Shown here: in pieces, positions 1 to 64,000 of the stretch | Layout of the letters: each line of letters opens with the position of its first letter | Numbering within the stretch: the first letter of the stretch is position 1 | Origin: Streptomyces sp. JB150 | GTDB taxonomy: Bacteria > Actinomycetota > Actinomycetes > Streptomycetales > Streptomycetaceae | Assembly (NCBI RefSeq): GCF_011193355.1 | Contig: NZ_CP049780.1 | Span: 4,539,085-4,603,084 of the forward strand | DNA: 64,000 nt | Direction: 5' to 3' | The notes under the pieces: generated by a model | Database searches by the model: none | What the model was told of the DNA's origin: nothing | What the model saw: only the letters and a program-made list of their open reading frames with translations | Translations under genes and position numbers: made by a program

Positions 1-2
1 CC

Positions 3-773
<771 letters not shown>

Positions 774-858
774 CCCAGAGCGACGGAATCTGAGATTTTC
801 CCAAGAAAAGACCCCCTGGCGTTCCTGCTCGTCATAATTCGGACTTACGTTCCTCCCT

Positions 859-1983
859 GTGGCGGGACTTGACGAACACGGGGACGAGGACAGACCGGGG
901 GACGACGGCGGGCCGGGAGACGAAGGCGGGCCGGAGGACGCGGGCGGGCCGGAGGACGCGGGCGGGCCGGAGGGTCGGCGGCCACGAGCGCTGAGGACCG
1001 CCGGCCTCGCCCTCGCCGCCCTGCTGGTCCTGTGCGCCGGCGCGGCCGGCTGGGTCTACTGGCAGCTCAGCGACAACATCACCGGCGTCGACATCAACAG
1101 CGCCCTCGGCGACGACCGTCCGCCGCGGGCGCTGACCGCCCCGTCGCCCGGCGCCGCCTCCGGCGCCCCGCTGCCGGCCGGCTCGCTGAACATCCTCGTC
1201 CTCGGCTCGGACTCCCGCGACGGCGCCGAGAACGGCGCACTCGGCGGCGGCGAGGGCGGCAGCGCCCGCTCGGACACCGCGATGGTCGTTCACCTCGACG
1301 CCGGGCGCACCGCGGCGACCGTCGTCAGCATCCCGCGCGACACCCTCGTCACCCGCCCCTCCTGTCCCCTGGCGGACGGCGGCGAGTCGGCCGAGGTGTC
1401 CGGGGCGATGTTCAACAGCGCCTACACGGTGGGCGGTCCGGTGTGCGCCGTGAAGACCGTCGAGTCGCTGACCGGCGTCCGGATGGACCACTACGTCGAG
1501 ATCGACTTCGCGGGGTTCGCCCGGCTCGTCGACGCCCTCGGCGGGGTCACGGTCACCACCGAGGAGGACATCGACGACGAGCAGAGCCACCTGCGCCTGG
1601 CCGCCGGCACCCACCACCTCGACGGCGAGCAGGCCCTGGGCCTCGCCCGCACCCGCCACGGCATCGGCGACGGCAGCGACCTCGGCCGCATCGAACTCCA
1701 GCACACCCTGGTCAAGGCGCTACTGGCACGGATCTCCCGGGCGGGTCTGACATCCGACCCGGCGCGGCTCTACGAGGTCGCCGACGCGGTCACGGGCAGC
1801 CTCACCACCGACACCGGACTCGACTCGCTGGGCGAGCTGATCGACCTGGGGAGCAGCCTGCGGGAGCTGTCGGCGGACCGGGTCACCACGGTGACCATGC
1901 CCGTCGTCCCGGCCCCCGCCGACCCCAACCGGGTGGTCGCGGACGAGCCGGAGGCCTCCGAGCTGTGGGCGTCACTGCGCTGA
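859..1983 (+). CDS. LytR-CpsA-Psr (LCP) family protein
   Basis: Membrane-anchored phosphotransferase-like protein of the LCP family, which attaches secondary polymers (teichoic acid-type or other glycans) to peptidoglycan outside the membrane. 374 aa from a GTG start. Residues 1-40 are an acidic Gly/Pro/Asp-rich cytoplasmic tail with a repeated GGPEDAG unit, about 48-70 is one membrane helix, and the LCP domain follows: NILVLGSDSRDG, ARSDTAMVVHLD, VVSIPRDTLV and a later RTRHG(I)GDGSDLGRI block with the arginines that bind the polyprenyl-pyrophosphate head group. There is no clear Shine-Dalgarno; a CATAAT -10-like box at 833-838 suggests a promoter just upstream. The stop overlaps by 12 bases the stop end of the convergent methyltransferase. 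Confidence 0.9.
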   Translation: MAGLDEHGDEDRPGDDGGPGDEGGPEDAGGPEDAGGPEGRRPRALRTAGLALAALLVLCAGAAGWVYWQLSDNITGVDINSALGDDRPPRALTAPSPGAASGAPLPAGSLNILVLGSDSRDGAENGALGGGEGGSARSDTAMVVHLDAGRTAATVVSIPRDTLVTRPSCPLADGGESAEVSGAMFNSAYTVGGPVCAVKTVESLTGVRMDHYVEIDFAGFARLVDALGGVTVTTEEDIDDEQSHLRLAAGTHHLDGEQALGLARTRHGIGDGSDLGRIELQHTLVKALLARISRAGLTSDPARLYEVADAVTGSLTTDTGLDSLGELIDLGSSLRELSADRVTTVTMPVVPAPADPNRVVADEPEASELWASLR

Positions 1984-3189
1984 GCGGTGCGGCTCCGGGC
2001 CGCAGCGGGCCGGGACGGGATGCCCGAGCAGCATCGCCGGCGCCCCCGCCACCCGGGTGAGGAACACGGTGACCGCGCCGCTCCCGTGCGGCTTGGGCAG
2101 TGCCTTGCGGCGCAGCTCCTCCGGTTCGACGGCCGACCCCCGCTTCTTCACGGTCAGCACGCCGACCTCCCGCTCCCGCAGCAGCGCCTTCAGCTTCTTG
2201 ACGTTGAAGGGCAGGTGGTCGGTGATCTCGTAGGCGGTGGCGTACGGCGTGGACCGCGGCTCGTCGGCGGTGACGTACGCGATGGTCGCGTCGAGCAGCC
2301 CGCCGCCGACCTCCTCGGCCACCTCGGCGACCAGATGCGCCCGGATGACCGCGCCGTCCGGTTCGTACAGGTACCGCCCGACCGGACGCACCGCCGGGTC
2401 GGGCAGGCCGCGCCCGGTCAGCGTGCGCGGGCCGGGCAGCAGCGTGGCCCGCACCCGTCCCGGCGCGGTGCCGAACCACAGCACCGCCTCCTTCACGTCG
2501 CCGCCGTCCGAGATCCACTCGGCCTCGGCGGTGTCCGGCACCGCCTCGTGCGGGATGCCGGGCGCCACCTTCAGGGCGGCGTGCGGCGCCCGCAGCGCGG
2601 CCTCGACGGCCCAGGACAGCGGCGGCGAGTACGCCTCGGGGTCGAAGACGCGGCCGCGACCGCCGCGCCGGGCGGGGTCCACGAACACCGCGTCGTACCC
2701 GGCCGTGTCCACCTCCGTGACGTCCGCCTCCCGCACCTCGACCAGGTCCGCGAGCCCCAGTTCCTCGGCGTTCGCCCGCGCCACCGCCGCGGTCAGCGGA
2801 TCCCTGTCGACGGCCAGCACCCGGATCCCGGCCCGCGCGAGCGCGATCGCGTCCCCGCCGATCCCGCAGCACAGGTCGGCGACGGAGGTGACGCCGAGGT
2901 CCCTGAGCCTGCGGGCCCGGTACGCGGCGACGCTCGCCCGCGTGGACTGCTCCACCCCGTTGGGCGTGAAGAACATCCGCCCGGCGTCCTCGGCCCCGAA
3001 CTTCGCCACCGCCCGCTGCCGCAGCCGCGCCTGCCCGAGCGCCGCCGAGACCAGCTCGGCCGGGTGTTCGCGGCGCAGCCGGGTGGCGACGGCGAGTTCC
3101 CGGGCGGGGTCGGTGCCGCGCACGGCGTCGAGGAGGGCGCCGCCCTCGGGGGTGCGCAGCGCGTTCAGGTCGTTCACCGGGTTGTCCAC
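1972..3189 (-). CDS. Class I SAM-dependent methyltransferase, THUMP-like
   Basis: 405-aa cytoplasmic methyltransferase starting with GTG. Residues 1-95 form a helical N-terminal region (FFTPNGVEQSTRASVAAYRA), then the SAM-binding Rossmann core: VADLCCGIGGDAIALA (motif I), VLAVDRD (acidic residue for the ribose) and AVFVDPARRGGRGR in the place of the catalytic (D/N)PP(Y/F) motif. The C-terminal third looks like the THUMP-like domain found in this actinobacterial family, related to trimethylguanosine-synthase-like and RNA methyltransferases. The substrate is unknown, RNA being the best guess. It is transcribed alone toward the LCP gene, the two 3' ends overlapping. The DPARR form in place of NPPY is typical for the family as I remember it, so the target may not be a base amino group. 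Confidence 0.85.
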   Translation of the reverse strand: MDNPVNDLNALRTPEGGALLDAVRGTDPARELAVATRLRREHPAELVSAALGQARLRQRAVAKFGAEDAGRMFFTPNGVEQSTRASVAAYRARRLRDLGVTSVADLCCGIGGDAIALARAGIRVLAVDRDPLTAAVARANAEELGLADLVEVREADVTEVDTAGYDAVFVDPARRGGRGRVFDPEAYSPPLSWAVEAALRAPHAALKVAPGIPHEAVPDTAEAEWISDGGDVKEAVLWFGTAPGRVRATLLPGPRTLTGRGLPDPAVRPVGRYLYEPDGAVIRAHLVAEVAEEVGGGLLDATIAYVTADEPRSTPYATAYEITDHLPFNVKKLKALLREREVGVLTVKKRGSAVEPEELRRKALPKPHGSGAVTVFLTRVAGAPAMLLGHPVPARCGPEPHRSAQ

Positions 3190-3279
3190 CGGCTCATTGT
3201 CGGCCAGTCGGTGGATGGTGTGCCGCCGGCGGCGGTGTCGGCCGGGTGGCGCGGGGGACGGCTGGGAAGATCCGGCACC

Positions 3280-4197
3280 ATGCGACTAGTAGTACAAAAT
3301 GAAAAAAGCGGGGCATATGCCGTGCGTCTCCGCGTCGGCGTCGCCGCGCTCGCCGCCGCGGCCCTCGCCGCGGGCTGCGCCCAGGGCGACGAGGGCACGA
3401 AGGCCGCACCCGCCGCCGGACAGCAGCCGACCCACCGGAACCCCGCGGCCGAGGCGCCGCCCGCGCCCGGCTCGCACGCCGCCCGCGTGGCCGCCGCGGA
3501 ACGCTGGGGACTGAAGGCCGTCCCGCTCACGGCCCCCGCGCCCCCGGCGAAGAAACCGCGCATCCGCACCCGCGACGGCTTCGAGGTCGACGGCCACCGG
3601 GAGCTGGACCTCCCGCCGGTCTTCACCACCGTGCCCACCCGCCACAAGATCGTCTTCCTGACCATCGACGACGGCGCCGAGAAGGACCGGGCCTTCCTGC
3701 GGATGATGGACGAGCTGAAGGTGCCGTACACCGCCTTCCTCAGCGACTACCTGGTCAAGGAGGACTACGGCTACTTCGAGCGCATGCAGGACCTCGGCGT
3801 GCCCCTCAACAACCACACCCTGCGCCACCCCTACCTGCCCGGCCTGTCCTACGCCCGCCAGAAGCGCGAGATCTGCGGCATGCAGGACGTCATCGAGGAG
3901 CGCTACGGAAAGCGCCCGCGCCTCTTTCGCCCGCCCTTCGGCAACTACAACCGCGACACCCTGCTCGCCGCCAAGGCCTGCGGCATCACGCACGTGCCGC
4001 TGTGGAACGAGGAGGTCTTCGTCGACCGCTGGGAGTACCGCGAGTGGGACCGCGGCATCCACCGCGGCGACATCGTCCTCAGCCACTTCCGCGGCCGCGA
4101 CGACTGGAACGGCACCATGACCGACATGGCCCGCCGTTTCCTCGACAAGGTCACCGCCGAGGGCTACGCCGTGGCCCGTCTGGAGGACTACCTGTGA
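3280..4197 (+). CDS. Polysaccharide deacetylase family lipoprotein
   Basis: Predicted exported lipoprotein with a NodB-type deacetylase fold, probably removing acetyl groups from a cell-wall or secreted glycan. Motif 1 is TIDDG, motif 2 is HTLRH (metal His), motif 3 is RPPFGNY, and motif 5 is present as IVLSHF, so the catalytic set looks complete. The ATG at 3280 gives 305 aa; a GTG at 3322 would give a tidier 18-residue lipoprotein signal (RLRVGVAALAAAALAAG|C), and the first 14 residues of the long form contain Glu, unusual for a signal n-region. I keep the ATG because GGGAAG lies 10 bases before it. The first codons are AT-rich (AGTAGTACAAAATG), perhaps promoter-derived. A related, damaged-looking deacetylase follows. 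Confidence 0.85.
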   Translation: MRLVVQNEKSGAYAVRLRVGVAALAAAALAAGCAQGDEGTKAAPAAGQQPTHRNPAAEAPPAPGSHAARVAAAERWGLKAVPLTAPAPPAKKPRIRTRDGFEVDGHRELDLPPVFTTVPTRHKIVFLTIDDGAEKDRAFLRMMDELKVPYTAFLSDYLVKEDYGYFERMQDLGVPLNNHTLRHPYLPGLSYARQKREICGMQDVIEERYGKRPRLFRPPFGNYNRDTLLAAKACGITHVPLWNEEVFVDRWEYREWDRGIHRGDIVLSHFRGRDDWNGTMTDMARRFLDKVTAEGYAVARLEDYL

Positions 4198-4391
4198 CCC
4201 CCCGGCCCCCTGACCACCCCCCGGCCTTAGGCCCCCTGCATCCCGCCCTCCCGGCGTTCCGAGGCCTGAGGGCGGCGCGTGCGGACACCTGCCCCCCAAC
4301 CGGCCGAGACTCGTCCGCCCCGCCCTCGGAACCCCGCCTCCCGGATGCCCGGCCCCGGCTTCTCGCCTCCCGGCTTGCGGGGTCCTGGCTC

Positions 4392-5666
4392 GTGGCCGGC
4401 CGGCTCGAGGCCGTCCGGCCCGGATTCCGCCTCCGGGTCGTCCGGCCCCGGTTCCTGCCCTCCCGGCGCCCGGAGCCGCGGCCTGCGGGATCCGGGTACC
4501 TGGCCGGCCGGCTCGCGGCTGCTGTCCGGCCCCTGAGATCGCGCCTCCCGGCTGCCCGGCCCCGCCTCCGGGTATCCGGGCTTCCGGGGCCCCGGCTCCT
4601 GACCGGCGGGCGCTTGCCCTTCCGCCTTCCGGCGCCCTGCCCGTCGGCTGCCCGGCCCGCGGCGCCCAGCGCTCCGGCACCCAGCCCTTCGACACCCCGA
4701 TTCCCGCGGCCGTGGCACCTGGCACCCCGGTTCCGGACGCCCTGGCCGACGCCCCGGCATCCGGCGTCCCGCTTCTCGGCGCACGGGCTCCTGGCGTCCC
4801 GCTTTCCGGCGCACCGGCATCCGGCGTCCCGCCACTCGCCCCCCAGGCGCCTTGCGTCCTGGCGCCTCACGGCCGGGTGGCGCCGTGCGCCCCGGCGTCT
4901 GCTGCCCCTGGTTCTCGGGGTGCTGCTGGTGGCCGGCTGTGCCTCCGGGCAGGGGGTGCGGGGGGCGCCCGGATCGCCTGCGGATCGTACGGGGGCGTCC
5001 GCGCCCGCGTACCTCCGCTGGGGGCTGGAGGCACCGCTGCCCCCGCCCCCGGAGCCGTCCACGCGTCCCGCCCTGCCCGCGCGGGGCCCGCTCCCGGTGG
5101 TCGACCGCGTGCCCACCCGCGACAAGGTCGTCTTCCTCACCTACGACGACGGCGCCGAGAAGGACCCCCGCTTCGTCGACCTGGTCCGCGAACTGCGCCT
5201 GCCGGTCACCATGTTCCTCACCGACAGCGTCGCCGGCCCCGGCTACGGCCACTTCGCCCGCCTGCGCGCGGTCGGCGCCGGACTGCAGAACCACACCCTC
5301 GACCACGCCGCCCTGCGCGGACTGCCGTACGCCGGCCAGCGCGCCGAGATCTGCGGCCAGCAGCGCAAGCTCCACAGCCGCTTCGGCGTGCGCCCCCACC
5401 TCTTCCGCCCGCCCTACGGCACGTACGACACCACCACGCTCCGCGCGGCGGCGGACTGCGGCATCCGCGCGGTGGTCCTCTGGCGCGCCACCATGACGAC
5501 CGACCTGTCGTTCACCACCGGCACGCGCGGTCTGCGCCCCGGCGACGTCATCGCCGTCCCGGCGACGGAAACGCTGTCGCCCACCTTGAAGGAGCGGACG
5601 GTACGCCTGCTGCGCCGCGTCCAGGAGCAGGGCCTGACCGTGGGAAAGCTGGACGACTACCTGTAG
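4392..5666 (+). CDS. Polysaccharide deacetylase family lipoprotein, start unresolved
   Basis: Paralogue of the preceding gene. The certain part begins near 4876 with a lipobox (LVLGVLLVAG|C) followed by a linker and a NodB-like domain: TYDDGAEKD, HTLDH and RPPYGTYD. Motif 5, which ends in a catalytic His in the neighbour (LSHF), reads VIAVPA here, so that His is missing. No ATG, GTG or TTG lies close upstream of the lipobox in this frame; the first choices are TTG 4614 and GTG 4392, which would put an implausible 70-150 residues of Arg/Pro/Ser-rich sequence before a lipoprotein signal. The coordinates use GTG 4392 as a placeholder. Either the true start was lost by a frameshift in the repetitive leader, or the gene is decaying. 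The domain itself keeps normal codon usage. Confidence 0.6.
   Translation: MAGRLEAVRPGFRLRVVRPRFLPSRRPEPRPAGSGYLAGRLAAAVRPLRSRLPAARPRLRVSGLPGPRLLTGGRLPFRLPAPCPSAARPAAPSAPAPSPSTPRFPRPWHLAPRFRTPWPTPRHPASRFSAHGLLASRFPAHRHPASRHSPPRRLASWRLTAGWRRAPRRLLPLVLGVLLVAGCASGQGVRGAPGSPADRTGASAPAYLRWGLEAPLPPPPEPSTRPALPARGPLPVVDRVPTRDKVVFLTYDDGAEKDPRFVDLVRELRLPVTMFLTDSVAGPGYGHFARLRAVGAGLQNHTLDHAALRGLPYAGQRAEICGQQRKLHSRFGVRPHLFRPPYGTYDTTTLRAAADCGIRAVVLWRATMTTDLSFTTGTRGLRPGDVIAVPATETLSPTLKERTVRLLRRVQEQGLTVGKLDDYL
4754..4843. repeat. Three imperfect 30-bp tandem repeats
   Basis: Three adjacent copies of a 30-base unit containing GGCGTCCCGC and CGGCGCA, period 4754/4784/4814. The whole stretch 4198-4860 between the two deacetylase domains is low in complexity, rich in CCGGC words, and encodes only Arg/Pro/His/Ser runs in any frame. 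It looks like slippage-prone spacer rather than conserved coding DNA. Confidence 0.6.
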
Positions 5667-5789
5667 CCCCACCAGCCCGTGGAGGCCGAAGCGGGCGTCC
5701 TGGGGGCGGCAGCCCCCAGCGAGGGCGCGCGAAACCCGGGCACTGCAGTCCGCGTGAAGGAGCGCACCCGGGGACGCGCCGCACGGCAA

Positions 5790-5816
5790 TTGGCACTCCG
5801 CTTGACCGAGTGCTAA
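5790..5816 (+). promoter_or_regulatory. CIRCE operator 1 (HrcA site)
   Basis: Inverted repeat TTGGCACTC-N9-GAGTGCTAA, one base from the CIRCE consensus TTAGCACTC-N9-GAGTGCTAA bound by the heat-shock repressor HrcA. Its spacer contains the -35 hexamer TTGACC, so bound HrcA would block RNA polymerase directly. Confidence 0.93.
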
Positions 5817-5829
5817 TCGCGGTCATAGT
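5802..5829 (+). promoter_or_regulatory. groESL promoter
   Basis: TTGACC at 5802-5807 and CATAGT at 5824-5829 with a 16-base spacer, a good vegetative-type promoter. It lies within CIRCE 1 and just before CIRCE 2, giving a leader of about 125 bases before groES. Confidence 0.75.
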
Positions 5830-5836
5830 CTCGGCT

Positions 5837-5863
5837 CTGGCACTCCCCCCAGGAGAGTGCCAA
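5837..5863 (+). promoter_or_regulatory. CIRCE operator 2 (HrcA site)
   Basis: Second inverted repeat CTGGCACTC-N9-GAGTGCCAA, 20 bases after the first, lying at and just downstream of the expected transcription start. The double CIRCE arrangement fits HrcA repression of groES-groEL1 as known in Streptomyces. Confidence 0.9.
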
Positions 5864-5962
5864 ACACGCGACGGGCAGGTCCGGCACCCGCGACGACGGA
5901 TCGACCTGGTCGCCACCTCAGACAGTTAACCCCGTGAGATCTCCGAAGGGGGAGGTCGGATC

Positions 5963-6271
5963 GTGACGACCGCCAGCTCCAAGGTTGCCATCAAGCCGCT
6001 CGAGGACCGCATCGTGGTCCAGCCGCTGGACGCCGAGCAGACCACGGCCTCTGGCCTGGTCATTCCGGACACCGCCAAGGAGAAGCCCCAGGAGGGCGTC
6101 GTCCTGGCCGTGGGCCCGGGCCGCATCGAGGACGGCAAGCGCGTCGAGCTCGACGTCAAGGTCGGCGACGTCGTGCTCTACAGCAAGTACGGCGGCACCG
6201 AGGTGAAGTACAACAACGAGGAGTACCTCGTCCTCTCGGCTCGCGACGTCCTCGCGATCATCGAGAAGTAA
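5963..6271 (+). CDS. groES: Co-chaperonin GroES
   Basis: 102-aa cytoplasmic co-chaperonin that caps the GroEL ring. Starts at GTG 5963 after a strong GGGGGAGG ribosome site. Full family length: [14 protein letters not shown] at the N-terminus, the mobile-loop region around [12 protein letters not shown] that touches GroEL, the VGPGR turn, and the C-terminal [17 protein letters not shown] strand. It is the first gene of a two-gene operon with groEL1, 117 bases ahead of it, under two CIRCE sites. Confidence 0.98.
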
Positions 6272-6328
6272 GCCGTCACCTCGACGCACCCAGCTTTGCA
6301 GCTGCGCCCCTGGCCCCCGCGACCCTGA

Positions 6329-8017
<1,689 letters not shown>

Positions 8018-8031
8018 CGCACCGCCTCGCA

Positions 8032-8065
8032 GGAAGGCCCGGCACCCCACGGTGCCGGGCCTTCC
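8032..8065 (+). terminator. Terminator of groES-groEL1
   Basis: Perfect 15-bp stem (GGAAGGCCCGGCACC and its complement) with a 4-base loop, followed by CGTTTCC. It starts 14 bases after the groEL1 stop and also faces the end of the convergent ester-cyclase gene. Confidence 0.92.
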
Positions 8066-8090
8066 CGTTTCCCCTCGCGGGTCCTCGGCG

Positions 8091-8801
8091 CTAGCGCTCC
8101 ATCGCGTCCAGCGCGCCCAGCTGCTCCATCAGCCCCAGCCGGTCGTACTCCCACCAGCCCTCGGCGAGCTTGCCGTCCCCGCCGCACCGGAAGACGGTCG
8201 TCCCGCTCATCGACACTTCCCTCCCGGTGGCCGGGATGCCGAGGAACTCGCCCTTGTGGCGCCCCTTCCAGAACCACCGCGCGCACACCCGGTCGCCCTC
8301 GGCGATCAGGTCCTCGATGCTGAACTCGAAGTCGAAGCCGTCCCGCCAGACCCGCATGTCCCGCCGGACGTGATCCATGCCGATCGCCTCGTCCACCCTC
8401 GCCGGGTCATGGTCGTGGTAGTGCTCCGACATGACCTCGTCCAGCGGCGGGGGCTCGCTCCCTGGGGTGGCCATCAGCTCGAAGAAGCGCCGCACCGTGG
8501 TGGTGAACAGCTGCTCGTCGCGCACCACGTCCAGATCGGTGAACGTGGGCATCTCGTCGCAGAGCGCGACCATCTCCCGGAAGATCCGGTCCGTCTCCGG
8601 AAGCTCGGAATTCCGCATCGCCTCCTCGTACGACGGGAACTCCACGATCTCGATGAAGTGCGACGCGTCGGACCGGTCCTTGCCGATCACGCTGTGCGTC
8701 GCCGTCCGTTTTCCCTTGGTCTGCTGGACCCACCTGTCCATCAGCCGGTTCATCTCGTCGAACCGGCTGGTCTTGCAGTCGATCAGCTGTACGAAGGTCA
8801 T
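8091..8801 (-). CDS. Ester cyclase / SnoaL-like protein with N-terminal barrel-like domain
   Basis: 236-aa predicted cytoplasmic protein of two parts. Residues 1-95 (MTFVQLIDCKTSRFDEMN... FIEIVEFPSYEEAM) look like a dimeric alpha-beta barrel of the antibiotic-monooxygenase/EthD kind. Residues 100-236 look like a SnoaL-like NTF2-fold domain of the 'ester cyclase' group: HYHDHDPAR, GMDHVRRDMRVWRDGFDFEFSIEDLIAEGDRV, W-x-G-x-H-x-GEFLGIPATGR. Neither part has a firmly assigned substrate. I place the start at ATG 8801; the reading frame is open upstream to 9188 but that part lies inside the next gene. It probably forms a unit with the short-chain dehydrogenase 56 bases upstream on the same strand. 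Confidence 0.8.
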   Translation of the reverse strand: MTFVQLIDCKTSRFDEMNRLMDRWVQQTKGKRTATHSVIGKDRSDASHFIEIVEFPSYEEAMRNSELPETDRIFREMVALCDEMPTFTDLDVVRDEQLFTTTVRRFFELMATPGSEPPPLDEVMSEHYHDHDPARVDEAIGMDHVRRDMRVWRDGFDFEFSIEDLIAEGDRVCARWFWKGRHKGEFLGIPATGREVSMSGTTVFRCGGDGKLAEGWWEYDRLGLMEQLGALDAMER

Positions 8802-8857
8802 GGTGTGCCTCCGGCCCTCCGGGTCCGGGTGGATCAGCACCATTGTCCCCCTTCGGG

Positions 8858-9646
8858 CTACCGCTGCACCCGGTGCTGCGGGCCGTACTTGCGGCCCGCC
8901 CGCGAGCTGATCCCGCCGAGCACACCGCGCGGCACCAGCTTCGTCGCGCCCATCAGCACCTTGTAGCGCGGGTCCGGGACCGACAGCGTCCGGCCGCGGG
9001 CCAGATCCGCCAGCGCCGCCGCGACCAGCTTGTCCGCGTCGAGCCACATCCAGTTCGGGATGTTGTCCGTGCCCATCCCGGCCCGCTGGTGGAACTCCGT
9101 CCGCACGAAGCCGGGACACAGTGCCATCAGCCGGACGCCGCTGCCCGCGAGGTCCTTCGCCGCGCCCTGGGTGAACTGCACGACCCACGCCTTGGAGGCG
9201 CCGTACGTCCCGCGCGGGACGAAGGCCGCGACGGAGGCGACGTTGACGATGCCGCCCCGCCCGCGCTCGCGCATCGCCCCGGCCGCCGCGGAGGTCAGCC
9301 GCAGCACGGCCTCGCAGTGCACCTTGAGCATCCTCAGCTCGTCGGCCATCGGCACGTCGAGATAGCGGCCCTTGTGGCCGAAGCCCGCGTTGTTGACCAG
9401 CAGGTCGACCGGGTTCCTGCGGTCGGCGAGCCGGGCGGCGACCGCCTCGATGCCGTCGTCCTCCGCCAGGTCGGCCGTCAACACCTCGGCCTCGATGCCG
9501 TGCCGGTCGTGCAGTTCGGTCGCCTGTTCCCGAAGACGCTGGGTGTCCCGCGCCACCAGCACGAGGTCGTGTCCGTCAGCCGCCAGCCGCCGCGCGAAGG
9601 CGGCACCGATTCCCGCGGTCGATCCCGTAATCAGAGCCGTTGTCAT
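8858..9646 (-). CDS. Short-chain dehydrogenase/reductase
   Basis: 262-aa NAD(P)-dependent oxidoreductase. The Rossmann glycine motif is TGSTAGIG at residues 7-14, followed by NNAG, the catalytic Ser region (NVASVAAF) and Tyr-Lys pair YGASK. RD after the second strand (VLVARD) suggests NADPH preference. The start is set at ATG 9646 (MTTALITGST); upstream in-frame codons add a Pro/His-rich stretch not seen in the family. Substrate unknown. It precedes the ester-cyclase-like gene on the same strand, and the two may act on the same small ketone or ester. Confidence 0.9.
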   Translation of the reverse strand: MTTALITGSTAGIGAAFARRLAADGHDLVLVARDTQRLREQATELHDRHGIEAEVLTADLAEDDGIEAVAARLADRRNPVDLLVNNAGFGHKGRYLDVPMADELRMLKVHCEAVLRLTSAAAGAMRERGRGGIVNVASVAAFVPRGTYGASKAWVVQFTQGAAKDLAGSGVRLMALCPGFVRTEFHQRAGMGTDNIPNWMWLDADKLVAAALADLARGRTLSVPDPRYKVLMGATKLVPRGVLGGISSRAGRKYGPQHRVQR

Positions 9647-9697
9647 GGGCCAAGGGTAGTGACCCGGACGCACGGCGTCCGTTCTCGTGACGACCGT

Positions 9698-10386
9698 TCA
9701 GGATCCGTTGTCCGGCATGTCTTTCGCGGCATACGTCCGGGCATACGTCCGGGCCCTCTCCAGCGCCTCCGGATGCAGCGCCTCACCCGCCGCGAGCAGC
9801 CGCGGCAGCAGCTCCCGCTCGGTGGTGACCGCGCGGAACTGGAGGGCGACCGTCACGTCGTGGTCCGGACGGTGGACGATCTCGACCGCGTCCCCCGCGC
9901 GGATCTCGCCCGCCTCGATCACCCGCAGATACGCGCCGGGCGCCGCGCGCCGCGTGAACCGCCTCACCCAGCCGCTCTCACCCAGATGGCCCTGGAAGGT
10001 GCGGCAGGGGATCCGCGCGGAGGTGATCTCCAGGACCACCCGGGAGCCGATGCGCCAGCGCTCCCCGATCCGCGCGCCGGAGACATCGATCCCCGAGGTC
10101 GTCAGGTTCTCCACGAGCCGTTGCCGAGTGTCCGGCCCAGCTCGCGCTCCCACGCGTCGAGGTCCTCGCGGGCCACCGCGTAGACCGCCTGGTCGCTGCC
10201 GCCGTGGTGGACGGTGTGACAGACCGCGTCCCCGGCGAGTCCGCTCGCCCCCATGCCCGCGGACCCCGGCGCCGCCACCCGCACCGGCCCGTCCACCGGC
10301 CGCTTGTCGATGCCGGTCACACCGTCCGGATGATTCGAGTACGACACCGTCCGCGGCCGGCCCAGGTTCACTGACAGAAGCCTCAT
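9698..10386 (-). pseudogene. MOSC domain protein, frameshifted
   Basis: Two open stretches in different frames together spell one MOSC (molybdenum-cofactor sulfurase C-terminal) domain protein. The N-terminal 94 codons start at ATG 10386 (MRLLSVNLGRPRTVSY) and run through VCHTVHHGGSDQAVYAVAREDL to a stop at 10102. The remainder, from ENLTTSGIDVSG onward with the IPCRTFQGHL cofactor-sulfur Cys region, is in another frame and ends at 9698. The break is at about 10108-10118, where homologues usually read NGSFGENLT; the DNA is about four bases short there. Either a real inactivating deletion or an assembly error. When intact, such proteins are thought to move sulfur or Moco ligands, or to detoxify. 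Divergent from the LysR gene. Confidence 0.8.
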
Positions 10387-10465
10387 GGCGGCACGCTAGA
10401 CCCCGGTGGTCAAAGTGTCGACGCATTATTCGTCGCCGTGTCCAAGAATCACTTATGCTGGAGGG

Positions 10466-11362
10466 GTGATCGAGGCTCGTCATCTGCGCGTGCTGCGCGC
10501 CGTCGCCGCCACCGGCTCCTTCTCCGCCGCGGGGCGCGAACTAGGCTGCACCCAGCCCGCCGTCAGCCAGCAGATGAAGGCCCTGGAAACCTCCGTCGGC
10601 ACCCCGCTGCTGGTGCGCAGCGGCCGCGAGATGCGGCTGACCCAGGCCGGTGAGGCGCTGGTGCGGCACGCCGCCGGGATCCTCGCCGGGCTCACCGCCG
10701 CGGAGGAGGAGGTCGCCGCCATCGCCGGCCTGCGCGCGGGACGCGTGCGGCTGGTGTCCTTCCCGAGCGGCAGTTCCACCCTGGTCCCCACCGCCCTCGC
10801 CGCCCTGCGCGCCGCCCACCCCGGCACCCGGGTCTCCCTGGAGGAGGCCGAGCCGCCGCGGTCCGTGCAGCTGCTGCGCGAGGGCGACTGCGACATCGCG
10901 CTGGCCTTCCGGTACGAGGGGGCGGCCGGCGCCGAGGAGTGGGACGACCTGGTCGTACGGCCGCTGCTCACCGACCCGCTGGTCGGCCTGGTCCCCGAAC
11001 GGCACCGGCTCGCCGGCGCGGCCTCCGTGCCCATCGCCGAACTCGCCGACGAACCGTGGATCGCCGGCTGCCCGCGCTGCCGCGGCCAGTTGGTGGAGGT
11101 GTGCGAGAGCGCCGGCTTCACCCCGCGCATCGACTTCGCCACCGACGACTACCCGGCGGTGGTGGGACTGGTGGGCGCGGGTCTCGGCGTGGCCGTGCTG
11201 CCCCAGCTCGCGATCGAGTCGGTACGGCCCAGGGGCGCGCGGACGGTGACGCTGGAGCCGGCGGTGCGCCGCGAGGTCGTCGCGCTGACCCTGCCGGACC
11301 TGGCGCAGGTGCCCGCCGTGGCCGCGACGCTGGACCAACTGGGGCGGGCGGCGGCGCGCTGA
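10466..11362 (+). CDS. LysR-family transcriptional regulator
   Basis: 298-aa regulator. Residues 1-60 are the winged helix-turn-helix (IEARHLRVLRAVAATGSFSAAGRELGCTQPAVSQQMKALE), residues 90-290 the periplasmic-binding-protein-like effector domain. The GTG start at 10466 directly follows GGAGGGG, and a TATGCT box lies at 10454-10459, so the message could be nearly leaderless. It is transcribed away from the broken MOSC gene with about 80 bases between starts, the usual arrangement for a LysR regulator acting on its divergent neighbour; if so its main target is now defective. The effector is unknown. Confidence 0.9.
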   Translation: MIEARHLRVLRAVAATGSFSAAGRELGCTQPAVSQQMKALETSVGTPLLVRSGREMRLTQAGEALVRHAAGILAGLTAAEEEVAAIAGLRAGRVRLVSFPSGSSTLVPTALAALRAAHPGTRVSLEEAEPPRSVQLLREGDCDIALAFRYEGAAGAEEWDDLVVRPLLTDPLVGLVPERHRLAGAASVPIAELADEPWIAGCPRCRGQLVEVCESAGFTPRIDFATDDYPAVVGLVGAGLGVAVLPQLAIESVRPRGARTVTLEPAVRREVVALTLPDLAQVPAVAATLDQLGRAAAR

Positions 11363-11434
11363 CGCCTCCCCGCGGGCGGGCTTCCCCCGCTCACGAGTGA
11401 GCGGCCTCCCCGCTCATGACCTTGAGCACGAGCA

Positions 11435-11456
11435 AGGGCACGCGTCCGCGTGCCCC
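11435..11456. terminator. Hairpin between convergent lysR-type gene and whiD
   Basis: AGGGCACG and its complement CGTGCCCT around a short CGTCCG loop, between two convergent genes. No T-run follows, but Streptomyces terminators often lack one. Confidence 0.55.
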
Positions 11457-11505
11457 TCCGGTGTCGTGATCCGTGAACGTCGCCGCTCTGTGCAGAAACG
11501 TTCCT

Positions 11506-11835
11506 TCAATTGTTCGAAGCGGTGGTCTCGCCGGCGGTCGACGCCGACACCAGCCGGTGGCGCGCCCGCCCCATCAGCTCTTCGCGCTCGTCCTCGGTCA
11601 ACCCGCCCCACACGCCGTACGGTTCCCGCACCGCCAGCGCGTGGGCCGCGCACTGCGCGCGGACCGGGCACCTCATGCAGACCTCTTTGGCCGAGTTCTC
11701 GCGAGCGCTCCGCGCCGCCCCACGCTCGCCCTCCGGATGGAAGAAGAGCGAGCTGTCCACCCCGCGACAGGCAGCCAGCAGCTGCCAGTCCCACAGGTCC
11801 GCGTTCGGTCCGGGAAGGCGGGAGAAATCTGCCAT
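11506..11835 (-). CDS. whiD: WhiB-like iron-sulfur regulator WhiD
   Basis: 109-aa WhiB-family protein (MADFSRLPGPNADLWDWQ...). The four cluster cysteines are visible: LAAC in the N-terminal part and VCMRCPVRAQC (C-x2-C-x5-C), followed by the YGVWGGL turn and a basic tail ERE..MGRARHRL. Its place beside groEL1, bldM and sigD matches the WhiD/WhiB3 locus; in S. coelicolor WhiD is needed late in sporulation, and WhiB-like proteins act by binding the principal sigma factor through the 4Fe-4S form. Start ATG 11835, with AAGGGG about ten bases upstream; 28 upstream in-frame codons are rejected because family members begin at MADF. Divergent from bldM. Confidence 0.95.
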   Translation of the reverse strand: MADFSRLPGPNADLWDWQLLAACRGVDSSLFFHPEGERGAARSARENSAKEVCMRCPVRAQCAAHALAVREPYGVWGGLTEDEREELMGRARHRLVSASTAGETTASNN

Positions 11836-11910
11836 TGCGTGACCCCTTGCAGCCGTCTGTGCGGATACGGTGCCCACGACCGTACATCTACGATCTAAGG
11901 AGATGAAAAT

Positions 11911-11994
11911 ATGACTCATTGCGAATCTAGCCTCAGAAGCCAGCAGATGGGAAGAAATGGGGCTAAATGGGGCATGGTTGTGATGAAAGCTTGA
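11911..11994 (+). CDS. Candidate 27-residue small ORF between whiD and bldM
   Basis: ATG 11911 is preceded by AAGGAG at an ideal 8-base spacing and opens a 27-codon frame (MTHCESSLRSQQMG..., stop TGA 11992). Codon use is unlike the neighbours (many A/T third bases), as expected from this AT-rich control region, so the frame could be fortuitous. It sits 220 bases before bldM on the same strand. I recognise no domain. Confidence 0.25.
   Translation: MTHCESSLRSQQMGRNGAKWGMVVMKA
11945..11974 (+). promoter_or_regulatory. Three tandem 10-bp repeats, possible BldC site
   Basis: AGATGGGAAG, AAATGGGGCT, AAATGGGGCA: three direct repeats with an exact 10-base period. BldC, a MerR-like Streptomyces regulator, binds direct repeats of a four-base A/T core separated by six bases, which is this geometry (AAAT-N6-AAAT). 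The site lies in the shared whiD-bldM control region. Confidence 0.4.
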
Positions 11995-12062
11995 GAGTCT
12001 GCCGTGCGTGTCTGCACCGTGTCCGCGCCCTCACGTAGAGTGCCGAAGATGGCACACGGCCC

Positions 12063-12090
12063 CGTAACTCTTTCGAGTGACCATCGTTGA
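12063..12090 (+). promoter_or_regulatory. bldM promoter of sigma-BldN type
   Basis: CGTAAC at 12063-12068 and CGTTGA at 12085-12090 with a 16-base spacer. This is the sequence described for the sigma-BldN-dependent promoter bldMp1 of S. coelicolor. It places transcription start near 12097, about 117 bases before the bldM ATG. Confidence 0.88.
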
Positions 12091-12213
12091 GAGGGCGGAG
12101 GCGGTCGACAACGCAAGGCCTCGGGCAGGCGTCCGAGACGGTCGACCGCACAGGTGACATTCCGTACCAGCCTGGAGGCTCAAGGTGACGCGCATCAGCT
12201 GCGGAGGACGGCC

Positions 12214-12825
12214 ATGACTTCCGTCCTCGTCTGCGACGACTCCCCGCTTGCCCGAGAGGCGCTTCGCCGCGCGGTCGCGACCGTGCCCGGCGTGGAGCGC
12301 GTGACGACCGCGGCCAACGGCGAGGAAGTCCTCCGCCGCTGGGGCGCCGACCGCTCGGACCTGATCCTGATGGACGTACGCATGCCCGGACTGGGCGGCG
12401 TCGAGACCGTGCGGCGGCTGCTGTCCGCCGACCCCGGTGCGCGCATCATCATGCTCACCGTCGCCGAGGACCTGGACGGCGTGGCCCTCGCGGTCGCCGC
12501 CGGCGCCCGCGGCTATCTGCACAAGGACGCCTCGCGCGCCGAGCTGCGCGCGACCGTCACCCAGGCGCTCGCCGACCCGACCTGGCGGCTGGCGCCCCGG
12601 CGGCTGCGCTCCGCCGAGATGGGCGCCGCGCCGACGCTCACCGCGCGGGAGATCCAGGTCCTGGAGGGCATGAGCCACGGCCGCTCCAACGCCGAGATCG
12701 GCCGCGAGCTGTTCCTCTCCGAGGACACCGTCAAGACCCACGCCCGGCGCCTGTTCAAGAAGCTCGGCGCCTCGGACCGCGCCCACGCGGTGGCCCTCGG
12801 CTTCCGCTGGGGCCTGGTGCGCTGA
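12214..12825 (+). CDS. bldM: Atypical response regulator BldM
   Basis: 203-aa orphan regulator of aerial growth and sporulation. Residues 1-120 form a receiver (CDDSPLA acidic pair at D8-D9, LILMDVRMPG with D54, HKDAS lysine), residues 140-203 a LuxR-type helix-turn-helix (LTAREIQVLEGMSHGRSNAEIGREL). The full length equals the known S. coelicolor protein. Known biology: BldM acts as a homodimer or as a heterodimer with WhiI, without ordinary Asp phosphorylation. GGAGGA sits five bases before ATG 12214. Its promoter matches sigma-BldN, making it part of the bldN-bldM cascade. Confidence 0.96.
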   Translation: MTSVLVCDDSPLAREALRRAVATVPGVERVTTAANGEEVLRRWGADRSDLILMDVRMPGLGGVETVRRLLSADPGARIIMLTVAEDLDGVALAVAAGARGYLHKDASRAELRATVTQALADPTWRLAPRRLRSAEMGAAPTLTAREIQVLEGMSHGRSNAEIGRELFLSEDTVKTHARRLFKKLGASDRAHAVALGFRWGLVR

Positions 12826-14127
12826 CCCGCGCCACTGCGGGCGAGGACGCTTCTGGACCGCTCCTATCCGGAGCGTCCCGGAACCGCATCGCGCGGGGGC
12901 GCTCCGAACGAGGGTGCTCCGGGGGCCCGAGCGGAGTGGCCCATGCGAGCAAGCTCGTCGCTCGGCCCGAGCGGGACTCGTCGTGGGCCGGTCGGCGCTC
13001 GGACCCAGCGCTCCATGGGCGGGTCGGTGTGGGGAAACCCGGCCCGGTCCCAGTCGCGGAGCCCTGACCTGGTTCCCAGCGAGGTAGTTCCCCGGTCGGT
13101 CCGGGCGGATCGCCGCTCGGCCGGAGCGGGGGACGGGAAAGTCCGAAACGGTCCGAACCGTGGAGGTCCCGGAACCGGTCCGAGTCGGGAAGTCGCACGC
13201 TGGCCCTAGTCGGGGGTTTCGCGGGCTGGTCCTGGCCGGGGGAGTCTCGGCTGGGCCGGGCGGGGCCGTTTTTCTTGATCGGGTCTGGTGAGTGGCCTCC
13301 GGACCCGTCCCGGCCGGTGAGCGCGGGACGGTCCGATCGGGGCGGGCTCGCGTCGGTTTCATCCAGGGCGGCCGGTCGCCCGGTCGTCGGCGCCTCCAAC
13401 GGCGTGCCGCGGGGATCTGCGGGCGCTCCGTACGGCGCGGAACTATCCCCCGCGTGTCACGCGAGGCGGAGGAGGGAGTCGACGCGATGGGGACCACCTC
13501 CCCCTGCGCCCGCGCTCGGGCCCGTGGCGCGGCGGATCGGCGTGCCGGGCCGGCGACCCGTCGACTGCCGGCGCCCGCCATCCGCCGGGCGCCGGGGCCC
13601 GTCGTCGGTCTGGGGCCGGGGCCCGCTGTCGGTCTGGGGCCGGAGTCCGCTGTCGGTCTGGGGCCGGAGTCCGTCCGTGCGGTCGTCGGTGTTCTGTCAG
13701 GGGGCGATCGCGACGCGTGCGTCACGGTCCGTCTCCGTCCCGGTGTCCGCGCCGGGTGCCGTGACGGTCGTACGGGACACGCGAAGGGCGGCGTGCGACG
13801 CGCCGCCCTTGGCGTAGGCCGCGAGGGGCGGTCGCGGGACGGGGCGGCCGCGGGGCCGGCACCTTGTGCGGCCCGGCCGGAGCGCCACCGCGGCCGTGTG
13901 GAGCGCTCCTTCGTCCGTGTGGTCCGGGTGATGGCGGCGCGGCGCGCCGGGCGCCCCGGCCGGGGTGGCGGACACGGCGGGGGAAACCGCTGGCCGCGTG
14001 GTGTGCGGGCCGGTGTTTGGGGGCCGGGCGCGGACGCCCGCTGCTCGTTTCGGCGCGGATGCCGCATCCTTGAGGTGTGGAGTTCCTCGGGGACGAGTCG
14101 GTCGAGCGGAAGGGGAGGGCGCAGGGG
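12826..14127. other. 1.3-kb gap between bldM and sigD without a recognisable gene
   Basis: All frames are open for long distances only because of high GC; translations are Arg/Pro/Ser/Gly-rich with no domain, no convincing start or ribosome site, and no consistent third-base bias. It holds a 24-bp triplicate at 13604-13675 and a short T-run at 13269-13274 (GCCGTTTTTCTTGATC). Nothing else stands out. Confidence 0.6.
13604..13675. repeat. Three 24-bp tandem repeats
   Basis: Unit GTCGGTCTGGGGCCGG plus eight bases, at 13604, 13628 and 13652; copies two and three differ only at the end, copy one by two bases. The period is a multiple of three, but no frame looks like a gene. Confidence 0.8.
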
Positions 14128-14805
14128 ATGAGTTCCGGCGCACCTGCTCATAACGCTTCGGTGCACAACAACGGACGCGGTGCCGCGCGGAGTGCGGCCG
14201 CAGGGCACGATGGACCGATGCGCGACGACGAGGCGGTCACGGCCCCCGGGGCGATCGGCGCGCTCGTTCATCGCGCCGTCGACGGGGACGAGCAGGCCAC
14301 GCATGATCTGCTCGCCCATGTCCACCCGCTCGCGCTGCGCTACTGCCGCACCCGGCTGTCCCGGCTGCCCGGCGACGCCCGGCACTTCGTGGAGGACCTG
14401 GCGCAGGAGGTCTGCGTCGCCGTCCTCCTCGCGCTGCCGCGCTACAAGGACACCGGCCGCCCCTTCGAGGCGTTCGTCTTCGCGATCGCCGCGCACAAGG
14501 TCGCCGACCTGCAGCGGGCCGCGATGCGCCACCCGGGATCGACGGCGGTGCCCTCCGACGAGATGCCGGAGCGGCCGGACGACTCCCTCGGCCCGGAGGA
14601 GCGCGCGCTGCTCAGCAGCGACGCGGAATGGGCCAAGAAACTGCTCGCGAACCTCCCCGAGAACCAGCGCGAGCTGCTGCTGCTGCGGATCGCCGTGGGG
14701 CTCACGGCAGAGGAGACCGGCCAGATGTTGGGAATGTCACCCGGGGCCGTCCGGGTGGCCCAGCACCGCGCCCTGAGCCGGCTGCGCGCGCTCGCCGAGC
14801 AGTAA
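14128..14805 (+). CDS. sigD: ECF RNA polymerase sigma factor, SigD type
   Basis: 225-aa sigma factor. After about 50 variable residues, region 2 is visible ([27 protein letters not shown]... [44 protein letters not shown]) and region 4 is a helix-turn-helix ([44 protein letters not shown]). Position between whiD/bldM and guaB matches SigD in Mycobacterium and Streptomyces. I prefer ATG 14128 (AGGGGAGG nine bases before) to GTG 14077; ATG 14218 is also possible. In Mycobacterium the anti-sigma factor RsdA follows sigD; here guaB follows directly, so a partner anti-sigma is absent or elsewhere. Confidence 0.88.
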
Positions 14806-14908
14806 GCACCGGCCGCCTGTTGAACCGCCCGGACCTCATTTTCGTACGAACATATGAAGCCCTGGGCCGGCCCGTACCGTGGAATGAGACGGGTTCATCT
14901 CCCGTTAG

Positions 14909-16456
<1,548 letters not shown>

Positions 16457-16561
16457 TTCCCCAGGCTCGTCAGGGCGGCTCCGGAAGCTCCGGGGCCGCC
16501 CTTGTCGTACCGGTCGGGGATACTGGAAGGCGCTGAAACGCATCAGGGAAAGGCCACACAC

Positions 16562-17686
16562 GTGACTGAGATCGAGATCGGGCGCGGCAAGCGCGGCCGC
16601 CGGGCGTACGCCTTCGACGACATCGCCGTCGTCCCCAGCCGCCGTACGCGGGACCCGAAGGAGGTCTCGATCGCCTGGCAGATCGACGCCTACCGCTTCG
16701 AGCTGCCCTTCCTGGCGGCCCCCATGGACTCGGTCGTCTCGCCGGCCACGGCCATCCGGATCGGCGAGCTGGGCGGCCTCGGCGTGCTCAACCTCGAGGG
16801 CCTGTGGACGCGGTACGAGGACCCGCAGCCGCTGCTGGACGAGATCGTCGGCCTGGACGCCGAGACGGCGACCCGCCGCCTCCAGGAGATCTACGCCGCG
16901 CCGATCAAGGAGGAGCTGATCGGGCAGCGCATCAAGGAGGTGCGCGACTCGGGCGTGGTCACCGCGGCCGCGCTCTCCCCGCAGCGCACCGCCCAGTTCT
17001 CCAAGGCCGTGGTGGACGCGGGCGTGGACATCTTCGTCATCCGCGGCACCACGGTGTCGGCGGAGCACGTGTCGTCCTCGCACGAGCCGCTGAACCTGAA
17101 GCAGTTCATCTACGAGCTGGACGTCCCGGTGATCGTCGGCGGCTGCGCCACGTACACCGCCGCCCTGCACCTGATGCGCACGGGCGCGGCGGGCGTGCTG
17201 GTCGGCTTCGGCGGCGGCGCCGCGCACACCACGCGCAACGTGCTGGGCATCCAGGTGCCGATGGCGACCGCCGTGGCGGACGTGGCGGCGGCCCGCCGGG
17301 ACTACATGGACGAGTCCGGCGGCCGGTACGTGCACGTGATCGCGGACGGCGGCGTCGGCTGGTCCGGCGACCTGCCCAAGGCGATCGCCTGCGGCGCCGA
17401 CGCGGTCATGATGGGCTCCCCGCTGGCCCGCGCCACCGACGCGCCCGGCCGCGGCCACCACTGGGGCATGGAGGCGGTCAACGAGGAGCTGCCGCGCGGC
17501 AAGAAGGTCGGCCTCGGCACGGTCGGCACCATCGAGGAGATCCTCACCGGTCCGTCCCACACCCCGGACGGCTCGATGAACTTCTTCGGGGCCCTGCGCC
17601 GCGCCATGGCCACCACCGGCTACAGCGAGCTGAAGGAGTTCCAGCGGGTCGAGGTCACGGTCGCGGACTCGCAGCACAGCCGCTAG
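16562..17686 (+). CDS. guaB3: GuaB3, IMP dehydrogenase-related protein
   Basis: 374-aa member of the IMPDH/GMP-reductase superfamily, without CBS domains, as expected for the actinobacterial GuaB3 group. The barrel start is AYAFDDIAVVPSRRTRDP, then FLAAPMDSVVSP and VIADGGVGWSGDLPKA. The loop that carries the catalytic Cys in GuaB (GSxCTTR) reads GGGAAHTTRNV here, so there is no Cys at that place, and its reaction is unsettled. GTG 16562 is chosen as start with AGGGAAAGG upstream. It stands right after guaB, probably in one transcript, and ends before a bidirectional terminator. Confidence 0.9.
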   Translation: MTEIEIGRGKRGRRAYAFDDIAVVPSRRTRDPKEVSIAWQIDAYRFELPFLAAPMDSVVSPATAIRIGELGGLGVLNLEGLWTRYEDPQPLLDEIVGLDAETATRRLQEIYAAPIKEELIGQRIKEVRDSGVVTAAALSPQRTAQFSKAVVDAGVDIFVIRGTTVSAEHVSSSHEPLNLKQFIYELDVPVIVGGCATYTAALHLMRTGAAGVLVGFGGGAAHTTRNVLGIQVPMATAVADVAAARRDYMDESGGRYVHVIADGGVGWSGDLPKAIACGADAVMMGSPLARATDAPGRGHHWGMEAVNEELPRGKKVGLGTVGTIEEILTGPSHTPDGSMNFFGALRRAMATTGYSELKEFQRVEVTVADSQHSR

Positions 17687-17727
17687 TACCGCTGCCGTTG
17701 CCGCCGCTGCCCGAAGGGCTTCGCGGT

Positions 17728-17771
17728 ACGCGGAAGGGCCCGTCCACCGGCGTGGACGGGCCCTTCCGCGT
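17728..17771. terminator. Bidirectional terminator after guaB3
   Basis: Perfect 20-bp stem (ACGCGGAAGGGCCCGTCCAC and its complement) with a 4-base loop, between two convergent genes. Confidence 0.93.
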
Positions 17772-17783
17772 GCCGCGGGTGGC

Positions 17784-18320
17784 TCAGACGGCGGCCTTCT
17801 TCGCGCCGGAGAACGCCGCGAAGGCGCCGATCGCGAAGAACAGGAAGGTCATGGCGTCGGCCGACTCCTTCCAGGCCTCCGTGATGACGGCGAAGTGCTC
17901 GGTGCACATCTCGGTGGCGGAGACGCCGGCGATGTCGGCGGCGATCACGCCGACGCCGATGAGCTGGCCGACGTAGACCGCGCCGAGCGAGAGCAGCGCG
18001 CTGACCACGGGCAGCACCGGGTTCCCGCCGCCGACCTTGCCCGCGGCGAAGCCGACGAGGAAGCCGACGCCGATGGCGGCGTAGCCGATCTCGTACTCGG
18101 TGGCGCCGACGATGGCGCCGTAGATTCCGGCCGTGACCAGGGCCACGAGGACGGCGGTGACCAAGCCGAGGACGACGTTGCCGCCGCGGCCCGCGCCGAC
18201 GGGCGCCGGGGGCACGGCACCGGGCTGCTGGGCGAACGGGTTGCCGCCGCCCGGCTGCTGGGCGGCGAACGGGTTGCCGTCGGCCGGCTGCTGAGGCTGC
18301 GGCGGAACTGACTGGGTCAT
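17784..18320 (-). CDS. Small integral membrane protein, Gln/Pro-rich N-terminus
   Basis: 178 aa. Residues 1-45 are a Pro/Gln-rich cytoplasmic-looking tail with a repeated NPFAxQQPGGG unit; four hydrophobic segments follow (VVLGLVTAVLVALVTAGIYG; IGYAAIGVGFLVGFAAG; VLPVVSALLSLGAVYVGQLIGVGV; a last one near TFLFFAIGAFAAFSG), ending in GAKKAAV. No catalytic motif is visible. The Pro/Gln tail plus four-helix layout is common in conserved Streptomyces proteins of unknown function. Start ATG 18320. Confidence 0.8.
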   Translation of the reverse strand: MTQSVPPQPQQPADGNPFAAQQPGGGNPFAQQPGAVPPAPVGAGRGGNVVLGLVTAVLVALVTAGIYGAIVGATEYEIGYAAIGVGFLVGFAAGKVGGGNPVLPVVSALLSLGAVYVGQLIGVGVIAADIAGVSATEMCTEHFAVITEAWKESADAMTFLFFAIGAFAAFSGAKKAAV

Positions 18321-18440
18321 GACAGGAATCCCCCCACGGGACGGGTCTGCGAGCGGCCCCGTACAGCTGTCCGACGGGGACGCCGAAGGGTAACAGGCGC
18401 ACCCGTTCCGGCCACCAGTGAATTCTTGCCCGCACGGCCC

Positions 18441-19649
18441 TCAGAGCCGGTGCGCGGCGCCCGTCGGGGTCGCCCCGCGGGTGTCCAGCAGGAGCTGCGC
18501 CTTCACGGACAGGCCCTGCAGGTCGTAGGTGCGGTGGTGCTGGAGGAGGATCGTGAGGTCGGCGTCGGCCGCCGCCTCGTAGAGGGTGTCCGCGCGGGGC
18601 ACCGGACGGTCCAGGACGCTCCAGGACGGCACGAGGGGGTCGTGGTAGCTGACGGACGCGCCCAGCTCCATCAGCCGTACGGCGATCTCCCGCGCGGGGG
18701 TGCCCTGCTGGTCACCGAGGTCGGGCTTGTAGGTCACGCCGAGCAGCAGCACGCGCGCGCCGCGCGCCGACTTGCCGTGCTCGTTGAGGAGGGCGGCGGC
18801 GCGCTGGACGACGTAGCGCGGCATCTGCTCGTTGACCTGCCGGGCCAGCTCCACCATGCGCAGGCCGCGCCCCGCCTGCCCGATGAGGTCCTGGGGGACG
18901 GCGTGGCCGCCGACGCCGGGGCCGGGGCGGAAGGCCTGGAAGCCGAACGGTTTGGTCTCCGCGCAGCGGATGACGTCCCACAGGTCGACGCCGAGGTCGT
19001 GACAGAGCACGGCCATCTCGTTGACCAGGGCGATGTTGACGTGCCGGTAGTTGGCCTCCAGCAGCTGGACCGCCTCCGCCTCGCGGGTCCCGCGCGCGCG
19101 GACCACCTTGTCGGTGAGCCGGCCGTAGAAGGCGGCGGCCGACTCGGTGCACGCAGGGGTGAGGCCGCCGATCACCTTGGGGGTGTTGGCGGGGGTGAAG
19201 GCGCGGTTGCCGGGGTCGACCCGGCTGGGGGAGTAGGCCAGGTGGAAGTCGCGGCCCGCGCGGAGCCCGGAACCCTCCTCCAGCAGGGGGCGCAGGAACT
19301 CCTCCGTGGTGCCCGGGTGCACGGGTGACTCCAGGATGACCGTGGTGTGCGGGCGCAGCCGCGGCGCCAGGGTGCGGGCGGCCGTCTCCACCTGGCTCAG
19401 GTCGAGCCCGCCGTCCGCGGCGCGCGGGGTGGGCGGGCAGATGACCGCGGTGCGCACCCGGCCGAGTTCGGCGGGGCCGACGGCGTGCCGGAAGCCCCCC
19501 GAGAGCATCCGGCGCAGTTCGGCGGGGCTGAGCGAGCCGGGCTCCGGGCCGGTCCGGTAGCCGACGGTGGGGATGCCGGCGGCGACGGCGGCCTGAGCCA
19601 GCGGAAGGCCGAGCGGGCCGAGTCCGATGACGGCGAGATCTGCGGGCAT
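18441..19649 (-). CDS. Nucleotide-sugar (UDP-glucose/GDP-mannose type) dehydrogenase, catalytic Cys missing
   Basis: 402-aa protein with the three domains of this family: N-terminal NAD Rossmann fold (LAVIGLGPLGLPLA), helical centre (LLEANYRHVNIALVNEMAVL) and C-terminal Rossmann (ARVLLLGVTYKPDLGD...R). Active members oxidise a nucleotide sugar to its uronic acid through a thiohemiacetal on the Cys of GxGxGGHC. Here the motif is GPGVGGHAVPQD: Ala250 (codon 18900-18902) replaces Cys. The N-terminal NAD motif is intact. The protein may be inactive, regulatory or doing a different reaction. Neighbours do not form a sugar cluster. Start ATG 19649. Confidence 0.85.
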   Translation of the reverse strand: MPADLAVIGLGPLGLPLAQAAVAAGIPTVGYRTGPEPGSLSPAELRRMLSGGFRHAVGPAELGRVRTAVICPPTPRAADGGLDLSQVETAARTLAPRLRPHTTVILESPVHPGTTEEFLRPLLEEGSGLRAGRDFHLAYSPSRVDPGNRAFTPANTPKVIGGLTPACTESAAAFYGRLTDKVVRARGTREAEAVQLLEANYRHVNIALVNEMAVLCHDLGVDLWDVIRCAETKPFGFQAFRPGPGVGGHAVPQDLIGQAGRGLRMVELARQVNEQMPRYVVQRAAALLNEHGKSARGARVLLLGVTYKPDLGDQQGTPAREIAVRLMELGASVSYHDPLVPSWSVLDRPVPRADTLYEAAADADLTILLQHHRTYDLQGLSVKAQLLLDTRGATPTGAAHRL

Positions 19650-19958
19650 GGCGTGGGCCGTCCTTCCCAGTAACCGAAGCGGGACAGGTGCGCAAGCCCT
19701 GTGGACAGAACGAGCGAGCGCAATGTCAGACTAGGAGTAAATATGACCGATTTGCGGTATTGGGTGGCCGAGTTTCGGCGGGTGTTTCGGTGAGCGTCCC
19801 CGTGGGCGTTTCCGTGAGCGTTGTCCACAGGCTGTGGCCGCGTGGTGGCTGAAGCCGGGCATCCCGGTCAGAATTCGGGCAGAGGCATACGTGAGGGCAT
19901 ACCGGAACGGGTGCGCCCACGGGTGCGGCCGACGCGACGCGATGAGCGGGAGGCAGCG
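19650..19958. promoter_or_regulatory. Intergenic region with two DnaA-box-like sites
   Basis: Divergent promoter region of the nucleotide-sugar dehydrogenase and glpD. TTGTCCACA (19821-19829) is the exact box preferred by Streptomyces DnaA, and TGTGGACAG (19700-19708) is a one-mismatch copy on the other strand. An AT-rich block (AGTAAATATGACCGATTTG, near 19735-19755) is a likely promoter zone. Confidence 0.45.
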
Positions 19959-21665
19959 GTGAGGACAGGGACCCTGGGGCCGGCGCAGCGCGCCGAGTCG
20001 CTGGCATCGATGGCCGAGCACGAGCTGGACCTGCTGGTCGTGGGCGGTGGGGTGGTGGGCGCGGGCACGGCGCTGGACGCCGTCACCCGCGGTCTGTCCA
20101 CCGGTCTGGTCGAGGCCCGCGACTGGGCGTCGGGCACGTCGAGCCGGTCCAGCAAGCTGATCCACGGCGGACTGCGCTATCTGGAGATGCTCGACTTCGC
20201 ACTCGTGCGCGAGGCACTGAAGGAGCGCGGCCTGCTGCTGGAGCGGCTCGCCCCGCACCTGGTCAAACCGGTCCCGTTCCTCTATCCCCTCCAGCACAAG
20301 GGCTGGGAGCGGCTGTACGCCGGGTCGGGCGTCGCGCTCTACGACGCGATGTCCATGGCCCGCGGGCACGGCCGCGGCCTGCCCGTGCACCGGCACCTGA
20401 GCCGCCGTCACGCCCTGCGCGTGGCGCCCTGCCTGAAGAAGGACGCGCTCGTCGGCGCGCTCCAGTACTACGACGCGCAGATGGACGACGCCCGCTTCGT
20501 GGCCACCCTGGTGCGCACCGCGGTGGCCTACGGCGCGAAGGCCGCCAACCGCGCGCGGGTCACCGGCTTCCTGCGCGAGGGCGAACGGGTCGTCGGCGCG
20601 CGCGTGCAGGACGTCGAGGCGGGCGGGGAGTACGAAATCCGCGCCAAGCAGATCGTCAACGCCACCGGGGTGTGGACCGACGACACCCAGGCGATGGTGG
20701 GGGAGCGCGGCCGGTTCCACGTCCGCGCTTCCAAGGGCATCCACCTCGTCGTGCCCAAGGACCGCATCCACTCCACCACCGGGCTGATCCTGCGCACCGA
20801 GAAGTCCGTGCTGTTCGTCATCCCCTGGGGGCGGCACTGGATCGTCGGCACCACCGACACCGACTGGGACCTCGACAAGGCCCACCCCGCCGCCTCCAGC
20901 GCCGACATCGACTACCTGCTCGAACACGTCAACTCCGTCCTCGCGGTGCCCCTCACCCGCGACGACGTGGAGGGCGTCTACGCGGGCCTGCGCCCGCTGC
21001 TGGCCGGCGAGTCCGACGCCACCAGCAAGCTCTCGCGCGAGCACACCGTCGCCCACCCGGTGCCCGGCCTGGTCGTGGTGGCGGGCGGCAAGTACACGAC
21101 GTACCGGGTCATGGCCAAGGACGCGGTCGACGAGGCGGTGCACGGACTCGACCTGCGGGTCGCCGAGTGCGTCACCGAGGACATCCCGCTGCTCGGCGCG
21201 GAGGGCTACCGCGCGCTGTGGAACGCGCGGGCGCGCATCGCCCAGCGCACCGGGCTCCATGTCGTACGCGTGGAACACCTGTTGAACCGGTACGGCTCCC
21301 TGGCCGAGGAGGTGTTCGACCTCATCGCCGGTGACTCCTCGCTGGGCGAGCCGCTGCCCGGCGCCGAGGACTATCTGCGCGCGGAGGTCGTCTACGCCGC
21401 CTCCCACGAGGGCGCCCGGCACCTGGACGACGTCCTGACCCGGCGCACCCGCATCTCCATCGAGACCTTCGACCGCGGCACCCGCTGCGCCCGCGAGGCC
21501 GCCGCGCTGATGGCCCCCGTGCTGGGCTGGGGCAAGGACCAGATCGAACGCGAGGTCCAGCACTACGAGAAGCGGGTCGAGGCCGAACGCGAGTCGCAGC
21601 GCCAGCCGGACGACCTGACGGCGGACGCGGCGCGCCTGGGGGCGCCGGACATCGTGCCGCTGTAG
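19959..21665 (+). CDS. glpD: FAD-dependent glycerol-3-phosphate dehydrogenase
   Basis: 568-aa membrane-associated flavoenzyme that oxidises sn-glycerol-3-phosphate to dihydroxyacetone phosphate and feeds electrons to the quinone pool. FAD motif DLLVVGGGVVGAGTALDA near residues 24-40, then SSRSSKLIHGGLRYLE, substrate-region residues around TGLILRTEKSVLFVIPWG and GTTDTDWD, and the C-terminal DAO_C cap. GTG 19959 with GGGAGG five bases upstream is chosen; 46 upstream in-frame codons are Arg/Pro-rich and unlike the family. No glycerol kinase or transporter is adjacent. Confidence 0.94.
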   Translation: MRTGTLGPAQRAESLASMAEHELDLLVVGGGVVGAGTALDAVTRGLSTGLVEARDWASGTSSRSSKLIHGGLRYLEMLDFALVREALKERGLLLERLAPHLVKPVPFLYPLQHKGWERLYAGSGVALYDAMSMARGHGRGLPVHRHLSRRHALRVAPCLKKDALVGALQYYDAQMDDARFVATLVRTAVAYGAKAANRARVTGFLREGERVVGARVQDVEAGGEYEIRAKQIVNATGVWTDDTQAMVGERGRFHVRASKGIHLVVPKDRIHSTTGLILRTEKSVLFVIPWGRHWIVGTTDTDWDLDKAHPAASSADIDYLLEHVNSVLAVPLTRDDVEGVYAGLRPLLAGESDATSKLSREHTVAHPVPGLVVVAGGKYTTYRVMAKDAVDEAVHGLDLRVAECVTEDIPLLGAEGYRALWNARARIAQRTGLHVVRVEHLLNRYGSLAEEVFDLIAGDSSLGEPLPGAEDYLRAEVVYAASHEGARHLDDVLTRRTRISIETFDRGTRCAREAAALMAPVLGWGKDQIEREVQHYEKRVEAERESQRQPDDLTADAARLGAPDIVPL

Positions 21666-22091
21666 GGGGCGCGACAGAGTTCGTTCCGGTGCAGCGGGCG
21701 GCGGATCTGTGCCGGTGCGGGCGGGCGGCGGGGTGCGTGCCGGTGTGGCGCGCGCCGGAGGATGCCGCGTCGTCGTGGTCCGCGTCGGATGTCGAGTCGT
21801 TATGGTCCACGTGAGGGCCTCGCGCCGCTGTGGCCCCCGGCGTTCGCCGTGCGACGAACGGCATCTGAGGGGGCCTCAAGTCGGCGTATCCCGGACGTTT
21901 CCCCGCCGCGCGGCTACTGTTTCACCCGAACGAGTGTCACGAATCGGGATCTCTGTTCGGAACCGTCTCGTTCTACGGGTGCGGGGACAGAACCCCGCGG
22001 TGAGCGACGCCGTGAGCCACCCTGGGCGTCGGGCACTTGTCGGGTGAGGGACAATGGAGCCTCTGTCAGGGCGGGTTGCATGAGGGGACGC
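21666..22091. other. Intergenic region between glpD and the kinase cluster
   Basis: About 425 bases with no credible gene. It must carry the promoter for the kinase series; no obvious -35/-10 pair stands out to me. The last 60 bases hold AGGGCGGG and GAGGGG ribosome-site-like words before ATG 22080 and ATG 22092. Confidence 0.5.
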
Positions 22092-24116
22092 ATGTCGGAG
22101 GCGGAGCGGGCGGGGACATCTCGTCAGGAGACTCGTCAGGACAACAGCGAGCGTCTCCTCGCCGGTCGGTACCGGCTGGGAGACGTGCTCGGCCGCGGAG
22201 GCATGGGCACGGTCTGGCGCGCCGTGGACGAGACCCTGGGCCGGACGGTCGCCGTCAAGGAGCTGCGGTTCCCGTCGAACATCGACGAGGACGAGAAACG
22301 CCGGCTGATCACGCGCACGCTGCGCGAGGCCAAGGCCATCGCGCGGATCCGCAACACCAGCGCGGTGACGGTCTACGACGTGGTCGACGAGGACGACCGC
22401 CCGTGGATCGTGATGGAGCTGGTCGAGGGCAAGTCGCTCGCCGAGGTGATCCGCGAGGACGGCCTGCTGGAGCCGCGGCGCGCCGCCGAGGTCGGCCTCG
22501 CCATCCTCGACGTGCTGCGCTCCGCGCACCGTGAGGGCATCCTGCACCGCGACGTGAAGCCGTCCAACGTGCTCATCGCCGACGACGGCCGGGTCGTGCT
22601 CACCGACTTCGGTATCGCCCAGGTCGAGGGCGACCCGTCCATCACCTCCACCGGCATGCTCGTCGGCGCCCCCTCGTACATCTCCCCGGAGCGCGCCCGG
22701 GGCCACAAGCCCGGCCCCGCCGCCGACCTGTGGTCCCTCGGCGGACTGCTCTACGCGGCGGTGGAGGGCACTCCGCCGTACGACAAGGGGTCCGCCATCG
22801 CCACGCTCACCGCGGTGATGACCGAGCCCCTGGAGGAGCCGAAGAACGCGGGCCCGCTGCGGGACGTCATCTACGGCCTGCTCACCAAGGACCCGGCCCA
22901 GCGGCTCGACGACGCGGGCGCACGGGCCATGCTCAAGGCCGTCATCAACGCGCCGGCGACCGCCGGACCGGAACCGGCCGACGCCACCAAGGTCGTCCCG
23001 CTGCCGGCCCAGCCGGGCACCCCGGCCACCGGTGGCGGAAGGCGCGGCGAGGAGGCGGCCGAGCGGCTGCGCGGCGCCCTGCGCTCCGCGCGCAAGGCCG
23101 CGGCGGGCACGGGCGTCGCGGCGGCGGACCGCGGCACCTCCGGCTCCGGCACCGGCTCCCCGGCCGGCACCCCCGCCGGAGCCTCCGCCCCGGCCGCGAC
23201 GACCGGCCCGGCCAGCCCGACGACCCGGACACCGGGCCACGCCGGCACGGGCAACACCACCGCGACCGGCCGCGGTTCGGGCTGGCCCGTGATGACGCCG
23301 CCGCCGGACATGCCCGCGCGTCCCGTGCCCCGGGCGCCGCTCACCGACGTCGTGCCCCGGCGGACCCTGGTCGTCATCGCGGTCGCCGTGGTCGTCGCGG
23401 TGCTCGGTGTCGTCCTGGCCCTGACGCTCGGCGGCGACGACGACGGCACCAACCAGTCCCAGGACGCCGGGAAGACGGCCTCCGCGGGCGCGAGCGCGGA
23501 CGCCGGCACCAAGGGCGACCCGAGCGGCGGTGTGCGCACCGACGGCTCGGCGACCGGCTCGGCCGGCTCCACGCCGGGTGCCACGGCGAGCGACGGCGGG
23601 GCCGGCGCGGACGACTCCGGGAAGGAGTCCGGCAAGGAGACCGGCAAGGACTCCGCGAGCGGCTCCGGCAAGGACGACGACATCGCCGCCGAGTCCACCC
23701 ACCGGGGCGGGCAGGGCTACTCGATCGGCCTGCCCGACGGCTGGAAGTACCGGTCGTCGGACGCGGCGGGCGACCGCTTCACCGGCCCCGACGGCCAGAA
23801 GCTCCTCATCGGCTGGACCAGCACGCCCAAGGACGACCCGGTCGCGGACTGGAAGAACCAGGAGCGCTTCATGGTCCGCGCGCAGTACGACCGGATCCGG
23901 ATAGAGCAGGTGGACTACCGGGGCTGGAACACGGCCGACTGGGAGTTCACCTACGTCGACGGCGGCACCAAGTACCGGACGATCGACCGAGGTTTCGTGG
24001 TCGACGACGACCAGGGCTACGCGTTGATGTACACGGCGAAGGCCGCCAAGTGGGACAGCGAGCTGCGCGGAATCACCTGGCGGACCTTCACGAAGACCTT
24101 CGAACCCAAGGCGTGA
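22092..24116 (+). CDS. Hanks-type Ser/Thr protein kinase with one membrane helix and an extracytoplasmic domain
   Basis: First of six tandem kinase-family genes; 674 aa. Kinase domain about residues 22-290 with a complete set: GRGGMGTVW loop, VAVKEL lysine, HRDVKPSN catalytic loop, DFGIA, and APSYISPERA. A Pro/Ala/Thr-rich juxtamembrane stretch follows, one membrane helix at about 425-448 (TLVVIAVAVVVAVLGVV), an Asp/Ser/Gly-rich linker, then a 135-residue outside domain beginning GYSIGLPDGWKYRS. The outside part is not a PASTA repeat. Start ATG 22092 with GAGGGG just upstream; ATG 22080 is an alternative. Confidence 0.92.
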   Translation: MSEAERAGTSRQETRQDNSERLLAGRYRLGDVLGRGGMGTVWRAVDETLGRTVAVKELRFPSNIDEDEKRRLITRTLREAKAIARIRNTSAVTVYDVVDEDDRPWIVMELVEGKSLAEVIREDGLLEPRRAAEVGLAILDVLRSAHREGILHRDVKPSNVLIADDGRVVLTDFGIAQVEGDPSITSTGMLVGAPSYISPERARGHKPGPAADLWSLGGLLYAAVEGTPPYDKGSAIATLTAVMTEPLEEPKNAGPLRDVIYGLLTKDPAQRLDDAGARAMLKAVINAPATAGPEPADATKVVPLPAQPGTPATGGGRRGEEAAERLRGALRSARKAAAGTGVAAADRGTSGSGTGSPAGTPAGASAPAATTGPASPTTRTPGHAGTGNTTATGRGSGWPVMTPPPDMPARPVPRAPLTDVVPRRTLVVIAVAVVVAVLGVVLALTLGGDDDGTNQSQDAGKTASAGASADAGTKGDPSGGVRTDGSATGSAGSTPGATASDGGAGADDSGKESGKETGKDSASGSGKDDDIAAESTHRGGQGYSIGLPDGWKYRSSDAAGDRFTGPDGQKLLIGWTSTPKDDPVADWKNQERFMVRAQYDRIRIEQVDYRGWNTADWEFTYVDGGTKYRTIDRGFVVDDDQGYALMYTAKAAKWDSELRGITWRTFTKTFEPKA

Positions 24117-24283
24117 CCGGCCCCGGGACCGGTTCGCGGACCTGATATCTCGCATCCCCTCCGTACGGCTTGACTCCGGCACGTATCGTGAGTGCTTGCG
24201 AACCGTGCGCATCCGGAACCGGTGTATCCGGAACCGGACACCGGACGAACGGAACCGACAGCAGGGCGGCCGGGGGAGGCAAC

Positions 24284-27157
24284 GTGGACGACTATGCGGG
24301 ACGGGTCCTCGCCGACCGCTACCGCCTGCCGCTGCCCCCCGCCGACGCGTACGAACTCACCGAGACCCGCGCCTTCGACACCTACAGCGGACAGGAAGTC
24401 CTCGTCCGGCAGGTGCCGTTGCCGGAGGTCGTGGAGGCGGAGGTGCTGGACGCCGACGGGCTGCCCGACGGCTTCACGGCCCGCGACCGCTCCACCCGGC
24501 GGCCGGGTGCCGCCGCCGGACGGACCGGCGGGGGAGTGCGGCGGCCCGCGGACCCGGTGGTGCGCCGGGCGGTGGAGGCCGCGCAGGCCGCGGCCCGCAT
24601 CCCCGATCATCCGCGACTCGACCAGGTCTTCGACGTGTTCGCCGAGGGCGGCTCGCTGTGGATCGTCAGCGAGCTGGTGCCCGCGCGGCCGCTGGCGGCG
24701 CTGCTCGCCGAGAAGCCCCTGACTCCCTACCGGGCGGCCGAGGTCGCCTCCGACGTCCTGATGGCCCTGCGGGTCCTGCACGCCCACGGCTGGGTGCACC
24801 GCAACATCACCGCCCGCACGGTCCTCGTCTGCGACGACGGCCGCGTCGTGCTGACCGGCCTCGCGGTCGGCGCGGCGGAGGAGGCGCTGTGCGGGTACGA
24901 CCCCGTGCCGCCGCCCGAGGACGGCCCGGAGGGCGAGAGCGAGGGCGCCGGGGACGGCCACTGGGGCGCCGATGCCGGTGCTGCCGGTGGCGGGCCCGCC
25001 GGCTCCGCCGCGGACGCGTACGGAGGCCCGGCCGGCGGGTCGTACGGAGGCCCGGCCGGCGGATCCAGCCCAGGCCCGGCCGGAGGCGCGTACGCAGGCC
25101 CGGCCCGCGGGACGTTCGCGGGCCCTGCCGGAGGCGGGCACGCCGGCCCCGGCGCGGGCGGGCACATGGGCCCGGCGGGCGGTCTGGCGGGCGCGGATCC
25201 CGAGGCCGCGCGGCGGGCCGCGATCGAGGCGCGGGCGGCCGGCGGACTGCCGGGCACCGAGCGGACCGACGGCAGGGGAACGCCCCGCGGAGCGAGAACT
25301 CCCGACAGCGGTGACGACATCAGGGCCGCGCGGGCCGGGGCGATCGCCGCGTACCGCGCGGGAGCACGCGCCGCCGCCCGGGTGCAGGAAGCCCGGCACA
25401 GCGGCGCCACCGCTCTTCCCGGCGCCCGCCCCGCCCCCGACGACGACCGGTCCGCACCGGCACCGCGGCCCTACTCCGGCGCCCCGGACGCCGCCCCCCG
25501 TACGCCCGGCGACGGCGCCGCCGACGCCCCTCCGCCGGGCCGGATAGCCGACCCGTACGGCGTCCGCGCCACCACCCCGTGGCACGGCGCGTCCCCGCGC
25601 CCCGGACAGCCGGCGGAGGGCGGCCACTCCCAGGACCACCCCCACCGCCCCGGCGACCCCCACCGCCCCGGTGCCGCCGCGTCCCGGCCGGGCCCGCCCG
25701 CCCTCCCGGCGAGCGGTGCCTACGGCTCGGGCAGGCCGCAGCCGGGCGTCCCGGCGCAGTACGGCGGCCCCCGCCCGCCGGACGACGACCGGACCCTGCC
25801 CGCCCAGCAGAGCGCCCGTACGGGGCTCCCGTCCAGCGGCGGCCCGGAGCAGCCCGGCGGAGGCTGGGACGACGTCGCGGCGGGAGCGCCCGCCCGCCGG
25901 GGACCGGCGACCGCGCTCGCCGCCGAGCGGGCCCGGCAGGCCCGTATGGCCGTGGTGGGCCCGGTGACCGAGCGCTGGGCGCCCGAGCAGGCCGGGCCGG
26001 TGCACGAGAACTGGCAGCTGGCACCGCCCATCGGGCCCGCGACCGACCTGTGGGCGCTGGGCGCGCTGCTGTTCCGCGCCGTCCAGGGCCACGCGCCGTA
26101 CCCCGAGGAGTCGACGGCGGAGCTGGTGCAGATGGTGTGCGCCGAGCCGCCCGCGTACGCCGAGGAGTGCGGACCGCTGCGCCCGGTCGTCGAGTCGCTG
26201 CTGCGTCAGGACCCCACCGATCGCCTGGACTTCGAGGAGCTGCGCGGCTGGCTGCGCTCCCTGGTGCGCTCGGCGCCCGAGCCGGAGGCCGGGCTGCACG
26301 TGGTGGCCGCGCCGCCCGCCGGCACCGGCCGGCTGCCGGTCGTACGCCGCCGCGGCGAGCTGGTGCGCAGGCGGCGCGCCGGGCTGCCGGTGCACCAGGG
26401 ACGGCACAAGCGGGGCAAGGAGAAGGAGCGTTCACCGCGCAGCCTCGGCCGCGCCCTGCTCCTGCTGGTGCTGCTCGGCCTCGGCGCGGCGATCGCGTAC
26501 GCGATGCTGTTCATGCCGAAGGCCGGGGAGAACGGCGGCACGGACGGCGCCGAACGCACCGGTGCGGCAGGGCAGGTGAGCGAGGCGCCCGCCCCGCCGG
26601 ACGACGCGAGCGGCCGGCCCGACACCGACCAGGCCGGCCCCGGCACCGGCGCGCCCTCCGGATCGGCCGGTTCCACCCACACCCAGACCACCGGCCCCAA
26701 GACGGTCGACGGCTTCCGTCTGCGCACCGACCCCGAGGGCTTCCGGGTCGCCGTGGCCGAGGACTGGCGCCGCACCCCGAAGAACGGCAGCGGCCAGGTG
26801 GTCTACGGCAAGGGCGACTTCGAGCTGATCGTCGTCCCCGGACGGGACGCGGCGGACGAGTACGGCGACGACCCGATGGCGTACCAGCGCGAGCGCGAGC
26901 CGGAGCTGCGGCCGTACCGCGAGTCGAGCTGGGCGTCCGCGACCGGACTGAGGTCCATTCAGGTCGGCGAACGGGCCATGGCGGAGGGGCAGTACACCTG
27001 GACCGGCGACGACGGCGACGAGCTGTTCGTGCGCAACCTGGCGATCCTGGTCGACGGCCGCTATCACGTCCTGCAACTGCGCGGCCCGGAGTCCGAACGC
27101 GACGAGGTGAACCGGCTGTACGAGCAGGCGGCCGCGACCTACCAGGTCACGGGCTGA
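24284..27157 (+). CDS. Membrane-anchored pseudokinase with low-complexity insert
   Basis: 957-aa kinase-like protein that lacks catalytic residues. No glycine-rich loop follows DRYRLPLPP; the lysine strand reads VLVRQV; the catalytic loop is HRNITARTVLV (Asp replaced by Asn174); the DFG site is TGL (Asp replaced by Gly192). About residues 205-550 are Gly/Pro/Ala/Arg-rich low-complexity sequence with GGPAGG-like repeats, after which the C-lobe resumes (GPATDLWALGALLFRAVQG... LLRQDPTDRLDFEEL). One membrane helix lies at about 723-743, and the outside domain (DGFRLRTDPEGFRVAVAEDW) resembles those of its neighbours. GTG 24284 has GGGGGAGG five bases before it. It probably scaffolds or regulates the active kinases. 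Confidence 0.88.
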   Translation: MDDYAGRVLADRYRLPLPPADAYELTETRAFDTYSGQEVLVRQVPLPEVVEAEVLDADGLPDGFTARDRSTRRPGAAAGRTGGGVRRPADPVVRRAVEAAQAAARIPDHPRLDQVFDVFAEGGSLWIVSELVPARPLAALLAEKPLTPYRAAEVASDVLMALRVLHAHGWVHRNITARTVLVCDDGRVVLTGLAVGAAEEALCGYDPVPPPEDGPEGESEGAGDGHWGADAGAAGGGPAGSAADAYGGPAGGSYGGPAGGSSPGPAGGAYAGPARGTFAGPAGGGHAGPGAGGHMGPAGGLAGADPEAARRAAIEARAAGGLPGTERTDGRGTPRGARTPDSGDDIRAARAGAIAAYRAGARAAARVQEARHSGATALPGARPAPDDDRSAPAPRPYSGAPDAAPRTPGDGAADAPPPGRIADPYGVRATTPWHGASPRPGQPAEGGHSQDHPHRPGDPHRPGAAASRPGPPALPASGAYGSGRPQPGVPAQYGGPRPPDDDRTLPAQQSARTGLPSSGGPEQPGGGWDDVAAGAPARRGPATALAAERARQARMAVVGPVTERWAPEQAGPVHENWQLAPPIGPATDLWALGALLFRAVQGHAPYPEESTAELVQMVCAEPPAYAEECGPLRPVVESLLRQDPTDRLDFEELRGWLRSLVRSAPEPEAGLHVVAAPPAGTGRLPVVRRRGELVRRRRAGLPVHQGRHKRGKEKERSPRSLGRALLLLVLLGLGAAIAYAMLFMPKAGENGGTDGAERTGAAGQVSEAPAPPDDASGRPDTDQAGPGTGAPSGSAGSTHTQTTGPKTVDGFRLRTDPEGFRVAVAEDWRRTPKNGSGQVVYGKGDFELIVVPGRDAADEYGDDPMAYQREREPELRPYRESSWASATGLRSIQVGERAMAEGQYTWTGDDGDELFVRNLAILVDGRYHVLQLRGPESERDEVNRLYEQAAATYQVTG

Positions 27158-27346
27158 CCACACCTGAACGACCGTCGGCGCGCCGTGGACCGCCGTTGGC
27201 CCGCGCGTTTCCCGAGGTTGGCCGAACGGTTCCCGTCCGTCACGGAAAGCGACAACCGTCACAGTGCGGTCTCCGTGCCGCCCCCGTGGTTCCCCGGACG
27301 GGGGCGGCTCCTTACGCTGACCCTGTCAAGAGCATTGCGGGGAAAC

Positions 27347-28945
27347 GTGAATCAGATGCAGGGCCTGCTCCTCGGGGGCCGCTACCGGCTCGACGCCGCC
27401 ATCGGCAGCGGCGGCATGGGCCGGGTGTGGCGCGCCCACGACGAGGTGCTGCACCGCGCCGTCGCCATCAAGGAGCTGACCGCCGCGCTCTACGTCTCCG
27501 AGAGCGACCGGGCCGTGCTGCTGGCCCGCACCCGCGCCGAGGCGCGCGCGGCGGCACGGATCAACCACTCCGCCGTCGTCACCGTGCACGACGTGCTGGA
27601 ACACGACGGCCGTCCGTGGATCGTGATGGAGCTGGTCGAAGGCCGCTCGCTCGCCGACGCGGTCAAGGCGGACGGCCGGATCGAGCCCGCCGAGGCCGCC
27701 CGGATCGGCCTGTGGGTGCTGCGCGCCCTGCGCGCCGCGCACACCGCCGGCGTCCTGCACCGGGACGTCAAACCCGGCAACGTGCTGCTCGCCCACGACG
27801 GCCGGGTGCTGCTCACCGACTTCGGCATCGCGCAGATCGACGGCGACACCACCATCACCCGCACCGGCGAGGTCGTCGGCTCGGTCGACTTCCTCGCCCC
27901 CGAACGCATCCGCGGCCACGACCCCGGCCCCGCCTCCGACCTGTGGGCGCTCGGCGCCACGCTCTACACGGCGGTGGAGGGCAGCTCGCCGTTCCGCCGC
28001 ACCTCGCCGCTGTCCACCATGCAGGCCATCGTCGAGGAGGAGCCCGCCGAGCCCGGCCACGCCGGTCCGCTGGCGCCCGTCATCGCCGCCCTGCTGCGCA
28101 AGGAGCCCGCCGCCCGGCCCGCCTCCGCGGCGGCCGAACACCTGCTCGCCGAGGCGGCGGAGGGCCGGCGCCCGCACATCGCGCCGTACGAGGCGACCCG
28201 CCCCGTCGGTCCCCGCCCGACGGCGGCCGACACCCGGGCCCACACCCGCCCGGACGCCACCGCCACCACCCCTGCCGCCGGGCCCGGCACCCCCGCGCCC
28301 CGGCGGCGCCGGCTGCGCACCCTGGCACTGGTCGTCGCCGTGGCCGCGATCGTCGGCGGCGGCACCGCGGCGGCCTGGCAGACCTGGGGCGCCGGCACCG
28401 GCGCCGACGGCATCCGGACCGGCGCCGCCACCTCGTCGACCACCGGCGACGGCTCCCCGACGACCCTGCCCGACGGCTGGGCACGCGTCGACGACCCGGC
28501 GGGTTTCAGCCTCTCCGTGCCCGGCGACGACTGGGAGCGGAGCGTCTACAGCGACGACGGCGAGCTGACCCAGATCGACTACTCGCCCGACGGCGGGGTG
28601 CACCTGCTGCGCATCGCCGTCGACCTCTCGCCCGACTTCGACAACGCGCGCGACCACCAGCTCGACCTGGAGCAGCAGGTCGGGCGGCTCGCCGGGTACC
28701 GGCGGGTGTCGCTGGCGGACAAGCTCTACCGGGACCGTCAGGGCTCCCTGTGGGAGTACACGTGGACCGCGCTGGAGCGGGACCCCGGACCCTACGTCGG
28801 CCCGCGCCGCGCCATCGACCACATGTACCTCAGCCGGGACGGCGTCGAGTACGCGATCTACATGGCCGGCCCGGCGGACGACTGGGAGACCACGCGGGAG
28901 CAGTTCGGCACGGTGCTGCGCAGCTGGCGGCCGGCGCACGGGTGA
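27347..28945 (+). CDS. Hanks-type Ser/Thr protein kinase with extracytoplasmic domain
   Basis: 532 aa. Kinase domain about residues 10-275 with every catalytic motif: GSGGMGRVW, VAIKEL, HRDVKPGN, DFGIA and SVDFLAPERI. After a basic/Pro linker comes a membrane helix near 325-348, then an outside domain starting LPDGWARVDDPAGFSLSVPGDDW, which shares the DGW...P-GF pattern with the other kinases here. Start GTG 27347 after GCGGGGAAAC; an ATG three codons later is also possible. The 189 bases upstream include CTTACGCTGACCCTGTC, perhaps a promoter of its own. Confidence 0.92.
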   Translation: MNQMQGLLLGGRYRLDAAIGSGGMGRVWRAHDEVLHRAVAIKELTAALYVSESDRAVLLARTRAEARAAARINHSAVVTVHDVLEHDGRPWIVMELVEGRSLADAVKADGRIEPAEAARIGLWVLRALRAAHTAGVLHRDVKPGNVLLAHDGRVLLTDFGIAQIDGDTTITRTGEVVGSVDFLAPERIRGHDPGPASDLWALGATLYTAVEGSSPFRRTSPLSTMQAIVEEEPAEPGHAGPLAPVIAALLRKEPAARPASAAAEHLLAEAAEGRRPHIAPYEATRPVGPRPTAADTRAHTRPDATATTPAAGPGTPAPRRRRLRTLALVVAVAAIVGGGTAAAWQTWGAGTGADGIRTGAATSSTTGDGSPTTLPDGWARVDDPAGFSLSVPGDDWERSVYSDDGELTQIDYSPDGGVHLLRIAVDLSPDFDNARDHQLDLEQQVGRLAGYRRVSLADKLYRDRQGSLWEYTWTALERDPGPYVGPRRAIDHMYLSRDGVEYAIYMAGPADDWETTREQFGTVLRSWRPAHG

Positions 28946-29051
28946 TGGGCGGCGGCCCGCTGACCGAAAGCGTCTGACGGACCGTCGGTTGTCGGCCAAC
29001 CTGCGGCTTTCCCCCCGGAGGCGGTGGCTCCGGCTGGGGCATCATGGGCCC

Positions 29052-30110
29052 ATGGGGACCGAGCGGACGGACGGCCGGGTCATCGCGGGGCGATACCGGC
29101 TGGAGGCGCTGCTCGGCCGCGGCGGCATGGGCCTCGTCTGGCGGGCCACCGACCAGCTGCTGCGGCGGCGGGTGGCCGTAAAGGAGATCGCGCAGGACGC
29201 GTCCCTCTCGCCGGAGGAGGCGCGGCGCCAGTGCGACCGCATCCTGCGCGAGGCCCGTGCGGTGGCGCGACTGAGCCATCCGCACGTCATCGTCGTGCAC
29301 GACGTCGTGGTCCACGACGAACGGCCGTACATCGTCATGGAGCTGATCGACGGCGGCTCCCTCGCCGACCGCATCGCCCGGCACGGGCCGGTCGACGCGT
29401 ACGAGGCCGCGCGCATCGGCGTCCATCTGCTGGGCGCGCTGCGCACCGCGCACGCGGCCGGGGTACTGCACCGCGATCTCAAGCCCGCCAACGTGCTGAT
29501 CGAGTCCGGCACCGGCCGGGTCGTGCTCACCGACTTCGGCGTCGCCCAGGTGCCGGGCGCCACGACGCTCACCGAGTCCGGCTCCTTCGTCGGCTCCCCC
29601 GAGTACACCGCCCCGGAGCGGATGTCCGGCGCCGGCACCGGACCGGCCTCGGACCTGTGGTCGCTGGGCGTGCTGCTGTGCACGGCGCTCAGCGGCCACT
29701 CGCCGTTCCACCGCGACACCCTCGGCGGCATCCTGCACGCCGTGGTGGACGACCAGATCCGGCCGCCCGCGCAGGCGGGGCCCCTGCTGCCGGTCGTGCA
29801 GGGCCTGTTGGAGCGCGACCCCGAGCGGCGGCTGGACGCGGCGGAGGCGGAGCGGATGCTGCGCGCGTTCCGGGAGACGGGGCGGATGCCGCTGCCCCGC
29901 GGCGGGACGGCGCGCGGGCCGCGCGACCGGCTGGTGACCGCGTTGCTGGTGGCCGCGATGGCGGCGGCGGGGGTGTCGGCGGCGGCGCTGCTGATGACCG
30001 GCGGGGGCGGCGAGGGCGGGGACCCGCCGGTGAGTCCGGGGCCGAGCGTGACGGTGACGGCGACCGTCACGTCGTCGGTCACCGCCGAGTCCGGGATAAA
30101 CAGAAGATAA
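29052..30110 (+). CDS. Hanks-type Ser/Thr protein kinase, no sensor domain
   Basis: 352 aa, the shortest of the cluster. Kinase domain residues 12-275 with GRGGMGLVW, VAVKEI, HRDLKPAN, DFGVA and SPEYTAPERM. One membrane helix at about 294-318 is followed by only some 35 outside residues rich in Thr/Val/Ser (VTVTATVTSSVTA). It lacks the outside domain of its neighbours, so it may take its signal from a partner or act constitutively. ATG 29052 lies without a strong ribosome site; 106 bases separate it from the previous gene. Confidence 0.92.
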   Translation: MGTERTDGRVIAGRYRLEALLGRGGMGLVWRATDQLLRRRVAVKEIAQDASLSPEEARRQCDRILREARAVARLSHPHVIVVHDVVVHDERPYIVMELIDGGSLADRIARHGPVDAYEAARIGVHLLGALRTAHAAGVLHRDLKPANVLIESGTGRVVLTDFGVAQVPGATTLTESGSFVGSPEYTAPERMSGAGTGPASDLWSLGVLLCTALSGHSPFHRDTLGGILHAVVDDQIRPPAQAGPLLPVVQGLLERDPERRLDAAEAERMLRAFRETGRMPLPRGGTARGPRDRLVTALLVAAMAAAGVSAAALLMTGGGGEGGDPPVSPGPSVTVTATVTSSVTAESGINRR

Positions 30111-30190
30111 GCCGCACCGCGGGTCACGGCTCTGTGACCGCTCCTGCGTGAAGTGGATGCGTGGGCGCCCGGCGCGATATCCATGAACGC

Positions 30191-32017
30191 ATGAGCAACA
30201 ACGGGGGAGCCCGCTACGGGGCCGACGAGCCGACCAGTTTCGGGCTGCAGCCGCCGAACCCGCCGCAGCAGCCGCCCTCCGCGATTCCGCACCCGGGCAA
30301 TCCGTACGCGGCCCCGACGCCGGCGCAGGGCGGACCGCAGCAGCACGGTGGGGCGCAGGGGCCGCAGCACGGTGGTGCGCAGGGCCCCGGTGCGGCGCAG
30401 GGGCACGGCTGGCCGCAGCAGCACGGTGCGGTGCAGGGGCACTTCGCCCCCGCTCCCGCCGCAGGCCCCGCTCCCGCGGCCTCTGCTGCGGCTCCCGCCG
30501 GCCCGCCCGCCGCCCCCGCCCCTCGGCCCGACCCCGGTGCCGGGCGACTGATCGCCGGTCGCTACCGGCTGCTCGCCAAGCTCGGGCACGGCGGCATGGG
30601 CACGGTCTGGCGGGCCAAGGACGAGATCGTGGACCGTGAGGTCGCCGTCAAGGAGCCGCGCGTCCCGGACCACCTCCCCGAACGCGAACGCGCCAACGCC
30701 TTCGAGCGGATGCGCCGCGAGGCGCGCGCCGCGGCCCGGCTCGACCACCCGGCGGTCGTCAACGTGCACGACGTGGCCGTGGTCGACGACCGGCCGTGGA
30801 TCGTGATGGAGCTGGTGCAGGGACGTTCCCTCGGCGACGCCCTGCGCGAGGGCACGCTGGACGCGCGCGAGGCCGCCCGGATCGGCCTGGAGGTGCTGGG
30901 CGCGCTGGAGGCCGCGCACGCGGCCGGCATCCTGCACCGCGACGTCAAGCCGGACAACATCCTGCTCGGCCGGCACGGCCGGATCGTCCTCACCGACTTC
31001 GGCATCGCCCAGATCGAGGGCGAGACCAACCTGACCGACACGGGCGGGTTCGTCGGCTCGCCCGAGTACATCGCCCCCGAGCGGGTGCTCGGCCGGCGTC
31101 CCGGCCCGGCCGCCGACCTCTGGTCGCTGGGTGTCGTGCTGTACGCGGCGACCGAGGGCGTCTCCCCGTTCCGGCGCAGCAACACCCCGGCCACGCTCCA
31201 GTCCGTCCTCAACGCCACCCCGGCGCCGCCCGCCTCCGCGCGGGGCCCGCTCGCGGAGGTCATCAACGGCCTGCTGCAGAAGGACCCCGCGCACCGGCCG
31301 AACGCCGCGCGGGTCCGCGCCCTGCTGGAGGCCGCCGCGAACCCGCCGGAGCCCCTCCCCACGCAGGTGGTGACCGTCACCGGCGACTCCGGTTCCCGCG
31401 GTGGTGTCCGGATCGGCCGCAGGATGCTGGTCGGACTCGGCGCGGCGGTCGTGACCGCGGCGCTGGCGGCGTACCTGGTGATCGCCGAGCCGTTCGCGGG
31501 CCCGCTGCCGGACGGCTGGAAGGAGCACCCGGAGAAGGCGCTGGGCGCCACCCTGGCGGTGCCGGAGGTCTACGAGCGCTCCGAGCCGGAGGAGACCGAC
31601 CAGGGCCACTGGGTGACGTACTCCGACCCCAGCGGCAGCATCTGGGTGCACCTCGAACTCGACAAGAAGTCGGAGGACACGAGCGGTCAGATCGCGGGCT
31701 CCGCGGAGGCCGAGATGTACGAGGACGAGGCCCGGTTCAAGCAGAGCGGCGACTACGACGTCTCCATGCCGGCGAACCCGAGGACCAGGCCCGTCGACGA
31801 CGCCGTGCACGAAGGCCGCCCGGCCGCCGAGAACACGGTCGTCTACACCTCGACCGACACCGAGAACCCGCGCGAGCTGCGGCTCTTCTACTACAGGACC
31901 AAGACCGGCGACATGTACAAGCTCACCGTCAGTTACCCGGGCAAGGGCGACTTCACCGAGCGCGGGCGCGAGGTGGCCAGGACGGCGATCGCCAACCTGG
32001 ACCTCGCGAAGCCCTGA
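30191..32017 (+). CDS. Hanks-type Ser/Thr protein kinase with Gln/Pro-rich N-terminus and extracytoplasmic domain
   Basis: 608 aa. Residues 1-115 are a low-complexity Gln/Pro/Gly/Ala tail with GGAQGPQH-like repeats, unusual in being placed before the kinase domain (about 118-385). That domain is complete: GHGGMGTVW, VAVKEP, HRDVKPDN, DFGIA, SPEYIAPERV. Membrane helix 412-432 (LVGLGAAVVTAALAAYLVIA), then an outside domain starting LPDGWKEHPEKALGATLAVP. The closest relative in the window is the next gene, which shares AHPEK..GATLALP. ATG 30191 has no clear ribosome site and may be expressed through coupling or a leaderless message. Confidence 0.92.
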   Translation: MSNNGGARYGADEPTSFGLQPPNPPQQPPSAIPHPGNPYAAPTPAQGGPQQHGGAQGPQHGGAQGPGAAQGHGWPQQHGAVQGHFAPAPAAGPAPAASAAAPAGPPAAPAPRPDPGAGRLIAGRYRLLAKLGHGGMGTVWRAKDEIVDREVAVKEPRVPDHLPERERANAFERMRREARAAARLDHPAVVNVHDVAVVDDRPWIVMELVQGRSLGDALREGTLDAREAARIGLEVLGALEAAHAAGILHRDVKPDNILLGRHGRIVLTDFGIAQIEGETNLTDTGGFVGSPEYIAPERVLGRRPGPAADLWSLGVVLYAATEGVSPFRRSNTPATLQSVLNATPAPPASARGPLAEVINGLLQKDPAHRPNAARVRALLEAAANPPEPLPTQVVTVTGDSGSRGGVRIGRRMLVGLGAAVVTAALAAYLVIAEPFAGPLPDGWKEHPEKALGATLAVPEVYERSEPEETDQGHWVTYSDPSGSIWVHLELDKKSEDTSGQIAGSAEAEMYEDEARFKQSGDYDVSMPANPRTRPVDDAVHEGRPAAENTVVYTSTDTENPRELRLFYYRTKTGDMYKLTVSYPGKGDFTERGREVARTAIANLDLAKP

Positions 32018-32034
32018 ACAGGCCGGCGCGGAAC

Positions 32035-33807
32035 ATGGACGAGGGCGGCACGCGGCCGCGTGGCGAACGCGTGGTCGGCGGCCGCTACCGGCTCGTCGAG
32101 CGGATCGGCTCCGGCGGCATGGGCACCGTCTGGCGCGCCCACGACCGGCTCGTCGACCGCGACGTCGCCGTCAAGCAGCCCCGCCTGCCGGGCGATCCGG
32201 AGGACGAGGCTTACCGCCGGGCCGCCCACCGCCTGCACCGCGAGGCCCGCGCCGCCGCCCGCGTGGACCACCCGTCCGCCGTCGCCGTCCACGACGTCGT
32301 CGAGGAGGACGGGCAGCCGTGGATCGTCATGGAACTGGTGCGGGGCGAGTCCCTGCACGAGGTGCTCCGGCGGGGGCCGCTGGAGCCCGCCGAGGCGGCC
32401 CGGATCGGCCTCGCGGTCCTCGGCGCGCTGCGCGCCGCGCACGCCGTGGGGATCGTGCACCGGGACGTGAAGCCCGCCAACGTCCTGCTCGGCCCGCACG
32501 GCCGGGTCGTCCTCACCGACTTCGGCATCGCCCATGTCCAGGGCGAGGAATCCCTCACCGCCAGCGGCGAGTTCGTCGGTTCGCTGGAGTTCGTCGCCCC
32601 CGAGCGGATGGCCGGCCGGATCGCGGGCCCGGCCTCCGACCTGTGGTCCCTCGGCGTCCTGCTGTACGCCGCCGTGGAGGGCTGGTCGCCCTTCCGCCGT
32701 ACGGCACCGGAGTCGACGCTCGCCGCGATCCTCACCACGGAGCCGCCCGAGCCGCGGCGGGCCGGCCCTCTCGGACCGCTCCTGCTCCGCCTGCTGGAGA
32801 AGGACCCCGGCCGGCGTCCGGACGCGGACCAGGTCACGGCGGCACTGGAAGCGGCCGCGAGCGAGGACCTCAGCACCCTGGGGGACCCCTCGCTCCAAGA
32901 CGTCTGTGGGCCGGCGGAGTTCGGCGACGACGCCGGGACGGTGCGGCTGGGTGCCCGGCGAGCCGGCGCCGACCCCGAGGCGGACACGCTGTCCGACCCG
33001 GCGCCCGGTACGACACCCCGCCCAGCGCCCCGTACAGCTCCCGGCCCGGCACTCCGCGCAGCACCCGCCCCAACGCCCCGTACAACACCCGCCCCGGCAC
33101 CGGCCCCGGTCTCCGCCGTACGGCACCCTCCCCGCCGCCCCCTCCACCGCCGCCCCGTCCCGCTCGCCGCCCTCGGTGGACTCCTGCTCGGCACCGCCGG
33201 GCTCGGCCTCTCCCTCCTCGCCGGCGGACCGGACGGCGGCGCGGCGACGCGCGATTCGGGCAAGGCCGCGGCCGGCCGCCCGACCGCACCGGCGACGAGC
33301 CCGAGCAGCACCCCAACTCCCGCTCCCGCCCTCGACGGCTGGACCGCCCACCCCGAGAAGGACATGGGCGCGACCCTCGCCCTGCCGCCCGAGTACCAGG
33401 AGTTCGCCCGCCAGGGCAACGACACCGTCCAGCCGCGCGCCGTGGAGTACGCCGCCGGTTCCGTCCAGGTCCGCCTCACCCAGTGGGACAAATCCCCCGG
33501 GACTCCGATGAAGCAGGCGAAACAACACGCGGCGACCTTCGAGTTCTACGGCAACGCCCGCACCCGCCACACCCCCACCAGCTTCCAGGGCTGGGACGCC
33601 GTCCGGTCCGACAGCCGCTACGGCGACGAGGACCTCCGCCACCGCGTCATCGAGCTGCTGCTGCGCACCGACGACGCCCGGTTCTACGAACTGCGCGTCG
33701 AGATGCCCGAGGACACGGCACAGGAGCGCGTGGGCGAGGCGGTCTTCGCCGGCGCCCTCGACCGGCTGGTCGTGGCAGCGTCCCGATCGGGCACACAACG
33801 CCCCTGA
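32035..33807 (+). CDS. Hanks-type Ser/Thr protein kinase with extracytoplasmic domain
   Basis: 590 aa. Kinase domain residues 14-280: GSGGMGTVW, VAVKQP, HRDVKPAN, DFGIA, SLEFVAPERM. A Pro/Thr/Arg-rich linker with repeated RTAPGPALRAAP-like units follows, then a membrane helix near 377-400 and an outside domain (LDGWTAHPEKDMGATLALPPEY) very like that of the preceding kinase, pointing to recent duplication of the pair. ATG 32035 is 17 bases after the previous stop, so the two are probably translated from one message. The long open frame upstream of 32035 is the shadow of the preceding gene. Confidence 0.92.
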   Translation: MDEGGTRPRGERVVGGRYRLVERIGSGGMGTVWRAHDRLVDRDVAVKQPRLPGDPEDEAYRRAAHRLHREARAAARVDHPSAVAVHDVVEEDGQPWIVMELVRGESLHEVLRRGPLEPAEAARIGLAVLGALRAAHAVGIVHRDVKPANVLLGPHGRVVLTDFGIAHVQGEESLTASGEFVGSLEFVAPERMAGRIAGPASDLWSLGVLLYAAVEGWSPFRRTAPESTLAAILTTEPPEPRRAGPLGPLLLRLLEKDPGRRPDADQVTAALEAAASEDLSTLGDPSLQDVCGPAEFGDDAGTVRLGARRAGADPEADTLSDPAPGTTPRPAPRTAPGPALRAAPAPTPRTTPAPAPAPVSAVRHPPRRPLHRRPVPLAALGGLLLGTAGLGLSLLAGGPDGGAATRDSGKAAAGRPTAPATSPSSTPTPAPALDGWTAHPEKDMGATLALPPEYQEFARQGNDTVQPRAVEYAAGSVQVRLTQWDKSPGTPMKQAKQHAATFEFYGNARTRHTPTSFQGWDAVRSDSRYGDEDLRHRVIELLLRTDDARFYELRVEMPEDTAQERVGEAVFAGALDRLVVAASRSGTQRP

Positions 33808-33821
33808 TCAGCGCGTTCGTT

Positions 33822-33837
33822 GCCAGTGATCGCTGGC
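33822..33837. promoter_or_regulatory. Near-perfect palindrome upstream of the semialdehyde dehydrogenase
   Basis: GCCAGTGATCGCTGGC, a 16-base palindrome with one mismatched pair, 75 bases before the dehydrogenase ATG and just after the last kinase gene. Placement suits an operator for a dimeric repressor; the regulator is unknown. Confidence 0.4.
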
Positions 33838-33911
33838 GGCATGTGCGCGGTCCGTGAATCGCCATTACCGACGGGTACACAAAGCCTGCGGCGCGGCATA
33901 CCCTGCGCCTC

Positions 33912-35531
33912 ATGACCGACGCGCAGGCTCTTGAGAAGGCCGGTACCGCCACCAACCCCGTCGCCCCCGTCCCGGCGGGCGTCCGCACGGCCGCCGATGT
34001 CGTCACGCCCGAGCTGATCGCCCAGCTCACCAAGGGGGTGACCGGCTCCGGACGGACCGCCAACCACACGCCGTTCACCGGCGAGAAGCTGGCCGACCTG
34101 CCCGAGTCGACGCCCGCGGACGTGGAGAAGGCCTTCCAGGCGGCCCGCGCCGCGCAGCCGGTCTGGGAGCGCACGCCGGTCCGTGACCGCGCCGCCGTCC
34201 TGCTCCGCTTCCACGACCTGGTCCTGGAGCGCCAGGGCGAGGTGCTGGACCTCATCCAGCTGGAGACGGGCAAGGCCCGCCTGCACGCGCACGAGGAGGT
34301 GCAGGCGGTCGCGGTCGCCGCCCGCCATTACGGCCGCAGGGCCGCGGCCTACCTCCGGCCCAAGCGGCACGCGGGCGCCGTACCGGCCCTGACGAAGGTC
34401 CTCGAACTGCGCCACCCGCGCGGCGTGGTCGGCCAGATAGCCCCCTGGAACTACCCGCTGGAGCTGTCCGTCGGCGACGCGCTCCCCGCCTTCGCCGCGG
34501 GCAACGCGGTGGTGATGAAGCCGGACACGGAGACCTGCCTGACCGCACTGTGGGCCCGCGACCTGCTCATCGAGGCCGGACTGCCCGCCGACGTCTTCCA
34601 GGTCGTCCTCGGCGACGGCCCGGTCGTCGGCCCCGAGGTCGTCCGGCACGCCGACTACGTCTCGTTCACCGGCTCCACCCGCACCGGGCGCGAGGTCGCC
34701 CAGGGCGCCGCCGCCCGCCTGGTCGGCGTCTCGCTCGAACTCGGCGGCAAGAACGCCATGCTGGTTCTGGCGGACGCCGACCTCGACAAGGCCGCGGCGG
34801 GCGCCGTCCGCGCCTGCTTCTCCTCCGCGGGCCAGCTGTGCATCTCCATCGAGCGGCTGTACGTCCACGAGTCGGTCGCCGACGCCTTCGCCGAGCGCTT
34901 CGCCGCCCGCACCAGGGCCCTGCGGCTCGGCACGGCCCTGGCCTACGGCGCCGACATGGGCTCGCTCGTCGGCGAGCGCCAGCTGGAGACCGTGCGGCGG
35001 CACGTCGAGGACGCCGTGGCCAAGGGCGCGAAGGTGCTGGCCGGCGGCGTGGCCCGCCCGGACGTCGGGCCGTACTTCTACGAGCCGACCATCCTCGACG
35101 GTGTCACCGAACCCATGGCTGTCTGCTCCGAGGAGACCTTCGGCCCGGTCGTCTCCCTCTACCGCTTCCGCACCGAGGACGAGGCGGTCGAGCTGGCCAA
35201 CGCCACGCCGTACGGCCTGAACTCGTCGGTGTGGACGAAGGACGCCCGCCGCGGCCGCGCCGTCGCCGCCCGGCTGCGCACCGGCACCGTCAACATCAAC
35301 GAGGGCTACGCCCCCGCCTACGGCAGCGTCCAGTCCCCGATGGGCGGCATGAAGGACTCCGGCCTGGGCCGCCGCCACGGCGCCGAGGGCATCCTCAAGT
35401 ACACCGAGGCCCAGACGGTCGCCCACCAGCGGCTGCTGCCGATGGCGCCGTCGCTGGGCATGGACGACGAGAAGTACGCGGCGTTCATGACCCGCAGCCT
35501 GCGGCTGATGAAGGCGTTCCGCTTCCGCTAG
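33912..35531 (+). CDS. gabD2: Succinate-semialdehyde dehydrogenase, NADP-type
   Basis: 539-aa aldehyde dehydrogenase superfamily enzyme, likely oxidising succinate semialdehyde to succinate in GABA or related breakdown. Motifs: PWNYPLELS (cofactor site), SFTGSTRTGREV, LELGGKNAMLVL with the general-base Glu, and FSSAGQLCISIERLYV with the nucleophile Cys. The C-terminus is typical of the long actinobacterial GabD2 group, a little longer than E. coli GabD. The name rests on family resemblance; other aldehydes are possible. It starts at ATG 33912 without a clear ribosome site and is followed 70 bases later by a GMC oxidoreductase on the same strand. Confidence 0.87.
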   Translation: MTDAQALEKAGTATNPVAPVPAGVRTAADVVTPELIAQLTKGVTGSGRTANHTPFTGEKLADLPESTPADVEKAFQAARAAQPVWERTPVRDRAAVLLRFHDLVLERQGEVLDLIQLETGKARLHAHEEVQAVAVAARHYGRRAAAYLRPKRHAGAVPALTKVLELRHPRGVVGQIAPWNYPLELSVGDALPAFAAGNAVVMKPDTETCLTALWARDLLIEAGLPADVFQVVLGDGPVVGPEVVRHADYVSFTGSTRTGREVAQGAAARLVGVSLELGGKNAMLVLADADLDKAAAGAVRACFSSAGQLCISIERLYVHESVADAFAERFAARTRALRLGTALAYGADMGSLVGERQLETVRRHVEDAVAKGAKVLAGGVARPDVGPYFYEPTILDGVTEPMAVCSEETFGPVVSLYRFRTEDEAVELANATPYGLNSSVWTKDARRGRAVAARLRTGTVNINEGYAPAYGSVQSPMGGMKDSGLGRRHGAEGILKYTEAQTVAHQRLLPMAPSLGMDDEKYAAFMTRSLRLMKAFRFR

Positions 35532-35601
35532 GCGGGCGGGGACGCGCCAGACGGCCCCCGGAACCCGGTCCCCCCCCCGCAGTTCTCGACGAGGAGAGCA
35601 C

Positions 35602-37428
35602 GTGTCGCAGGAGAAGTCCGTCCAGACCCGGGACGAAAACGGGTACGACTACGACGTCATCGTCGTCGGCTCAGGCTTCGGCGGCTCGGTCACCGCCCTG
35701 CGCCTGACCGAGAAGGGCTACCGCGTCGGCGTCCTGGAAGCCGGCCGCCGCTTCACCCGCGACACCCTCCCGAAGAACTCGTGGGACCTGAAGAACTACC
35801 TCTGGGCGCCGAAGCTCGGCATGTACGGCATCCAGCGCATCCACCTGCTCGGCAATGTCATGGTCCTGGCAGGCGCGGGCGTGGGCGGCGGGTCGCTGAA
35901 CTACGCCAACACCCTCTACGTCCCGCCCAAGCCGTTCTTCGACGACCCCCAGTGGCGCCACATCACCGACTGGCAGGACGAACTGCGGCCGTACTACGAC
36001 CAGGCGAAGCGCATGCTCGGCGTACGGCTCAACCCGACGATGACCCCCTCCGACGTCCACCTGAAGGACGCCGCCCGGCGCATGGGCGTCGGCGACACCT
36101 TCCACATGGCACCCGTCGGGGTCTTCTTCGGTGACGGCCAGGACGCCGACGGCACCGTCACGGCCGAGCCCGGCCAGGAGGTCCCCGACCCCTACTTCGG
36201 CGGCGCGGGCCCGGCCCGCCGAGCCTGCGCCGAGTGCGGCGAGTGCATGACCGGCTGCCGCCACGGCGCGAAGAACACCCTCAACGAGAATTACCTCCAC
36301 CTCGCCGAGAAGGCGGGCGCCGTCGTCCACCCGATGACCACGGTCGTGTCCGTCACCGAGGACTCCCGCGGCGGCTACGCGATCGCCACCCTGCCCACCG
36401 ACGACAGGAAGAAGGGCAGGGGCCGGACCTTCACCGCCCGCCGGGTCGTCCTCGCCGCCGGCACCTACGGCACCCAGACCCTGCTGCACCGCATGAAGGC
36501 CACCGGCAGGCTCCCGCACCTCTCCGACCGGCTCGGCATGCTGACCCGCACCAACTCCGAGGCCCTGGTCGGCGCCCAGACCACCGACCGCCGCTACCGC
36601 AAGGTCAGCGGCGAGCGCCCCGACTTCACCCGCGGCGTCGCCATCACGTCCTCCGTCCACCCGGACGCGAACACCCACATCGAACCCGTCCGCTACGGCA
36701 AGGGCTCCAACTCGATGGGCAGCCTGTCCATCCTGCAGGTGCCGTACGCCGAGGGCTCCTCCCGGCTGCTGGCCTGGCTCGGCAACGCCGCCCGCCATCC
36801 GCTGCAGCTGCTGCGCTCGCTGTCCAACCGCCGCTGGTCGGAGAAGACCATCATCGGCCTGGTCATGCAGTCGCTGGACAACTCCCTGACGACGTATCTG
36901 AAGCCGTCCGGCGTCGGCAAGGGCCTGCTCACCGCCCGCCAGGGCCACGGCGCGCCCAACCCCAAGCAGATCAAGGCCGCCGCCGAGGGCGCCGCCGCGC
37001 TCGCCGCCTCCATCAACGGTTTCGCCGGGTCCAACGTCGGCGAGCTGATGGGCACCCCGCTCACCGCCCACTTCCTCGGCGGCTGCCCGATCGGCGACTC
37101 CCGCGAGACCGGTGTCATCGACCCGTACCACCGGCTCTACGGCCACCCCGGCATCTCCGTCGTCGACGGGTCCGCGGTCTCCGCGAACCTCGGCGTCAAC
37201 CCGTCGCTGACCATCACCGCGCAGGCCGAGCGGGCGATGTCGTTCTGGCCGAACAAGGGCGAGACCGACCCGCGCCCGGCGCAGGGCGCGGCGTACGAAC
37301 GTCTCCAGCCGGTCGAGCCGAAGCAGCCGGCGGTCCCCGCGGAGGCGTTCGGCGCGCTGCGGCTGCCGTTCCTCGGCATCCCGGCGGTGCCGAAGCAGCC
37401 CGGAGCGCAGAAGGTGCGGGAGACCTGA
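35602..37428 (+). CDS. GMC-family FAD oxidoreductase (cholesterol-oxidase-like) with ferredoxin-type Cys motif
   Basis: 608-aa flavoprotein of the glucose-methanol-choline family. FAD motif DVIVVGSGFGGSVTALRL near residue 17; GAGVGGGSLNYANTL; C-terminal GGCPIGDSRETGVID... GISVVDGSAVSANLGVNPSLTITA, the family signature. Residues 209-219 read CAECGECMTGC (C-x2-C-x2-C-x3-C), the spacing that binds a 4Fe-4S cluster in ferredoxins. The relatives I know are the ChoD-like oxidases beside guaB3 in Mycobacterium; substrate not established, a sterol-like or long-chain alcohol is possible. GTG 35602 follows GAGGAGAG. Probably co-transcribed with the aldehyde dehydrogenase, suggesting alcohol-to-aldehyde-to-acid chemistry. 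Confidence 0.88.
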   Translation: MSQEKSVQTRDENGYDYDVIVVGSGFGGSVTALRLTEKGYRVGVLEAGRRFTRDTLPKNSWDLKNYLWAPKLGMYGIQRIHLLGNVMVLAGAGVGGGSLNYANTLYVPPKPFFDDPQWRHITDWQDELRPYYDQAKRMLGVRLNPTMTPSDVHLKDAARRMGVGDTFHMAPVGVFFGDGQDADGTVTAEPGQEVPDPYFGGAGPARRACAECGECMTGCRHGAKNTLNENYLHLAEKAGAVVHPMTTVVSVTEDSRGGYAIATLPTDDRKKGRGRTFTARRVVLAAGTYGTQTLLHRMKATGRLPHLSDRLGMLTRTNSEALVGAQTTDRRYRKVSGERPDFTRGVAITSSVHPDANTHIEPVRYGKGSNSMGSLSILQVPYAEGSSRLLAWLGNAARHPLQLLRSLSNRRWSEKTIIGLVMQSLDNSLTTYLKPSGVGKGLLTARQGHGAPNPKQIKAAAEGAAALAASINGFAGSNVGELMGTPLTAHFLGGCPIGDSRETGVIDPYHRLYGHPGISVVDGSAVSANLGVNPSLTITAQAERAMSFWPNKGETDPRPAQGAAYERLQPVEPKQPAVPAEAFGALRLPFLGIPAVPKQPGAQKVRET

Positions 37429-37443
37429 ACCGGGAACGCCGAG

Positions 37444-37477
37444 AGGGACCTGTGCCCCCCTCCGAGCGCAGGTCCCT
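37444..37477. terminator. Hairpin between convergent GMC oxidoreductase and surface protein
   Basis: AGGGACCTGTGC pairs with GCGCAGGTCCCT (12 bp with one G-U), loop of ten bases, between two gene ends. Confidence 0.8.
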
Positions 37478-37523
37478 CCTGGTCTGTACGGCGCTGAGGC
37501 CGCTGTCCGTCGGCCGCTGAGGC

Positions 37524-38561
37524 CTACGCCTCGGCCTTCTTGCGGCGCACGAGGTACACCGCGCCCGCACCGGCGACGACGGCGGCACCGCCGACCAGAC
37601 CGATCATGGGCAGGGCGGAACCGGCACCCGTCTCGGCGAGGCTCCCGGTCACGTCGACCGGGTTGACGTCGTCGAGGTCGGCCATGCCGCCGGTCTGCGG
37701 CTTGGCGTCACCGGGCCGGGGATTCTCGGAGCCGGCGGCGAGGATGTCGAAGAAGTACAGCCAGCCGTTCGGGTCGTCGGCGATCCAGCAGCCCTCTTCG
37801 TCGGCGTACTGGGCGAAGCCACCGGTCAGCCCGATCGCGTCGGGAACCTCACCGCTGACGCTCAGCCGCATCTCGAACGAGACGGACTGGCCCGCGCCCA
37901 GCGAGAACGCGGAGAACGTCCCGCCCTCACCGCCGGTGTCGGCGATGGTCGACCAGGCGCCGGAGGCCTTGTCGCGGACCTGCACCGTGATCTCGCCGGA
38001 GTAGTCCTGCTCGTCCCATCCGATCGCGGCGACACCGATCAGCGGCTTGATGTTCTTGATCTCCTCGCCCCCGCGGTTGGAGACGTCGAAGGAGAACTGC
38101 TCCCAGCCGCTGCCCGCGACGATCGTGTCGGCCAGGCCGGACAGGCCGCTGCGCAGGTCGTCGCTGACACCGGTCGACTCGTCACCCGGGTCGGCGCAGA
38201 CCGGGTCCGGCTCGGCGGACTCGCTCGGCGACGGCGACGGGGAGGCGGAGCCGGTGGCGGAACCGGTCGGCGCGGGGCTGGTCTCGGTGGCCGAGCCCGT
38301 CGGCGCCGGGGAGGTCTCCGTGGCGGAGCCGGTGGGCGCCGGGGAGGTCTCGGTGGCGGAGCCCGTCGGTTCGGGCGCGGTCTCGCTGACCGAGGCGGTG
38401 GGCGCCGGCGTCGCGGACTCGGACACCGTCTCCGTCGCGGTGACGGTCGGGCTCGCGGAGGACGTGTCCCCGGTCGCGAACGCGGCCGGCGCCGAGAGCA
38501 GCGCCAGCGGGGCTATCGCTGCCGTAGCGGCCGCTGCGGCCAGGGCGCGGCGAAGCTTCAT
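37524..38561 (-). CDS. LAETG-anchored surface protein with Pro/Thr/Ser repeats
   Basis: 345-aa exported protein. Signal peptide of about 29 residues (MKLRRALAAAAATAAIAPL...AFA), then a Ser/Thr/Pro/Glu stretch with four near-identical 11-residue repeats (P-A/E-PTGSATETS; 33-bp DNA repeats at about 38250-38370), then a 170-residue domain with two Cys (DPVCADPGDES... EEGCWIADDPNGW) and a beta-rich look. The end is a sortase signal: LAETG at 308-312, a hydrophobic span, and RRKKAEA. LAxTG is the motif of class E sortases in Streptomyces. Start ATG 38561 after GAGG; longer upstream frame rejected because the signal peptide begins here. No sortase gene is nearby. Confidence 0.88.
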   Translation of the reverse strand: MKLRRALAAAAATAAIAPLALLSAPAAFATGDTSSASPTVTATETVSESATPAPTASVSETAPEPTGSATETSPAPTGSATETSPAPTGSATETSPAPTGSATGSASPSPSPSESAEPDPVCADPGDESTGVSDDLRSGLSGLADTIVAGSGWEQFSFDVSNRGGEEIKNIKPLIGVAAIGWDEQDYSGEITVQVRDKASGAWSTIADTGGEGGTFSAFSLGAGQSVSFEMRLSVSGEVPDAIGLTGGFAQYADEEGCWIADDPNGWLYFFDILAAGSENPRPGDAKPQTGGMADLDDVNPVDVTGSLAETGAGSALPMIGLVGGAAVVAGAGAVYLVRRKKAEA

Positions 38562-39266
38562 GAAGACCTCGAATGTCCGGTGCTGCGGCGGCGCAGCACG
38601 CGTGGGGCGGTGGGCGGCCCCGCGTATGGGGCGCGGTTGTGACCCTTGATTCGCCTGGTTTGATCCGTGAGTGCAGTGAATGGTTGTCCCGCCACTCACA
38701 GAATTTTTATGTGGGCTGGATCACACCGGTCGCGCCGAAGGGCCCCGCGGGGGAGGAGCCGCGGGGCCCTTCGTTCGTGGGCACCGGTGTCAGGGCGTCA
38801 CCGGTACTCGGGGGAGGCGGCGCCGGGGGGTGCGCGGTTGGTCTCGGCTGGTGAGGTGATGGCGATCAGGCTGATGCCCGTGATGCCGGGTGATGCGGGG
38901 ATACGGGGCGACCGCCCGCTCCCGCTCCGGGACTCGACGGAACAGGATCCGTTCCGCCGGCCGGCCCCGGGCGTCCCCGGAGCCGGCCGTTTCTCTTGGG
39001 TGACCGGGCTGCTGTCCCCTGCCGTCCGGTCACTTCCCTGGAGCGAGGTCCCACGACGCACGGCACGATCCGTCCGTCTCATCGCTCCAGCGAGCCACGC
39101 GTGGTTCTTTCGGGCCCGCGCCTGGCTGACACGGACACCGGGACCAACGAAGCGGCCGGCGGGACGGTCACGCGCCGTACGGGTGAGAGGTGATGCGTAC
39201 GTACGTACAGGGACCGCCGGCGCAGCGCCCCCCGGGGCCGGGCCGCGCACAGGGCCGGCCCGGGCG
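38562..39266. other. 700-bp region with two hairpins, no firm gene
   Basis: Contains a perfect 14-bp hairpin (38737-38772), a 12-bp hairpin with one mismatch at 38959-38988 followed on the + strand by GTTTCTCTT, and a CGTACGTACGTAC stretch near 39195-39208. A minus-strand frame ends at 38798, 26 bases before the first hairpin, but has no convincing start or domain. Confidence 0.5.
38737..38772. terminator. Perfect 14-bp hairpin, probable terminator
   Basis: GAAGGGCCCCGCGG, 8-base loop, and the exact complement, followed on the + strand by GTTCG. No gene on the + strand precedes it; on the - strand it would end transcripts coming from the chorismate-mutase side. Confidence 0.65.
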
Positions 39267-39563
39267 TCAGATCTTGCCGCGGCACAGCTCCAGCAGCGTC
39301 ATCGCGAGCGCCGTCCCCGGCTTGCCGAGGGCGTCGCGGTAGTGGCCGAGGACCTCCATCTCGCGGGAGAGGTTCACGCGCCGGCCGCCGGAGCGGATCC
39401 GGGCCTGCTGGATGACGGCCGAGACGGCCATCCGTTCCTGGATCAGGCCGATGATCCGGTCGTCCAGGGCGTCGATGCGCTCGCGGGCGTCGGTGATCAC
39501 GTCGGCGGCCTCGGGGGTGCGTGCGCCGGTCTTCTCGGTCGCCGTCGGTGCGGTCGCGGTCAT
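39267..39563 (-). CDS. Chorismate mutase, AroQ type
   Basis: 98-aa enzyme rearranging chorismate to prephenate, the branch point to phenylalanine and tyrosine. After 20 variable residues comes the all-helical AroQ domain: DARERIDALDDRIIGLIQERMAVSAVIQQARI with the active-site Arg, Lys/Arg and the RVNLSREMEVLGHYRDALG segment. Stand-alone single-domain form, cytoplasmic, no secretion signal. Start ATG 39563 with GAGGAG about ten bases before it. The leader region upstream carries a short ORF rich in aromatic codons followed by a terminator hairpin, which suggests attenuation by Phe/Tyr supply. It is divergent from guaA. Confidence 0.92.
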   Translation of the reverse strand: MTATAPTATEKTGARTPEAADVITDARERIDALDDRIIGLIQERMAVSAVIQQARIRSGGRRVNLSREMEVLGHYRDALGKPGTALAMTLLELCRGKI

Positions 39564-39644
39564 GTGGGGCTCCTCATCATGGGGCGGGTGGTCGGACGGG
39601 GGTCGGACCAGGCGGCCCCGGAGACGACAGGAACCGGGAAAACG

Positions 39645-39681
39645 CCAGGCGCCCCGGGCCTTGTCGGCCCGGGGCGCCTGG
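39645..39681 (-). terminator. Attenuator terminator upstream of chorismate mutase
   Basis: On the - strand, CCAGGCGCCCCGGGCC pairs perfectly with GGCCCGGGGCGCCTGG (16 bp, 5-base loop), followed at once by CGTTTTCCC. The T-run is on the minus side only, so it stops leftward transcripts about 80 bases before the chorismate-mutase start. Nothing but a short leader ORF lies upstream in that direction. Confidence 0.8.
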
Positions 39682-39700
39682 GAAGTCGCTTGTCAGTTGC

Positions 39701-39772
39701 TCAAGCGGCACGACCATGGCAGCCGGCGGGCCGGTTGCCATAGGTAAAGAGGAAGGTCGCGTGCGTGAGCAT
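39701..39772 (-). CDS. Putative leader peptide with FLFTY aromatic run
   Basis: 23-codon frame on the - strand, ATG 39772 to TGA 39701, containing Phe-Leu-Phe-Thr-Tyr at codons 7-11. It ends 19 bases before the attenuator hairpin. A small stem (CGCTTG/CAAGCG, 39688-39708) overlaps its stop codon, and another (GGCAaCCGG/CCGGcTGCC, 39717-39739) lies right after the aromatic codons, as expected for pause and anti-terminator structures. No ribosome site precedes the ATG; a CATACT -10 box ends seven bases before it, so the leader may be read from a leaderless message. Function is inferred, not shown. Confidence 0.55.
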
Positions 39773-39808
39773 GGGGCTCAGTATGCACGGACGGGGGGTG
39801 GCCCTGGC
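39773..39808 (-). promoter_or_regulatory. Candidate promoter of the leader peptide and chorismate mutase
   Basis: On the - strand: TTGCCA at about 39803-39808, a 19-base spacer, and CATACT at about 39778-39783, which would start transcription at or beside the leader ATG. The spacer is slightly long for a vegetative promoter. Confidence 0.45.
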
Positions 39809-39932
39809 AAGCGGCGTTCGTCACAGCGGGCGCGGCGGAGCCGTGATCGGAGATAGCGACGGGCCGCTTCCCATGCCCGTCTCGGTAGAATCGACAAGCA
39901 CAAGGACCAGCCCAACCGCCGGAAGGCACCCC

Positions 39933-41513
39933 GTGTCATCAGCGACTCCCGCTGCCGCCGCCCCCGACACCGTTCTGGTCGTCGACTTCGGCGCGCAGTA
40001 CGCCCAGCTCATCGCCCGCCGAGTCCGCGAGGCCCGGGTCTACAGCGAGATCGTCCCGAGCACCATGCCGGTCGAGGAGATGCTCGCCAAGAACCCGGCG
40101 GCGATCATCCTCTCCGGCGGCCCCTCGTCGGTGTACGAGGAAGGCGCCCCGCGTCTCGACCGCCAGATCTTCGAGGCCGGCGTCCCCGTCTTCGGTATGT
40201 GCTACGGCTTCCAGCTGATGGCGCAGACCCTCGGCGGCACCGTCGACAACACCGGCGCCCGCGAGTACGGCCGCACGCCCCTGCACGTCTCCCGCCCCTC
40301 CTCCACCCTCTTCGAGGGCACCCCGGAGGAGCAGGCGGTGTGGATGTCGCACGGCGACGCCTGCTCCGCCGCCCCCGACGGCTTCACCGTCACGGCCTCC
40401 ACGGACGTCGTCCCGGTCGCCGCCTTCGAGAACGACGAGAAGAAGCTCTACGGCGTCCAGTACCACCCCGAGGTCATGCACTCCACGCACGGCCAGCAGG
40501 TCCTGGAGCACTTCCTCTACCGGGGCGCCGGCCTGAAGCCGAGCTGGACGACCGGCAACGTCATCGAGGAGCAGGTCGAGGCCATCCGCGAGCTGGTCGG
40601 CGACAAGCGGGCGATCTGCGGTCTGTCCGGCGGCGTCGACTCCGCCGTGGCCGCCGCCCTCGTCCAGAAGGCCATCGGCTCCCAGCTGACCTGCGTCTAC
40701 GTCGACCACGGCCTGATGCGCAAGGGTGAGACCGAGCAGGTCGAGAAGGACTTCGTGGCCGCGACCGGTGTTCAGCTGAAGGTCGTCGACGCCGAGGAGC
40801 GGTTCCTGAAGGCGCTCGCCGGGGTCACCGACCCCGAGGAGAAGCGGAAGATCATCGGCCGCGAGTTCATCCGCGTCTTCGAGCAGGCCCAGGCCGAGAT
40901 CATCGCGGACGAGGGCCCGGCCGTGGAGTTCCTGGTCCAGGGCACCCTGTACCCGGACGTCGTCGAGTCCGGCGGCGGCACCGGCACCGCCAACATCAAG
41001 TCCCACCACAACGTCGGCGGCCTGCCCGAGGACCTCGAGTTCAAGCTGATCGAGCCGCTGCGCAAGCTGTTCAAGGACGAGGTCCGGATGGTCGGCCAGG
41101 AGCTGGGCCTGCCGGAGGAGATCGTCCAGCGCCAGCCGTTCCCCGGTCCCGGCCTCGGCATCCGGATCGTCGGCGAGGTCACCAAGGAGCGCCTGGACCT
41201 GCTGCGCGAGGCCGACGCCATCGCCCGCGAGGAGCTGACCGCGGCCGGCCTCGACCGCGACATCTGGCAGTGCCCGGTGGTCCTGCTCGCGGACGTCCGC
41301 TCCGTCGGCGTCCAGGGCGACGGCCGCACCTACGGCCACCCGATCGTCCTGCGCCCGGTGTCCTCCGAGGACGCCATGACAGCCGACTGGTCGCGCCTGC
41401 CGTACGACGTCCTCGCCCGGATCTCCACCCGCATCACCAACGAGGTCCGCGACGTCAACCGGGTCGTGCTGGACGTGACGTCCAAGCCGCCGGGGACGAT
41501 CGAGTGGGAGTGA
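39933..41513 (+). CDS. guaA: GMP synthase (glutamine-hydrolysing)
   Basis: 526-aa enzyme converting XMP to GMP with ATP and glutamine. N-terminal class I amidotransferase domain ([32 protein letters not shown] with the nucleophile Cys; QYHPEVMHS with His/Glu), then the ATP-pyrophosphatase P-loop [14 protein letters not shown] at about residue 230 and the C-terminal dimerisation domain ending in [16 protein letters not shown] 39933 with GGAAGG upstream is the start; an earlier frame from 39765 is not part of the family. It completes the guanine pathway begun by guaB 25 kb upstream. Confidence 0.97.
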
Positions 41514-41533
41514 CCCGCACCCGCGGGTGACCC

Positions 41534-42007
41534 CTACGTGCGCTTGATCGTGCGCAGGGGCGCGCCGGGCTTCCAGACCTGGAGGACGAGGTACGTGTCG
41601 TCCTGTACGTAGGTCCGCGTGACCTCCGTCAGCTCGGTGCGGAAGAGGTGGAACGGCTCCGGCGGTTCCACCTCTTTCGTGTACCCGGCCTTCACCCGCG
41701 GATCGGTCACCTCGATCGCCCGCCCGCTGATCCGGACGTCCCCGCCGCCCATCCCGGTGCCCTCCCCGGGGTTCGCCTGCAACGCGAACCGCGGGTCGCG
41801 GCGCAGGTCGAGCGCCTTCAGCGAGTTGGGCATCATGCCGAGCCACAGCTCGCCGTTCAGGAAACGCACCTCCAGACCGGTCGTCCGGGGCGAGCCGTCC
41901 TTGCGCAGCGTCGCGAGGACGTGGTGGGTGAACGCGCCGAAACGCTCCTCGACGGTCTTCGCGAGATCGGGTTCGGCGCTGACGAAGGTTTCCCAGTTTG
42001 CTCCCAT
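41534..42007 (-). CDS. Pyridoxamine 5'-phosphate oxidase-family protein (split-barrel flavin fold)
   Basis: 157 aa. The flavin-binding split barrel is recognisable: FTHHVLATLRKDGSPRTTGLEVRFLNGELWLGMMPNSLKALDLRRDPRFALQ, then ISGRAIEV, and a C-terminal strand TYLVLQVWKPG. Such small actinobacterial proteins usually bind F420 or FMN and act as reductases or flavin carriers; the substrate cannot be told here. Start ATG 42007 (MGANWETF), longer frame rejected. It is convergent with guaA, the stops 20 bases apart. Confidence 0.82.
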   Translation of the reverse strand: MGANWETFVSAEPDLAKTVEERFGAFTHHVLATLRKDGSPRTTGLEVRFLNGELWLGMMPNSLKALDLRRDPRFALQANPGEGTGMGGGDVRISGRAIEVTDPRVKAGYTKEVEPPEPFHLFRTELTEVTRTYVQDDTYLVLQVWKPGAPLRTIKRT

Positions 42008-42123
42008 GCGACGAGTGTGGCGCCGAAACCCGACAACCTCTGTCGCCTTTGGCCGAGGTCTGTTCTGTTCGGCTGACCGCCGGTACCTTCCCGCCCGTAC
42101 CGCACCCCAGCGCCGGAGGAGCA

Positions 42124-42918
42124 ATGCCCGGGCCCACCCCACCCCCACCCCTGCCCACCGACCGGCTCCGGTTCGCCATGCCGCCGATGCACGAGTCGGT
42201 CGACGACGAGCGCCGGCACCGCAAGGAACGGCTGGCCGGCGCCCTGCGGATCTTCGGACGGCTCGGCTTCGAGGACGGCGTCTCCGGGCACATCACCGCA
42301 CGCGATCCGGAGTACAGCGACTGCTTCTGGGTCAACCCCTTCGGCCTGCCGTTCCGGCACGTCACCGTCAGCGACCTGGTGCTGGCCAACGCCGACGGAC
42401 AGGTGATCGAGGGCCGCTACCACGTCAACCAGGCCGCCTTCACCGTCCACGCCCAGGTGCACGCCGCCCGCCCGGACGTCGTCGCGGTCGCCCACTGTCA
42501 CACCGTGCACGGCCGCGCCGTGGCCGCCCTCGGCGATCTCATCGAGCCCATCACCCAGGAGAGCTGCGCCTTCTACGAGGACGTGGCTCTGTACGACGCC
42601 TACACCGGCGTCTCCGTCGACGCCGAGGAGGGCCGCCGGATCGCCGCCACGCTCGGCTCCCGCAAGGCGCTGGTCCTGCGCAACCACGGACTGCTCACCG
42701 TCGGCGACTCCGTCGACGCGGCCGCCTGGTGGTTCCTGTCGATGGAGCGGTCCTGCCAGGTCCAGCTCACCGCGCACGCGGCGGGCCGGCCGGTGCGGAT
42801 CGACCACAAGGCGGCGGTGGCGACCCGCGAGCAGCTGGGCGGCGACCTGGTGGCCTGGATCAACTACCAGCCGCTGTGGCAGGACATCACCCACAGCGAA
42901 CCCGACCTGCTGCGCTGA
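42124..42918 (+). CDS. Class II aldolase/adducin-family protein
   Basis: 264-aa likely zinc-dependent aldolase or epimerase of the fuculose-1-phosphate aldolase fold. Residues: GFEDGVSGHITARD (phosphate loop), the metal-binding HCHTVHG, LRNHGLLTVG with a further His, and a C-terminal helical part. The family acts on sugar phosphates or on keto-acid substrates; the partner pathway is not visible. ATG 42124 with GGAGGAG four bases upstream. It reads away from the flavin-fold gene across a 116-base gap. Confidence 0.87.
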   Translation: MPGPTPPPPLPTDRLRFAMPPMHESVDDERRHRKERLAGALRIFGRLGFEDGVSGHITARDPEYSDCFWVNPFGLPFRHVTVSDLVLANADGQVIEGRYHVNQAAFTVHAQVHAARPDVVAVAHCHTVHGRAVAALGDLIEPITQESCAFYEDVALYDAYTGVSVDAEEGRRIAATLGSRKALVLRNHGLLTVGDSVDAAAWWFLSMERSCQVQLTAHAAGRPVRIDHKAAVATREQLGGDLVAWINYQPLWQDITHSEPDLLR

Positions 42919-42923
42919 CCGGT

Positions 42924-42943
42924 CCGGCACCGGGACGTGCCGG
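42924..42943. terminator. Small hairpin between convergent genes
   Basis: CCGGCAC, 6-base loop, GTGCCGG, between the class II aldolase and the DUF4429 gene. Short stem and no T-run, so only moderately convincing. Confidence 0.45.
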
Positions 42944-42968
42944 GCGACACTGCCCGAGCGCCCCCCGC

Positions 42969-43961
42969 TCACAAGCCGCGCAGCACCGCCGCCTTGACCC
43001 GCGTGAACTCCTCGTCCGTAAGCACCCCGTCCCGGTGCAGCTCGCCCAGCTCCCGCAGCCTGCGCAGCAGCACGTCGTGATGGTCGTCGCGCGGCGGGGC
43101 GGACGACGCTCCCGGTGGTGGTGGGAGGGCCGGTGACGGTGACGGTGACGGTGGGGACGCCTGTGATGGTGCCGGTGAGGGTGTCTGCGGTAGTGCCTGC
43201 GGTGCGGCGAGTCGTTGCCGTGGCCCGGTGTCGGCGGGTGCGCCGCCCGTGCGGGCCGACGGGTGCGGCAAGCGGGCCGTGACGGCCGCGGCGACCAGCG
43301 CGGTGAGCAGATCGCGGCGCGTACTGCCCCACAGGTCGAGGGCGTACGGGTCCTTCTCCGGCGGGAGTCTCGCGTGTGCCGTCTCCCGGGTCACGAACCG
43401 CAGAAAGCCGTCCTCCGCCCCCGAGTTCGGCAGCCATTCGACCCGCTCCAGGTCGCCGATGTCGATGATCCGCGGCCCCGTCGCCCGCTTCACCCGGTCG
43501 GACGTCTCGCTCCAGTCGATCCTGATCCGCGTCCCGTCGAAGGACACCGTGCCGTCCGAGGACCGCACCGACACCGGCACCGGCGGCCCCGGAAGCAGGT
43601 AGGCCGTGGCCGGCCCCTTGGGAATCCCGTCCAGCAGCAGGGCGCGCCGGATCTCCTCCGCCAGGTACTCCGCGACCCCCGACCGGTCCGCATCGACCGC
43701 CAGCCGGTAGGGGTCGGCCGCGTCCGGCAGCCGGCCCGAGGTCGCCTGGAGCAGCGGGTCCGCCCCTTCCCGCAGCCGCAACCGCAGCCGGCCGCGCTTG
43801 CGGTCGGGCTCGTGCACCACCGAGGAGACCGCCTCCAGCGGCACCGTGATCTCCCCGTACGTCTGCCGGAACAGCGGCACCGACCGGTGAAGTCCCGGCG
43901 TGATCCGCACCGTTGTGCCGTCGAAGACCCAGGTGCCGTCGCGCTGGCTGATCTCGGCCAT
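42969..43961 (-). CDS. DUF4429-type protein with C-terminal SHOCT domain
   Basis: 330 aa. Two related halves: residues 1-110 (GTWVFDGTTVRITPG... IPKGPATAYLLPGPP) and 130-235 (DGTVSFDGTRIRIDWSE... LERVEWLPNSG), which look like the duplicated DUF4429 domain. A Pro/Ser/Ala-rich linker follows and the last 35 residues are a SHOCT module (LLRRLRELGELHRDGVLTDEEFTRVKAAVLRGL), a short oligomerisation motif. No signal peptide or membrane segment. Function unknown; such proteins are common in Streptomyces. Start ATG 43961; divergent from the membrane protein at 44137. Confidence 0.85.
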   Translation of the reverse strand: MAEISQRDGTWVFDGTTVRITPGLHRSVPLFRQTYGEITVPLEAVSSVVHEPDRKRGRLRLRLREGADPLLQATSGRLPDAADPYRLAVDADRSGVAEYLAEEIRRALLLDGIPKGPATAYLLPGPPVPVSVRSSDGTVSFDGTRIRIDWSETSDRVKRATGPRIIDIGDLERVEWLPNSGAEDGFLRFVTRETAHARLPPEKDPYALDLWGSTRRDLLTALVAAAVTARLPHPSARTGGAPADTGPRQRLAAPQALPQTPSPAPSQASPPSPSPSPALPPPPGASSAPPRDDHHDVLLRRLRELGELHRDGVLTDEEFTRVKAAVLRGL

Positions 43962-44136
43962 ACCGAAATTCTCGCAGCCGGGTCAACACGACGGTCACGA
44001 TTTCACCCGCGCTGACCAGAACAACCGGACGTAAACGGCGTGGCGTAGGGCACAATTCGCTGTCGTCGCAGGGGAGTTGTACGGCGGCGCCGGACGGGCG
44101 TCGCAGGGTGCTGGCCGGGAAGGGCGGGCGTCGGGC

Positions 44137-45441
44137 GTGGCGGTGCAGGAGGCGAGACAGGGCGGTGCGGAGCCCGGAGCGTACGGAGGCGTCCACGGGG
44201 GCCTCCACGGCGGTGGCTGCGACGGCGGGGAGTGCCCGCACGGGGCGCGCGAGGGACACCGGCGGGCCGTCGCCGCGTTCCTGCGGAAACGCGACGAGTT
44301 CGCGGCCGGGCAGGGGCTGCCGGCGGCGGTCGCGCACTCCCCTTCGGCCTCCCGCCAGTGGGTGTCCGACGAACTTACCCAGTCCGCGCAGCTCGTCGCC
44401 GAACGCGGCCGCGCCGAGGGTCAGGCCTGGCTGGCCCGGCTGTGGCGGCGGACGGCGTTCACGGTGTGGGCGCTCGTCGTGCTGTTGCTGCTGGTGCAGG
44501 CGCTCACCGCGATCGGCACCGGCTGGACGGCCGCCCGTACCGCAGGCTTGCTCGCCGCGCTCGTGGTGGCCGGGGCGCTGACGGCGGCGTCCTTCTTCCA
44601 CCGGGCCCGCGGCGGGGCACTGGCGCCGGTAATCGGCGAGGACAACCGGCTGTCCACCTCCCGTGCCGTGGCCGCGGCGTGGGTGCTCTTCGTCGCGTAC
44701 ACGGTGCTGGTCCTGGCCGGGCAGCTGGCGGCCGCCTCGGATCACGACGAGCGCGACGTGCTGATCGCCGGGCTCGAACTCGCCCGCGGCGCGGGTGCGG
44801 TCACCGTGCTCGCCGTGGTGTGCGGGATCGCGGTGCTGGTGCGGCGGGTGGTCGGGCTGCGGGTGCTCGGCCAACGGCTGCAGAAGGTCCGCGCGGACCG
44901 GCCCCGGGCGGCCGATCTGCTCACCGACGACTCGGGGCGGGGCAGCTTCGCCGATCTCCAGTACGTCGTGATCAGTGCCGTCGCCCTCGTCTTCGGCGTG
45001 GTCAGGCTGGCCCGCCGCCCGGACCAACTGCCCGACCTGCCCTGGGGACTCGCGGCGGTCGTGCTGATCTCGGCCGCGACCTACCTCGCTGGCAAGTACT
45101 CCGAAGGTGGCCGTCCCGTGATCCTCTCCGTCGTACGGGCCAGGGAGGCCGGTGACCTCGACGCGCCCATCCGCACCGGGGAGGACATCGAGATCCGGGG
45201 CGCCGGTTTCGTCCCGCCGGGCGCGCAGGGCGCCGACCGGCTGTCGCGGATGGCCGTACGGATCGGGGCCGTCCATGTCCATGTCCCGCTCGTGCCCGTG
45301 GCGGGCGGCTTCAGCAACCCCACCGACGCCCTGCTCACCGTCCCCGTGCCCGCCGATGTCGAGCCGGGCCGGGTGACCGTGCAGGTCGTGACGGCGGCGG
45401 GCGTGGAGACGAACCCGTACGTGATCGAGGTGACGGAGTAG
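44137..45441 (+). CDS. Polytopic membrane protein with C-terminal IPT/TIG-like domain
   Basis: 434 aa from GTG 44137 (a TTG at 44077 would add 20 residues). A Gly/Ala/His-rich N-terminus with HGG repeats and one GECPHG Cys is followed by a soluble helical part (VAAFLRKRDEFAAGQGLP), about six membrane helices between residues 110 and 330, and a C-terminal domain (ILSVVRAREAGD... IEIRGAGFVPPG... VTVQVVTAAGVETNPYVIEVTE) with an IPT/TIG-like IxGxGF pattern. I recognise no enzyme motif. The frame stays codon-like for 68 further codons past the TAG, to 45646, an oddity noted separately. Confidence 0.75.
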   Translation: MAVQEARQGGAEPGAYGGVHGGLHGGGCDGGECPHGAREGHRRAVAAFLRKRDEFAAGQGLPAAVAHSPSASRQWVSDELTQSAQLVAERGRAEGQAWLARLWRRTAFTVWALVVLLLLVQALTAIGTGWTAARTAGLLAALVVAGALTAASFFHRARGGALAPVIGEDNRLSTSRAVAAAWVLFVAYTVLVLAGQLAAASDHDERDVLIAGLELARGAGAVTVLAVVCGIAVLVRRVVGLRVLGQRLQKVRADRPRAADLLTDDSGRGSFADLQYVVISAVALVFGVVRLARRPDQLPDLPWGLAAVVLISAATYLAGKYSEGGRPVILSVVRAREAGDLDAPIRTGEDIEIRGAGFVPPGAQGADRLSRMAVRIGAVHVHVPLVPVAGGFSNPTDALLTVPVPADVEPGRVTVQVVTAAGVETNPYVIEVTE

Positions 45442-45759
45442 CCGGAGGCGACGCAGCCGGTCGCGGCCGAGCCGCCCGAGCTGCCCCACGCGTCCTGGCC
45501 CGCCGATCCGTCCGAGCCCGCCGATCCGTCCGAGACGGCCAAGCCCTGTGGGCCGGCCGGGCCGGACAGCGGTTGCGAGCCGTCCGTGGCGGGGCGGCAG
45601 TGGGTGCGGAAAACGGCCCGGACGGCCCGCGCGCGGACCGCGCCGTAGCGCGGCGGCGATCGCCGGAAAGCGGCTGGAACATGAGTGAGCGGGTCCTCTC
45701 GTGCGTACGTATCGTCTGATGAGGGGTCACGGCAGGCGGGCGAGAGGCGGCGGGCAGCG
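45442..45759. other. Gap after the IPT membrane protein; contains an open extension and an 18-bp duplicate
   Basis: From the TAG at 45439 the same frame runs on for 68 sense codons to TAG 45646, nearly all with G/C at the third base. It contains two tandem copies of CCCGCCGATCCGTCCGAG (about 45499-45534, reading PADPSE twice). After 45650 nothing stands out except GAGAGGCGG before the next ATG. Confidence 0.45.
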
Positions 45760-46311
45760 ATGACTCACGGTATGCGTCCGGACACTCCCACCGAGCCCGC
45801 GGTCGGCGCTGGTGACCGGCGGGACACCGCCAGCCGCTACGCCCTCCTCCCCCTGCGCCTCTTCCTCGGCATCACGTTCGTCTACGCCGGCCTCGACAAG
45901 CTCACCGACAGCGCGTTCCTTCAGGACGGCGGCTCCGGATCGGTCGGCGACATGATGCGCGCCGTGCGCGACTCCTCCGCCGTCCCGGCCCTTGTCGACC
46001 TGGCCCTCGAGAACCCCGTCGGCTTCGGCTCGGCCATCGCCATCGGTGAACTGGCCGTCGGCATCGGCACCTTGCTCGGCCTCTTCGCCCGCCTCGCCGC
46101 CCTCGGCGGCGCGCTGATCTCCCTCAGCCTGTGGCTGACCGTGAGCTGGGCCTCCGACCCCTACTACTACGGCAACGACCTCGTCTACCTGATGGCCTGG
46201 CTGCCCCTGGTCCTCGCCGGCGCGCCCTACCTCTCCGTGGACGCGGCCCTGCGCACACGACGCCGGCACCGAGGCACACGGCGTCAGGCCCGGGACGCCG
46301 CCCAGATCTAG
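45760..46311 (+). CDS. DoxX-family membrane protein
   Basis: 183 aa with four membrane helices: ALLPLRLFLGITFVYAGLDKL (the DoxX opening), FGSAIAIGELAVGIGTLLGLFARLAALGGALISLSLWLTV, and LVYLMAWLPLVLAGAPYLSVDAAL, ending in a basic tail. DoxX/DoxD-type proteins occur in thiosulfate:quinone oxidoreductases and in oxidative-stress complexes with SseA in Mycobacterium; no such partner is adjacent. ATG 45760 after GAGAGGCGG. Its stop overlaps by four bases the end of the convergent small gene at 46308. Confidence 0.85.
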   Translation: MTHGMRPDTPTEPAVGAGDRRDTASRYALLPLRLFLGITFVYAGLDKLTDSAFLQDGGSGSVGDMMRAVRDSSAVPALVDLALENPVGFGSAIAIGELAVGIGTLLGLFARLAALGGALISLSLWLTVSWASDPYYYGNDLVYLMAWLPLVLAGAPYLSVDAALRTRRRHRGTRRQARDAAQI

Positions 46312-46520
46312 CCCGGCTGACGCCGGGACTGTCTCCGGCGGACGGCCCGGCTCACGAAGCCCACCGCACCGGCCAGGATCAGGCCGCCCGCCGCGAGGGG
46401 GAGCATCACGAACCACGGTGTCTCCCACGCGCCGCTCGCGTCCCCGGCGTACACGACACCCCCGAGGGCGAGGAAGCATCCCGCGACGAGCCTGCCCGGC
46501 TGGAACTCATGACGCAGCAC
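46308..46520 (-). CDS. Small two-helix membrane protein
   Basis: 70 aa, GTG start 46520 with GGAGG in AGGTGGAGGTCAGCC upstream. Two hydrophobic segments: LVAGCFLALGGVVYAG and FVMLPLAAGGLILAGAVGFVSRAVRRRQ, basic end. Its first 14 bases overlap the end of the PspC/LiaF-like gene, so they are translationally coupled and the protein may belong to that envelope-stress system. No known family recognised. Confidence 0.75.
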   Translation of the reverse strand: MLRHEFQPGRLVAGCFLALGGVVYAGDASGAWETPWFVMLPLAAGGLILAGAVGFVSRAVRRRQSRRQPG

Positions 46521-48189
46521 GGCTGACCTCCACCTGTCCCATCCCGACCTGAAGGTCGAGCTCGATCGTGCCGGCACTCCTCGTGCCCGCCTCCGGCTTC
46601 AGCGTGACCTCTCTGTACTTGCCGGGCGCGACGTCCACGTCCTGTCTTCTGTCGCCCGGCAGCTGGATGTCGCCCACCCCCACGTCGATGTTCGCCTTCA
46701 CCGTCACGTCCGACGGCACGATCACCCGCAGTCGCCCGATGCCCACCTGGGCCGCCGTGGCCGTCGCCTGTCCCTCGGCCGGGTCCAGCCGGGACAGGTC
46801 CAGCGTGCCGACGCCGGTGCCGAGGTCGTACCTCCCCCGCAGCTCCGCCACCGCCGCCGGCTCCCACGTCGTCCGGGTCCACTCGGTGCCGATGTCCTTG
46901 GGCACCGCGGCCGAGCCGGCCAGCAGCGCGGCGGTGACGACCGCCAGGAACACCGATCCCGCGCCCGTGCGACCGAGGAACGCGCTGACCGCGATGCCCA
47001 GGCCGAGGACGGCGAGCGCACAGGACAGGCCGGCCTGCAAGCTGGTGCCGAGCGGATGCCCGTGCCAGGTCAGCGTGGTGCCGAGGCCGCCCGCGACGAG
47101 GGCGAGCAGGAAGATCCAGCCGCCGATCCAGCGGGGCCCGCGCGGCTTCGGCGGCTCCTGCCGAGGCAGGCCGCGGGCCTCGCGGCCGTGCGGGTAGTCG
47201 TCGAGGGCGAGACTGACGGTCGCCGCGATGTCATGGTCCCGGGAGTCCCTGGGGCCCCACAGATAGCCGGTGCCCCCGACGTGCGTGCCGTCCTTCACGA
47301 TCGGGTCGCGCCACCACGAGTAGGCGATGGGCGCCGGCGGCGCCTGGGCCTCCGGCGGGGCGTCGGCGGCGGCCTGCGCGGCCAGCGGATCCGGGCCGGG
47401 GGCGCCGCGGCGCTGCGACCAGTACCCCGCGCCGGCCAGCAGCAGGGAGAGGACGACGGCGAACGTGAGCACACCGCCGTTGTTCAGCATCGACAGGAAG
47501 ACCCCGCAGCCCACGAGCGCGAACAGCACCGCGGCCAGTGCCTGGCCGTCCACCCGGCCGGTCAGCAGCTTGCGGACCTCGTTCTCCTCCTCGTCGTCGT
47601 ACGGCACGAAGAGCCAGGCGAAGCCGTAGAAGATGAGGCCGATGCCGCCGGTGGCGGACAGCACGGCCAGGGTGATCCGGAAGATCACCGGATCCATGTC
47701 GCACTGCCGGCCCAGCCCGGCACAGACACCGGCGACCATCTTGTGCCACCGGTCCCGCCGGAAGTCCGTCAGCCCCTCGGGCGCCCGCCCCGCCTCCGGC
47801 GCGTCGGGTCCCTGCGGGCCACCGGGCCCGGCGGACGGCGGGCCGCTGTTTTCGGACGGGCCCGCGGCCCCGGACGTTCCGCCGCCGGCCCGCGCATCGG
47901 CCGGCGTGTCCGCCCGCTGTCCGGCCTCGGCCGGTGCTCCGGCCCCGTCGGCCGGTGTCGCCCCGTTCACCCGTGCTCCTTCGGCCCGGCCCGCCTTGGT
48001 CGCGGGGGCCGGCTGTCCGTGCGAGTCCAGCTCCGCCGGCGCGTCCCCTTGATCGCGCGCGTCCGCCCGCCGGCGCGTGCCCGCGCGCTCGTGCGCACGC
48101 GACTCCGCACCCGCGGAGGCCGTGGTCGCCGGGTCGGACGCGGAGCCCGCGTCGGGCCCGGCATCCGCGGCGTGCTGGTGATCAGTCAT
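46507..48189 (-). CDS. PspC-domain membrane protein with LiaF-like C-terminus (EsrI-like)
   Basis: 560 aa. A 175-residue Ala/Gly/Pro/Asp-rich N-terminal tail, then a PspC domain at about 178-240 (DRWHKMVAGVCAGLGRQCDMDPVIFRITLAVLSATGGIGLIFYGFAWLFVPYDDEEENE), further membrane helices up to about 430, and a C-terminal beta-repeat part (YDLGTGVGTLDLSRLD... GIGRLRVIVPSDVTVKANIDVGVGDIQLPG) of the LiaF/toast-rack kind. It is divergent from the PspC-bearing sensor kinase and regulator gene pair. LiaF in Firmicutes and EsrI in Corynebacterium inhibit their kinase; by analogy this protein is the inhibitor. Start ATG 48189. Confidence 0.85.
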   Translation of the reverse strand: MTDHQHAADAGPDAGSASDPATTASAGAESRAHERAGTRRRADARDQGDAPAELDSHGQPAPATKAGRAEGARVNGATPADGAGAPAEAGQRADTPADARAGGGTSGAAGPSENSGPPSAGPGGPQGPDAPEAGRAPEGLTDFRRDRWHKMVAGVCAGLGRQCDMDPVIFRITLAVLSATGGIGLIFYGFAWLFVPYDDEEENEVRKLLTGRVDGQALAAVLFALVGCGVFLSMLNNGGVLTFAVVLSLLLAGAGYWSQRRGAPGPDPLAAQAAADAPPEAQAPPAPIAYSWWRDPIVKDGTHVGGTGYLWGPRDSRDHDIAATVSLALDDYPHGREARGLPRQEPPKPRGPRWIGGWIFLLALVAGGLGTTLTWHGHPLGTSLQAGLSCALAVLGLGIAVSAFLGRTGAGSVFLAVVTAALLAGSAAVPKDIGTEWTRTTWEPAAVAELRGRYDLGTGVGTLDLSRLDPAEGQATATAAQVGIGRLRVIVPSDVTVKANIDVGVGDIQLPGDRRQDVDVAPGKYREVTLKPEAGTRSAGTIELDLQVGMGQVEVSRAAS

Positions 48190-48244
48190 GCGTCCATGGT
48201 GACGGCCGGGCCGCTCCGACGGCAGGGGGAATGACCCTAGCCCG

Positions 48245-48334
48245 ACCCTGATATCGCCCCTGACCCGGCGCGGGGGATCCGTGCGACGGAACACCGGCTC
48301 GAAGATCAGGGGCGTCTCGGGGGTCGACCCTGAT
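48245..48334. promoter_or_regulatory. Repeated ACCCTGAT boxes in the divergent PspC control region
   Basis: ACCCTGAT at 48245-48252 and 48327-48334, CCCCTGAC at 48257-48264, and the inverse ATCAGGGG at 48305-48312. The pairs form loose inverted repeats between the divergent inhibitor and kinase genes, where the cognate LuxR-type regulator would bind. The last copy overlaps the ATG at 48333. Confidence 0.45.
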
Positions 48335-49667
48335 GCCCCGGCCCTCCCGCCGTGTGACCATCGATGGCATGCCGGAAGCCGCAACCGCAGCAGCGCCACT
48401 CACCGGACCGCGGCCGCCGCGCAAGCTCTACCGCAGCAGTGACGGACGCTGGCTCGGTGGCGTGGCGCGGGGGCTCGCCGGACATCTCGGGCTGCCCGTC
48501 GTCTGGGTACGCCTGGTCTTCGTCGGACTGTTCATGGCCGACGGCCTCGGCGCGCTGCTGTACGCGGCGTTCTGGTTCTTCGTGCCGCTCGGCGTCGGCG
48601 GCGTCGACGCGGACCGGCCACCGTCCTTCGTCACCGCCGAGGCCTCGCCCGACGGCCGCCGCAGACTCGTCACCCGCAGACCGGACAAGGGCCAGATCGT
48701 CGCCCTGCTGCTCATGGTGGTCGTGGCGATGGTCTTCGTCAGCAGCGTCAACCTGGGCGGCGGCGCCAGGGCCTACCTGTGGCCCGCCGTCCTGGTCGGC
48801 GCCGGCGTCGCCCTCGTCTGGCGCCAGGCGGACAACGCCCGCCGGGCCCGCTGGGTCGAGGTCGGCCGCCGCCGGCGCACCCTCACCCTGCTGCGCGCCG
48901 GCGCGGGCGTCCTGCTGGTCACGGCCGGAGTCTCCGGCATCTTCGTCCTGCAGGGCTCCGCCGCCCACCTCGGCTCGGTCCTCCAGGCCGCCCTCGCCGT
49001 CCTTGTCGGCATCACCCTGCTCGCCGGCCCCTATCTGGTGCGGATGACCCAGGACCTGTCCGAGGAACGCCTGATGCGCATCCGCGCGCAGGAGCGCGCC
49101 GAAGTCGCCGCGCACGTCCACGACTCGGTGCTGCACACCCTGACGCTGATCCAGCGCAACGCGGAGAACGCGAGCGAGGTGCGCCGCCTCGCCCGCGCCC
49201 AGGAGCGCGACCTGCGCACCTGGCTGTACAAACCGGAGGGCACCGGCAAGGACGAGGACGACGAACCGACCACGCTCGCCGAGGCGGTGCGGCGCAACGC
49301 CGCCGAGGTGGAGGACAAGCACGGCGTGCCCATAGAGGTCGTGGTCGTCGGCGACTGCCCGCTCGACGACCGCACCGGCGCACAGATGCAGGCCGCGCGC
49401 GAGGCGATGGTGAACGCCGCCAAGTACGGTGGCGAGGGCGGCGCGGTCCAGGTCTACGCCGAAGTCGAGGGCAGGACGGTCTTCGTGTCCGTGCGGGACC
49501 GCGGCCCCGGCTTCGACCTCGACTCGATACCCGCCGACCGCATGGGTGTCAGAGAATCGATCATCGGCCGCATGGAGCGCAACGGCGGCACGGCCCGGCT
49601 GCGGGCGGTGCCCGGCGGCGGCACGGAGGTCGAGCTGGAGATGGAGAGGGCGGAGAACACGTCATGA
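48333..49667 (+). CDS. PspC-domain sensor histidine kinase (EsrS/LiaS-like)
   Basis: 444 aa from ATG 48333 (ATG 48369 and GTG 48354 also possible; none has a strong ribosome site). PspC domain at about 30-90 (KLYRSSDGRWLGGVARGLAGHLGLPVVWVRLVFVGLFM), several membrane helices to about 235, then a dimerisation/phosphoacceptor helix ERAEVAAHVHDSVLHTLTLIQRNAE with HD at 263-264, and an ATPase domain (AMVNAAKYG, VRDRGPGFDLDS, GGTARLRAVPGGGTEVEL). Membrane sensor that phosphorylates the adjacent regulator; its ATGA stop overlaps the next start by four bases. Confidence 0.92.
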   Translation: MPRPSRRVTIDGMPEAATAAAPLTGPRPPRKLYRSSDGRWLGGVARGLAGHLGLPVVWVRLVFVGLFMADGLGALLYAAFWFFVPLGVGGVDADRPPSFVTAEASPDGRRRLVTRRPDKGQIVALLLMVVVAMVFVSSVNLGGGARAYLWPAVLVGAGVALVWRQADNARRARWVEVGRRRRTLTLLRAGAGVLLVTAGVSGIFVLQGSAAHLGSVLQAALAVLVGITLLAGPYLVRMTQDLSEERLMRIRAQERAEVAAHVHDSVLHTLTLIQRNAENASEVRRLARAQERDLRTWLYKPEGTGKDEDDEPTTLAEAVRRNAAEVEDKHGVPIEVVVVGDCPLDDRTGAQMQAAREAMVNAAKYGGEGGAVQVYAEVEGRTVFVSVRDRGPGFDLDSIPADRMGVRESIIGRMERNGGTARLRAVPGGGTEVELEMERAENTS

Positions 49668-50410
49668 GCGACCCGACCGAGGCGAACGGCACAGCGGGAG
49701 CGGCGGAACCGGCCGAGTCCGCGGAGCCGGCCGGCCAGGGCACCGTCGACCGGCGGGTGCGTGTCGTCCTCGTCGACGACCACCGGATGTTCCGCACGGG
49801 GGTGCGGGCGGAGATCGGCCGGACCGAGCAGACCGGCGTCGAGGTCGTCGGCGAGGCCGCCGACGTCGACCAGGCGGTCGGCGTCATCACCGCGACCCGG
49901 CCCGAGGTCGTGCTGCTCGACGTGCACCTGCCGGGCGGCGGCGGGGTCGAAGTGCTGCGCCGCTGCGCGGCGTTGACGGCCGACGCCGAGCAGCCGGTCC
50001 GCTTCCTCGCGCTGTCCGTCTCGGACGCCGCCGAGGACGTGATCGGGGTCATCCGCGGCGGCGCGCGGGGCTATGTGACGAAGACGATCACCGGCTCGGA
50101 CCTCATCGACTCGATCTTCCGGGTGCAGGAGGGCGACGCGGTGTTCTCGCCGCGTCTGGCCGGCTTCGTGCTCGACGCGTTCGCCTCCACCGACGCCCCG
50201 CCGGTCGACGAGGACCTCGACCGCCTCACCCAGCGCGAGCGCGAGGTGCTGCGGCTCATCGCGCGGGGGTACGCCTACAAGGAGATCGCGAAGCAGCTGT
50301 TCATCTCGGTGAAGACGGTCGAGTCCCATGTCTCCGCCGTCCTGCGCAAGCTCCAGCTGTCCAACCGCCACGAGCTGACGAGATGGGCGACGGCGCGACG
50401 CCTGGTGTGA
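49664..50410 (+). CDS. NarL/LuxR-family response regulator (EsrR/LiaR-like)
   Basis: 248 aa. After a 28-residue acidic tail, a receiver domain (VVLVDDHRMFRTGVR; VVLLDVHLPGGGG with phospho-Asp86; ARGYVTKTI with the Lys), then a LuxR helix-turn-helix (LTQREREVLRLIARGYAYKEIAKQLFISVKTVESHVSAVLRKL). ATG 49664 overlaps the stop of the sensor kinase, so the pair is co-translated. It should control its own operon and the divergent inhibitor gene through the repeats at 48245-48334. Confidence 0.94.
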   Translation: MSDPTEANGTAGAAEPAESAEPAGQGTVDRRVRVVLVDDHRMFRTGVRAEIGRTEQTGVEVVGEAADVDQAVGVITATRPEVVLLDVHLPGGGGVEVLRRCAALTADAEQPVRFLALSVSDAAEDVIGVIRGGARGYVTKTITGSDLIDSIFRVQEGDAVFSPRLAGFVLDAFASTDAPPVDEDLDRLTQREREVLRLIARGYAYKEIAKQLFISVKTVESHVSAVLRKLQLSNRHELTRWATARRLV

Positions 50411-50447
50411 CGGGCGCCGCCGCCTCCGGCCCCGCGCCGCCGCCTCC

Positions 50448-51080
50448 TCAGCCCTGCGGCACCCGGAGCGCCGGCCGCAGCGTCCGCAGCGCCCACCGGT
50501 AGTGCCGTACGGCCTTGACGACGCCGATCAGCCCGGTCAGCCAGAGGATCATGCCGATGCCCATGCCGAGCACGACGTCCGCGTAGGTCGACCGGCCGGG
50601 TTCCGCGCGGGCCGCCGACGCGAAGGACGCCCACAGGCCGATCCCGCAGACCATCAGGGAGGAGAGCATCCAGAACAGGCTTAGGCCGGCGGAGCGCAGC
50701 CGGGCGTCGGTCGGTGGGTGGCTGTCCAGGGCCAGCCAGGCGTCGATGAGTTGCCGTATCCGGTGGTCGCGGCGGACGGCGATGACGACCGCGATGACGG
50801 ACGGGGTGAGGGAGGCCAGACCGAGGACGGCGAAGATCGGTCCGAGGACGAACCCGAGAGGGTCCTTCTGTTCCAGCTGCTGGAGCGGCAGGATCAGCAG
50901 GGACCAGCCGATGATGGCCGCGAGCGCCAGCAGCCACAGCAGCAGCACCCGGTGCACCCCCAGGCTGCGGCGGCGCAGCTCCTCCAGCGCCCGTCCCCGG
51001 TCGGCCAGCAGTGCCGCCCGGTCCGGCCAGGTCCGAAGGTGCGGCGGAGGCGGCGGCGGGGGCAGCGGCGAGCGGGGCAT
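50448..51080 (-). CDS. Membrane protein with four helices, Pro-rich N-terminus
   Basis: 210 aa. A run of prolines opens the protein, then a soluble helix (ALLADRGRALEELRRR), and four hydrophobic segments: LLLWLLALAAIIGWSLLILPL; FVLGPIFAVLGLASLTPSVIAVVIAV; LSLFWMLSSLMVCGIGLWASF; ADVVLGMGIGMILWLTGLIGVV. Cytoplasmic basic tail. No motif of a known enzyme. Start ATG 51080 after GGAAGG. It runs toward the response regulator gene. Confidence 0.82.
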   Translation of the reverse strand: MPRSPLPPPPPPPHLRTWPDRAALLADRGRALEELRRRSLGVHRVLLLWLLALAAIIGWSLLILPLQQLEQKDPLGFVLGPIFAVLGLASLTPSVIAVVIAVRRDHRIRQLIDAWLALDSHPPTDARLRSAGLSLFWMLSSLMVCGIGLWASFASAARAEPGRSTYADVVLGMGIGMILWLTGLIGVVKAVRHYRWALRTLRPALRVPQG

Positions 51081-51250
51081 CGGGACCTTCCGGGCGGAGG
51101 GGAGCTGCGGGAGCGCAGGAAGCGGTGCACCACCGCCTCGCTGTCCGACGCTACCGTGCTGCCGTGCTCATGCCATGCCGGTCACGGGCCTCCTGCCATG
51201 CCGGTCACGGGCCTCCTGCCATGCCGGTCGCCGGCCCCGGCAGTCGCTGC

Positions 51251-52318
51251 TCACACCACGCGTGTGGCCCCCGCGAACGGCATCTCGTCGATCGGCGCGA
51301 CCCGCACGGGGGCGGAGGGGTTGGGGGCGTGGACCATCTGCCCGTTGCCGACGTAGATGCCCACGTGGCTGATGCCGGAGTAGAAGAACACCAGGTCGCC
51401 GGGGAGGAGTTCGGAGCGGGCGACGCGGCGCCCGGCGCCGATCTGGGCGTAGGTGGTGCGCGGCAGAAAGACGCCCGCGGAGCGGTAGGCGGCCTGGACC
51501 AGCCCCGAGCAGTCGAAGGCGTCGGGGCCGGTGGCGCCCCAGACGTAAGGGCTGCCGAGTTTGGAGTAGGCGTATCCGACCGCCGCTGCCGCGCGGGAGT
51601 CGGGCGCCGCGACCGGGCCGCCTGGTGCCGTCGGGCGATCGCGTCCGGCCGTCACTGCGCGGAAGGCGCGGTCGGTGCCCTGGCCCTGCCCGGCGAGCCG
51701 GGCCCGCTCCTCGGCCGTGAGCCGGGCCAGCAGGCGCCGGGCCGCGTCCAGCTTGCCGGTGACGGTCTTCTTGTGCCGCTTCAGCTCAGCGCGGCGTGAG
51801 GTGAGCGCGGCCAGCTCGATCCGGGCGGCGCCGCGCAGTTGCTCGATCTCCCGCAGCTGTCGGCGGACGCGGGCGACGGCGGCCGACTGGCGGTCGCCGG
51901 CCCGCTCGGCGAGCGAGGCGCCGTCGAGGTAGCGGTCGGGGTCGTCGGACAGCGCCAGGTGCAGCGCGGGGGGCAGGCCGCCGCTGCGGTACTGCGCCGC
52001 GGCGAAGGACCCGAGGGCGTCGCGCGCCGAGTCCAGGCGCTCCTCCTTGCGGGCCGCCTCGTCCTGCAGGGCGGCGAGCCGCCGCTGGGCGGCGTCGGCC
52101 TTCTCCTTGGCGCCGTTGTACTTCTCGGTGGCCACCTCGGCCTCCTGGTACAGCTTGTTCACCGTGGCCTTGACCTGCGTGGGGGTCAGCTCGGGCTCGG
52201 CGTGGCCCGTCCCGTCGAAGGCCGTTGCGGCCGCCGCGCCCGCGAGGGCGAGGGTCGCCGCCGTACGGGCTCGATGGCCGCCGGCCGAGCGGTGCCGGGG
52301 CTTGCGGTGAGCTGCCAC
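51251..52318 (-). CDS. NlpC/P60 family cell-wall hydrolase, coiled-coil N-terminus
   Basis: 355-aa secreted protein. Signal peptide about 1-40, coiled coil about 45-210 (KLYQEAEVATEKYNGAKEKADAAQRRL... ERARLAG), and the NlpC/P60 peptidase domain at the end: YVWGATGPDAFDCSGLV with the nucleophile Cys, LLPGDLVFFYSGISHVGIYVGNGQMVHAP with the catalytic His. Such D,L-endopeptidases cut the peptide stem of peptidoglycan. GTG 52318 is used. It is a paralogue of the gene at 53162 but lacks the riboswitch leader of that gene. Confidence 0.92.
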   Translation of the reverse strand: MAAHRKPRHRSAGGHRARTAATLALAGAAAATAFDGTGHAEPELTPTQVKATVNKLYQEAEVATEKYNGAKEKADAAQRRLAALQDEAARKEERLDSARDALGSFAAAQYRSGGLPPALHLALSDDPDRYLDGASLAERAGDRQSAAVARVRRQLREIEQLRGAARIELAALTSRRAELKRHKKTVTGKLDAARRLLARLTAEERARLAGQGQGTDRAFRAVTAGRDRPTAPGGPVAAPDSRAAAAVGYAYSKLGSPYVWGATGPDAFDCSGLVQAAYRSAGVFLPRTTYAQIGAGRRVARSELLPGDLVFFYSGISHVGIYVGNGQMVHAPNPSAPVRVAPIDEMPFAGATRVV

Positions 52319-52745
52319 GTGGACTGCACGTCCTTTCCTGCGGCCGGGCGGTCCGGCGCCGGTGCCGCACAGGGGAGCGGGACCGCCGCCGGACCTTCTC
52401 GGCGGAGACGTCCGGCTGCCGCCCTGGGCCTGGGCGGCGGTGGGGAGCCGGACGTCTGAGGGAGGACGCTAGGCCGGGATATGCCGGAGAGGTCACGAGA
52501 AGTGCGGAAGTGACGCGAGCGGGCCGTCGAGTGACCGTATGTGACCGTGACGTTTCTTCGGAGTGGTCGAGGTGACGCAGCGTGCTGACCGAAGGGGCGA
52601 TTCGGGGACCGACGTACGGGACGGGATGCTATGGCGCATATATGCGCCACCCCCGCGTCACTCTCCGTACGCGCTCATGCCCGCCGTCGGCCAGGGACGG
52701 GCCGGTGTCGGGCGGCGGGGGACGGCCTCGTTAGGCTCCGGCCCC
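52319..52745. other. Divergent promoter region with repeats
   Basis: No gene. Contains tandem 10-mers GTGACCGTAT/GTGACCGTGA (52531-52550) and the 18-bp palindrome listed next. No c-di-AMP riboswitch core is visible on the minus strand here, unlike upstream of the second P60 gene. Confidence 0.6.
52632..52649. promoter_or_regulatory. 18-bp perfect palindrome
   Basis: TGGCGCATATATGCGCCA, exactly self-complementary, 97 bases before the start of the small membrane gene. Its right half, ATATGCGCCAC, recurs at 60645-60655 in front of the B12-binding gene. Probable site for a dimeric regulator. Confidence 0.5.
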
Positions 52746-53099
52746 ATGGACGTACTCATCCATCTCTTCGTCGGCCTGCACATCATCGGCATCGCCTCGC
52801 TCCTCGGCGGCTTCCTCACCCAGATGAAGGCGATGGGCCAGGGCACCGCCCGCTTCGTCCCGGCGATGCTGCACGGCGCGCTGACCATGCTGGTCACCGG
52901 TGTGATCCTGGTCGGTCTCAACCAGGCCGACGACCAGACGGTCGACAACATCAAGATCGGCGTGAAGCTGGCCCTGCTGATCGTGATCCTCGGCCTGGTC
53001 TACGTGAAGCGGGACGAGGAGCGGGTGGACAAGGGCCTCTTCGGCCTCGTGGGCCTGCTGACCACCGCGAACATCTTCATCGCGGTCCTCTGGACCTGA
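52746..53099 (+). CDS. Small four-helix membrane protein
   Basis: 117 aa, ATG 52746, no strong ribosome site. Four hydrophobic stretches: MDVLIHLFVGLHIIGIASLLGGFL; MLHGALTMLVTGVILVGL; IKIGVKLALLIVILGLVYVKRDEE; GLFGLVGLLTTANIFIAVLW. It has the look of conserved actinobacterial membrane proteins of unknown role. It lies between two NlpC/P60 hydrolase genes and is convergent with the second. Confidence 0.82.
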   Translation: MDVLIHLFVGLHIIGIASLLGGFLTQMKAMGQGTARFVPAMLHGALTMLVTGVILVGLNQADDQTVDNIKIGVKLALLIVILGLVYVKRDEERVDKGLFGLVGLLTTANIFIAVLWT

Positions 53100-53161
53100 C
53101 CCGCCGCGCCCCGCGCCCCCGGCCCCGCGGACCTCGTCGCCCCCGGACCACCCGCCCCGCG

Positions 53162-54355
53162 TCAGGCCGGCCGCACCACGCTGTGGATCGACGACTCGCC
53201 GTCGTAGTACACCGACTCCTCCCGCACGTACGTCCCGGGCTTCGGCGCGTGGATCATCATCCCGTTGCCGATGTAGACGCCGACGTGGGTGACGTCGTCG
53301 TAGAAGAAGACGAGGTCACCGGGGAGGGCGGCGGACAGGGGGACCGTGGTGCCGGCGTTCACCTGGTCGTAGGTGGTGCGCGGCAGGGCGACGCCGGCGG
53401 CCTTCCACGCGGCCTGGGTGAGGCCGGAGCAGTCGTAGGAGCCCGGACCGGTGGCGCCCCAGACGTACGGCTTGCCGATCTGGGCGCGGGCGAAGGCGAT
53501 CGCCTTCTCGGCCTTGGCGGTGTACGTCGCGCCGGCGGCCGGGACGGAGGTCTCGCCGGTGCCGGCGGCAGGGGAGGACGAGGCGCCGCCCGTCTCCTCT
53601 CGCGGGGCCGGCACCGCCTCCCGCTCCTCCTGCTCCTGCAGCCGCTGCTCCTCCGCCTGCTGCCGGGCCAGCTCCGCGGCCTTGCGCGCCGCCTCCTCCC
53701 GCTCGCGCTGCTCGATCGCGGCGAGCCGGGCCTTCTCCTCGGCGGTCAGCCGCGAAAGCATCTCCCGCGCGGTGGCGAGTTTCTTCTGGACGGTGGCCTT
53801 GGCCGTCTTCAGGCCGGCCTGTGACTCGGTGAGCTCCTGGAGGCTCTCGGCGGCCTCCTGGCGCTTCTTCATCGTCTCGGACTGCTGGGCGAAGTAGTCG
53901 TCGACCGATTCCTTCTGCCGGCTGGTGAGCCGGTCCATGAGGTGGGTGCGGTCGAAGTAGTCCTGCGGGGAGTCCGCGAGCAGCAGGGTCGCGACGCCGG
54001 GCGCGGCGGCGCCGGTGCGGTACTGGGCCGAGGCGTAGGAGCCCAGCTCCTCGCGGGCCTCGTTGAGCTTCTGCGCCCGCTGGGCGACGTCGTCCAGGAG
54101 GGTGTCGACCCGCTTGCGCTGCTTCGCGGTCTTCTCCTTGGCCGCGTTGTACTTCTCGGTCGCCGACTCCGCCTGGCGGTAGAGCTCGTCGACCTTCTTC
54201 TCGACCTCCTCCAGGCTCGGCTTCTCGTCGGCGGACGGTGCGGCGTCGGCGGTCTGCGACAGCAGGGCCACGGAGGTGAGGGCCGCGGTGGCGAGGGCGG
54301 GGGTGCGTATGCCGGCCACGCGCGGGGTGGGACGGGACTTGCGGTGCGACGCCAA
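53162..54355 (-). CDS. NlpC/P60 family cell-wall hydrolase under a c-di-AMP riboswitch
   Basis: 397-aa secreted peptidoglycan peptidase. The start is TTG 54355: AAGGAG lies nine bases upstream, and the signal peptide begins there (ASHRKSRPTPRVAG... LTSVALLSQTADA). Long coiled coil about 50-285 (KPSLEEVEKKVDELYRQAESATEKYNAAKEK..., an Arg/Glu/Gln-rich stretch), then the NlpC/P60 domain: YVWGATGPGSYDCSGLTQ (nucleophile Cys) and VTHVGVYIGNGMMIHAP (catalytic His). The leader carries a c-di-AMP riboswitch, linking this hydrolase to osmotic and cell-wall signalling. Confidence 0.93.
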   Translation of the reverse strand: MASHRKSRPTPRVAGIRTPALATAALTSVALLSQTADAAPSADEKPSLEEVEKKVDELYRQAESATEKYNAAKEKTAKQRKRVDTLLDDVAQRAQKLNEAREELGSYASAQYRTGAAAPGVATLLLADSPQDYFDRTHLMDRLTSRQKESVDDYFAQQSETMKKRQEAAESLQELTESQAGLKTAKATVQKKLATAREMLSRLTAEEKARLAAIEQREREEAARKAAELARQQAEEQRLQEQEEREAVPAPREETGGASSSPAAGTGETSVPAAGATYTAKAEKAIAFARAQIGKPYVWGATGPGSYDCSGLTQAAWKAAGVALPRTTYDQVNAGTTVPLSAALPGDLVFFYDDVTHVGVYIGNGMMIHAPKPGTYVREESVYYDGESSIHSVVRPA

Positions 54356-54371
54356 GGGAGGCGACTCCTTC

Positions 54372-54500
54372 CATGGGCCGCCTACCGGGTTAGCTGTCGG
54401 GTTCGGGCGGGTCGTGAGGAAGGGTTGCCCTACAGCCCGTCCCGAAGGGGAGGGCCGATTCACCCCAGAGTCTGTTGGGTCCCCGGCTCCGGCCGCTGTG
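54372..54500 (-). ncRNA. c-di-AMP riboswitch (ydaO-yuaA class)
   Basis: On the - strand the leader of the P60 gene shows the conserved blocks of the ydaO class in order: GGAGCCGGGGACCCA, GGGGTGAATCGG, TAGGGCAACCCTTCC, CCGAACCCGACAGCTAACCC and GGTAGGCGGCCC. A closing stem can form between CGGCCG at the 5' end and the CGGCC near the 3' end. The class binds c-di-AMP and in Streptomyces regulates rpfA and NlpC/P60 hydrolases, usually shutting expression when c-di-AMP is high. A likely promoter (TTGGCT, 18-base spacer, TACGAC; 54557-54586, - strand) precedes it. Confidence 0.9.
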
Positions 54501-54816
54501 CGGGCGCGCCGGACTCGGCGGAGGCCGCGCGGCCCGGCGACGTTCGCCGGTAGGAGGTCGTACGGCCTGCGCGGAACGGTAGCCAACTCGTGTGCCTGCT
54601 GTGAAGGTTGGCGGGTGATATGCCCGATACATTTCCGTGACCTTTCCGACAGCGCCCCCCCCGGCGGTCCCTCAGCGGTCCCTCAGTGGTCCCTCAGCGC
54701 TCCCTGCGCGTCGCTCGCCGTTGCCGAGCCTGCGCGGCGCGTGGCGGCCGGCGGCCGGTGTGATGTTCCGCGGGCGGCCCTCGGTTGTCAGTGGGGCGCC
54801 CTAGACTCGGAGAGCG

Positions 54817-57327
54817 ATGAGCAGCCTCTTTGACGACAGCTTCCTGGCGGACCTCCAGGCCCCTCGCGGGCACGAGGAGGAACCCCCGCCGCCGCCCGAG
54901 GGCGATCACGTTCCGGAGTCGATCCCGGACGATCTGTTCGGCGGGAAGTTCGACGTGCCGCCGGACCGGTGGGGCTCCCCCCACTCGGGCGGGGCCGAGA
55001 GCGGGGGAGGCTACTACCGGGACGGCGCCCCCCGCCCGGTGGTCGACTCGGCCGCCCTCCTGGAAGGGCTGAACGACAACCAGCGCGCCGCCGTCGTCCA
55101 CTCCGGCTCCCCCCTGCTCATCGTGGCCGGCGCCGGCTCCGGCAAGACCCGCGTGCTCACCCACCGCATCGCCTACCTGCTGGCCGAGCGGGGCGTGCAC
55201 CCGGGCCAGATCCTCGCGATCACCTTCACCAACAAGGCCGCGGGCGAGATGAAGGAGCGCGTGGAGCAGCTGGTGGGCCCGCGCGCGAACGCGATGTGGG
55301 TGATGACCTTCCACAGCGCGTGCGTGCGCATCCTGCGCCGCGAGTCCAAGAGGCTCGGCTTCACCTCGTCGTTCTCGATCTACGACGCCGCCGACTCCAA
55401 GCGCCTGATGGCCCTGGTCTGCCGCGACCTGGACCTGGACCCCAAGCGCTTCCCGCCCAAGTCCTTCAGCGCCAAGATCAGCAACCTGAAGAACGAGCTG
55501 ATCGACGAGGAGGACTTCGCCGCGCAGGCCTCCGACGGCTTCGAGAAGACCCTCGCGCAGGCCTACGCCCTCTACCAGTCGCGGCTGCGCGAGGCGAACG
55601 CCCTCGACTTCGACGACCTGATCATGACGACGGTCAACCTGCTGCGCGCCTTCCCCGACGTGGCCGAGCACTACCGCCGCCGCTTCCGCCACGTCCTGGT
55701 CGACGAGTACCAGGACACCAACCACGCGCAGTACGCCCTGGTCCGCGAGCTCGTCGGCACCTTCGAGCACCCGGTGGACGTGCCGCCCGAGGCCGAGGTG
55801 CCGCCCGCCGAGCTGTGCGTGGTCGGTGACGCCGACCAGTCGATCTACGCCTTCCGCGGCGCGACGATTCGCAACATCCTCCAGTTCGAGGAGGACTACC
55901 CGGACGCGACGACGATCCTGCTGGAGCAGAACTACCGCTCCACCCAGACGATCCTGTCCGCCGCCAACGCGGTCATCGAGCGCAACGAGTCCCGTCGCCC
56001 GAAGAACCTGTGGACCAACGCCGGCCAGGGCGCCCGCATCACCGGGTACGTCGCGGACACCGAGCACGACGAGGCCCAGTTCGTCGCCGACGAGATAGAC
56101 CGCCTCACGGACGCGGGCGAGGCGAAGGCCGGCGACGTCGCCGTGTTCTACCGCACCAACGCCCAGTCCCGTGTCTTCGAAGAGGTCTTCATCCGCGTCG
56201 GCCTGCCCTACAAGGTCGTCGGCGGCGTCCGCTTCTACGAGCGCAAGGAGGTCCGGGACGTCCTGGCCTACCTGCGCGTCCTCGCCAACCCCGAGGACTC
56301 GGTCCCGCTGCGCCGCATTCTGAACGTGCCCAAGCGCGGCATCGGGGAGCGCGCGGAAGCGATGATCGACGCGCTCTCCCAGCGCGAGAAGATCAGCTTC
56401 CCGCAGGCGCTCAAGCGCGTCGACGAGGCGTACGGCATGGCCGCGCGGTCCACCAACGCGGTCAAGCGGTTCAACGCGCTGATGGAGGAGCTGCGCACCA
56501 TCGTCGAGTCCGGCGCCGGACCGGCGACCGTCCTGGAAGCGGTGCTCGAACGCACCGGCTATCTCGCCGAGTTGCAGGCCTCCACCGACCCGCAGGACGA
56601 GACCCGCATCGAGAACCTCCAGGAACTGGCCGCCGTCGCCCTGGAGTTCGAACAGGAACGCGGCGAGGGGGAGACCGGCACGCTGGCCGACTTCCTGGAG
56701 CAGGTCGCGCTGGTCGCCGACTCCGACCAGATCCCCGACGAGGAGGACGGCGACGGCGTCATCACGCTGATGACCCTGCACACCGCCAAGGGCCTGGAGT
56801 TCCCGGTCGTCTTCCTCACCGGCATGGAGGACGGCGTCTTCCCGCACATGCGCGCCCTCGGCCAGACCAAGGAGCTGGAGGAGGAGCGCCGCCTGGCGTA
56901 CGTCGGCATCACGCGCGCGCGGGAGCGGCTGTATCTCACCCGGTCCGCCATGCGCAGCGCCTGGGGACAGCCGCAGTACAACCCGCCGTCCCGCTTCCTG
57001 GAGGAGATCCCCGCGGCGTACGTCGACTGGAAGCGCACGGGCGCCGTCGCCGCCCCGGCGGGACCGGTCTCGGGCGTGGCGGCCTCGCTGTCGTCGTCCC
57101 GTTCGCGCTCCTCGGCGTCCGGCGCCTCCGGGTTCGCCACCCGCCGGACCGCGGAGAAGCCGGCGGTGTCCCTGGCCGTCGGCGACCGCGTCACCCACGA
57201 CCAGTTCGGGCTCGGCACCGTCGTCGGGGTCAAGGGCACGGGCGCCAACGCCGAGGCGACGATCGACTTCGGCGACGCCAAGCCGAAGCGGCTGCTGCTG
57301 CGGTACGCGCCGGTCGAGAAGCTGTAG
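54817..57327 (+). CDS. pcrA: ATP-dependent DNA helicase PcrA/UvrD
   Basis: 836-aa SF1 3'-5' helicase for nucleotide-excision repair and clearing of replication blocks. ATG 54817 after GGAG. After 80 variable Pro/Gly/Asp residues: NDNQRAAVVHSGSPLLIVAGAGSGKTRVLTHR (Q motif and Walker A), AITFTNKAAGEMKERV, VLVDEYQDTN, VVGDADQSIYAFRGA, LEQNYRST, MTLHTAKGLEFPVVFL, AYVGITRARERLYLT. The C-terminus VGDRVTHDQFGLGTVVGV...FGDAKPKRLLL is the Tudor-like RNA-polymerase-binding tail of PcrA. A complete gene, alone on its strand, between cell-wall genes. Confidence 0.96.
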   Translation: MSSLFDDSFLADLQAPRGHEEEPPPPPEGDHVPESIPDDLFGGKFDVPPDRWGSPHSGGAESGGGYYRDGAPRPVVDSAALLEGLNDNQRAAVVHSGSPLLIVAGAGSGKTRVLTHRIAYLLAERGVHPGQILAITFTNKAAGEMKERVEQLVGPRANAMWVMTFHSACVRILRRESKRLGFTSSFSIYDAADSKRLMALVCRDLDLDPKRFPPKSFSAKISNLKNELIDEEDFAAQASDGFEKTLAQAYALYQSRLREANALDFDDLIMTTVNLLRAFPDVAEHYRRRFRHVLVDEYQDTNHAQYALVRELVGTFEHPVDVPPEAEVPPAELCVVGDADQSIYAFRGATIRNILQFEEDYPDATTILLEQNYRSTQTILSAANAVIERNESRRPKNLWTNAGQGARITGYVADTEHDEAQFVADEIDRLTDAGEAKAGDVAVFYRTNAQSRVFEEVFIRVGLPYKVVGGVRFYERKEVRDVLAYLRVLANPEDSVPLRRILNVPKRGIGERAEAMIDALSQREKISFPQALKRVDEAYGMAARSTNAVKRFNALMEELRTIVESGAGPATVLEAVLERTGYLAELQASTDPQDETRIENLQELAAVALEFEQERGEGETGTLADFLEQVALVADSDQIPDEEDGDGVITLMTLHTAKGLEFPVVFLTGMEDGVFPHMRALGQTKELEEERRLAYVGITRARERLYLTRSAMRSAWGQPQYNPPSRFLEEIPAAYVDWKRTGAVAAPAGPVSGVAASLSSSRSRSSASGASGFATRRTAEKPAVSLAVGDRVTHDQFGLGTVVGVKGTGANAEATIDFGDAKPKRLLLRYAPVEKL

Positions 57328-57374
57328 CGGCGCCCGCCGCCGTGACGCAATGACCGCAGTGACGCCGTGAGAAA

Positions 57375-57400
57375 GGCCCCCGCCGGACAGGGCGGGGGCC
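57375..57400. terminator. Bidirectional terminator between pcrA and the M23 gene
   Basis: GGCCCCCGCC, 6-base loop, GGCGGGGGCC; perfect 10-bp GC stem between two convergent genes. Confidence 0.85.
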
Positions 57401-57416
57401 GTTCACACCGACGTGG

Positions 57417-59009
57417 TCAGGACGGGTCCAGCCCGTGGCTGCGCAGCCAGGACAGCGGGTCGATGGCCGCGCCGCCGCCCGGCCGGACCTCGAAGTGCAG
57501 GTGCGGGCCGGTGGAGTTGCCGGAGTTCCCGGAGAACGCGATCGGGTCGCCGGCCTTGACGGTCGTACCGGAGGCCACGCGGTAGCTGGAGAGATGGCAG
57601 TACCAGGTCTCCGTGCCGTCCTTCGCGGTCACGATCATCATGTTGCCGTAGGCGCTGTTCCACTCCGTGCGGACGGTGCCGTCGGTCGCGGCCATCACGG
57701 TCGAGCCGTACGAGACGGGGAAGTCGATGCCGGTGTGCAGCGACATCCAGTTGATGCCGGACTGGCCGTAGTAGGCGCTGAGTCCGTGCTGGGCGACCGG
57801 GAGGGCGAACTTCGGACGGAGCCGCTCCTTGCGGGCGGCCTCCTCGGCGGCCCGCCTGCGCTCGGCCTCCTGCTGCGCCTTGAGGTCGATGCGCTCCTGG
57901 GTGCGGCTGGCCCGGTCGGCGAAGTCGTCCGCCTCGGCGGACAGGCTCTCCAGCTGGGTGTCCAGCTTGTTGTTGGCGGTGGCCGGCTTCACCGGCTGGG
58001 CGTCGGCCGCGGTCGTCGAGGTCTCCTGCGCGTCCTCGGCGCCGAACGTGCCGACGGAGGCGGCGGCGATGCCCGCGACGCCCATGACGCACGCCGAGGG
58101 AACGGCCACGGTCAGCAGAGCGGAGCGCTTGGCGGGCGTACGGCGGCGGGAACGCGAGCCGCCGCGGGAGGCCGCGCGCGAGACGGGCTCGGAAGTGACC
58201 TCCTCCTGTCCGTCGAGCAGGCCGACGGCGGGGAGTTCACCGGTGGCGGCCAGACCGTCCTCCGGCAGGACGGTTTGCCCGTTCTCGTCGTAGGAGGCCC
58301 CGCCGTCGTAACCGGCCGGGTCGTCGTAACCGGCCGGGTCGTCGTAGCCGGAGGGGTCCTCGTACGACGTGGACTCGTCGTAGCCGGAGGCGTCCTCGTA
58401 GGCGGTGGACTCCTCGTACGTCACCTGGTCGAAGGTGGCGGTGGCCTGCTGCTGCTCGCTGTCGCCGCCGGCGGTGTTCCACTGGGTGGCGTCGTACGCG
58501 CCGGTGTCGAAGTGCTGCGTGCCCCACTCCCACTGCTGTGTCTGGTCGGCGGGGCCGCCGGACTGCTCGGGCTGGAGCCAGGCGCCCGCGTCCCACTGGC
58601 CGCTGGTGTCGGGCGCGGCGGTCTGGTGCGGAATGCCGGCGAGCTGCTGGTAGCCGGTGGACCAGGTGGTGGCGTCGTAGGCGCCGGTGTCGTAGGCGGC
58701 GTGGTGCTGGGCCGCGTACGGGTCTTGGTTCAGGGTCTCGTGACTGCCGGTGGACCACTGGGAGCTGTCGTACGCGCCCGTGTCGTGGCCGCCGGTCATG
58801 TCGCCGAAGAGGGGGTCCGCCTGGAAGGTGGTGGCGGAGGAGGCGGTGGGGTGGCCGCCGGTGTCGAAATCGGTGGCTGGATAGCCGCCGTATGTGGTGA
58901 AGTCCCCGTAAGGGGCTTCCTGGGTGCCGTACGACGCGTAGTGCGCCGAGGCGGCGTCGGAAGCCGGAGCCGGGGTGGTCATGCTCCCCGACGGGTGACG
59001 GTCGTTCAC
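57417..59009 (-). CDS. M23 family metallopeptidase with acidic Tyr/Gly/Asp repeat N-terminus
   Basis: 530-aa membrane-anchored cell-wall peptidase. Residues 1-260 are cytoplasmic-looking low-complexity sequence with repeats: DTGAYDxxxW(S/N)TxG units and, near 210-245, GYDDPAGYDDPAGYDGG. A basic patch (RSRRRTPAKRS) precedes one membrane helix at about 300-325 (LLTVAVPSACVMGVAGIAAASV), then a coiled-coil linker (ADDFADRASRTQERIDLKAQQEAERRRAAEEA) and the M23 domain: HTGIDFPVSYGS and HLHFEVRPGGGAAIDP with the zinc ligands. GTG 59009 is chosen; ATG 58982 is possible. Probably a glycyl or D-Ala peptidase or a LytM-type activator outside the membrane. Confidence 0.88.
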   Translation of the reverse strand: MNDRHPSGSMTTPAPASDAASAHYASYGTQEAPYGDFTTYGGYPATDFDTGGHPTASSATTFQADPLFGDMTGGHDTGAYDSSQWSTGSHETLNQDPYAAQHHAAYDTGAYDATTWSTGYQQLAGIPHQTAAPDTSGQWDAGAWLQPEQSGGPADQTQQWEWGTQHFDTGAYDATQWNTAGGDSEQQQATATFDQVTYEESTAYEDASGYDESTSYEDPSGYDDPAGYDDPAGYDGGASYDENGQTVLPEDGLAATGELPAVGLLDGQEEVTSEPVSRAASRGGSRSRRRTPAKRSALLTVAVPSACVMGVAGIAAASVGTFGAEDAQETSTTAADAQPVKPATANNKLDTQLESLSAEADDFADRASRTQERIDLKAQQEAERRRAAEEAARKERLRPKFALPVAQHGLSAYYGQSGINWMSLHTGIDFPVSYGSTVMAATDGTVRTEWNSAYGNMMIVTAKDGTETWYCHLSSYRVASGTTVKAGDPIAFSGNSGNSTGPHLHFEVRPGGGAAIDPLSWLRSHGLDPS

Positions 59010-59304
59010 CAACTTCTCTTTCGCCTCGACAACAGGGGCTGCCAGAGCAGTGCGGCGACTGTACCCGGCGGTACGCGGGCACGACAATCTTCTGCAGGTT
59101 TCGTGCCTACGGGAAACGGGCATTCGGCCGTGTTTCGGGGGAGGGCGGGCACGAACTTTGGCTTTGTGTTCGAAGCGCGTTCGATGTCTGGTCATTGTCG
59201 GGTCGCTGTCCGGTCGCTGTCCGACCGCTCTCCGACACCGGTGAATCGGTTGTTCCGGTGAGGTGTTGATAGCCCGGGGGAGGGGCGCGAGGAAGGGGCG
59301 GGGG

Positions 59305-60243
59305 TCAGGCCACCGTCACGTCGTCGGTGTGCGCGGTGGCGTCCGCCCCGATTCGATGCGCCAGGTCGAGGGCCTGCCGTATCCCGGACGCGACGGCCGG
59401 GTGGACGGGCAGGGCGAGATGGCCGATCCCGGTCACCCGTATGTTCCGCGCGGACAGGTCCGGGTGGTCGAGGCGTGCGGCCTCCGGCGGGTCCATCACA
59501 TGGTCGAGGTCGCTCCAGAAACTGACGAAGTGCGTACGGCAGCCGGGCGCGGGCGCGGCGAGTTCCTCGATCACCTCGGAGCCGGGGCGCATCTGCCGCA
59601 CGATCGGATGGGCGTCGGCGAGCCGTGCGACCCGGGTGCCGGCGTGCGGGGTGCCGAGCGTGACGAGGGTGCGCACCCGCCGGTCGCCGCCGAGCCGCTG
59701 GACGTAGTACCGCGCGATCAGGCCGCCGAGGCTGTGGCCCACCACGTCCACGCGCGCGCTGCCCGTGCGCTCGCAGATCTCCTCGATGTGCCGGCCGAGC
59801 AGTGCGGCAGCGGTGCGGATGTCACAGGTCAGCGGTGAGTAGTTGAGCGATTCGACGCGCTGCCCGCCGTGCCGCGCCAGGCTGCGGCGCAGCAGGACGA
59901 ACACGGAGCGGTTGTCGATGAAGCCGTGCAGCAGGACGACCGGGGGGCGGGACGGTGCCGGGAGCCGGGGTGTCGTCTCGGGGTCCGGCGGGGGCGCGGC
60001 GGGGAGCCGTCGCTCCTGGGTGATGCCGGACGGGTAGAGGAGCAGGTGCCCCGCGAGGATCGCGACCTCCAGGGCGGTCGCCTTCAGCAGAGCGGCGGAG
60101 AGGTCGGTCAGGCCGCCGGGGAGCAGACGCCGGCAGAACGGGGGGAGGGGCAGGGAAGGGCGTGCCAGGGAGGCGAGGGGCAGTGAAGGGAGGGCCAGGG
60201 GGAGGAAGGGCGGGAGTTCTCTGATGAGTCGTAAGGCCTTCAT
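59305..60243 (-). CDS. Alpha/beta-hydrolase, lipase-like, membrane-anchored N-terminus
   Basis: 312 aa, ATG 60243 with AGGAGG just before it. N-terminal hydrophobic Leu/Pro-rich region (LPPFLPLALPSLPLASLARPSLPLPPF) and a further hydrophobic stretch to about 70 suggest secretion or membrane attachment. The hydrolase fold follows: PPVVLLHGFIDNRSVFVLL (oxyanion region), VDVVGHSLGGLIARYYVQ with the nucleophile Ser in GHSLGG, LGTPHAGTRVA, and a C-terminal ITGIGHLALPVHP His region. It resembles triacylglycerol lipases/esterases that Streptomyces secretes. Stands alone, divergent from the B12-binding gene. Confidence 0.87.
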   Translation of the reverse strand: MKALRLIRELPPFLPLALPSLPLASLARPSLPLPPFCRRLLPGGLTDLSAALLKATALEVAILAGHLLLYPSGITQERRLPAAPPPDPETTPRLPAPSRPPVVLLHGFIDNRSVFVLLRRSLARHGGQRVESLNYSPLTCDIRTAAALLGRHIEEICERTGSARVDVVGHSLGGLIARYYVQRLGGDRRVRTLVTLGTPHAGTRVARLADAHPIVRQMRPGSEVIEELAAPAPGCRTHFVSFWSDLDHVMDPPEAARLDHPDLSARNIRVTGIGHLALPVHPAVASGIRQALDLAHRIGADATAHTDDVTVA

Positions 60244-60725
60244 GGCCGACCTCCTGTCGGCACGCCGGAGGACGGCGCTGTCCCCCGTGTGCTGCCGAGG
60301 GATGCCGCCGGACTTCGGAGGAAGGCCGCACCGGCGGGCCGTGCGGTCTGCGGCGCGATGGTGCGGAGGGGTTCCGGCGGCTCCCGACGCGCAGGGTCCC
60401 GGGCCGGCCCGTGGGGCCTCGGCTGATGCGGCGGGTGGGCCGCCTGGGCTCGGAACGGTGCGCTGCGAATGTGTCCCACGTGTGATTTCCCCCTCGCTCT
60501 CCACCGCGAAACTGCCGGTTGCGGGATGCTGGCGATAACGTTCGTTCACTTCCCCGGTCGGTGCGGGACGGGGGTGTCCGTGCCGTGGTGGCGCCCCCGG
60601 ACGGTGGGCGGCGGACCGCGCGGTACGCGCGCAACGAATGTGTGATATGCGCCACATGTACGGCATATGTCATGTGTGCGGTACTTGTCGGTACGGATGG
60701 ATGTAGTCGCTTCATGGAGGCAGTG
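60244..60725. promoter_or_regulatory. Divergent control region with an ATATGC inverted repeat
   Basis: About 480 bases without a gene. ATATGC at 60645-60650 and GCATAT at 60663-60668 are inverted around 12 bases, in an AT-rich block that is about 55-80 bases upstream of the B12-binding gene. The first copy extends to ATATGCGCCAC, shared with the palindrome at 52632. Confidence 0.5.
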
Positions 60726-61142
60726 ATGGGTGTGGCAGCCGGTCCGATCCGCGTGGTGGTCGCCAAGCCGGGGCTCGACGGCCACGATCGGGGAGCCAAG
60801 GTGATCGCGCGGGCGCTGCGCGACGCCGGTATGGAGGTCATCTACACCGGGCTCCACCAGACCCCCGAGCAGATCGTCGACACCGCGATCCAGGAGGACG
60901 CCGACGCGATCGGCCTGTCCATCCTGTCCGGCGCGCACAACACGCTGTTCGCGGCGGTGATCGACCTGCTCAAGGAGCGCGACGCGGCGGACATCCTGGT
61001 CTTCGGCGGGGGGATCATCCCCGAGGACGACATCCCGCCGCTGAAGGAGAAGGGCGTCGCGGAGATCTTCACGCCCGGTGCGACGACCGCGTCGATCGTG
61101 GAGTGGGTGCGCGCCAACGTGCGGCAGCCGGCCGGGGCGTAG
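60726..61142 (+). CDS. icmB: Cobalamin-binding small subunit of an acyl-CoA mutase
   Basis: 138-aa stand-alone B12-binding subunit. Residues 5-20 [17 protein letters not shown] hold the DxHxxG motif whose His replaces the dimethylbenzimidazole ligand; [11 protein letters not shown] and [15 protein letters not shown] complete the fold. Size and sequence match the small subunit of isobutyryl-CoA or ethylmalonyl-type mutases that pair with a separate large catalytic subunit. No large subunit is visible here. ATG 60726 is chosen: GGAGG lies five bases before it; ATG 60714 would add four residues. The name icmB is from family resemblance. Confidence 0.85.
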
Positions 61143-61365
61143 CGCTTCGGCGGGCGGGCTGACGGGCGGGCTGAGGGCGCGGCCGGGGGCGCTGCTGTAG
61201 CAGCGGCTGGTGCTGCCGTGGCCGCCGCGGTTGCGGCGGCTTCTGCGGCTGTTGGGGTTGGTGCGGCCTGTGCGTGCCCCGGCGGCCCCGTCGCCGGCTC
61301 GCCCACGTCCGGGAAGAGCCGTCGTTCTGCCAGGGCCCCGGCCCAGGCCCCGACCGGGCTCAAAC

Positions 61366-63054
61366 TCAGGCACCGCTCGGGCCGCAGGCGCCGTCCGGGC
61401 CGCCGTCTCCTTCCGGGCCGCAGTCGTCGGCCGGCCCCGGGCCCAGCTCCTCGGCCATCGCGGCCCGTAGCCGCAGTGTGGTCACCAGCCGCTGGAACGC
61501 CTCGGCCCAGTACCCGCCCGCCCCCGGCGAGGCATCCTCCGCTTCCTCCGGTGCGGCCAGGAGAGCGTCGAGGCGGCTCGCCTCGGACGGGTCCAGGCAG
61601 CGCTCGGCCAGCCCCATCACCCCGCTGAAACTCCACGGGTAACTGCCCGCGTCCCGGGCGATGTTGAGCGCGTCGACCACAGCCCGCCCCAGCGGCGCGG
61701 CCCACGGCACCGCACACACGCCGAGCAGCTGGAACGCCTCCGACAGACCGTGTGCCGCGATGAACCCGGCCACCCATTCGGCCCGTTCGCGCGCGCTCAG
61801 CGTGCCCAGCAGCTGGGCGCGCTCGGCCAGGGACACCGCCCCCGGGCCGCCCGCCTCGGGTGAGGACGGCGTACCGAGGAGCGCCCGCGCCCACTCGGCG
61901 TCCCGCTGCCGCACCGCCGCCCGGCACCAGGCCGCGTGCAGCTCGCTGCGCCAGTCGTCGGCCACCGGCAGCGCCAGGATCTTTCGCGGTGTCCGGCCGC
62001 CCAGCCGCGCCGGCCAGGTCGCGAGCGGCGCCGCTTCCACCAACTGCCCGAGCCACCATGACCGTTCACCCCGTCCCGTGGGTGCCTTGGCGACCACACC
62101 GTCGCGCTCCATGCTCGCGTCGCACTCGTGCGGGGCCTCGACGACCAGGCGCGGACCGTCCCCGGTGTGGTCGACGGCGACGCAGGCCGCCGCGCGGACC
62201 GCCATCCGCCCGGCGAGCGAGGAGCCCGGCAGCGCGGACAGCAGTTCCGCCGCCGTCGCCCGGACGTTGCGGCTGCGGTCGGCGAGCGCCTGTTCCAGGA
62301 AGGGCTCGTCGTCCGGGCCGAGTCCGGTGCGCAGCGAGTCGAGGAACATCAGCCGGTCCTCGGCGCGTTCCGCCGGCCAGGTGCCGGACAGCAGGTCGCG
62401 GGCCGCCGCCGGGTCCTGCGCGCGTATGGCCGCCAGCAGGGCGACCCGCTCCGCGAACAGGCCCTCCTGCCACAGCCGCCGCACCCGGTCCGTCTCCTCC
62501 GGCCGTGGCAGCGCCGCGTCGCCGCCCGGTGCCGAGCGCAGCACGAACCGCCAGTCCGGGTTGAGCCGCGCGAGCCACAGGGCGCGCGGGCCCGCGAACG
62601 CCAGCGCCGCCGGCCGCAGATCCGTCCGGCCCCGCGCCGCGTCGAGCAGCGCGGGCAGCGCCTGCGGGGGCGCCGCGAAACCACGGGCGTTGGCCATGGC
62701 CAGCCACTGGGGCAGCAGCTCCATCAGATCCGGTGCGGTCCCCCTGCGTCCGCCGCCCGCTGCGGCGGAGCGGTCGGCCAGCAGCATCGCGAGCCTGCGC
62801 GCCGCCGCCGCGGGCAGTGCGGGACGCGGGTCCTCGGGCGCCGGTTTTGGACGCTCGGCCGCCCGCGCGGGTCGCAGCCCGGCACGCCGCCGTACGGTCT
62901 CCACCGCCGCCGCGTCCAGCAGCGCCGCCGGTGCCTGCGGACCAGGGGCGATGCCGGGTGGCGTACGCCGCTCCGTGCCGAGCAGCGCGGCGGTCACAAG
63001 CTCCTCCCAGACGCCCGGTGCGGGCGCTTGCGCGGGAGCGGAGGTCCTGGTCAC
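61366..63054 (-). CDS. DUF5691 domain protein
   Basis: 562 aa. Recognised only as the DUF5691 family: N-terminal WEELVTAALLGTERRTPP is its typical opening, and the body is a long alpha-helical, HEAT-like series (LLSALPGSSLAGRMAVRAAACV...). Ends in an acidic/Gly-rich tail. Start GTG 63054 with AAAGGAA upstream. In actinobacteria it commonly lies beside a SWIM-type zinc-finger protein and an MoxR-type ATPase; here the SWIM-like gene is immediately upstream. Role unknown; probably a cytoplasmic scaffold in that module. Confidence 0.8.
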   Translation of the reverse strand: MTRTSAPAQAPAPGVWEELVTAALLGTERRTPPGIAPGPQAPAALLDAAAVETVRRRAGLRPARAAERPKPAPEDPRPALPAAAARRLAMLLADRSAAAGGGRRGTAPDLMELLPQWLAMANARGFAAPPQALPALLDAARGRTDLRPAALAFAGPRALWLARLNPDWRFVLRSAPGGDAALPRPEETDRVRRLWQEGLFAERVALLAAIRAQDPAAARDLLSGTWPAERAEDRLMFLDSLRTGLGPDDEPFLEQALADRSRNVRATAAELLSALPGSSLAGRMAVRAAACVAVDHTGDGPRLVVEAPHECDASMERDGVVAKAPTGRGERSWWLGQLVEAAPLATWPARLGGRTPRKILALPVADDWRSELHAAWCRAAVRQRDAEWARALLGTPSSPEAGGPGAVSLAERAQLLGTLSARERAEWVAGFIAAHGLSEAFQLLGVCAVPWAAPLGRAVVDALNIARDAGSYPWSFSGVMGLAERCLDPSEASRLDALLAAPEEAEDASPGAGGYWAEAFQRLVTTLRLRAAMAEELGPGPADDCGPEGDGGPDGACGPSGA

Positions 63055-63317
63055 GAGGTTCCTTTCGGCCGAGCGCGGGCGGAGTGGCAGGGGACGGGGG
63101 CGGAGGCGGGTCGGAGTGGCGGGGTCGGGGCCGGGTCGGAGCGGCGGAGGACGCGGGCGGGGTCGGGGGCGGAGCCGGGTCGGGTATCCCGCGGCGCGGG
63201 ACGGATGCCCGCCTGCGGCGGGGGAGGAAGACCGTCAGCGAAGGGCGAGACGTCCGCGAGGGGCGAGGACGTCTGGCGTGGAGCGAGGACGTCTGCGGTG
63301 CGTCGGGAGCCGTGCGG

Positions 63318-64000
63318 TCACGACAGCGGCACCGCCTCGCCCGCCCCCTGCGGCCAGGCGGTCAGCGGGGTGAAGCCCTGGTGGCCGCACTCGCCGAAGA
63401 CCGTCACCGGGGCTCCGCCCGAGAGGGCGACCAGGCGCCACAGGCCCGGCCGGGAGCGGGCCGAGGGGGTCAGCGGCAGGGCCGTGTCCTCGTGCGCGTC
63501 CGCCAGCTGCCAGGAGTCGCCGTCCGGTATCGGCACGACCCGTTCCAGGGTCACCGGGACGGCGTCCAGCCACGGATCGTCCCGCAGCGCCTCGCCGTAC
63601 CGGGCCGCCGCCTCACTGGTCGTCACCCCCGGCGGGCGGGTCGCCGTCGGCTCGGGTGCCGTGAACCGCTCGCCCAGGGCGCCCCGCAGCCGGCCGGCGC
63701 CCGGATAGGCGGACACCTCGGCCTCCAGGGCGAGCCCGACCGGCAGCGCCAGGTCGGGGGCGCGGCCGGCGGCGCCGTACGACAGGAGCAGCGTGGTGCG
63801 GTGCGACCGCGTCCCGTACAGCCAGATGCGGCGGGTGGTCAGACGGGTGTCCGCCACGTCGTACTGGGCGAGGACCAGCCAGCTGTCGCGCACCGGCGGG
63901 CCGTCGGCCGGGGCGGTGAGGCCGACCCGGGAGCGGACCGTCGCCGCCAGTCCGTCCGGCAGGCGCTCACGGCGCAGCCAGCCCTGGTCGAGGAGGTGCA
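63318..64000 (-). CDS. SWIM zinc-finger-type protein, C-terminal part
   Basis: Open from the right edge of the window, ending at 63318, 227 codons visible. The segment (WLRRERLPDGLAATVRSRVGL... TRRIWLYGTRSHRTTLLLSYGAAGRA... GECGHQGFTPLTAW) agrees with the C-terminal half of the SWIM zinc-finger family protein that pairs with DUF5691 in Streptomyces; the finger itself would lie outside. The 263 bases to the next gene include GAGGACGTCTG-like repeats and no other gene. Assignment rests mainly on position and general resemblance. Confidence 0.65.
   Translation of the reverse strand, partial: HLLDQGWLRRERLPDGLAATVRSRVGLTAPADGPPVRDSWLVLAQYDVADTRLTTRRIWLYGTRSHRTTLLLSYGAAGRAPDLALPVGLALEAEVSAYPGAGRLRGALGERFTAPEPTATRPPGVTTSEAAARYGEALRDDPWLDAVPVTLERVVPIPDGDSWQLADAHEDTALPLTPSARSRPGLWRLVALSGGAPVTVFGECGHQGFTPLTAWPQGAGEAVPLS

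Follow-up and report, generated by a model that had tools for sequence, protein, structure and literature searches.

What is the role of a short reading frame with aromatic codons, closely followed by a perfect hairpin, in front of the chorismate mutase gene aroQ of Streptomyces sp. JB150? The 64,000-nucleotide stretch of chromosome that we analysed as a whole, here called the window, had been the subject of an earlier note, which suggested transcription attenuation by Phe and Tyr at this place, with an apparently leaderless leader peptide. Our analysis leads to a similar answer, and with high confidence we regard the element as a ribosome-mediated transcription attenuator of the chorismate mutase gene, of the trp/phe-leader type. 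It is best read as a sensor of charged tRNA-Phe, and perhaps also of charged tRNA-Tyr. In Streptomyces and its relatives, a leader in front of chorismate mutase appears to stop the transcription of this enzyme while Phe and Tyr are plentiful.

The locus upstream of aroQ

The element and its gene are encoded on the minus strand, with guaA diverging from them on the plus strand:

39805..39810, minus: -35-like TTGCCA, 19 nt before the -10 box, weak, read from the sequence
39780..39785, minus: -10 box CATACT, read from the sequence
39772, minus: predicted transcription start site, the A of the leader ATG, from the -10 spacing
39701..39772, minus: leader ORF of 23 codons, ATG at 39772 and stop TGA at 39703-39701, probably leaderless
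39746..39748, minus: Phe sensor codon TTT, from its wobble conservation
39740..39742, minus: Tyr sensor codon TAT, within the 5' arm of stem 1:2
39714..39743, minus: stem 1:2, the pause or protector hairpin, from folds and covariation
39714..39733, minus: region 2, the antiterminator 5' strand, with predicted pairing to 39681-39665
39687..39707, minus: antiterminator inner helix, 39707-39702 paired with 39692-39687 in the folds
39645..39681, minus: terminator hairpin, regions 3 and 4, 16 bp with loop GACAA, then CGTTTT to 39639
39570..39575, minus: Shine-Dalgarno sequence GAGGAG of aroQ, read from the sequence
39267..39563, minus: aroQ, chorismate mutase of 98 aa (NCBIfam NF005894, E 7.3e-37; Pfam CM_2)
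from about 39933, plus: guaA, GMP synthase (NCBIfam NF000848), divergent

This layout bears out the anatomy given in the earlier note. Seven bases (GAGCCCC) separate CATACT from the ATG, Phe-Leu-Phe-Thr-Tyr occupies codons 7-11 of the leader ORF, and the two small stems that had been described are present in the fold, one at 39743-39714 and the other formed by the inner helix. The perfect hairpin, with arms at 39681-39666 and 39660-39645, starts exactly 19 bases past the stop codon. A T-run follows it in the minus direction only, where the tail reads CGTTTT versus GAAGTCGC on the plus strand, and about 76 bases lead from there to the ATG of aroQ at 39563; the assignment of the downstream gene as chorismate mutase was likewise correct.

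Since nothing but the start of the divergent guaA lies upstream of the hairpin and no gene of its own direction terminates there, the hairpin is most naturally read as a premature terminator, and a plain 3'-end terminator was rejected on this ground. A generic scan, with thresholds of 9/12 promoter bases and 5 T in 8, called neither a promoter nor a terminator at the leader. No Rfam family reached its gathering score in the leader, and the 12 matches up to E 10 included no amino-acid leader family, so that a known Rfam element was rejected as well. Elsewhere in the window, Rfam places a c-di-AMP riboswitch (ydaO/yuaA leader, RF00379, 63.4 bits) at 54364-54530 on the minus strand. On the same strand, positions 37524-38699 encode a protein that looks secreted, with repeats of TSPAPTGSATE and, at its C-terminus, an LAETG-hydrophobic-RRKK tail, which we take to resemble that of a sortase substrate.

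Conservation of the leader and its presumed sensor codons

The earlier note had made an aromatic-codon leader in other species a touchstone of its proposal, and such a leader turned out to be present in nearly all Streptomyces genomes examined, and to occur in other families too. Of 80 GTDB loci, 79 have the core TT[TC]-NNN-TA[TC]-GGC upstream of aroQ; the sole miss is a locus (L033) whose contig starts too close to the gene. An initial script filter had found the aromatic leader in 77/80, with the first Phe replaced by Ser in L020 and L077. R1, a gene-blind covariance model based on 43 leaders, matches 149/150 Streptomyces genomes at E<=0.01, missing only G008, and its weakest match, in G103, is to the terminator alone. 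Across the order, 283/293 genomes match at E 0.1, several of them weakly or by the terminator only. Ten genomes with no or weak matches were traced, among them four (G182, G351, G150, G151) of the 10 order genomes in which R1 has no match. Five gave no AroQ match at all (G103, G182, G206, G351, G384); in G232, AroQ lies 90 bases from the contig start, and in G008 a truncated AroQ match lies near a contig end. In G370, G150 and G151, both AroQ and the leader are present despite the lacking or weak R1 match, and G121 (L217) carries the leader with a GTG start. In genome G000, the remaining R1 matches are short and mostly cover the terminator; a coarse check of the 500 bases that precede the earliest in-frame start, which omitted L284, found no aromatic leader at either of the two prephenate dehydratase loci of this genome or at its type II DAHP synthases L283 and L285. 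Near the chromosome end of G000 and outside the window (C1:4200-5923), a second prephenate dehydratase gene sits beside a type II DAHP synthase gene, a pair that perhaps serves the precursor supply of a natural-product cluster.

For the anatomy of the leader, a script filter for core plus terminator yielded 206 distinct sequences, which are not independent and include at least two chance matches, one from L220 and one from L038, where it overwrote the true core. A start codon was scored, regardless of frame, in all but L038 and L211, leaving 204 sequences that include the probable chance match L220. In all 204, the start codon (188 ATG, 16 GTG) shares the frame of the core TTT, at distances that range from 15 to 42 nt in three-nucleotide steps. 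The -10 box is CATACT in 165 of these loci, and the best match to TTGACC as a -35 reaches at least 4/6 in 158. The -10 box precedes the start codon by 6 nt in 131 loci, by 7 in 72 and by 8 in one. Such constant spacing of 6-8 nt in 204/204 loci backs the leaderless start of the earlier note: as it matches the spacers between -10 and transcription start in Streptomyces lividans, which measure 5-7 nt in 88.7% of promoters in the text available to us (PMC8079986), the start codon is likely to be the 5' end of the transcript, and the leader ORF is probably leaderless. Past TATGGC, the reading frame drifts in several loci (L006, L012, L077, L169, L172); with the frame kept up to this point and drifting after it, the peptide would matter as far as the sensor codons and the RNA beyond them. 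By such comparative logic, we infer that the leader is translated.

In the 206 sequences, the core Phe is encoded by TTT in 202, and Tyr by TAT in 202 and TAC in 4, counts that inform on the wobble base only, as the filter itself requires TT[TC]-NNN-TA[TC]-GGC. The core reads TTTACCTATGGC in 188/206 and TTTAGCTATGGC in 7/206; leaders with TTTTATGGC are absent from this set by design of the filter. Both codons are rare in the 49 ORFs of the window, where TTT accounts for 7/331 Phe codons (2%) and TAT for 17/298 Tyr codons. As TAT is paired in stem 1:2 while TTT is unpaired, the third base of TTT needs another reason for its conservation. Codons read by wobble may be decoded slowly, which would make the sensor sensitive. 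Of the aromatic codons highlighted in the earlier note, the second Phe and the Tyr are those under constraint, whereas the first Phe is dispensable: of the 79 GTDB loci, 76 encode Phe two codons before TTT, 2 encode Ser and 1 encodes Tyr, and in some loci at large the place of this Phe is taken by Ser, Tyr, Val or Leu. In one Streptomyces locus (L214, genome G073), TTT is lost while frame, TAT and terminator are kept, which would make this variant a natural test of Tyr-only sensing.

RNA structures and the proposed switch

The leader RNA of the window is predicted to fold with -81.6 kcal/mol, compared to -51.2 (sd 4.0) in 200 dinucleotide shuffles, none of which is as good (z -7.65); the terminator hairpin by itself has a predicted -42.9 kcal/mol. 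Three mutually exclusive structures are predicted, namely stem 1:2, the antiterminator 2:3 (39733-39714 with 39681-39665) and the terminator 3:4, and the same three recur, with variation, in 19 relatives folded out of 20 given (L193 was left out). For covariation we used two alignments, A1 with 43 leaders and A3 with 72 sequences, the latter made after reverse-strand terminators had turned up in A2. L177, which a contig end truncates, was not kept among the 73 sources of A3, and one of these, L217 (E 5e-6), fell below the cut despite carrying the leader.

Among the 43 close relatives of A1, neither structure covaries clearly above shuffles. In A3, which was fitted to 1:2 and 3:4 and therefore flatters their covariation, 13 of the 28 pairs of stem 1:2 and the terminator changed on both sides, with 66 double-changed cells versus 18.7 in shuffles (0/500 reach that value). 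These changes fall on 10/16 pairs of the terminator, in this alignment fitted to structure, and on 3/12 pairs of stem 1:2, with 94-99% of cells paired per helix; if the partners are slid against each other, pairing drops from 94-95% to 26-49% in the two alignments. For the antiterminator, to which A3 was not fitted, 14 double-changed cells were found versus 4.0 in shuffles, yet 27/500 shuffles reach as many pairs with changes on both sides. Of the compensatory changes that the earlier note had called for, those in the terminator are therefore clear, those in stem 1:2 moderately so, and those in the antiterminator weaker. The leader ORF with Phe and Tyr codons before a gene of their pathway, together with the covariation of terminator and stem 1:2, upholds attenuation as its interpretation.

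A further trace of the switch may be seen in the two arms of the terminator. In the 43 sequences, uncorrected for kinship, 9 letters changed in the 5' arm versus 88 in the 3' arm; in the inner 13 pairs the counts are 4 versus 45, and for C-to-T changes 4 versus 44. In the 72 sequences, also uncorrected for kinship, the figures are 74 versus 177. A slow 5' arm is expected if this arm has two partners, region 2 and the 3' arm. The T-run after the terminator is weak: it comprises 4 T in the window, and the longest run among the 206 sequences is 0-2 in 73, 3 in 80 and at least 4 in 53 (at least 3 in 133).

We also compared region 2 with shuffled versions at 15 hand-picked loci, with the terminator arm kept fixed and a ribosome footprint assumed to extend 12 nt past the first base of the A site. 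With the ribosome at TTT, region 2 and arm together fold with a better energy than the same arm with a shuffled region 2 in 12/15 loci at p<=0.05 (0.007 in the window; mean z -2.66), and arm occupancy exceeds that of shuffles in 8/15 (window 0.007), while 7/15 fail. With the ribosome at TAT, 6/15 loci pass on energy and 1/15 on arm occupancy; the window passes neither, its fold being no better than shuffled (z -0.43). Over 199 of the 206 loci, a stall at TTT gives a mean predicted arm occupancy of 0.88 and one at TAT gives 0.65, while ribosomes 6, 8 and 10 codons further on give 0.24, 0.12 and 0.23. Occupancy is likewise high for stalls before TTT (0.76, 0.85, 0.88), and the fold model consequently does not single out TTT. 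Overall, these results give moderate support to the predicted antiterminator, better for a Phe stall than for a Tyr stall, which is the less convincing of the two in the fold model.

From these features we infer the following course of regulation. RNA polymerase would begin with the A of the leader's ATG, and this leaderless start would be loaded directly by a ribosome, as the spacing suggests. With Phe-tRNA, and perhaps Tyr-tRNA, charged, the ribosome would pass TTT and TAT to reach the stop codon and cover region 2, whereupon the 16-bp terminator 3:4 would form and transcription would end near 39640. If Phe is short, the ribosome would stall with TTT in its A site and block stem 1:2, leaving region 2 (39733-39714) to pair with the 5' arm of the terminator; with 2:3 formed, the polymerase would read through into aroQ. 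A stall at TAT would act in the same way, with a weaker antiterminator. In the ribosome-free equilibrium fold of the window, 2:3 is more favourable than 1:2, and the off state would thus depend on 1:2 forming first, co-transcriptionally.

The wider family, rival explanations and known attenuators

How far does this element extend beyond the Streptomyces aroQ gene? A second covariance model (R2), also blind to genes, was run on 296 genomes from the class. At E 0.01 it has matches in 112, of which 27 belong to its own genus and many of the rest match by the terminator only. Of the 21 best full-length matches outside the order, 20 were fetched (G462 was left out), and 17 of these 20 precede an aromatic-pathway gene, which encodes chorismate mutase in 3 cases (L261, L264, L276) and DAHP synthase in 14; the remaining L271, L272 and L274 are unrelated. 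Identification rests on NCBIfam for the chorismate mutases of L261 and L276 and the DAHP synthases of L262, L263, L278 and L280, and on a start motif or sequence for the others. As the model never saw genes, yet aromatic genes follow its matches, the result supports a real and wide family, with the element confined neither to Streptomyces nor to aroQ.

Family f19, a large family of the class and perhaps the Pseudonocardiaceae, has matches in 40/61 genomes at E 1e-4, at least one by the terminator only, and of 9 further loci read there, 7 carry a leader before DAHP synthase while L286 and L291 have no motif match. Other families of the class have leaders with a similar switch before DAHP synthase, MQRNFWRFYGYRP and others, which are apparently leaderless as well; among 19 distinct ones, by a hand count with repeats removed, 14 have TTTTATGGC as their core. 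The loci concerned are:

L259, L260, L262, L263, L265-L270, L273, L275, L277-L280, L287-L290, L292-L294: leaders before DAHP synthase

They apparently form a second regulon governed by an element of this kind. DAHP synthase and chorismate mutase act as a complex in some Actinobacteria. It is quite conceivable, if somewhat short of probable, that all these leaders form one ancient actinobacterial family of common descent, which stands before chorismate mutase in Streptomyces and relatives or before DAHP synthase in f19 and others, keeps the wobble-read UUU and UAU as a purposely slow and thereby sensitive sensor of tRNA charging, and has aroR of Corynebacterium glutamicum as one of its branches.

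Could the same conservation arise in another way? The F-x-Y-G motif, in many DAHP synthase leaders F-Y-G, is conserved across families, as it would be if the nascent peptide itself, upon some signal, arrested the ribosome through contacts in the exit tunnel, instead of uncharged tRNA, and operated the same RNA switch. Yet the residues before the motif vary freely (MLTHPTFLF, MRKQLSFLF, MQNAQWF, MQRNFWRF, MSSRARRF), the GGC codon sits in stem 1:2 and is explained by its pairing, and conservation extends to the wobble positions, which makes such an arrest improbable. We give a comparably slim chance to a constitutive premature terminator that yields a small peptide or sRNA and has no amino-acid response, with aroQ being mainly transcribed by other means. 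The hairpin is certainly very strong, and terminated leaders can act as sRNAs, but this would leave unexplained the aromatic codons and the downstream pathway gene in several families, as well as the complementarity of region 2 and the slower 5' arm.

Trp stands beside Phe in f19 leaders and in a few Streptomyces (MQRNFWRFYGY; FWFTYG), as might befit a response to tryptophan or to slow translation in general; with no Trp in the leader of the window or in the core of the 79 GTDB-locus peptides, and with Phe and Tyr as the near-invariant codons, we consider it very unlikely. Lastly, short ORFs are common and GC-rich DNA folds easily, so that an ORF might lie beside an ordinary hairpin by chance. 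Against the conservation, frame, spacing and covariation described above, the strength of the fold relative to shuffles and the lack of a same-direction gene ending at the hairpin, this notion is next to negligible, and the near-complete occurrence in GTDB loci and Streptomyces genomes, with the start always in frame, led us to reject it. An attenuator that responds to charged tRNA remains our preferred reading. Besides the weak T-run, the loss of TTT in G073 and the limits of the antiterminator folds and covariation, a precedent from the genus itself speaks against it, as in the similar-looking ilvB leader of Streptomyces coelicolor the substitution of candidate regulatory codons is described, in the available part of a comparative survey, as being without effect (PMC1262725).

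Precedents of the opposite kind come from several systems, all compared here by the accessible parts of their descriptions. In Escherichia coli, the pheL-pheA and pheST attenuators are regulated by the availability of charged tRNA-Phe (PMC11802643), and pheL, like the leader of the window, precedes a chorismate mutase gene, pheA encoding chorismate mutase-prephenate dehydratase. In contrast to this system, the enzyme in the window is a free chorismate mutase, and the leader is apparently leaderless, contains Tyr as well as Phe, relies on rare, near-invariant codons and matches no Rfam family. Closer in phylogeny is an actinobacterial aromatic leader, aroR-aroF of Corynebacterium glutamicum, which reportedly was the subject of a study by Neshat in 2014. 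Here, a leader with Phe-Tyr-Phe precedes a DAHP synthase gene (PMC11802643, PMC4046766, PMC7356990), and its response is given in the excerpts available either as one to Phe and not Tyr (PMC11802643) or as control by both Phe and Tyr (PMC7356990). A response to Phe only would match the stronger predicted Phe stall of our element, which differs in governing chorismate mutase; aroR was compared by description alone.

Within Streptomyces, the leaders of S. lividans TK24 (trpL1, leuL1/2, ilvL and others) resemble that of the window in combining a short, mostly leaderless ORF with a hairpin and a variable U-tract. The eight listed in the available text pertain to Ala, Ile, Thr, Trp (2), Leu (2) and Met, with none for Phe or Tyr and none before aroQ (PMC8079986). 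Classical attenuation is also known in the genus from Streptomyces venezuelae, whose trp attenuator (cited in PMC1262725) senses Trp and controls an anthranilate synthase gene, and the accessible part of the same 2005 survey states that there are no conserved structures upstream of phenylalanine or tyrosine operons (PMC1262725). In the open-licence literature we found no description of an aroQ leader. While the mechanism is classical, we therefore file the Phe/Tyr leader before the Streptomyces chorismate mutase as a new and unusually widespread member of the attenuators, notable for its near-universal conservation and its link to both chorismate mutase and DAHP synthase.

As the element is near-universal in the Streptomyces examined, RNA-seq or term-seq data of almost any species would be informative. 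The near-invariant and rare UUU and UAU would allow a clean test of codon choice as the setting of a sensor. With aromatic precursors feeding many natural products, removal of the terminator would offer a simple handle for engineering. If true, our reading would close a gap in the main genus of antibiotic producers, for whose Phe/Tyr branch control at the RNA level has been missing.
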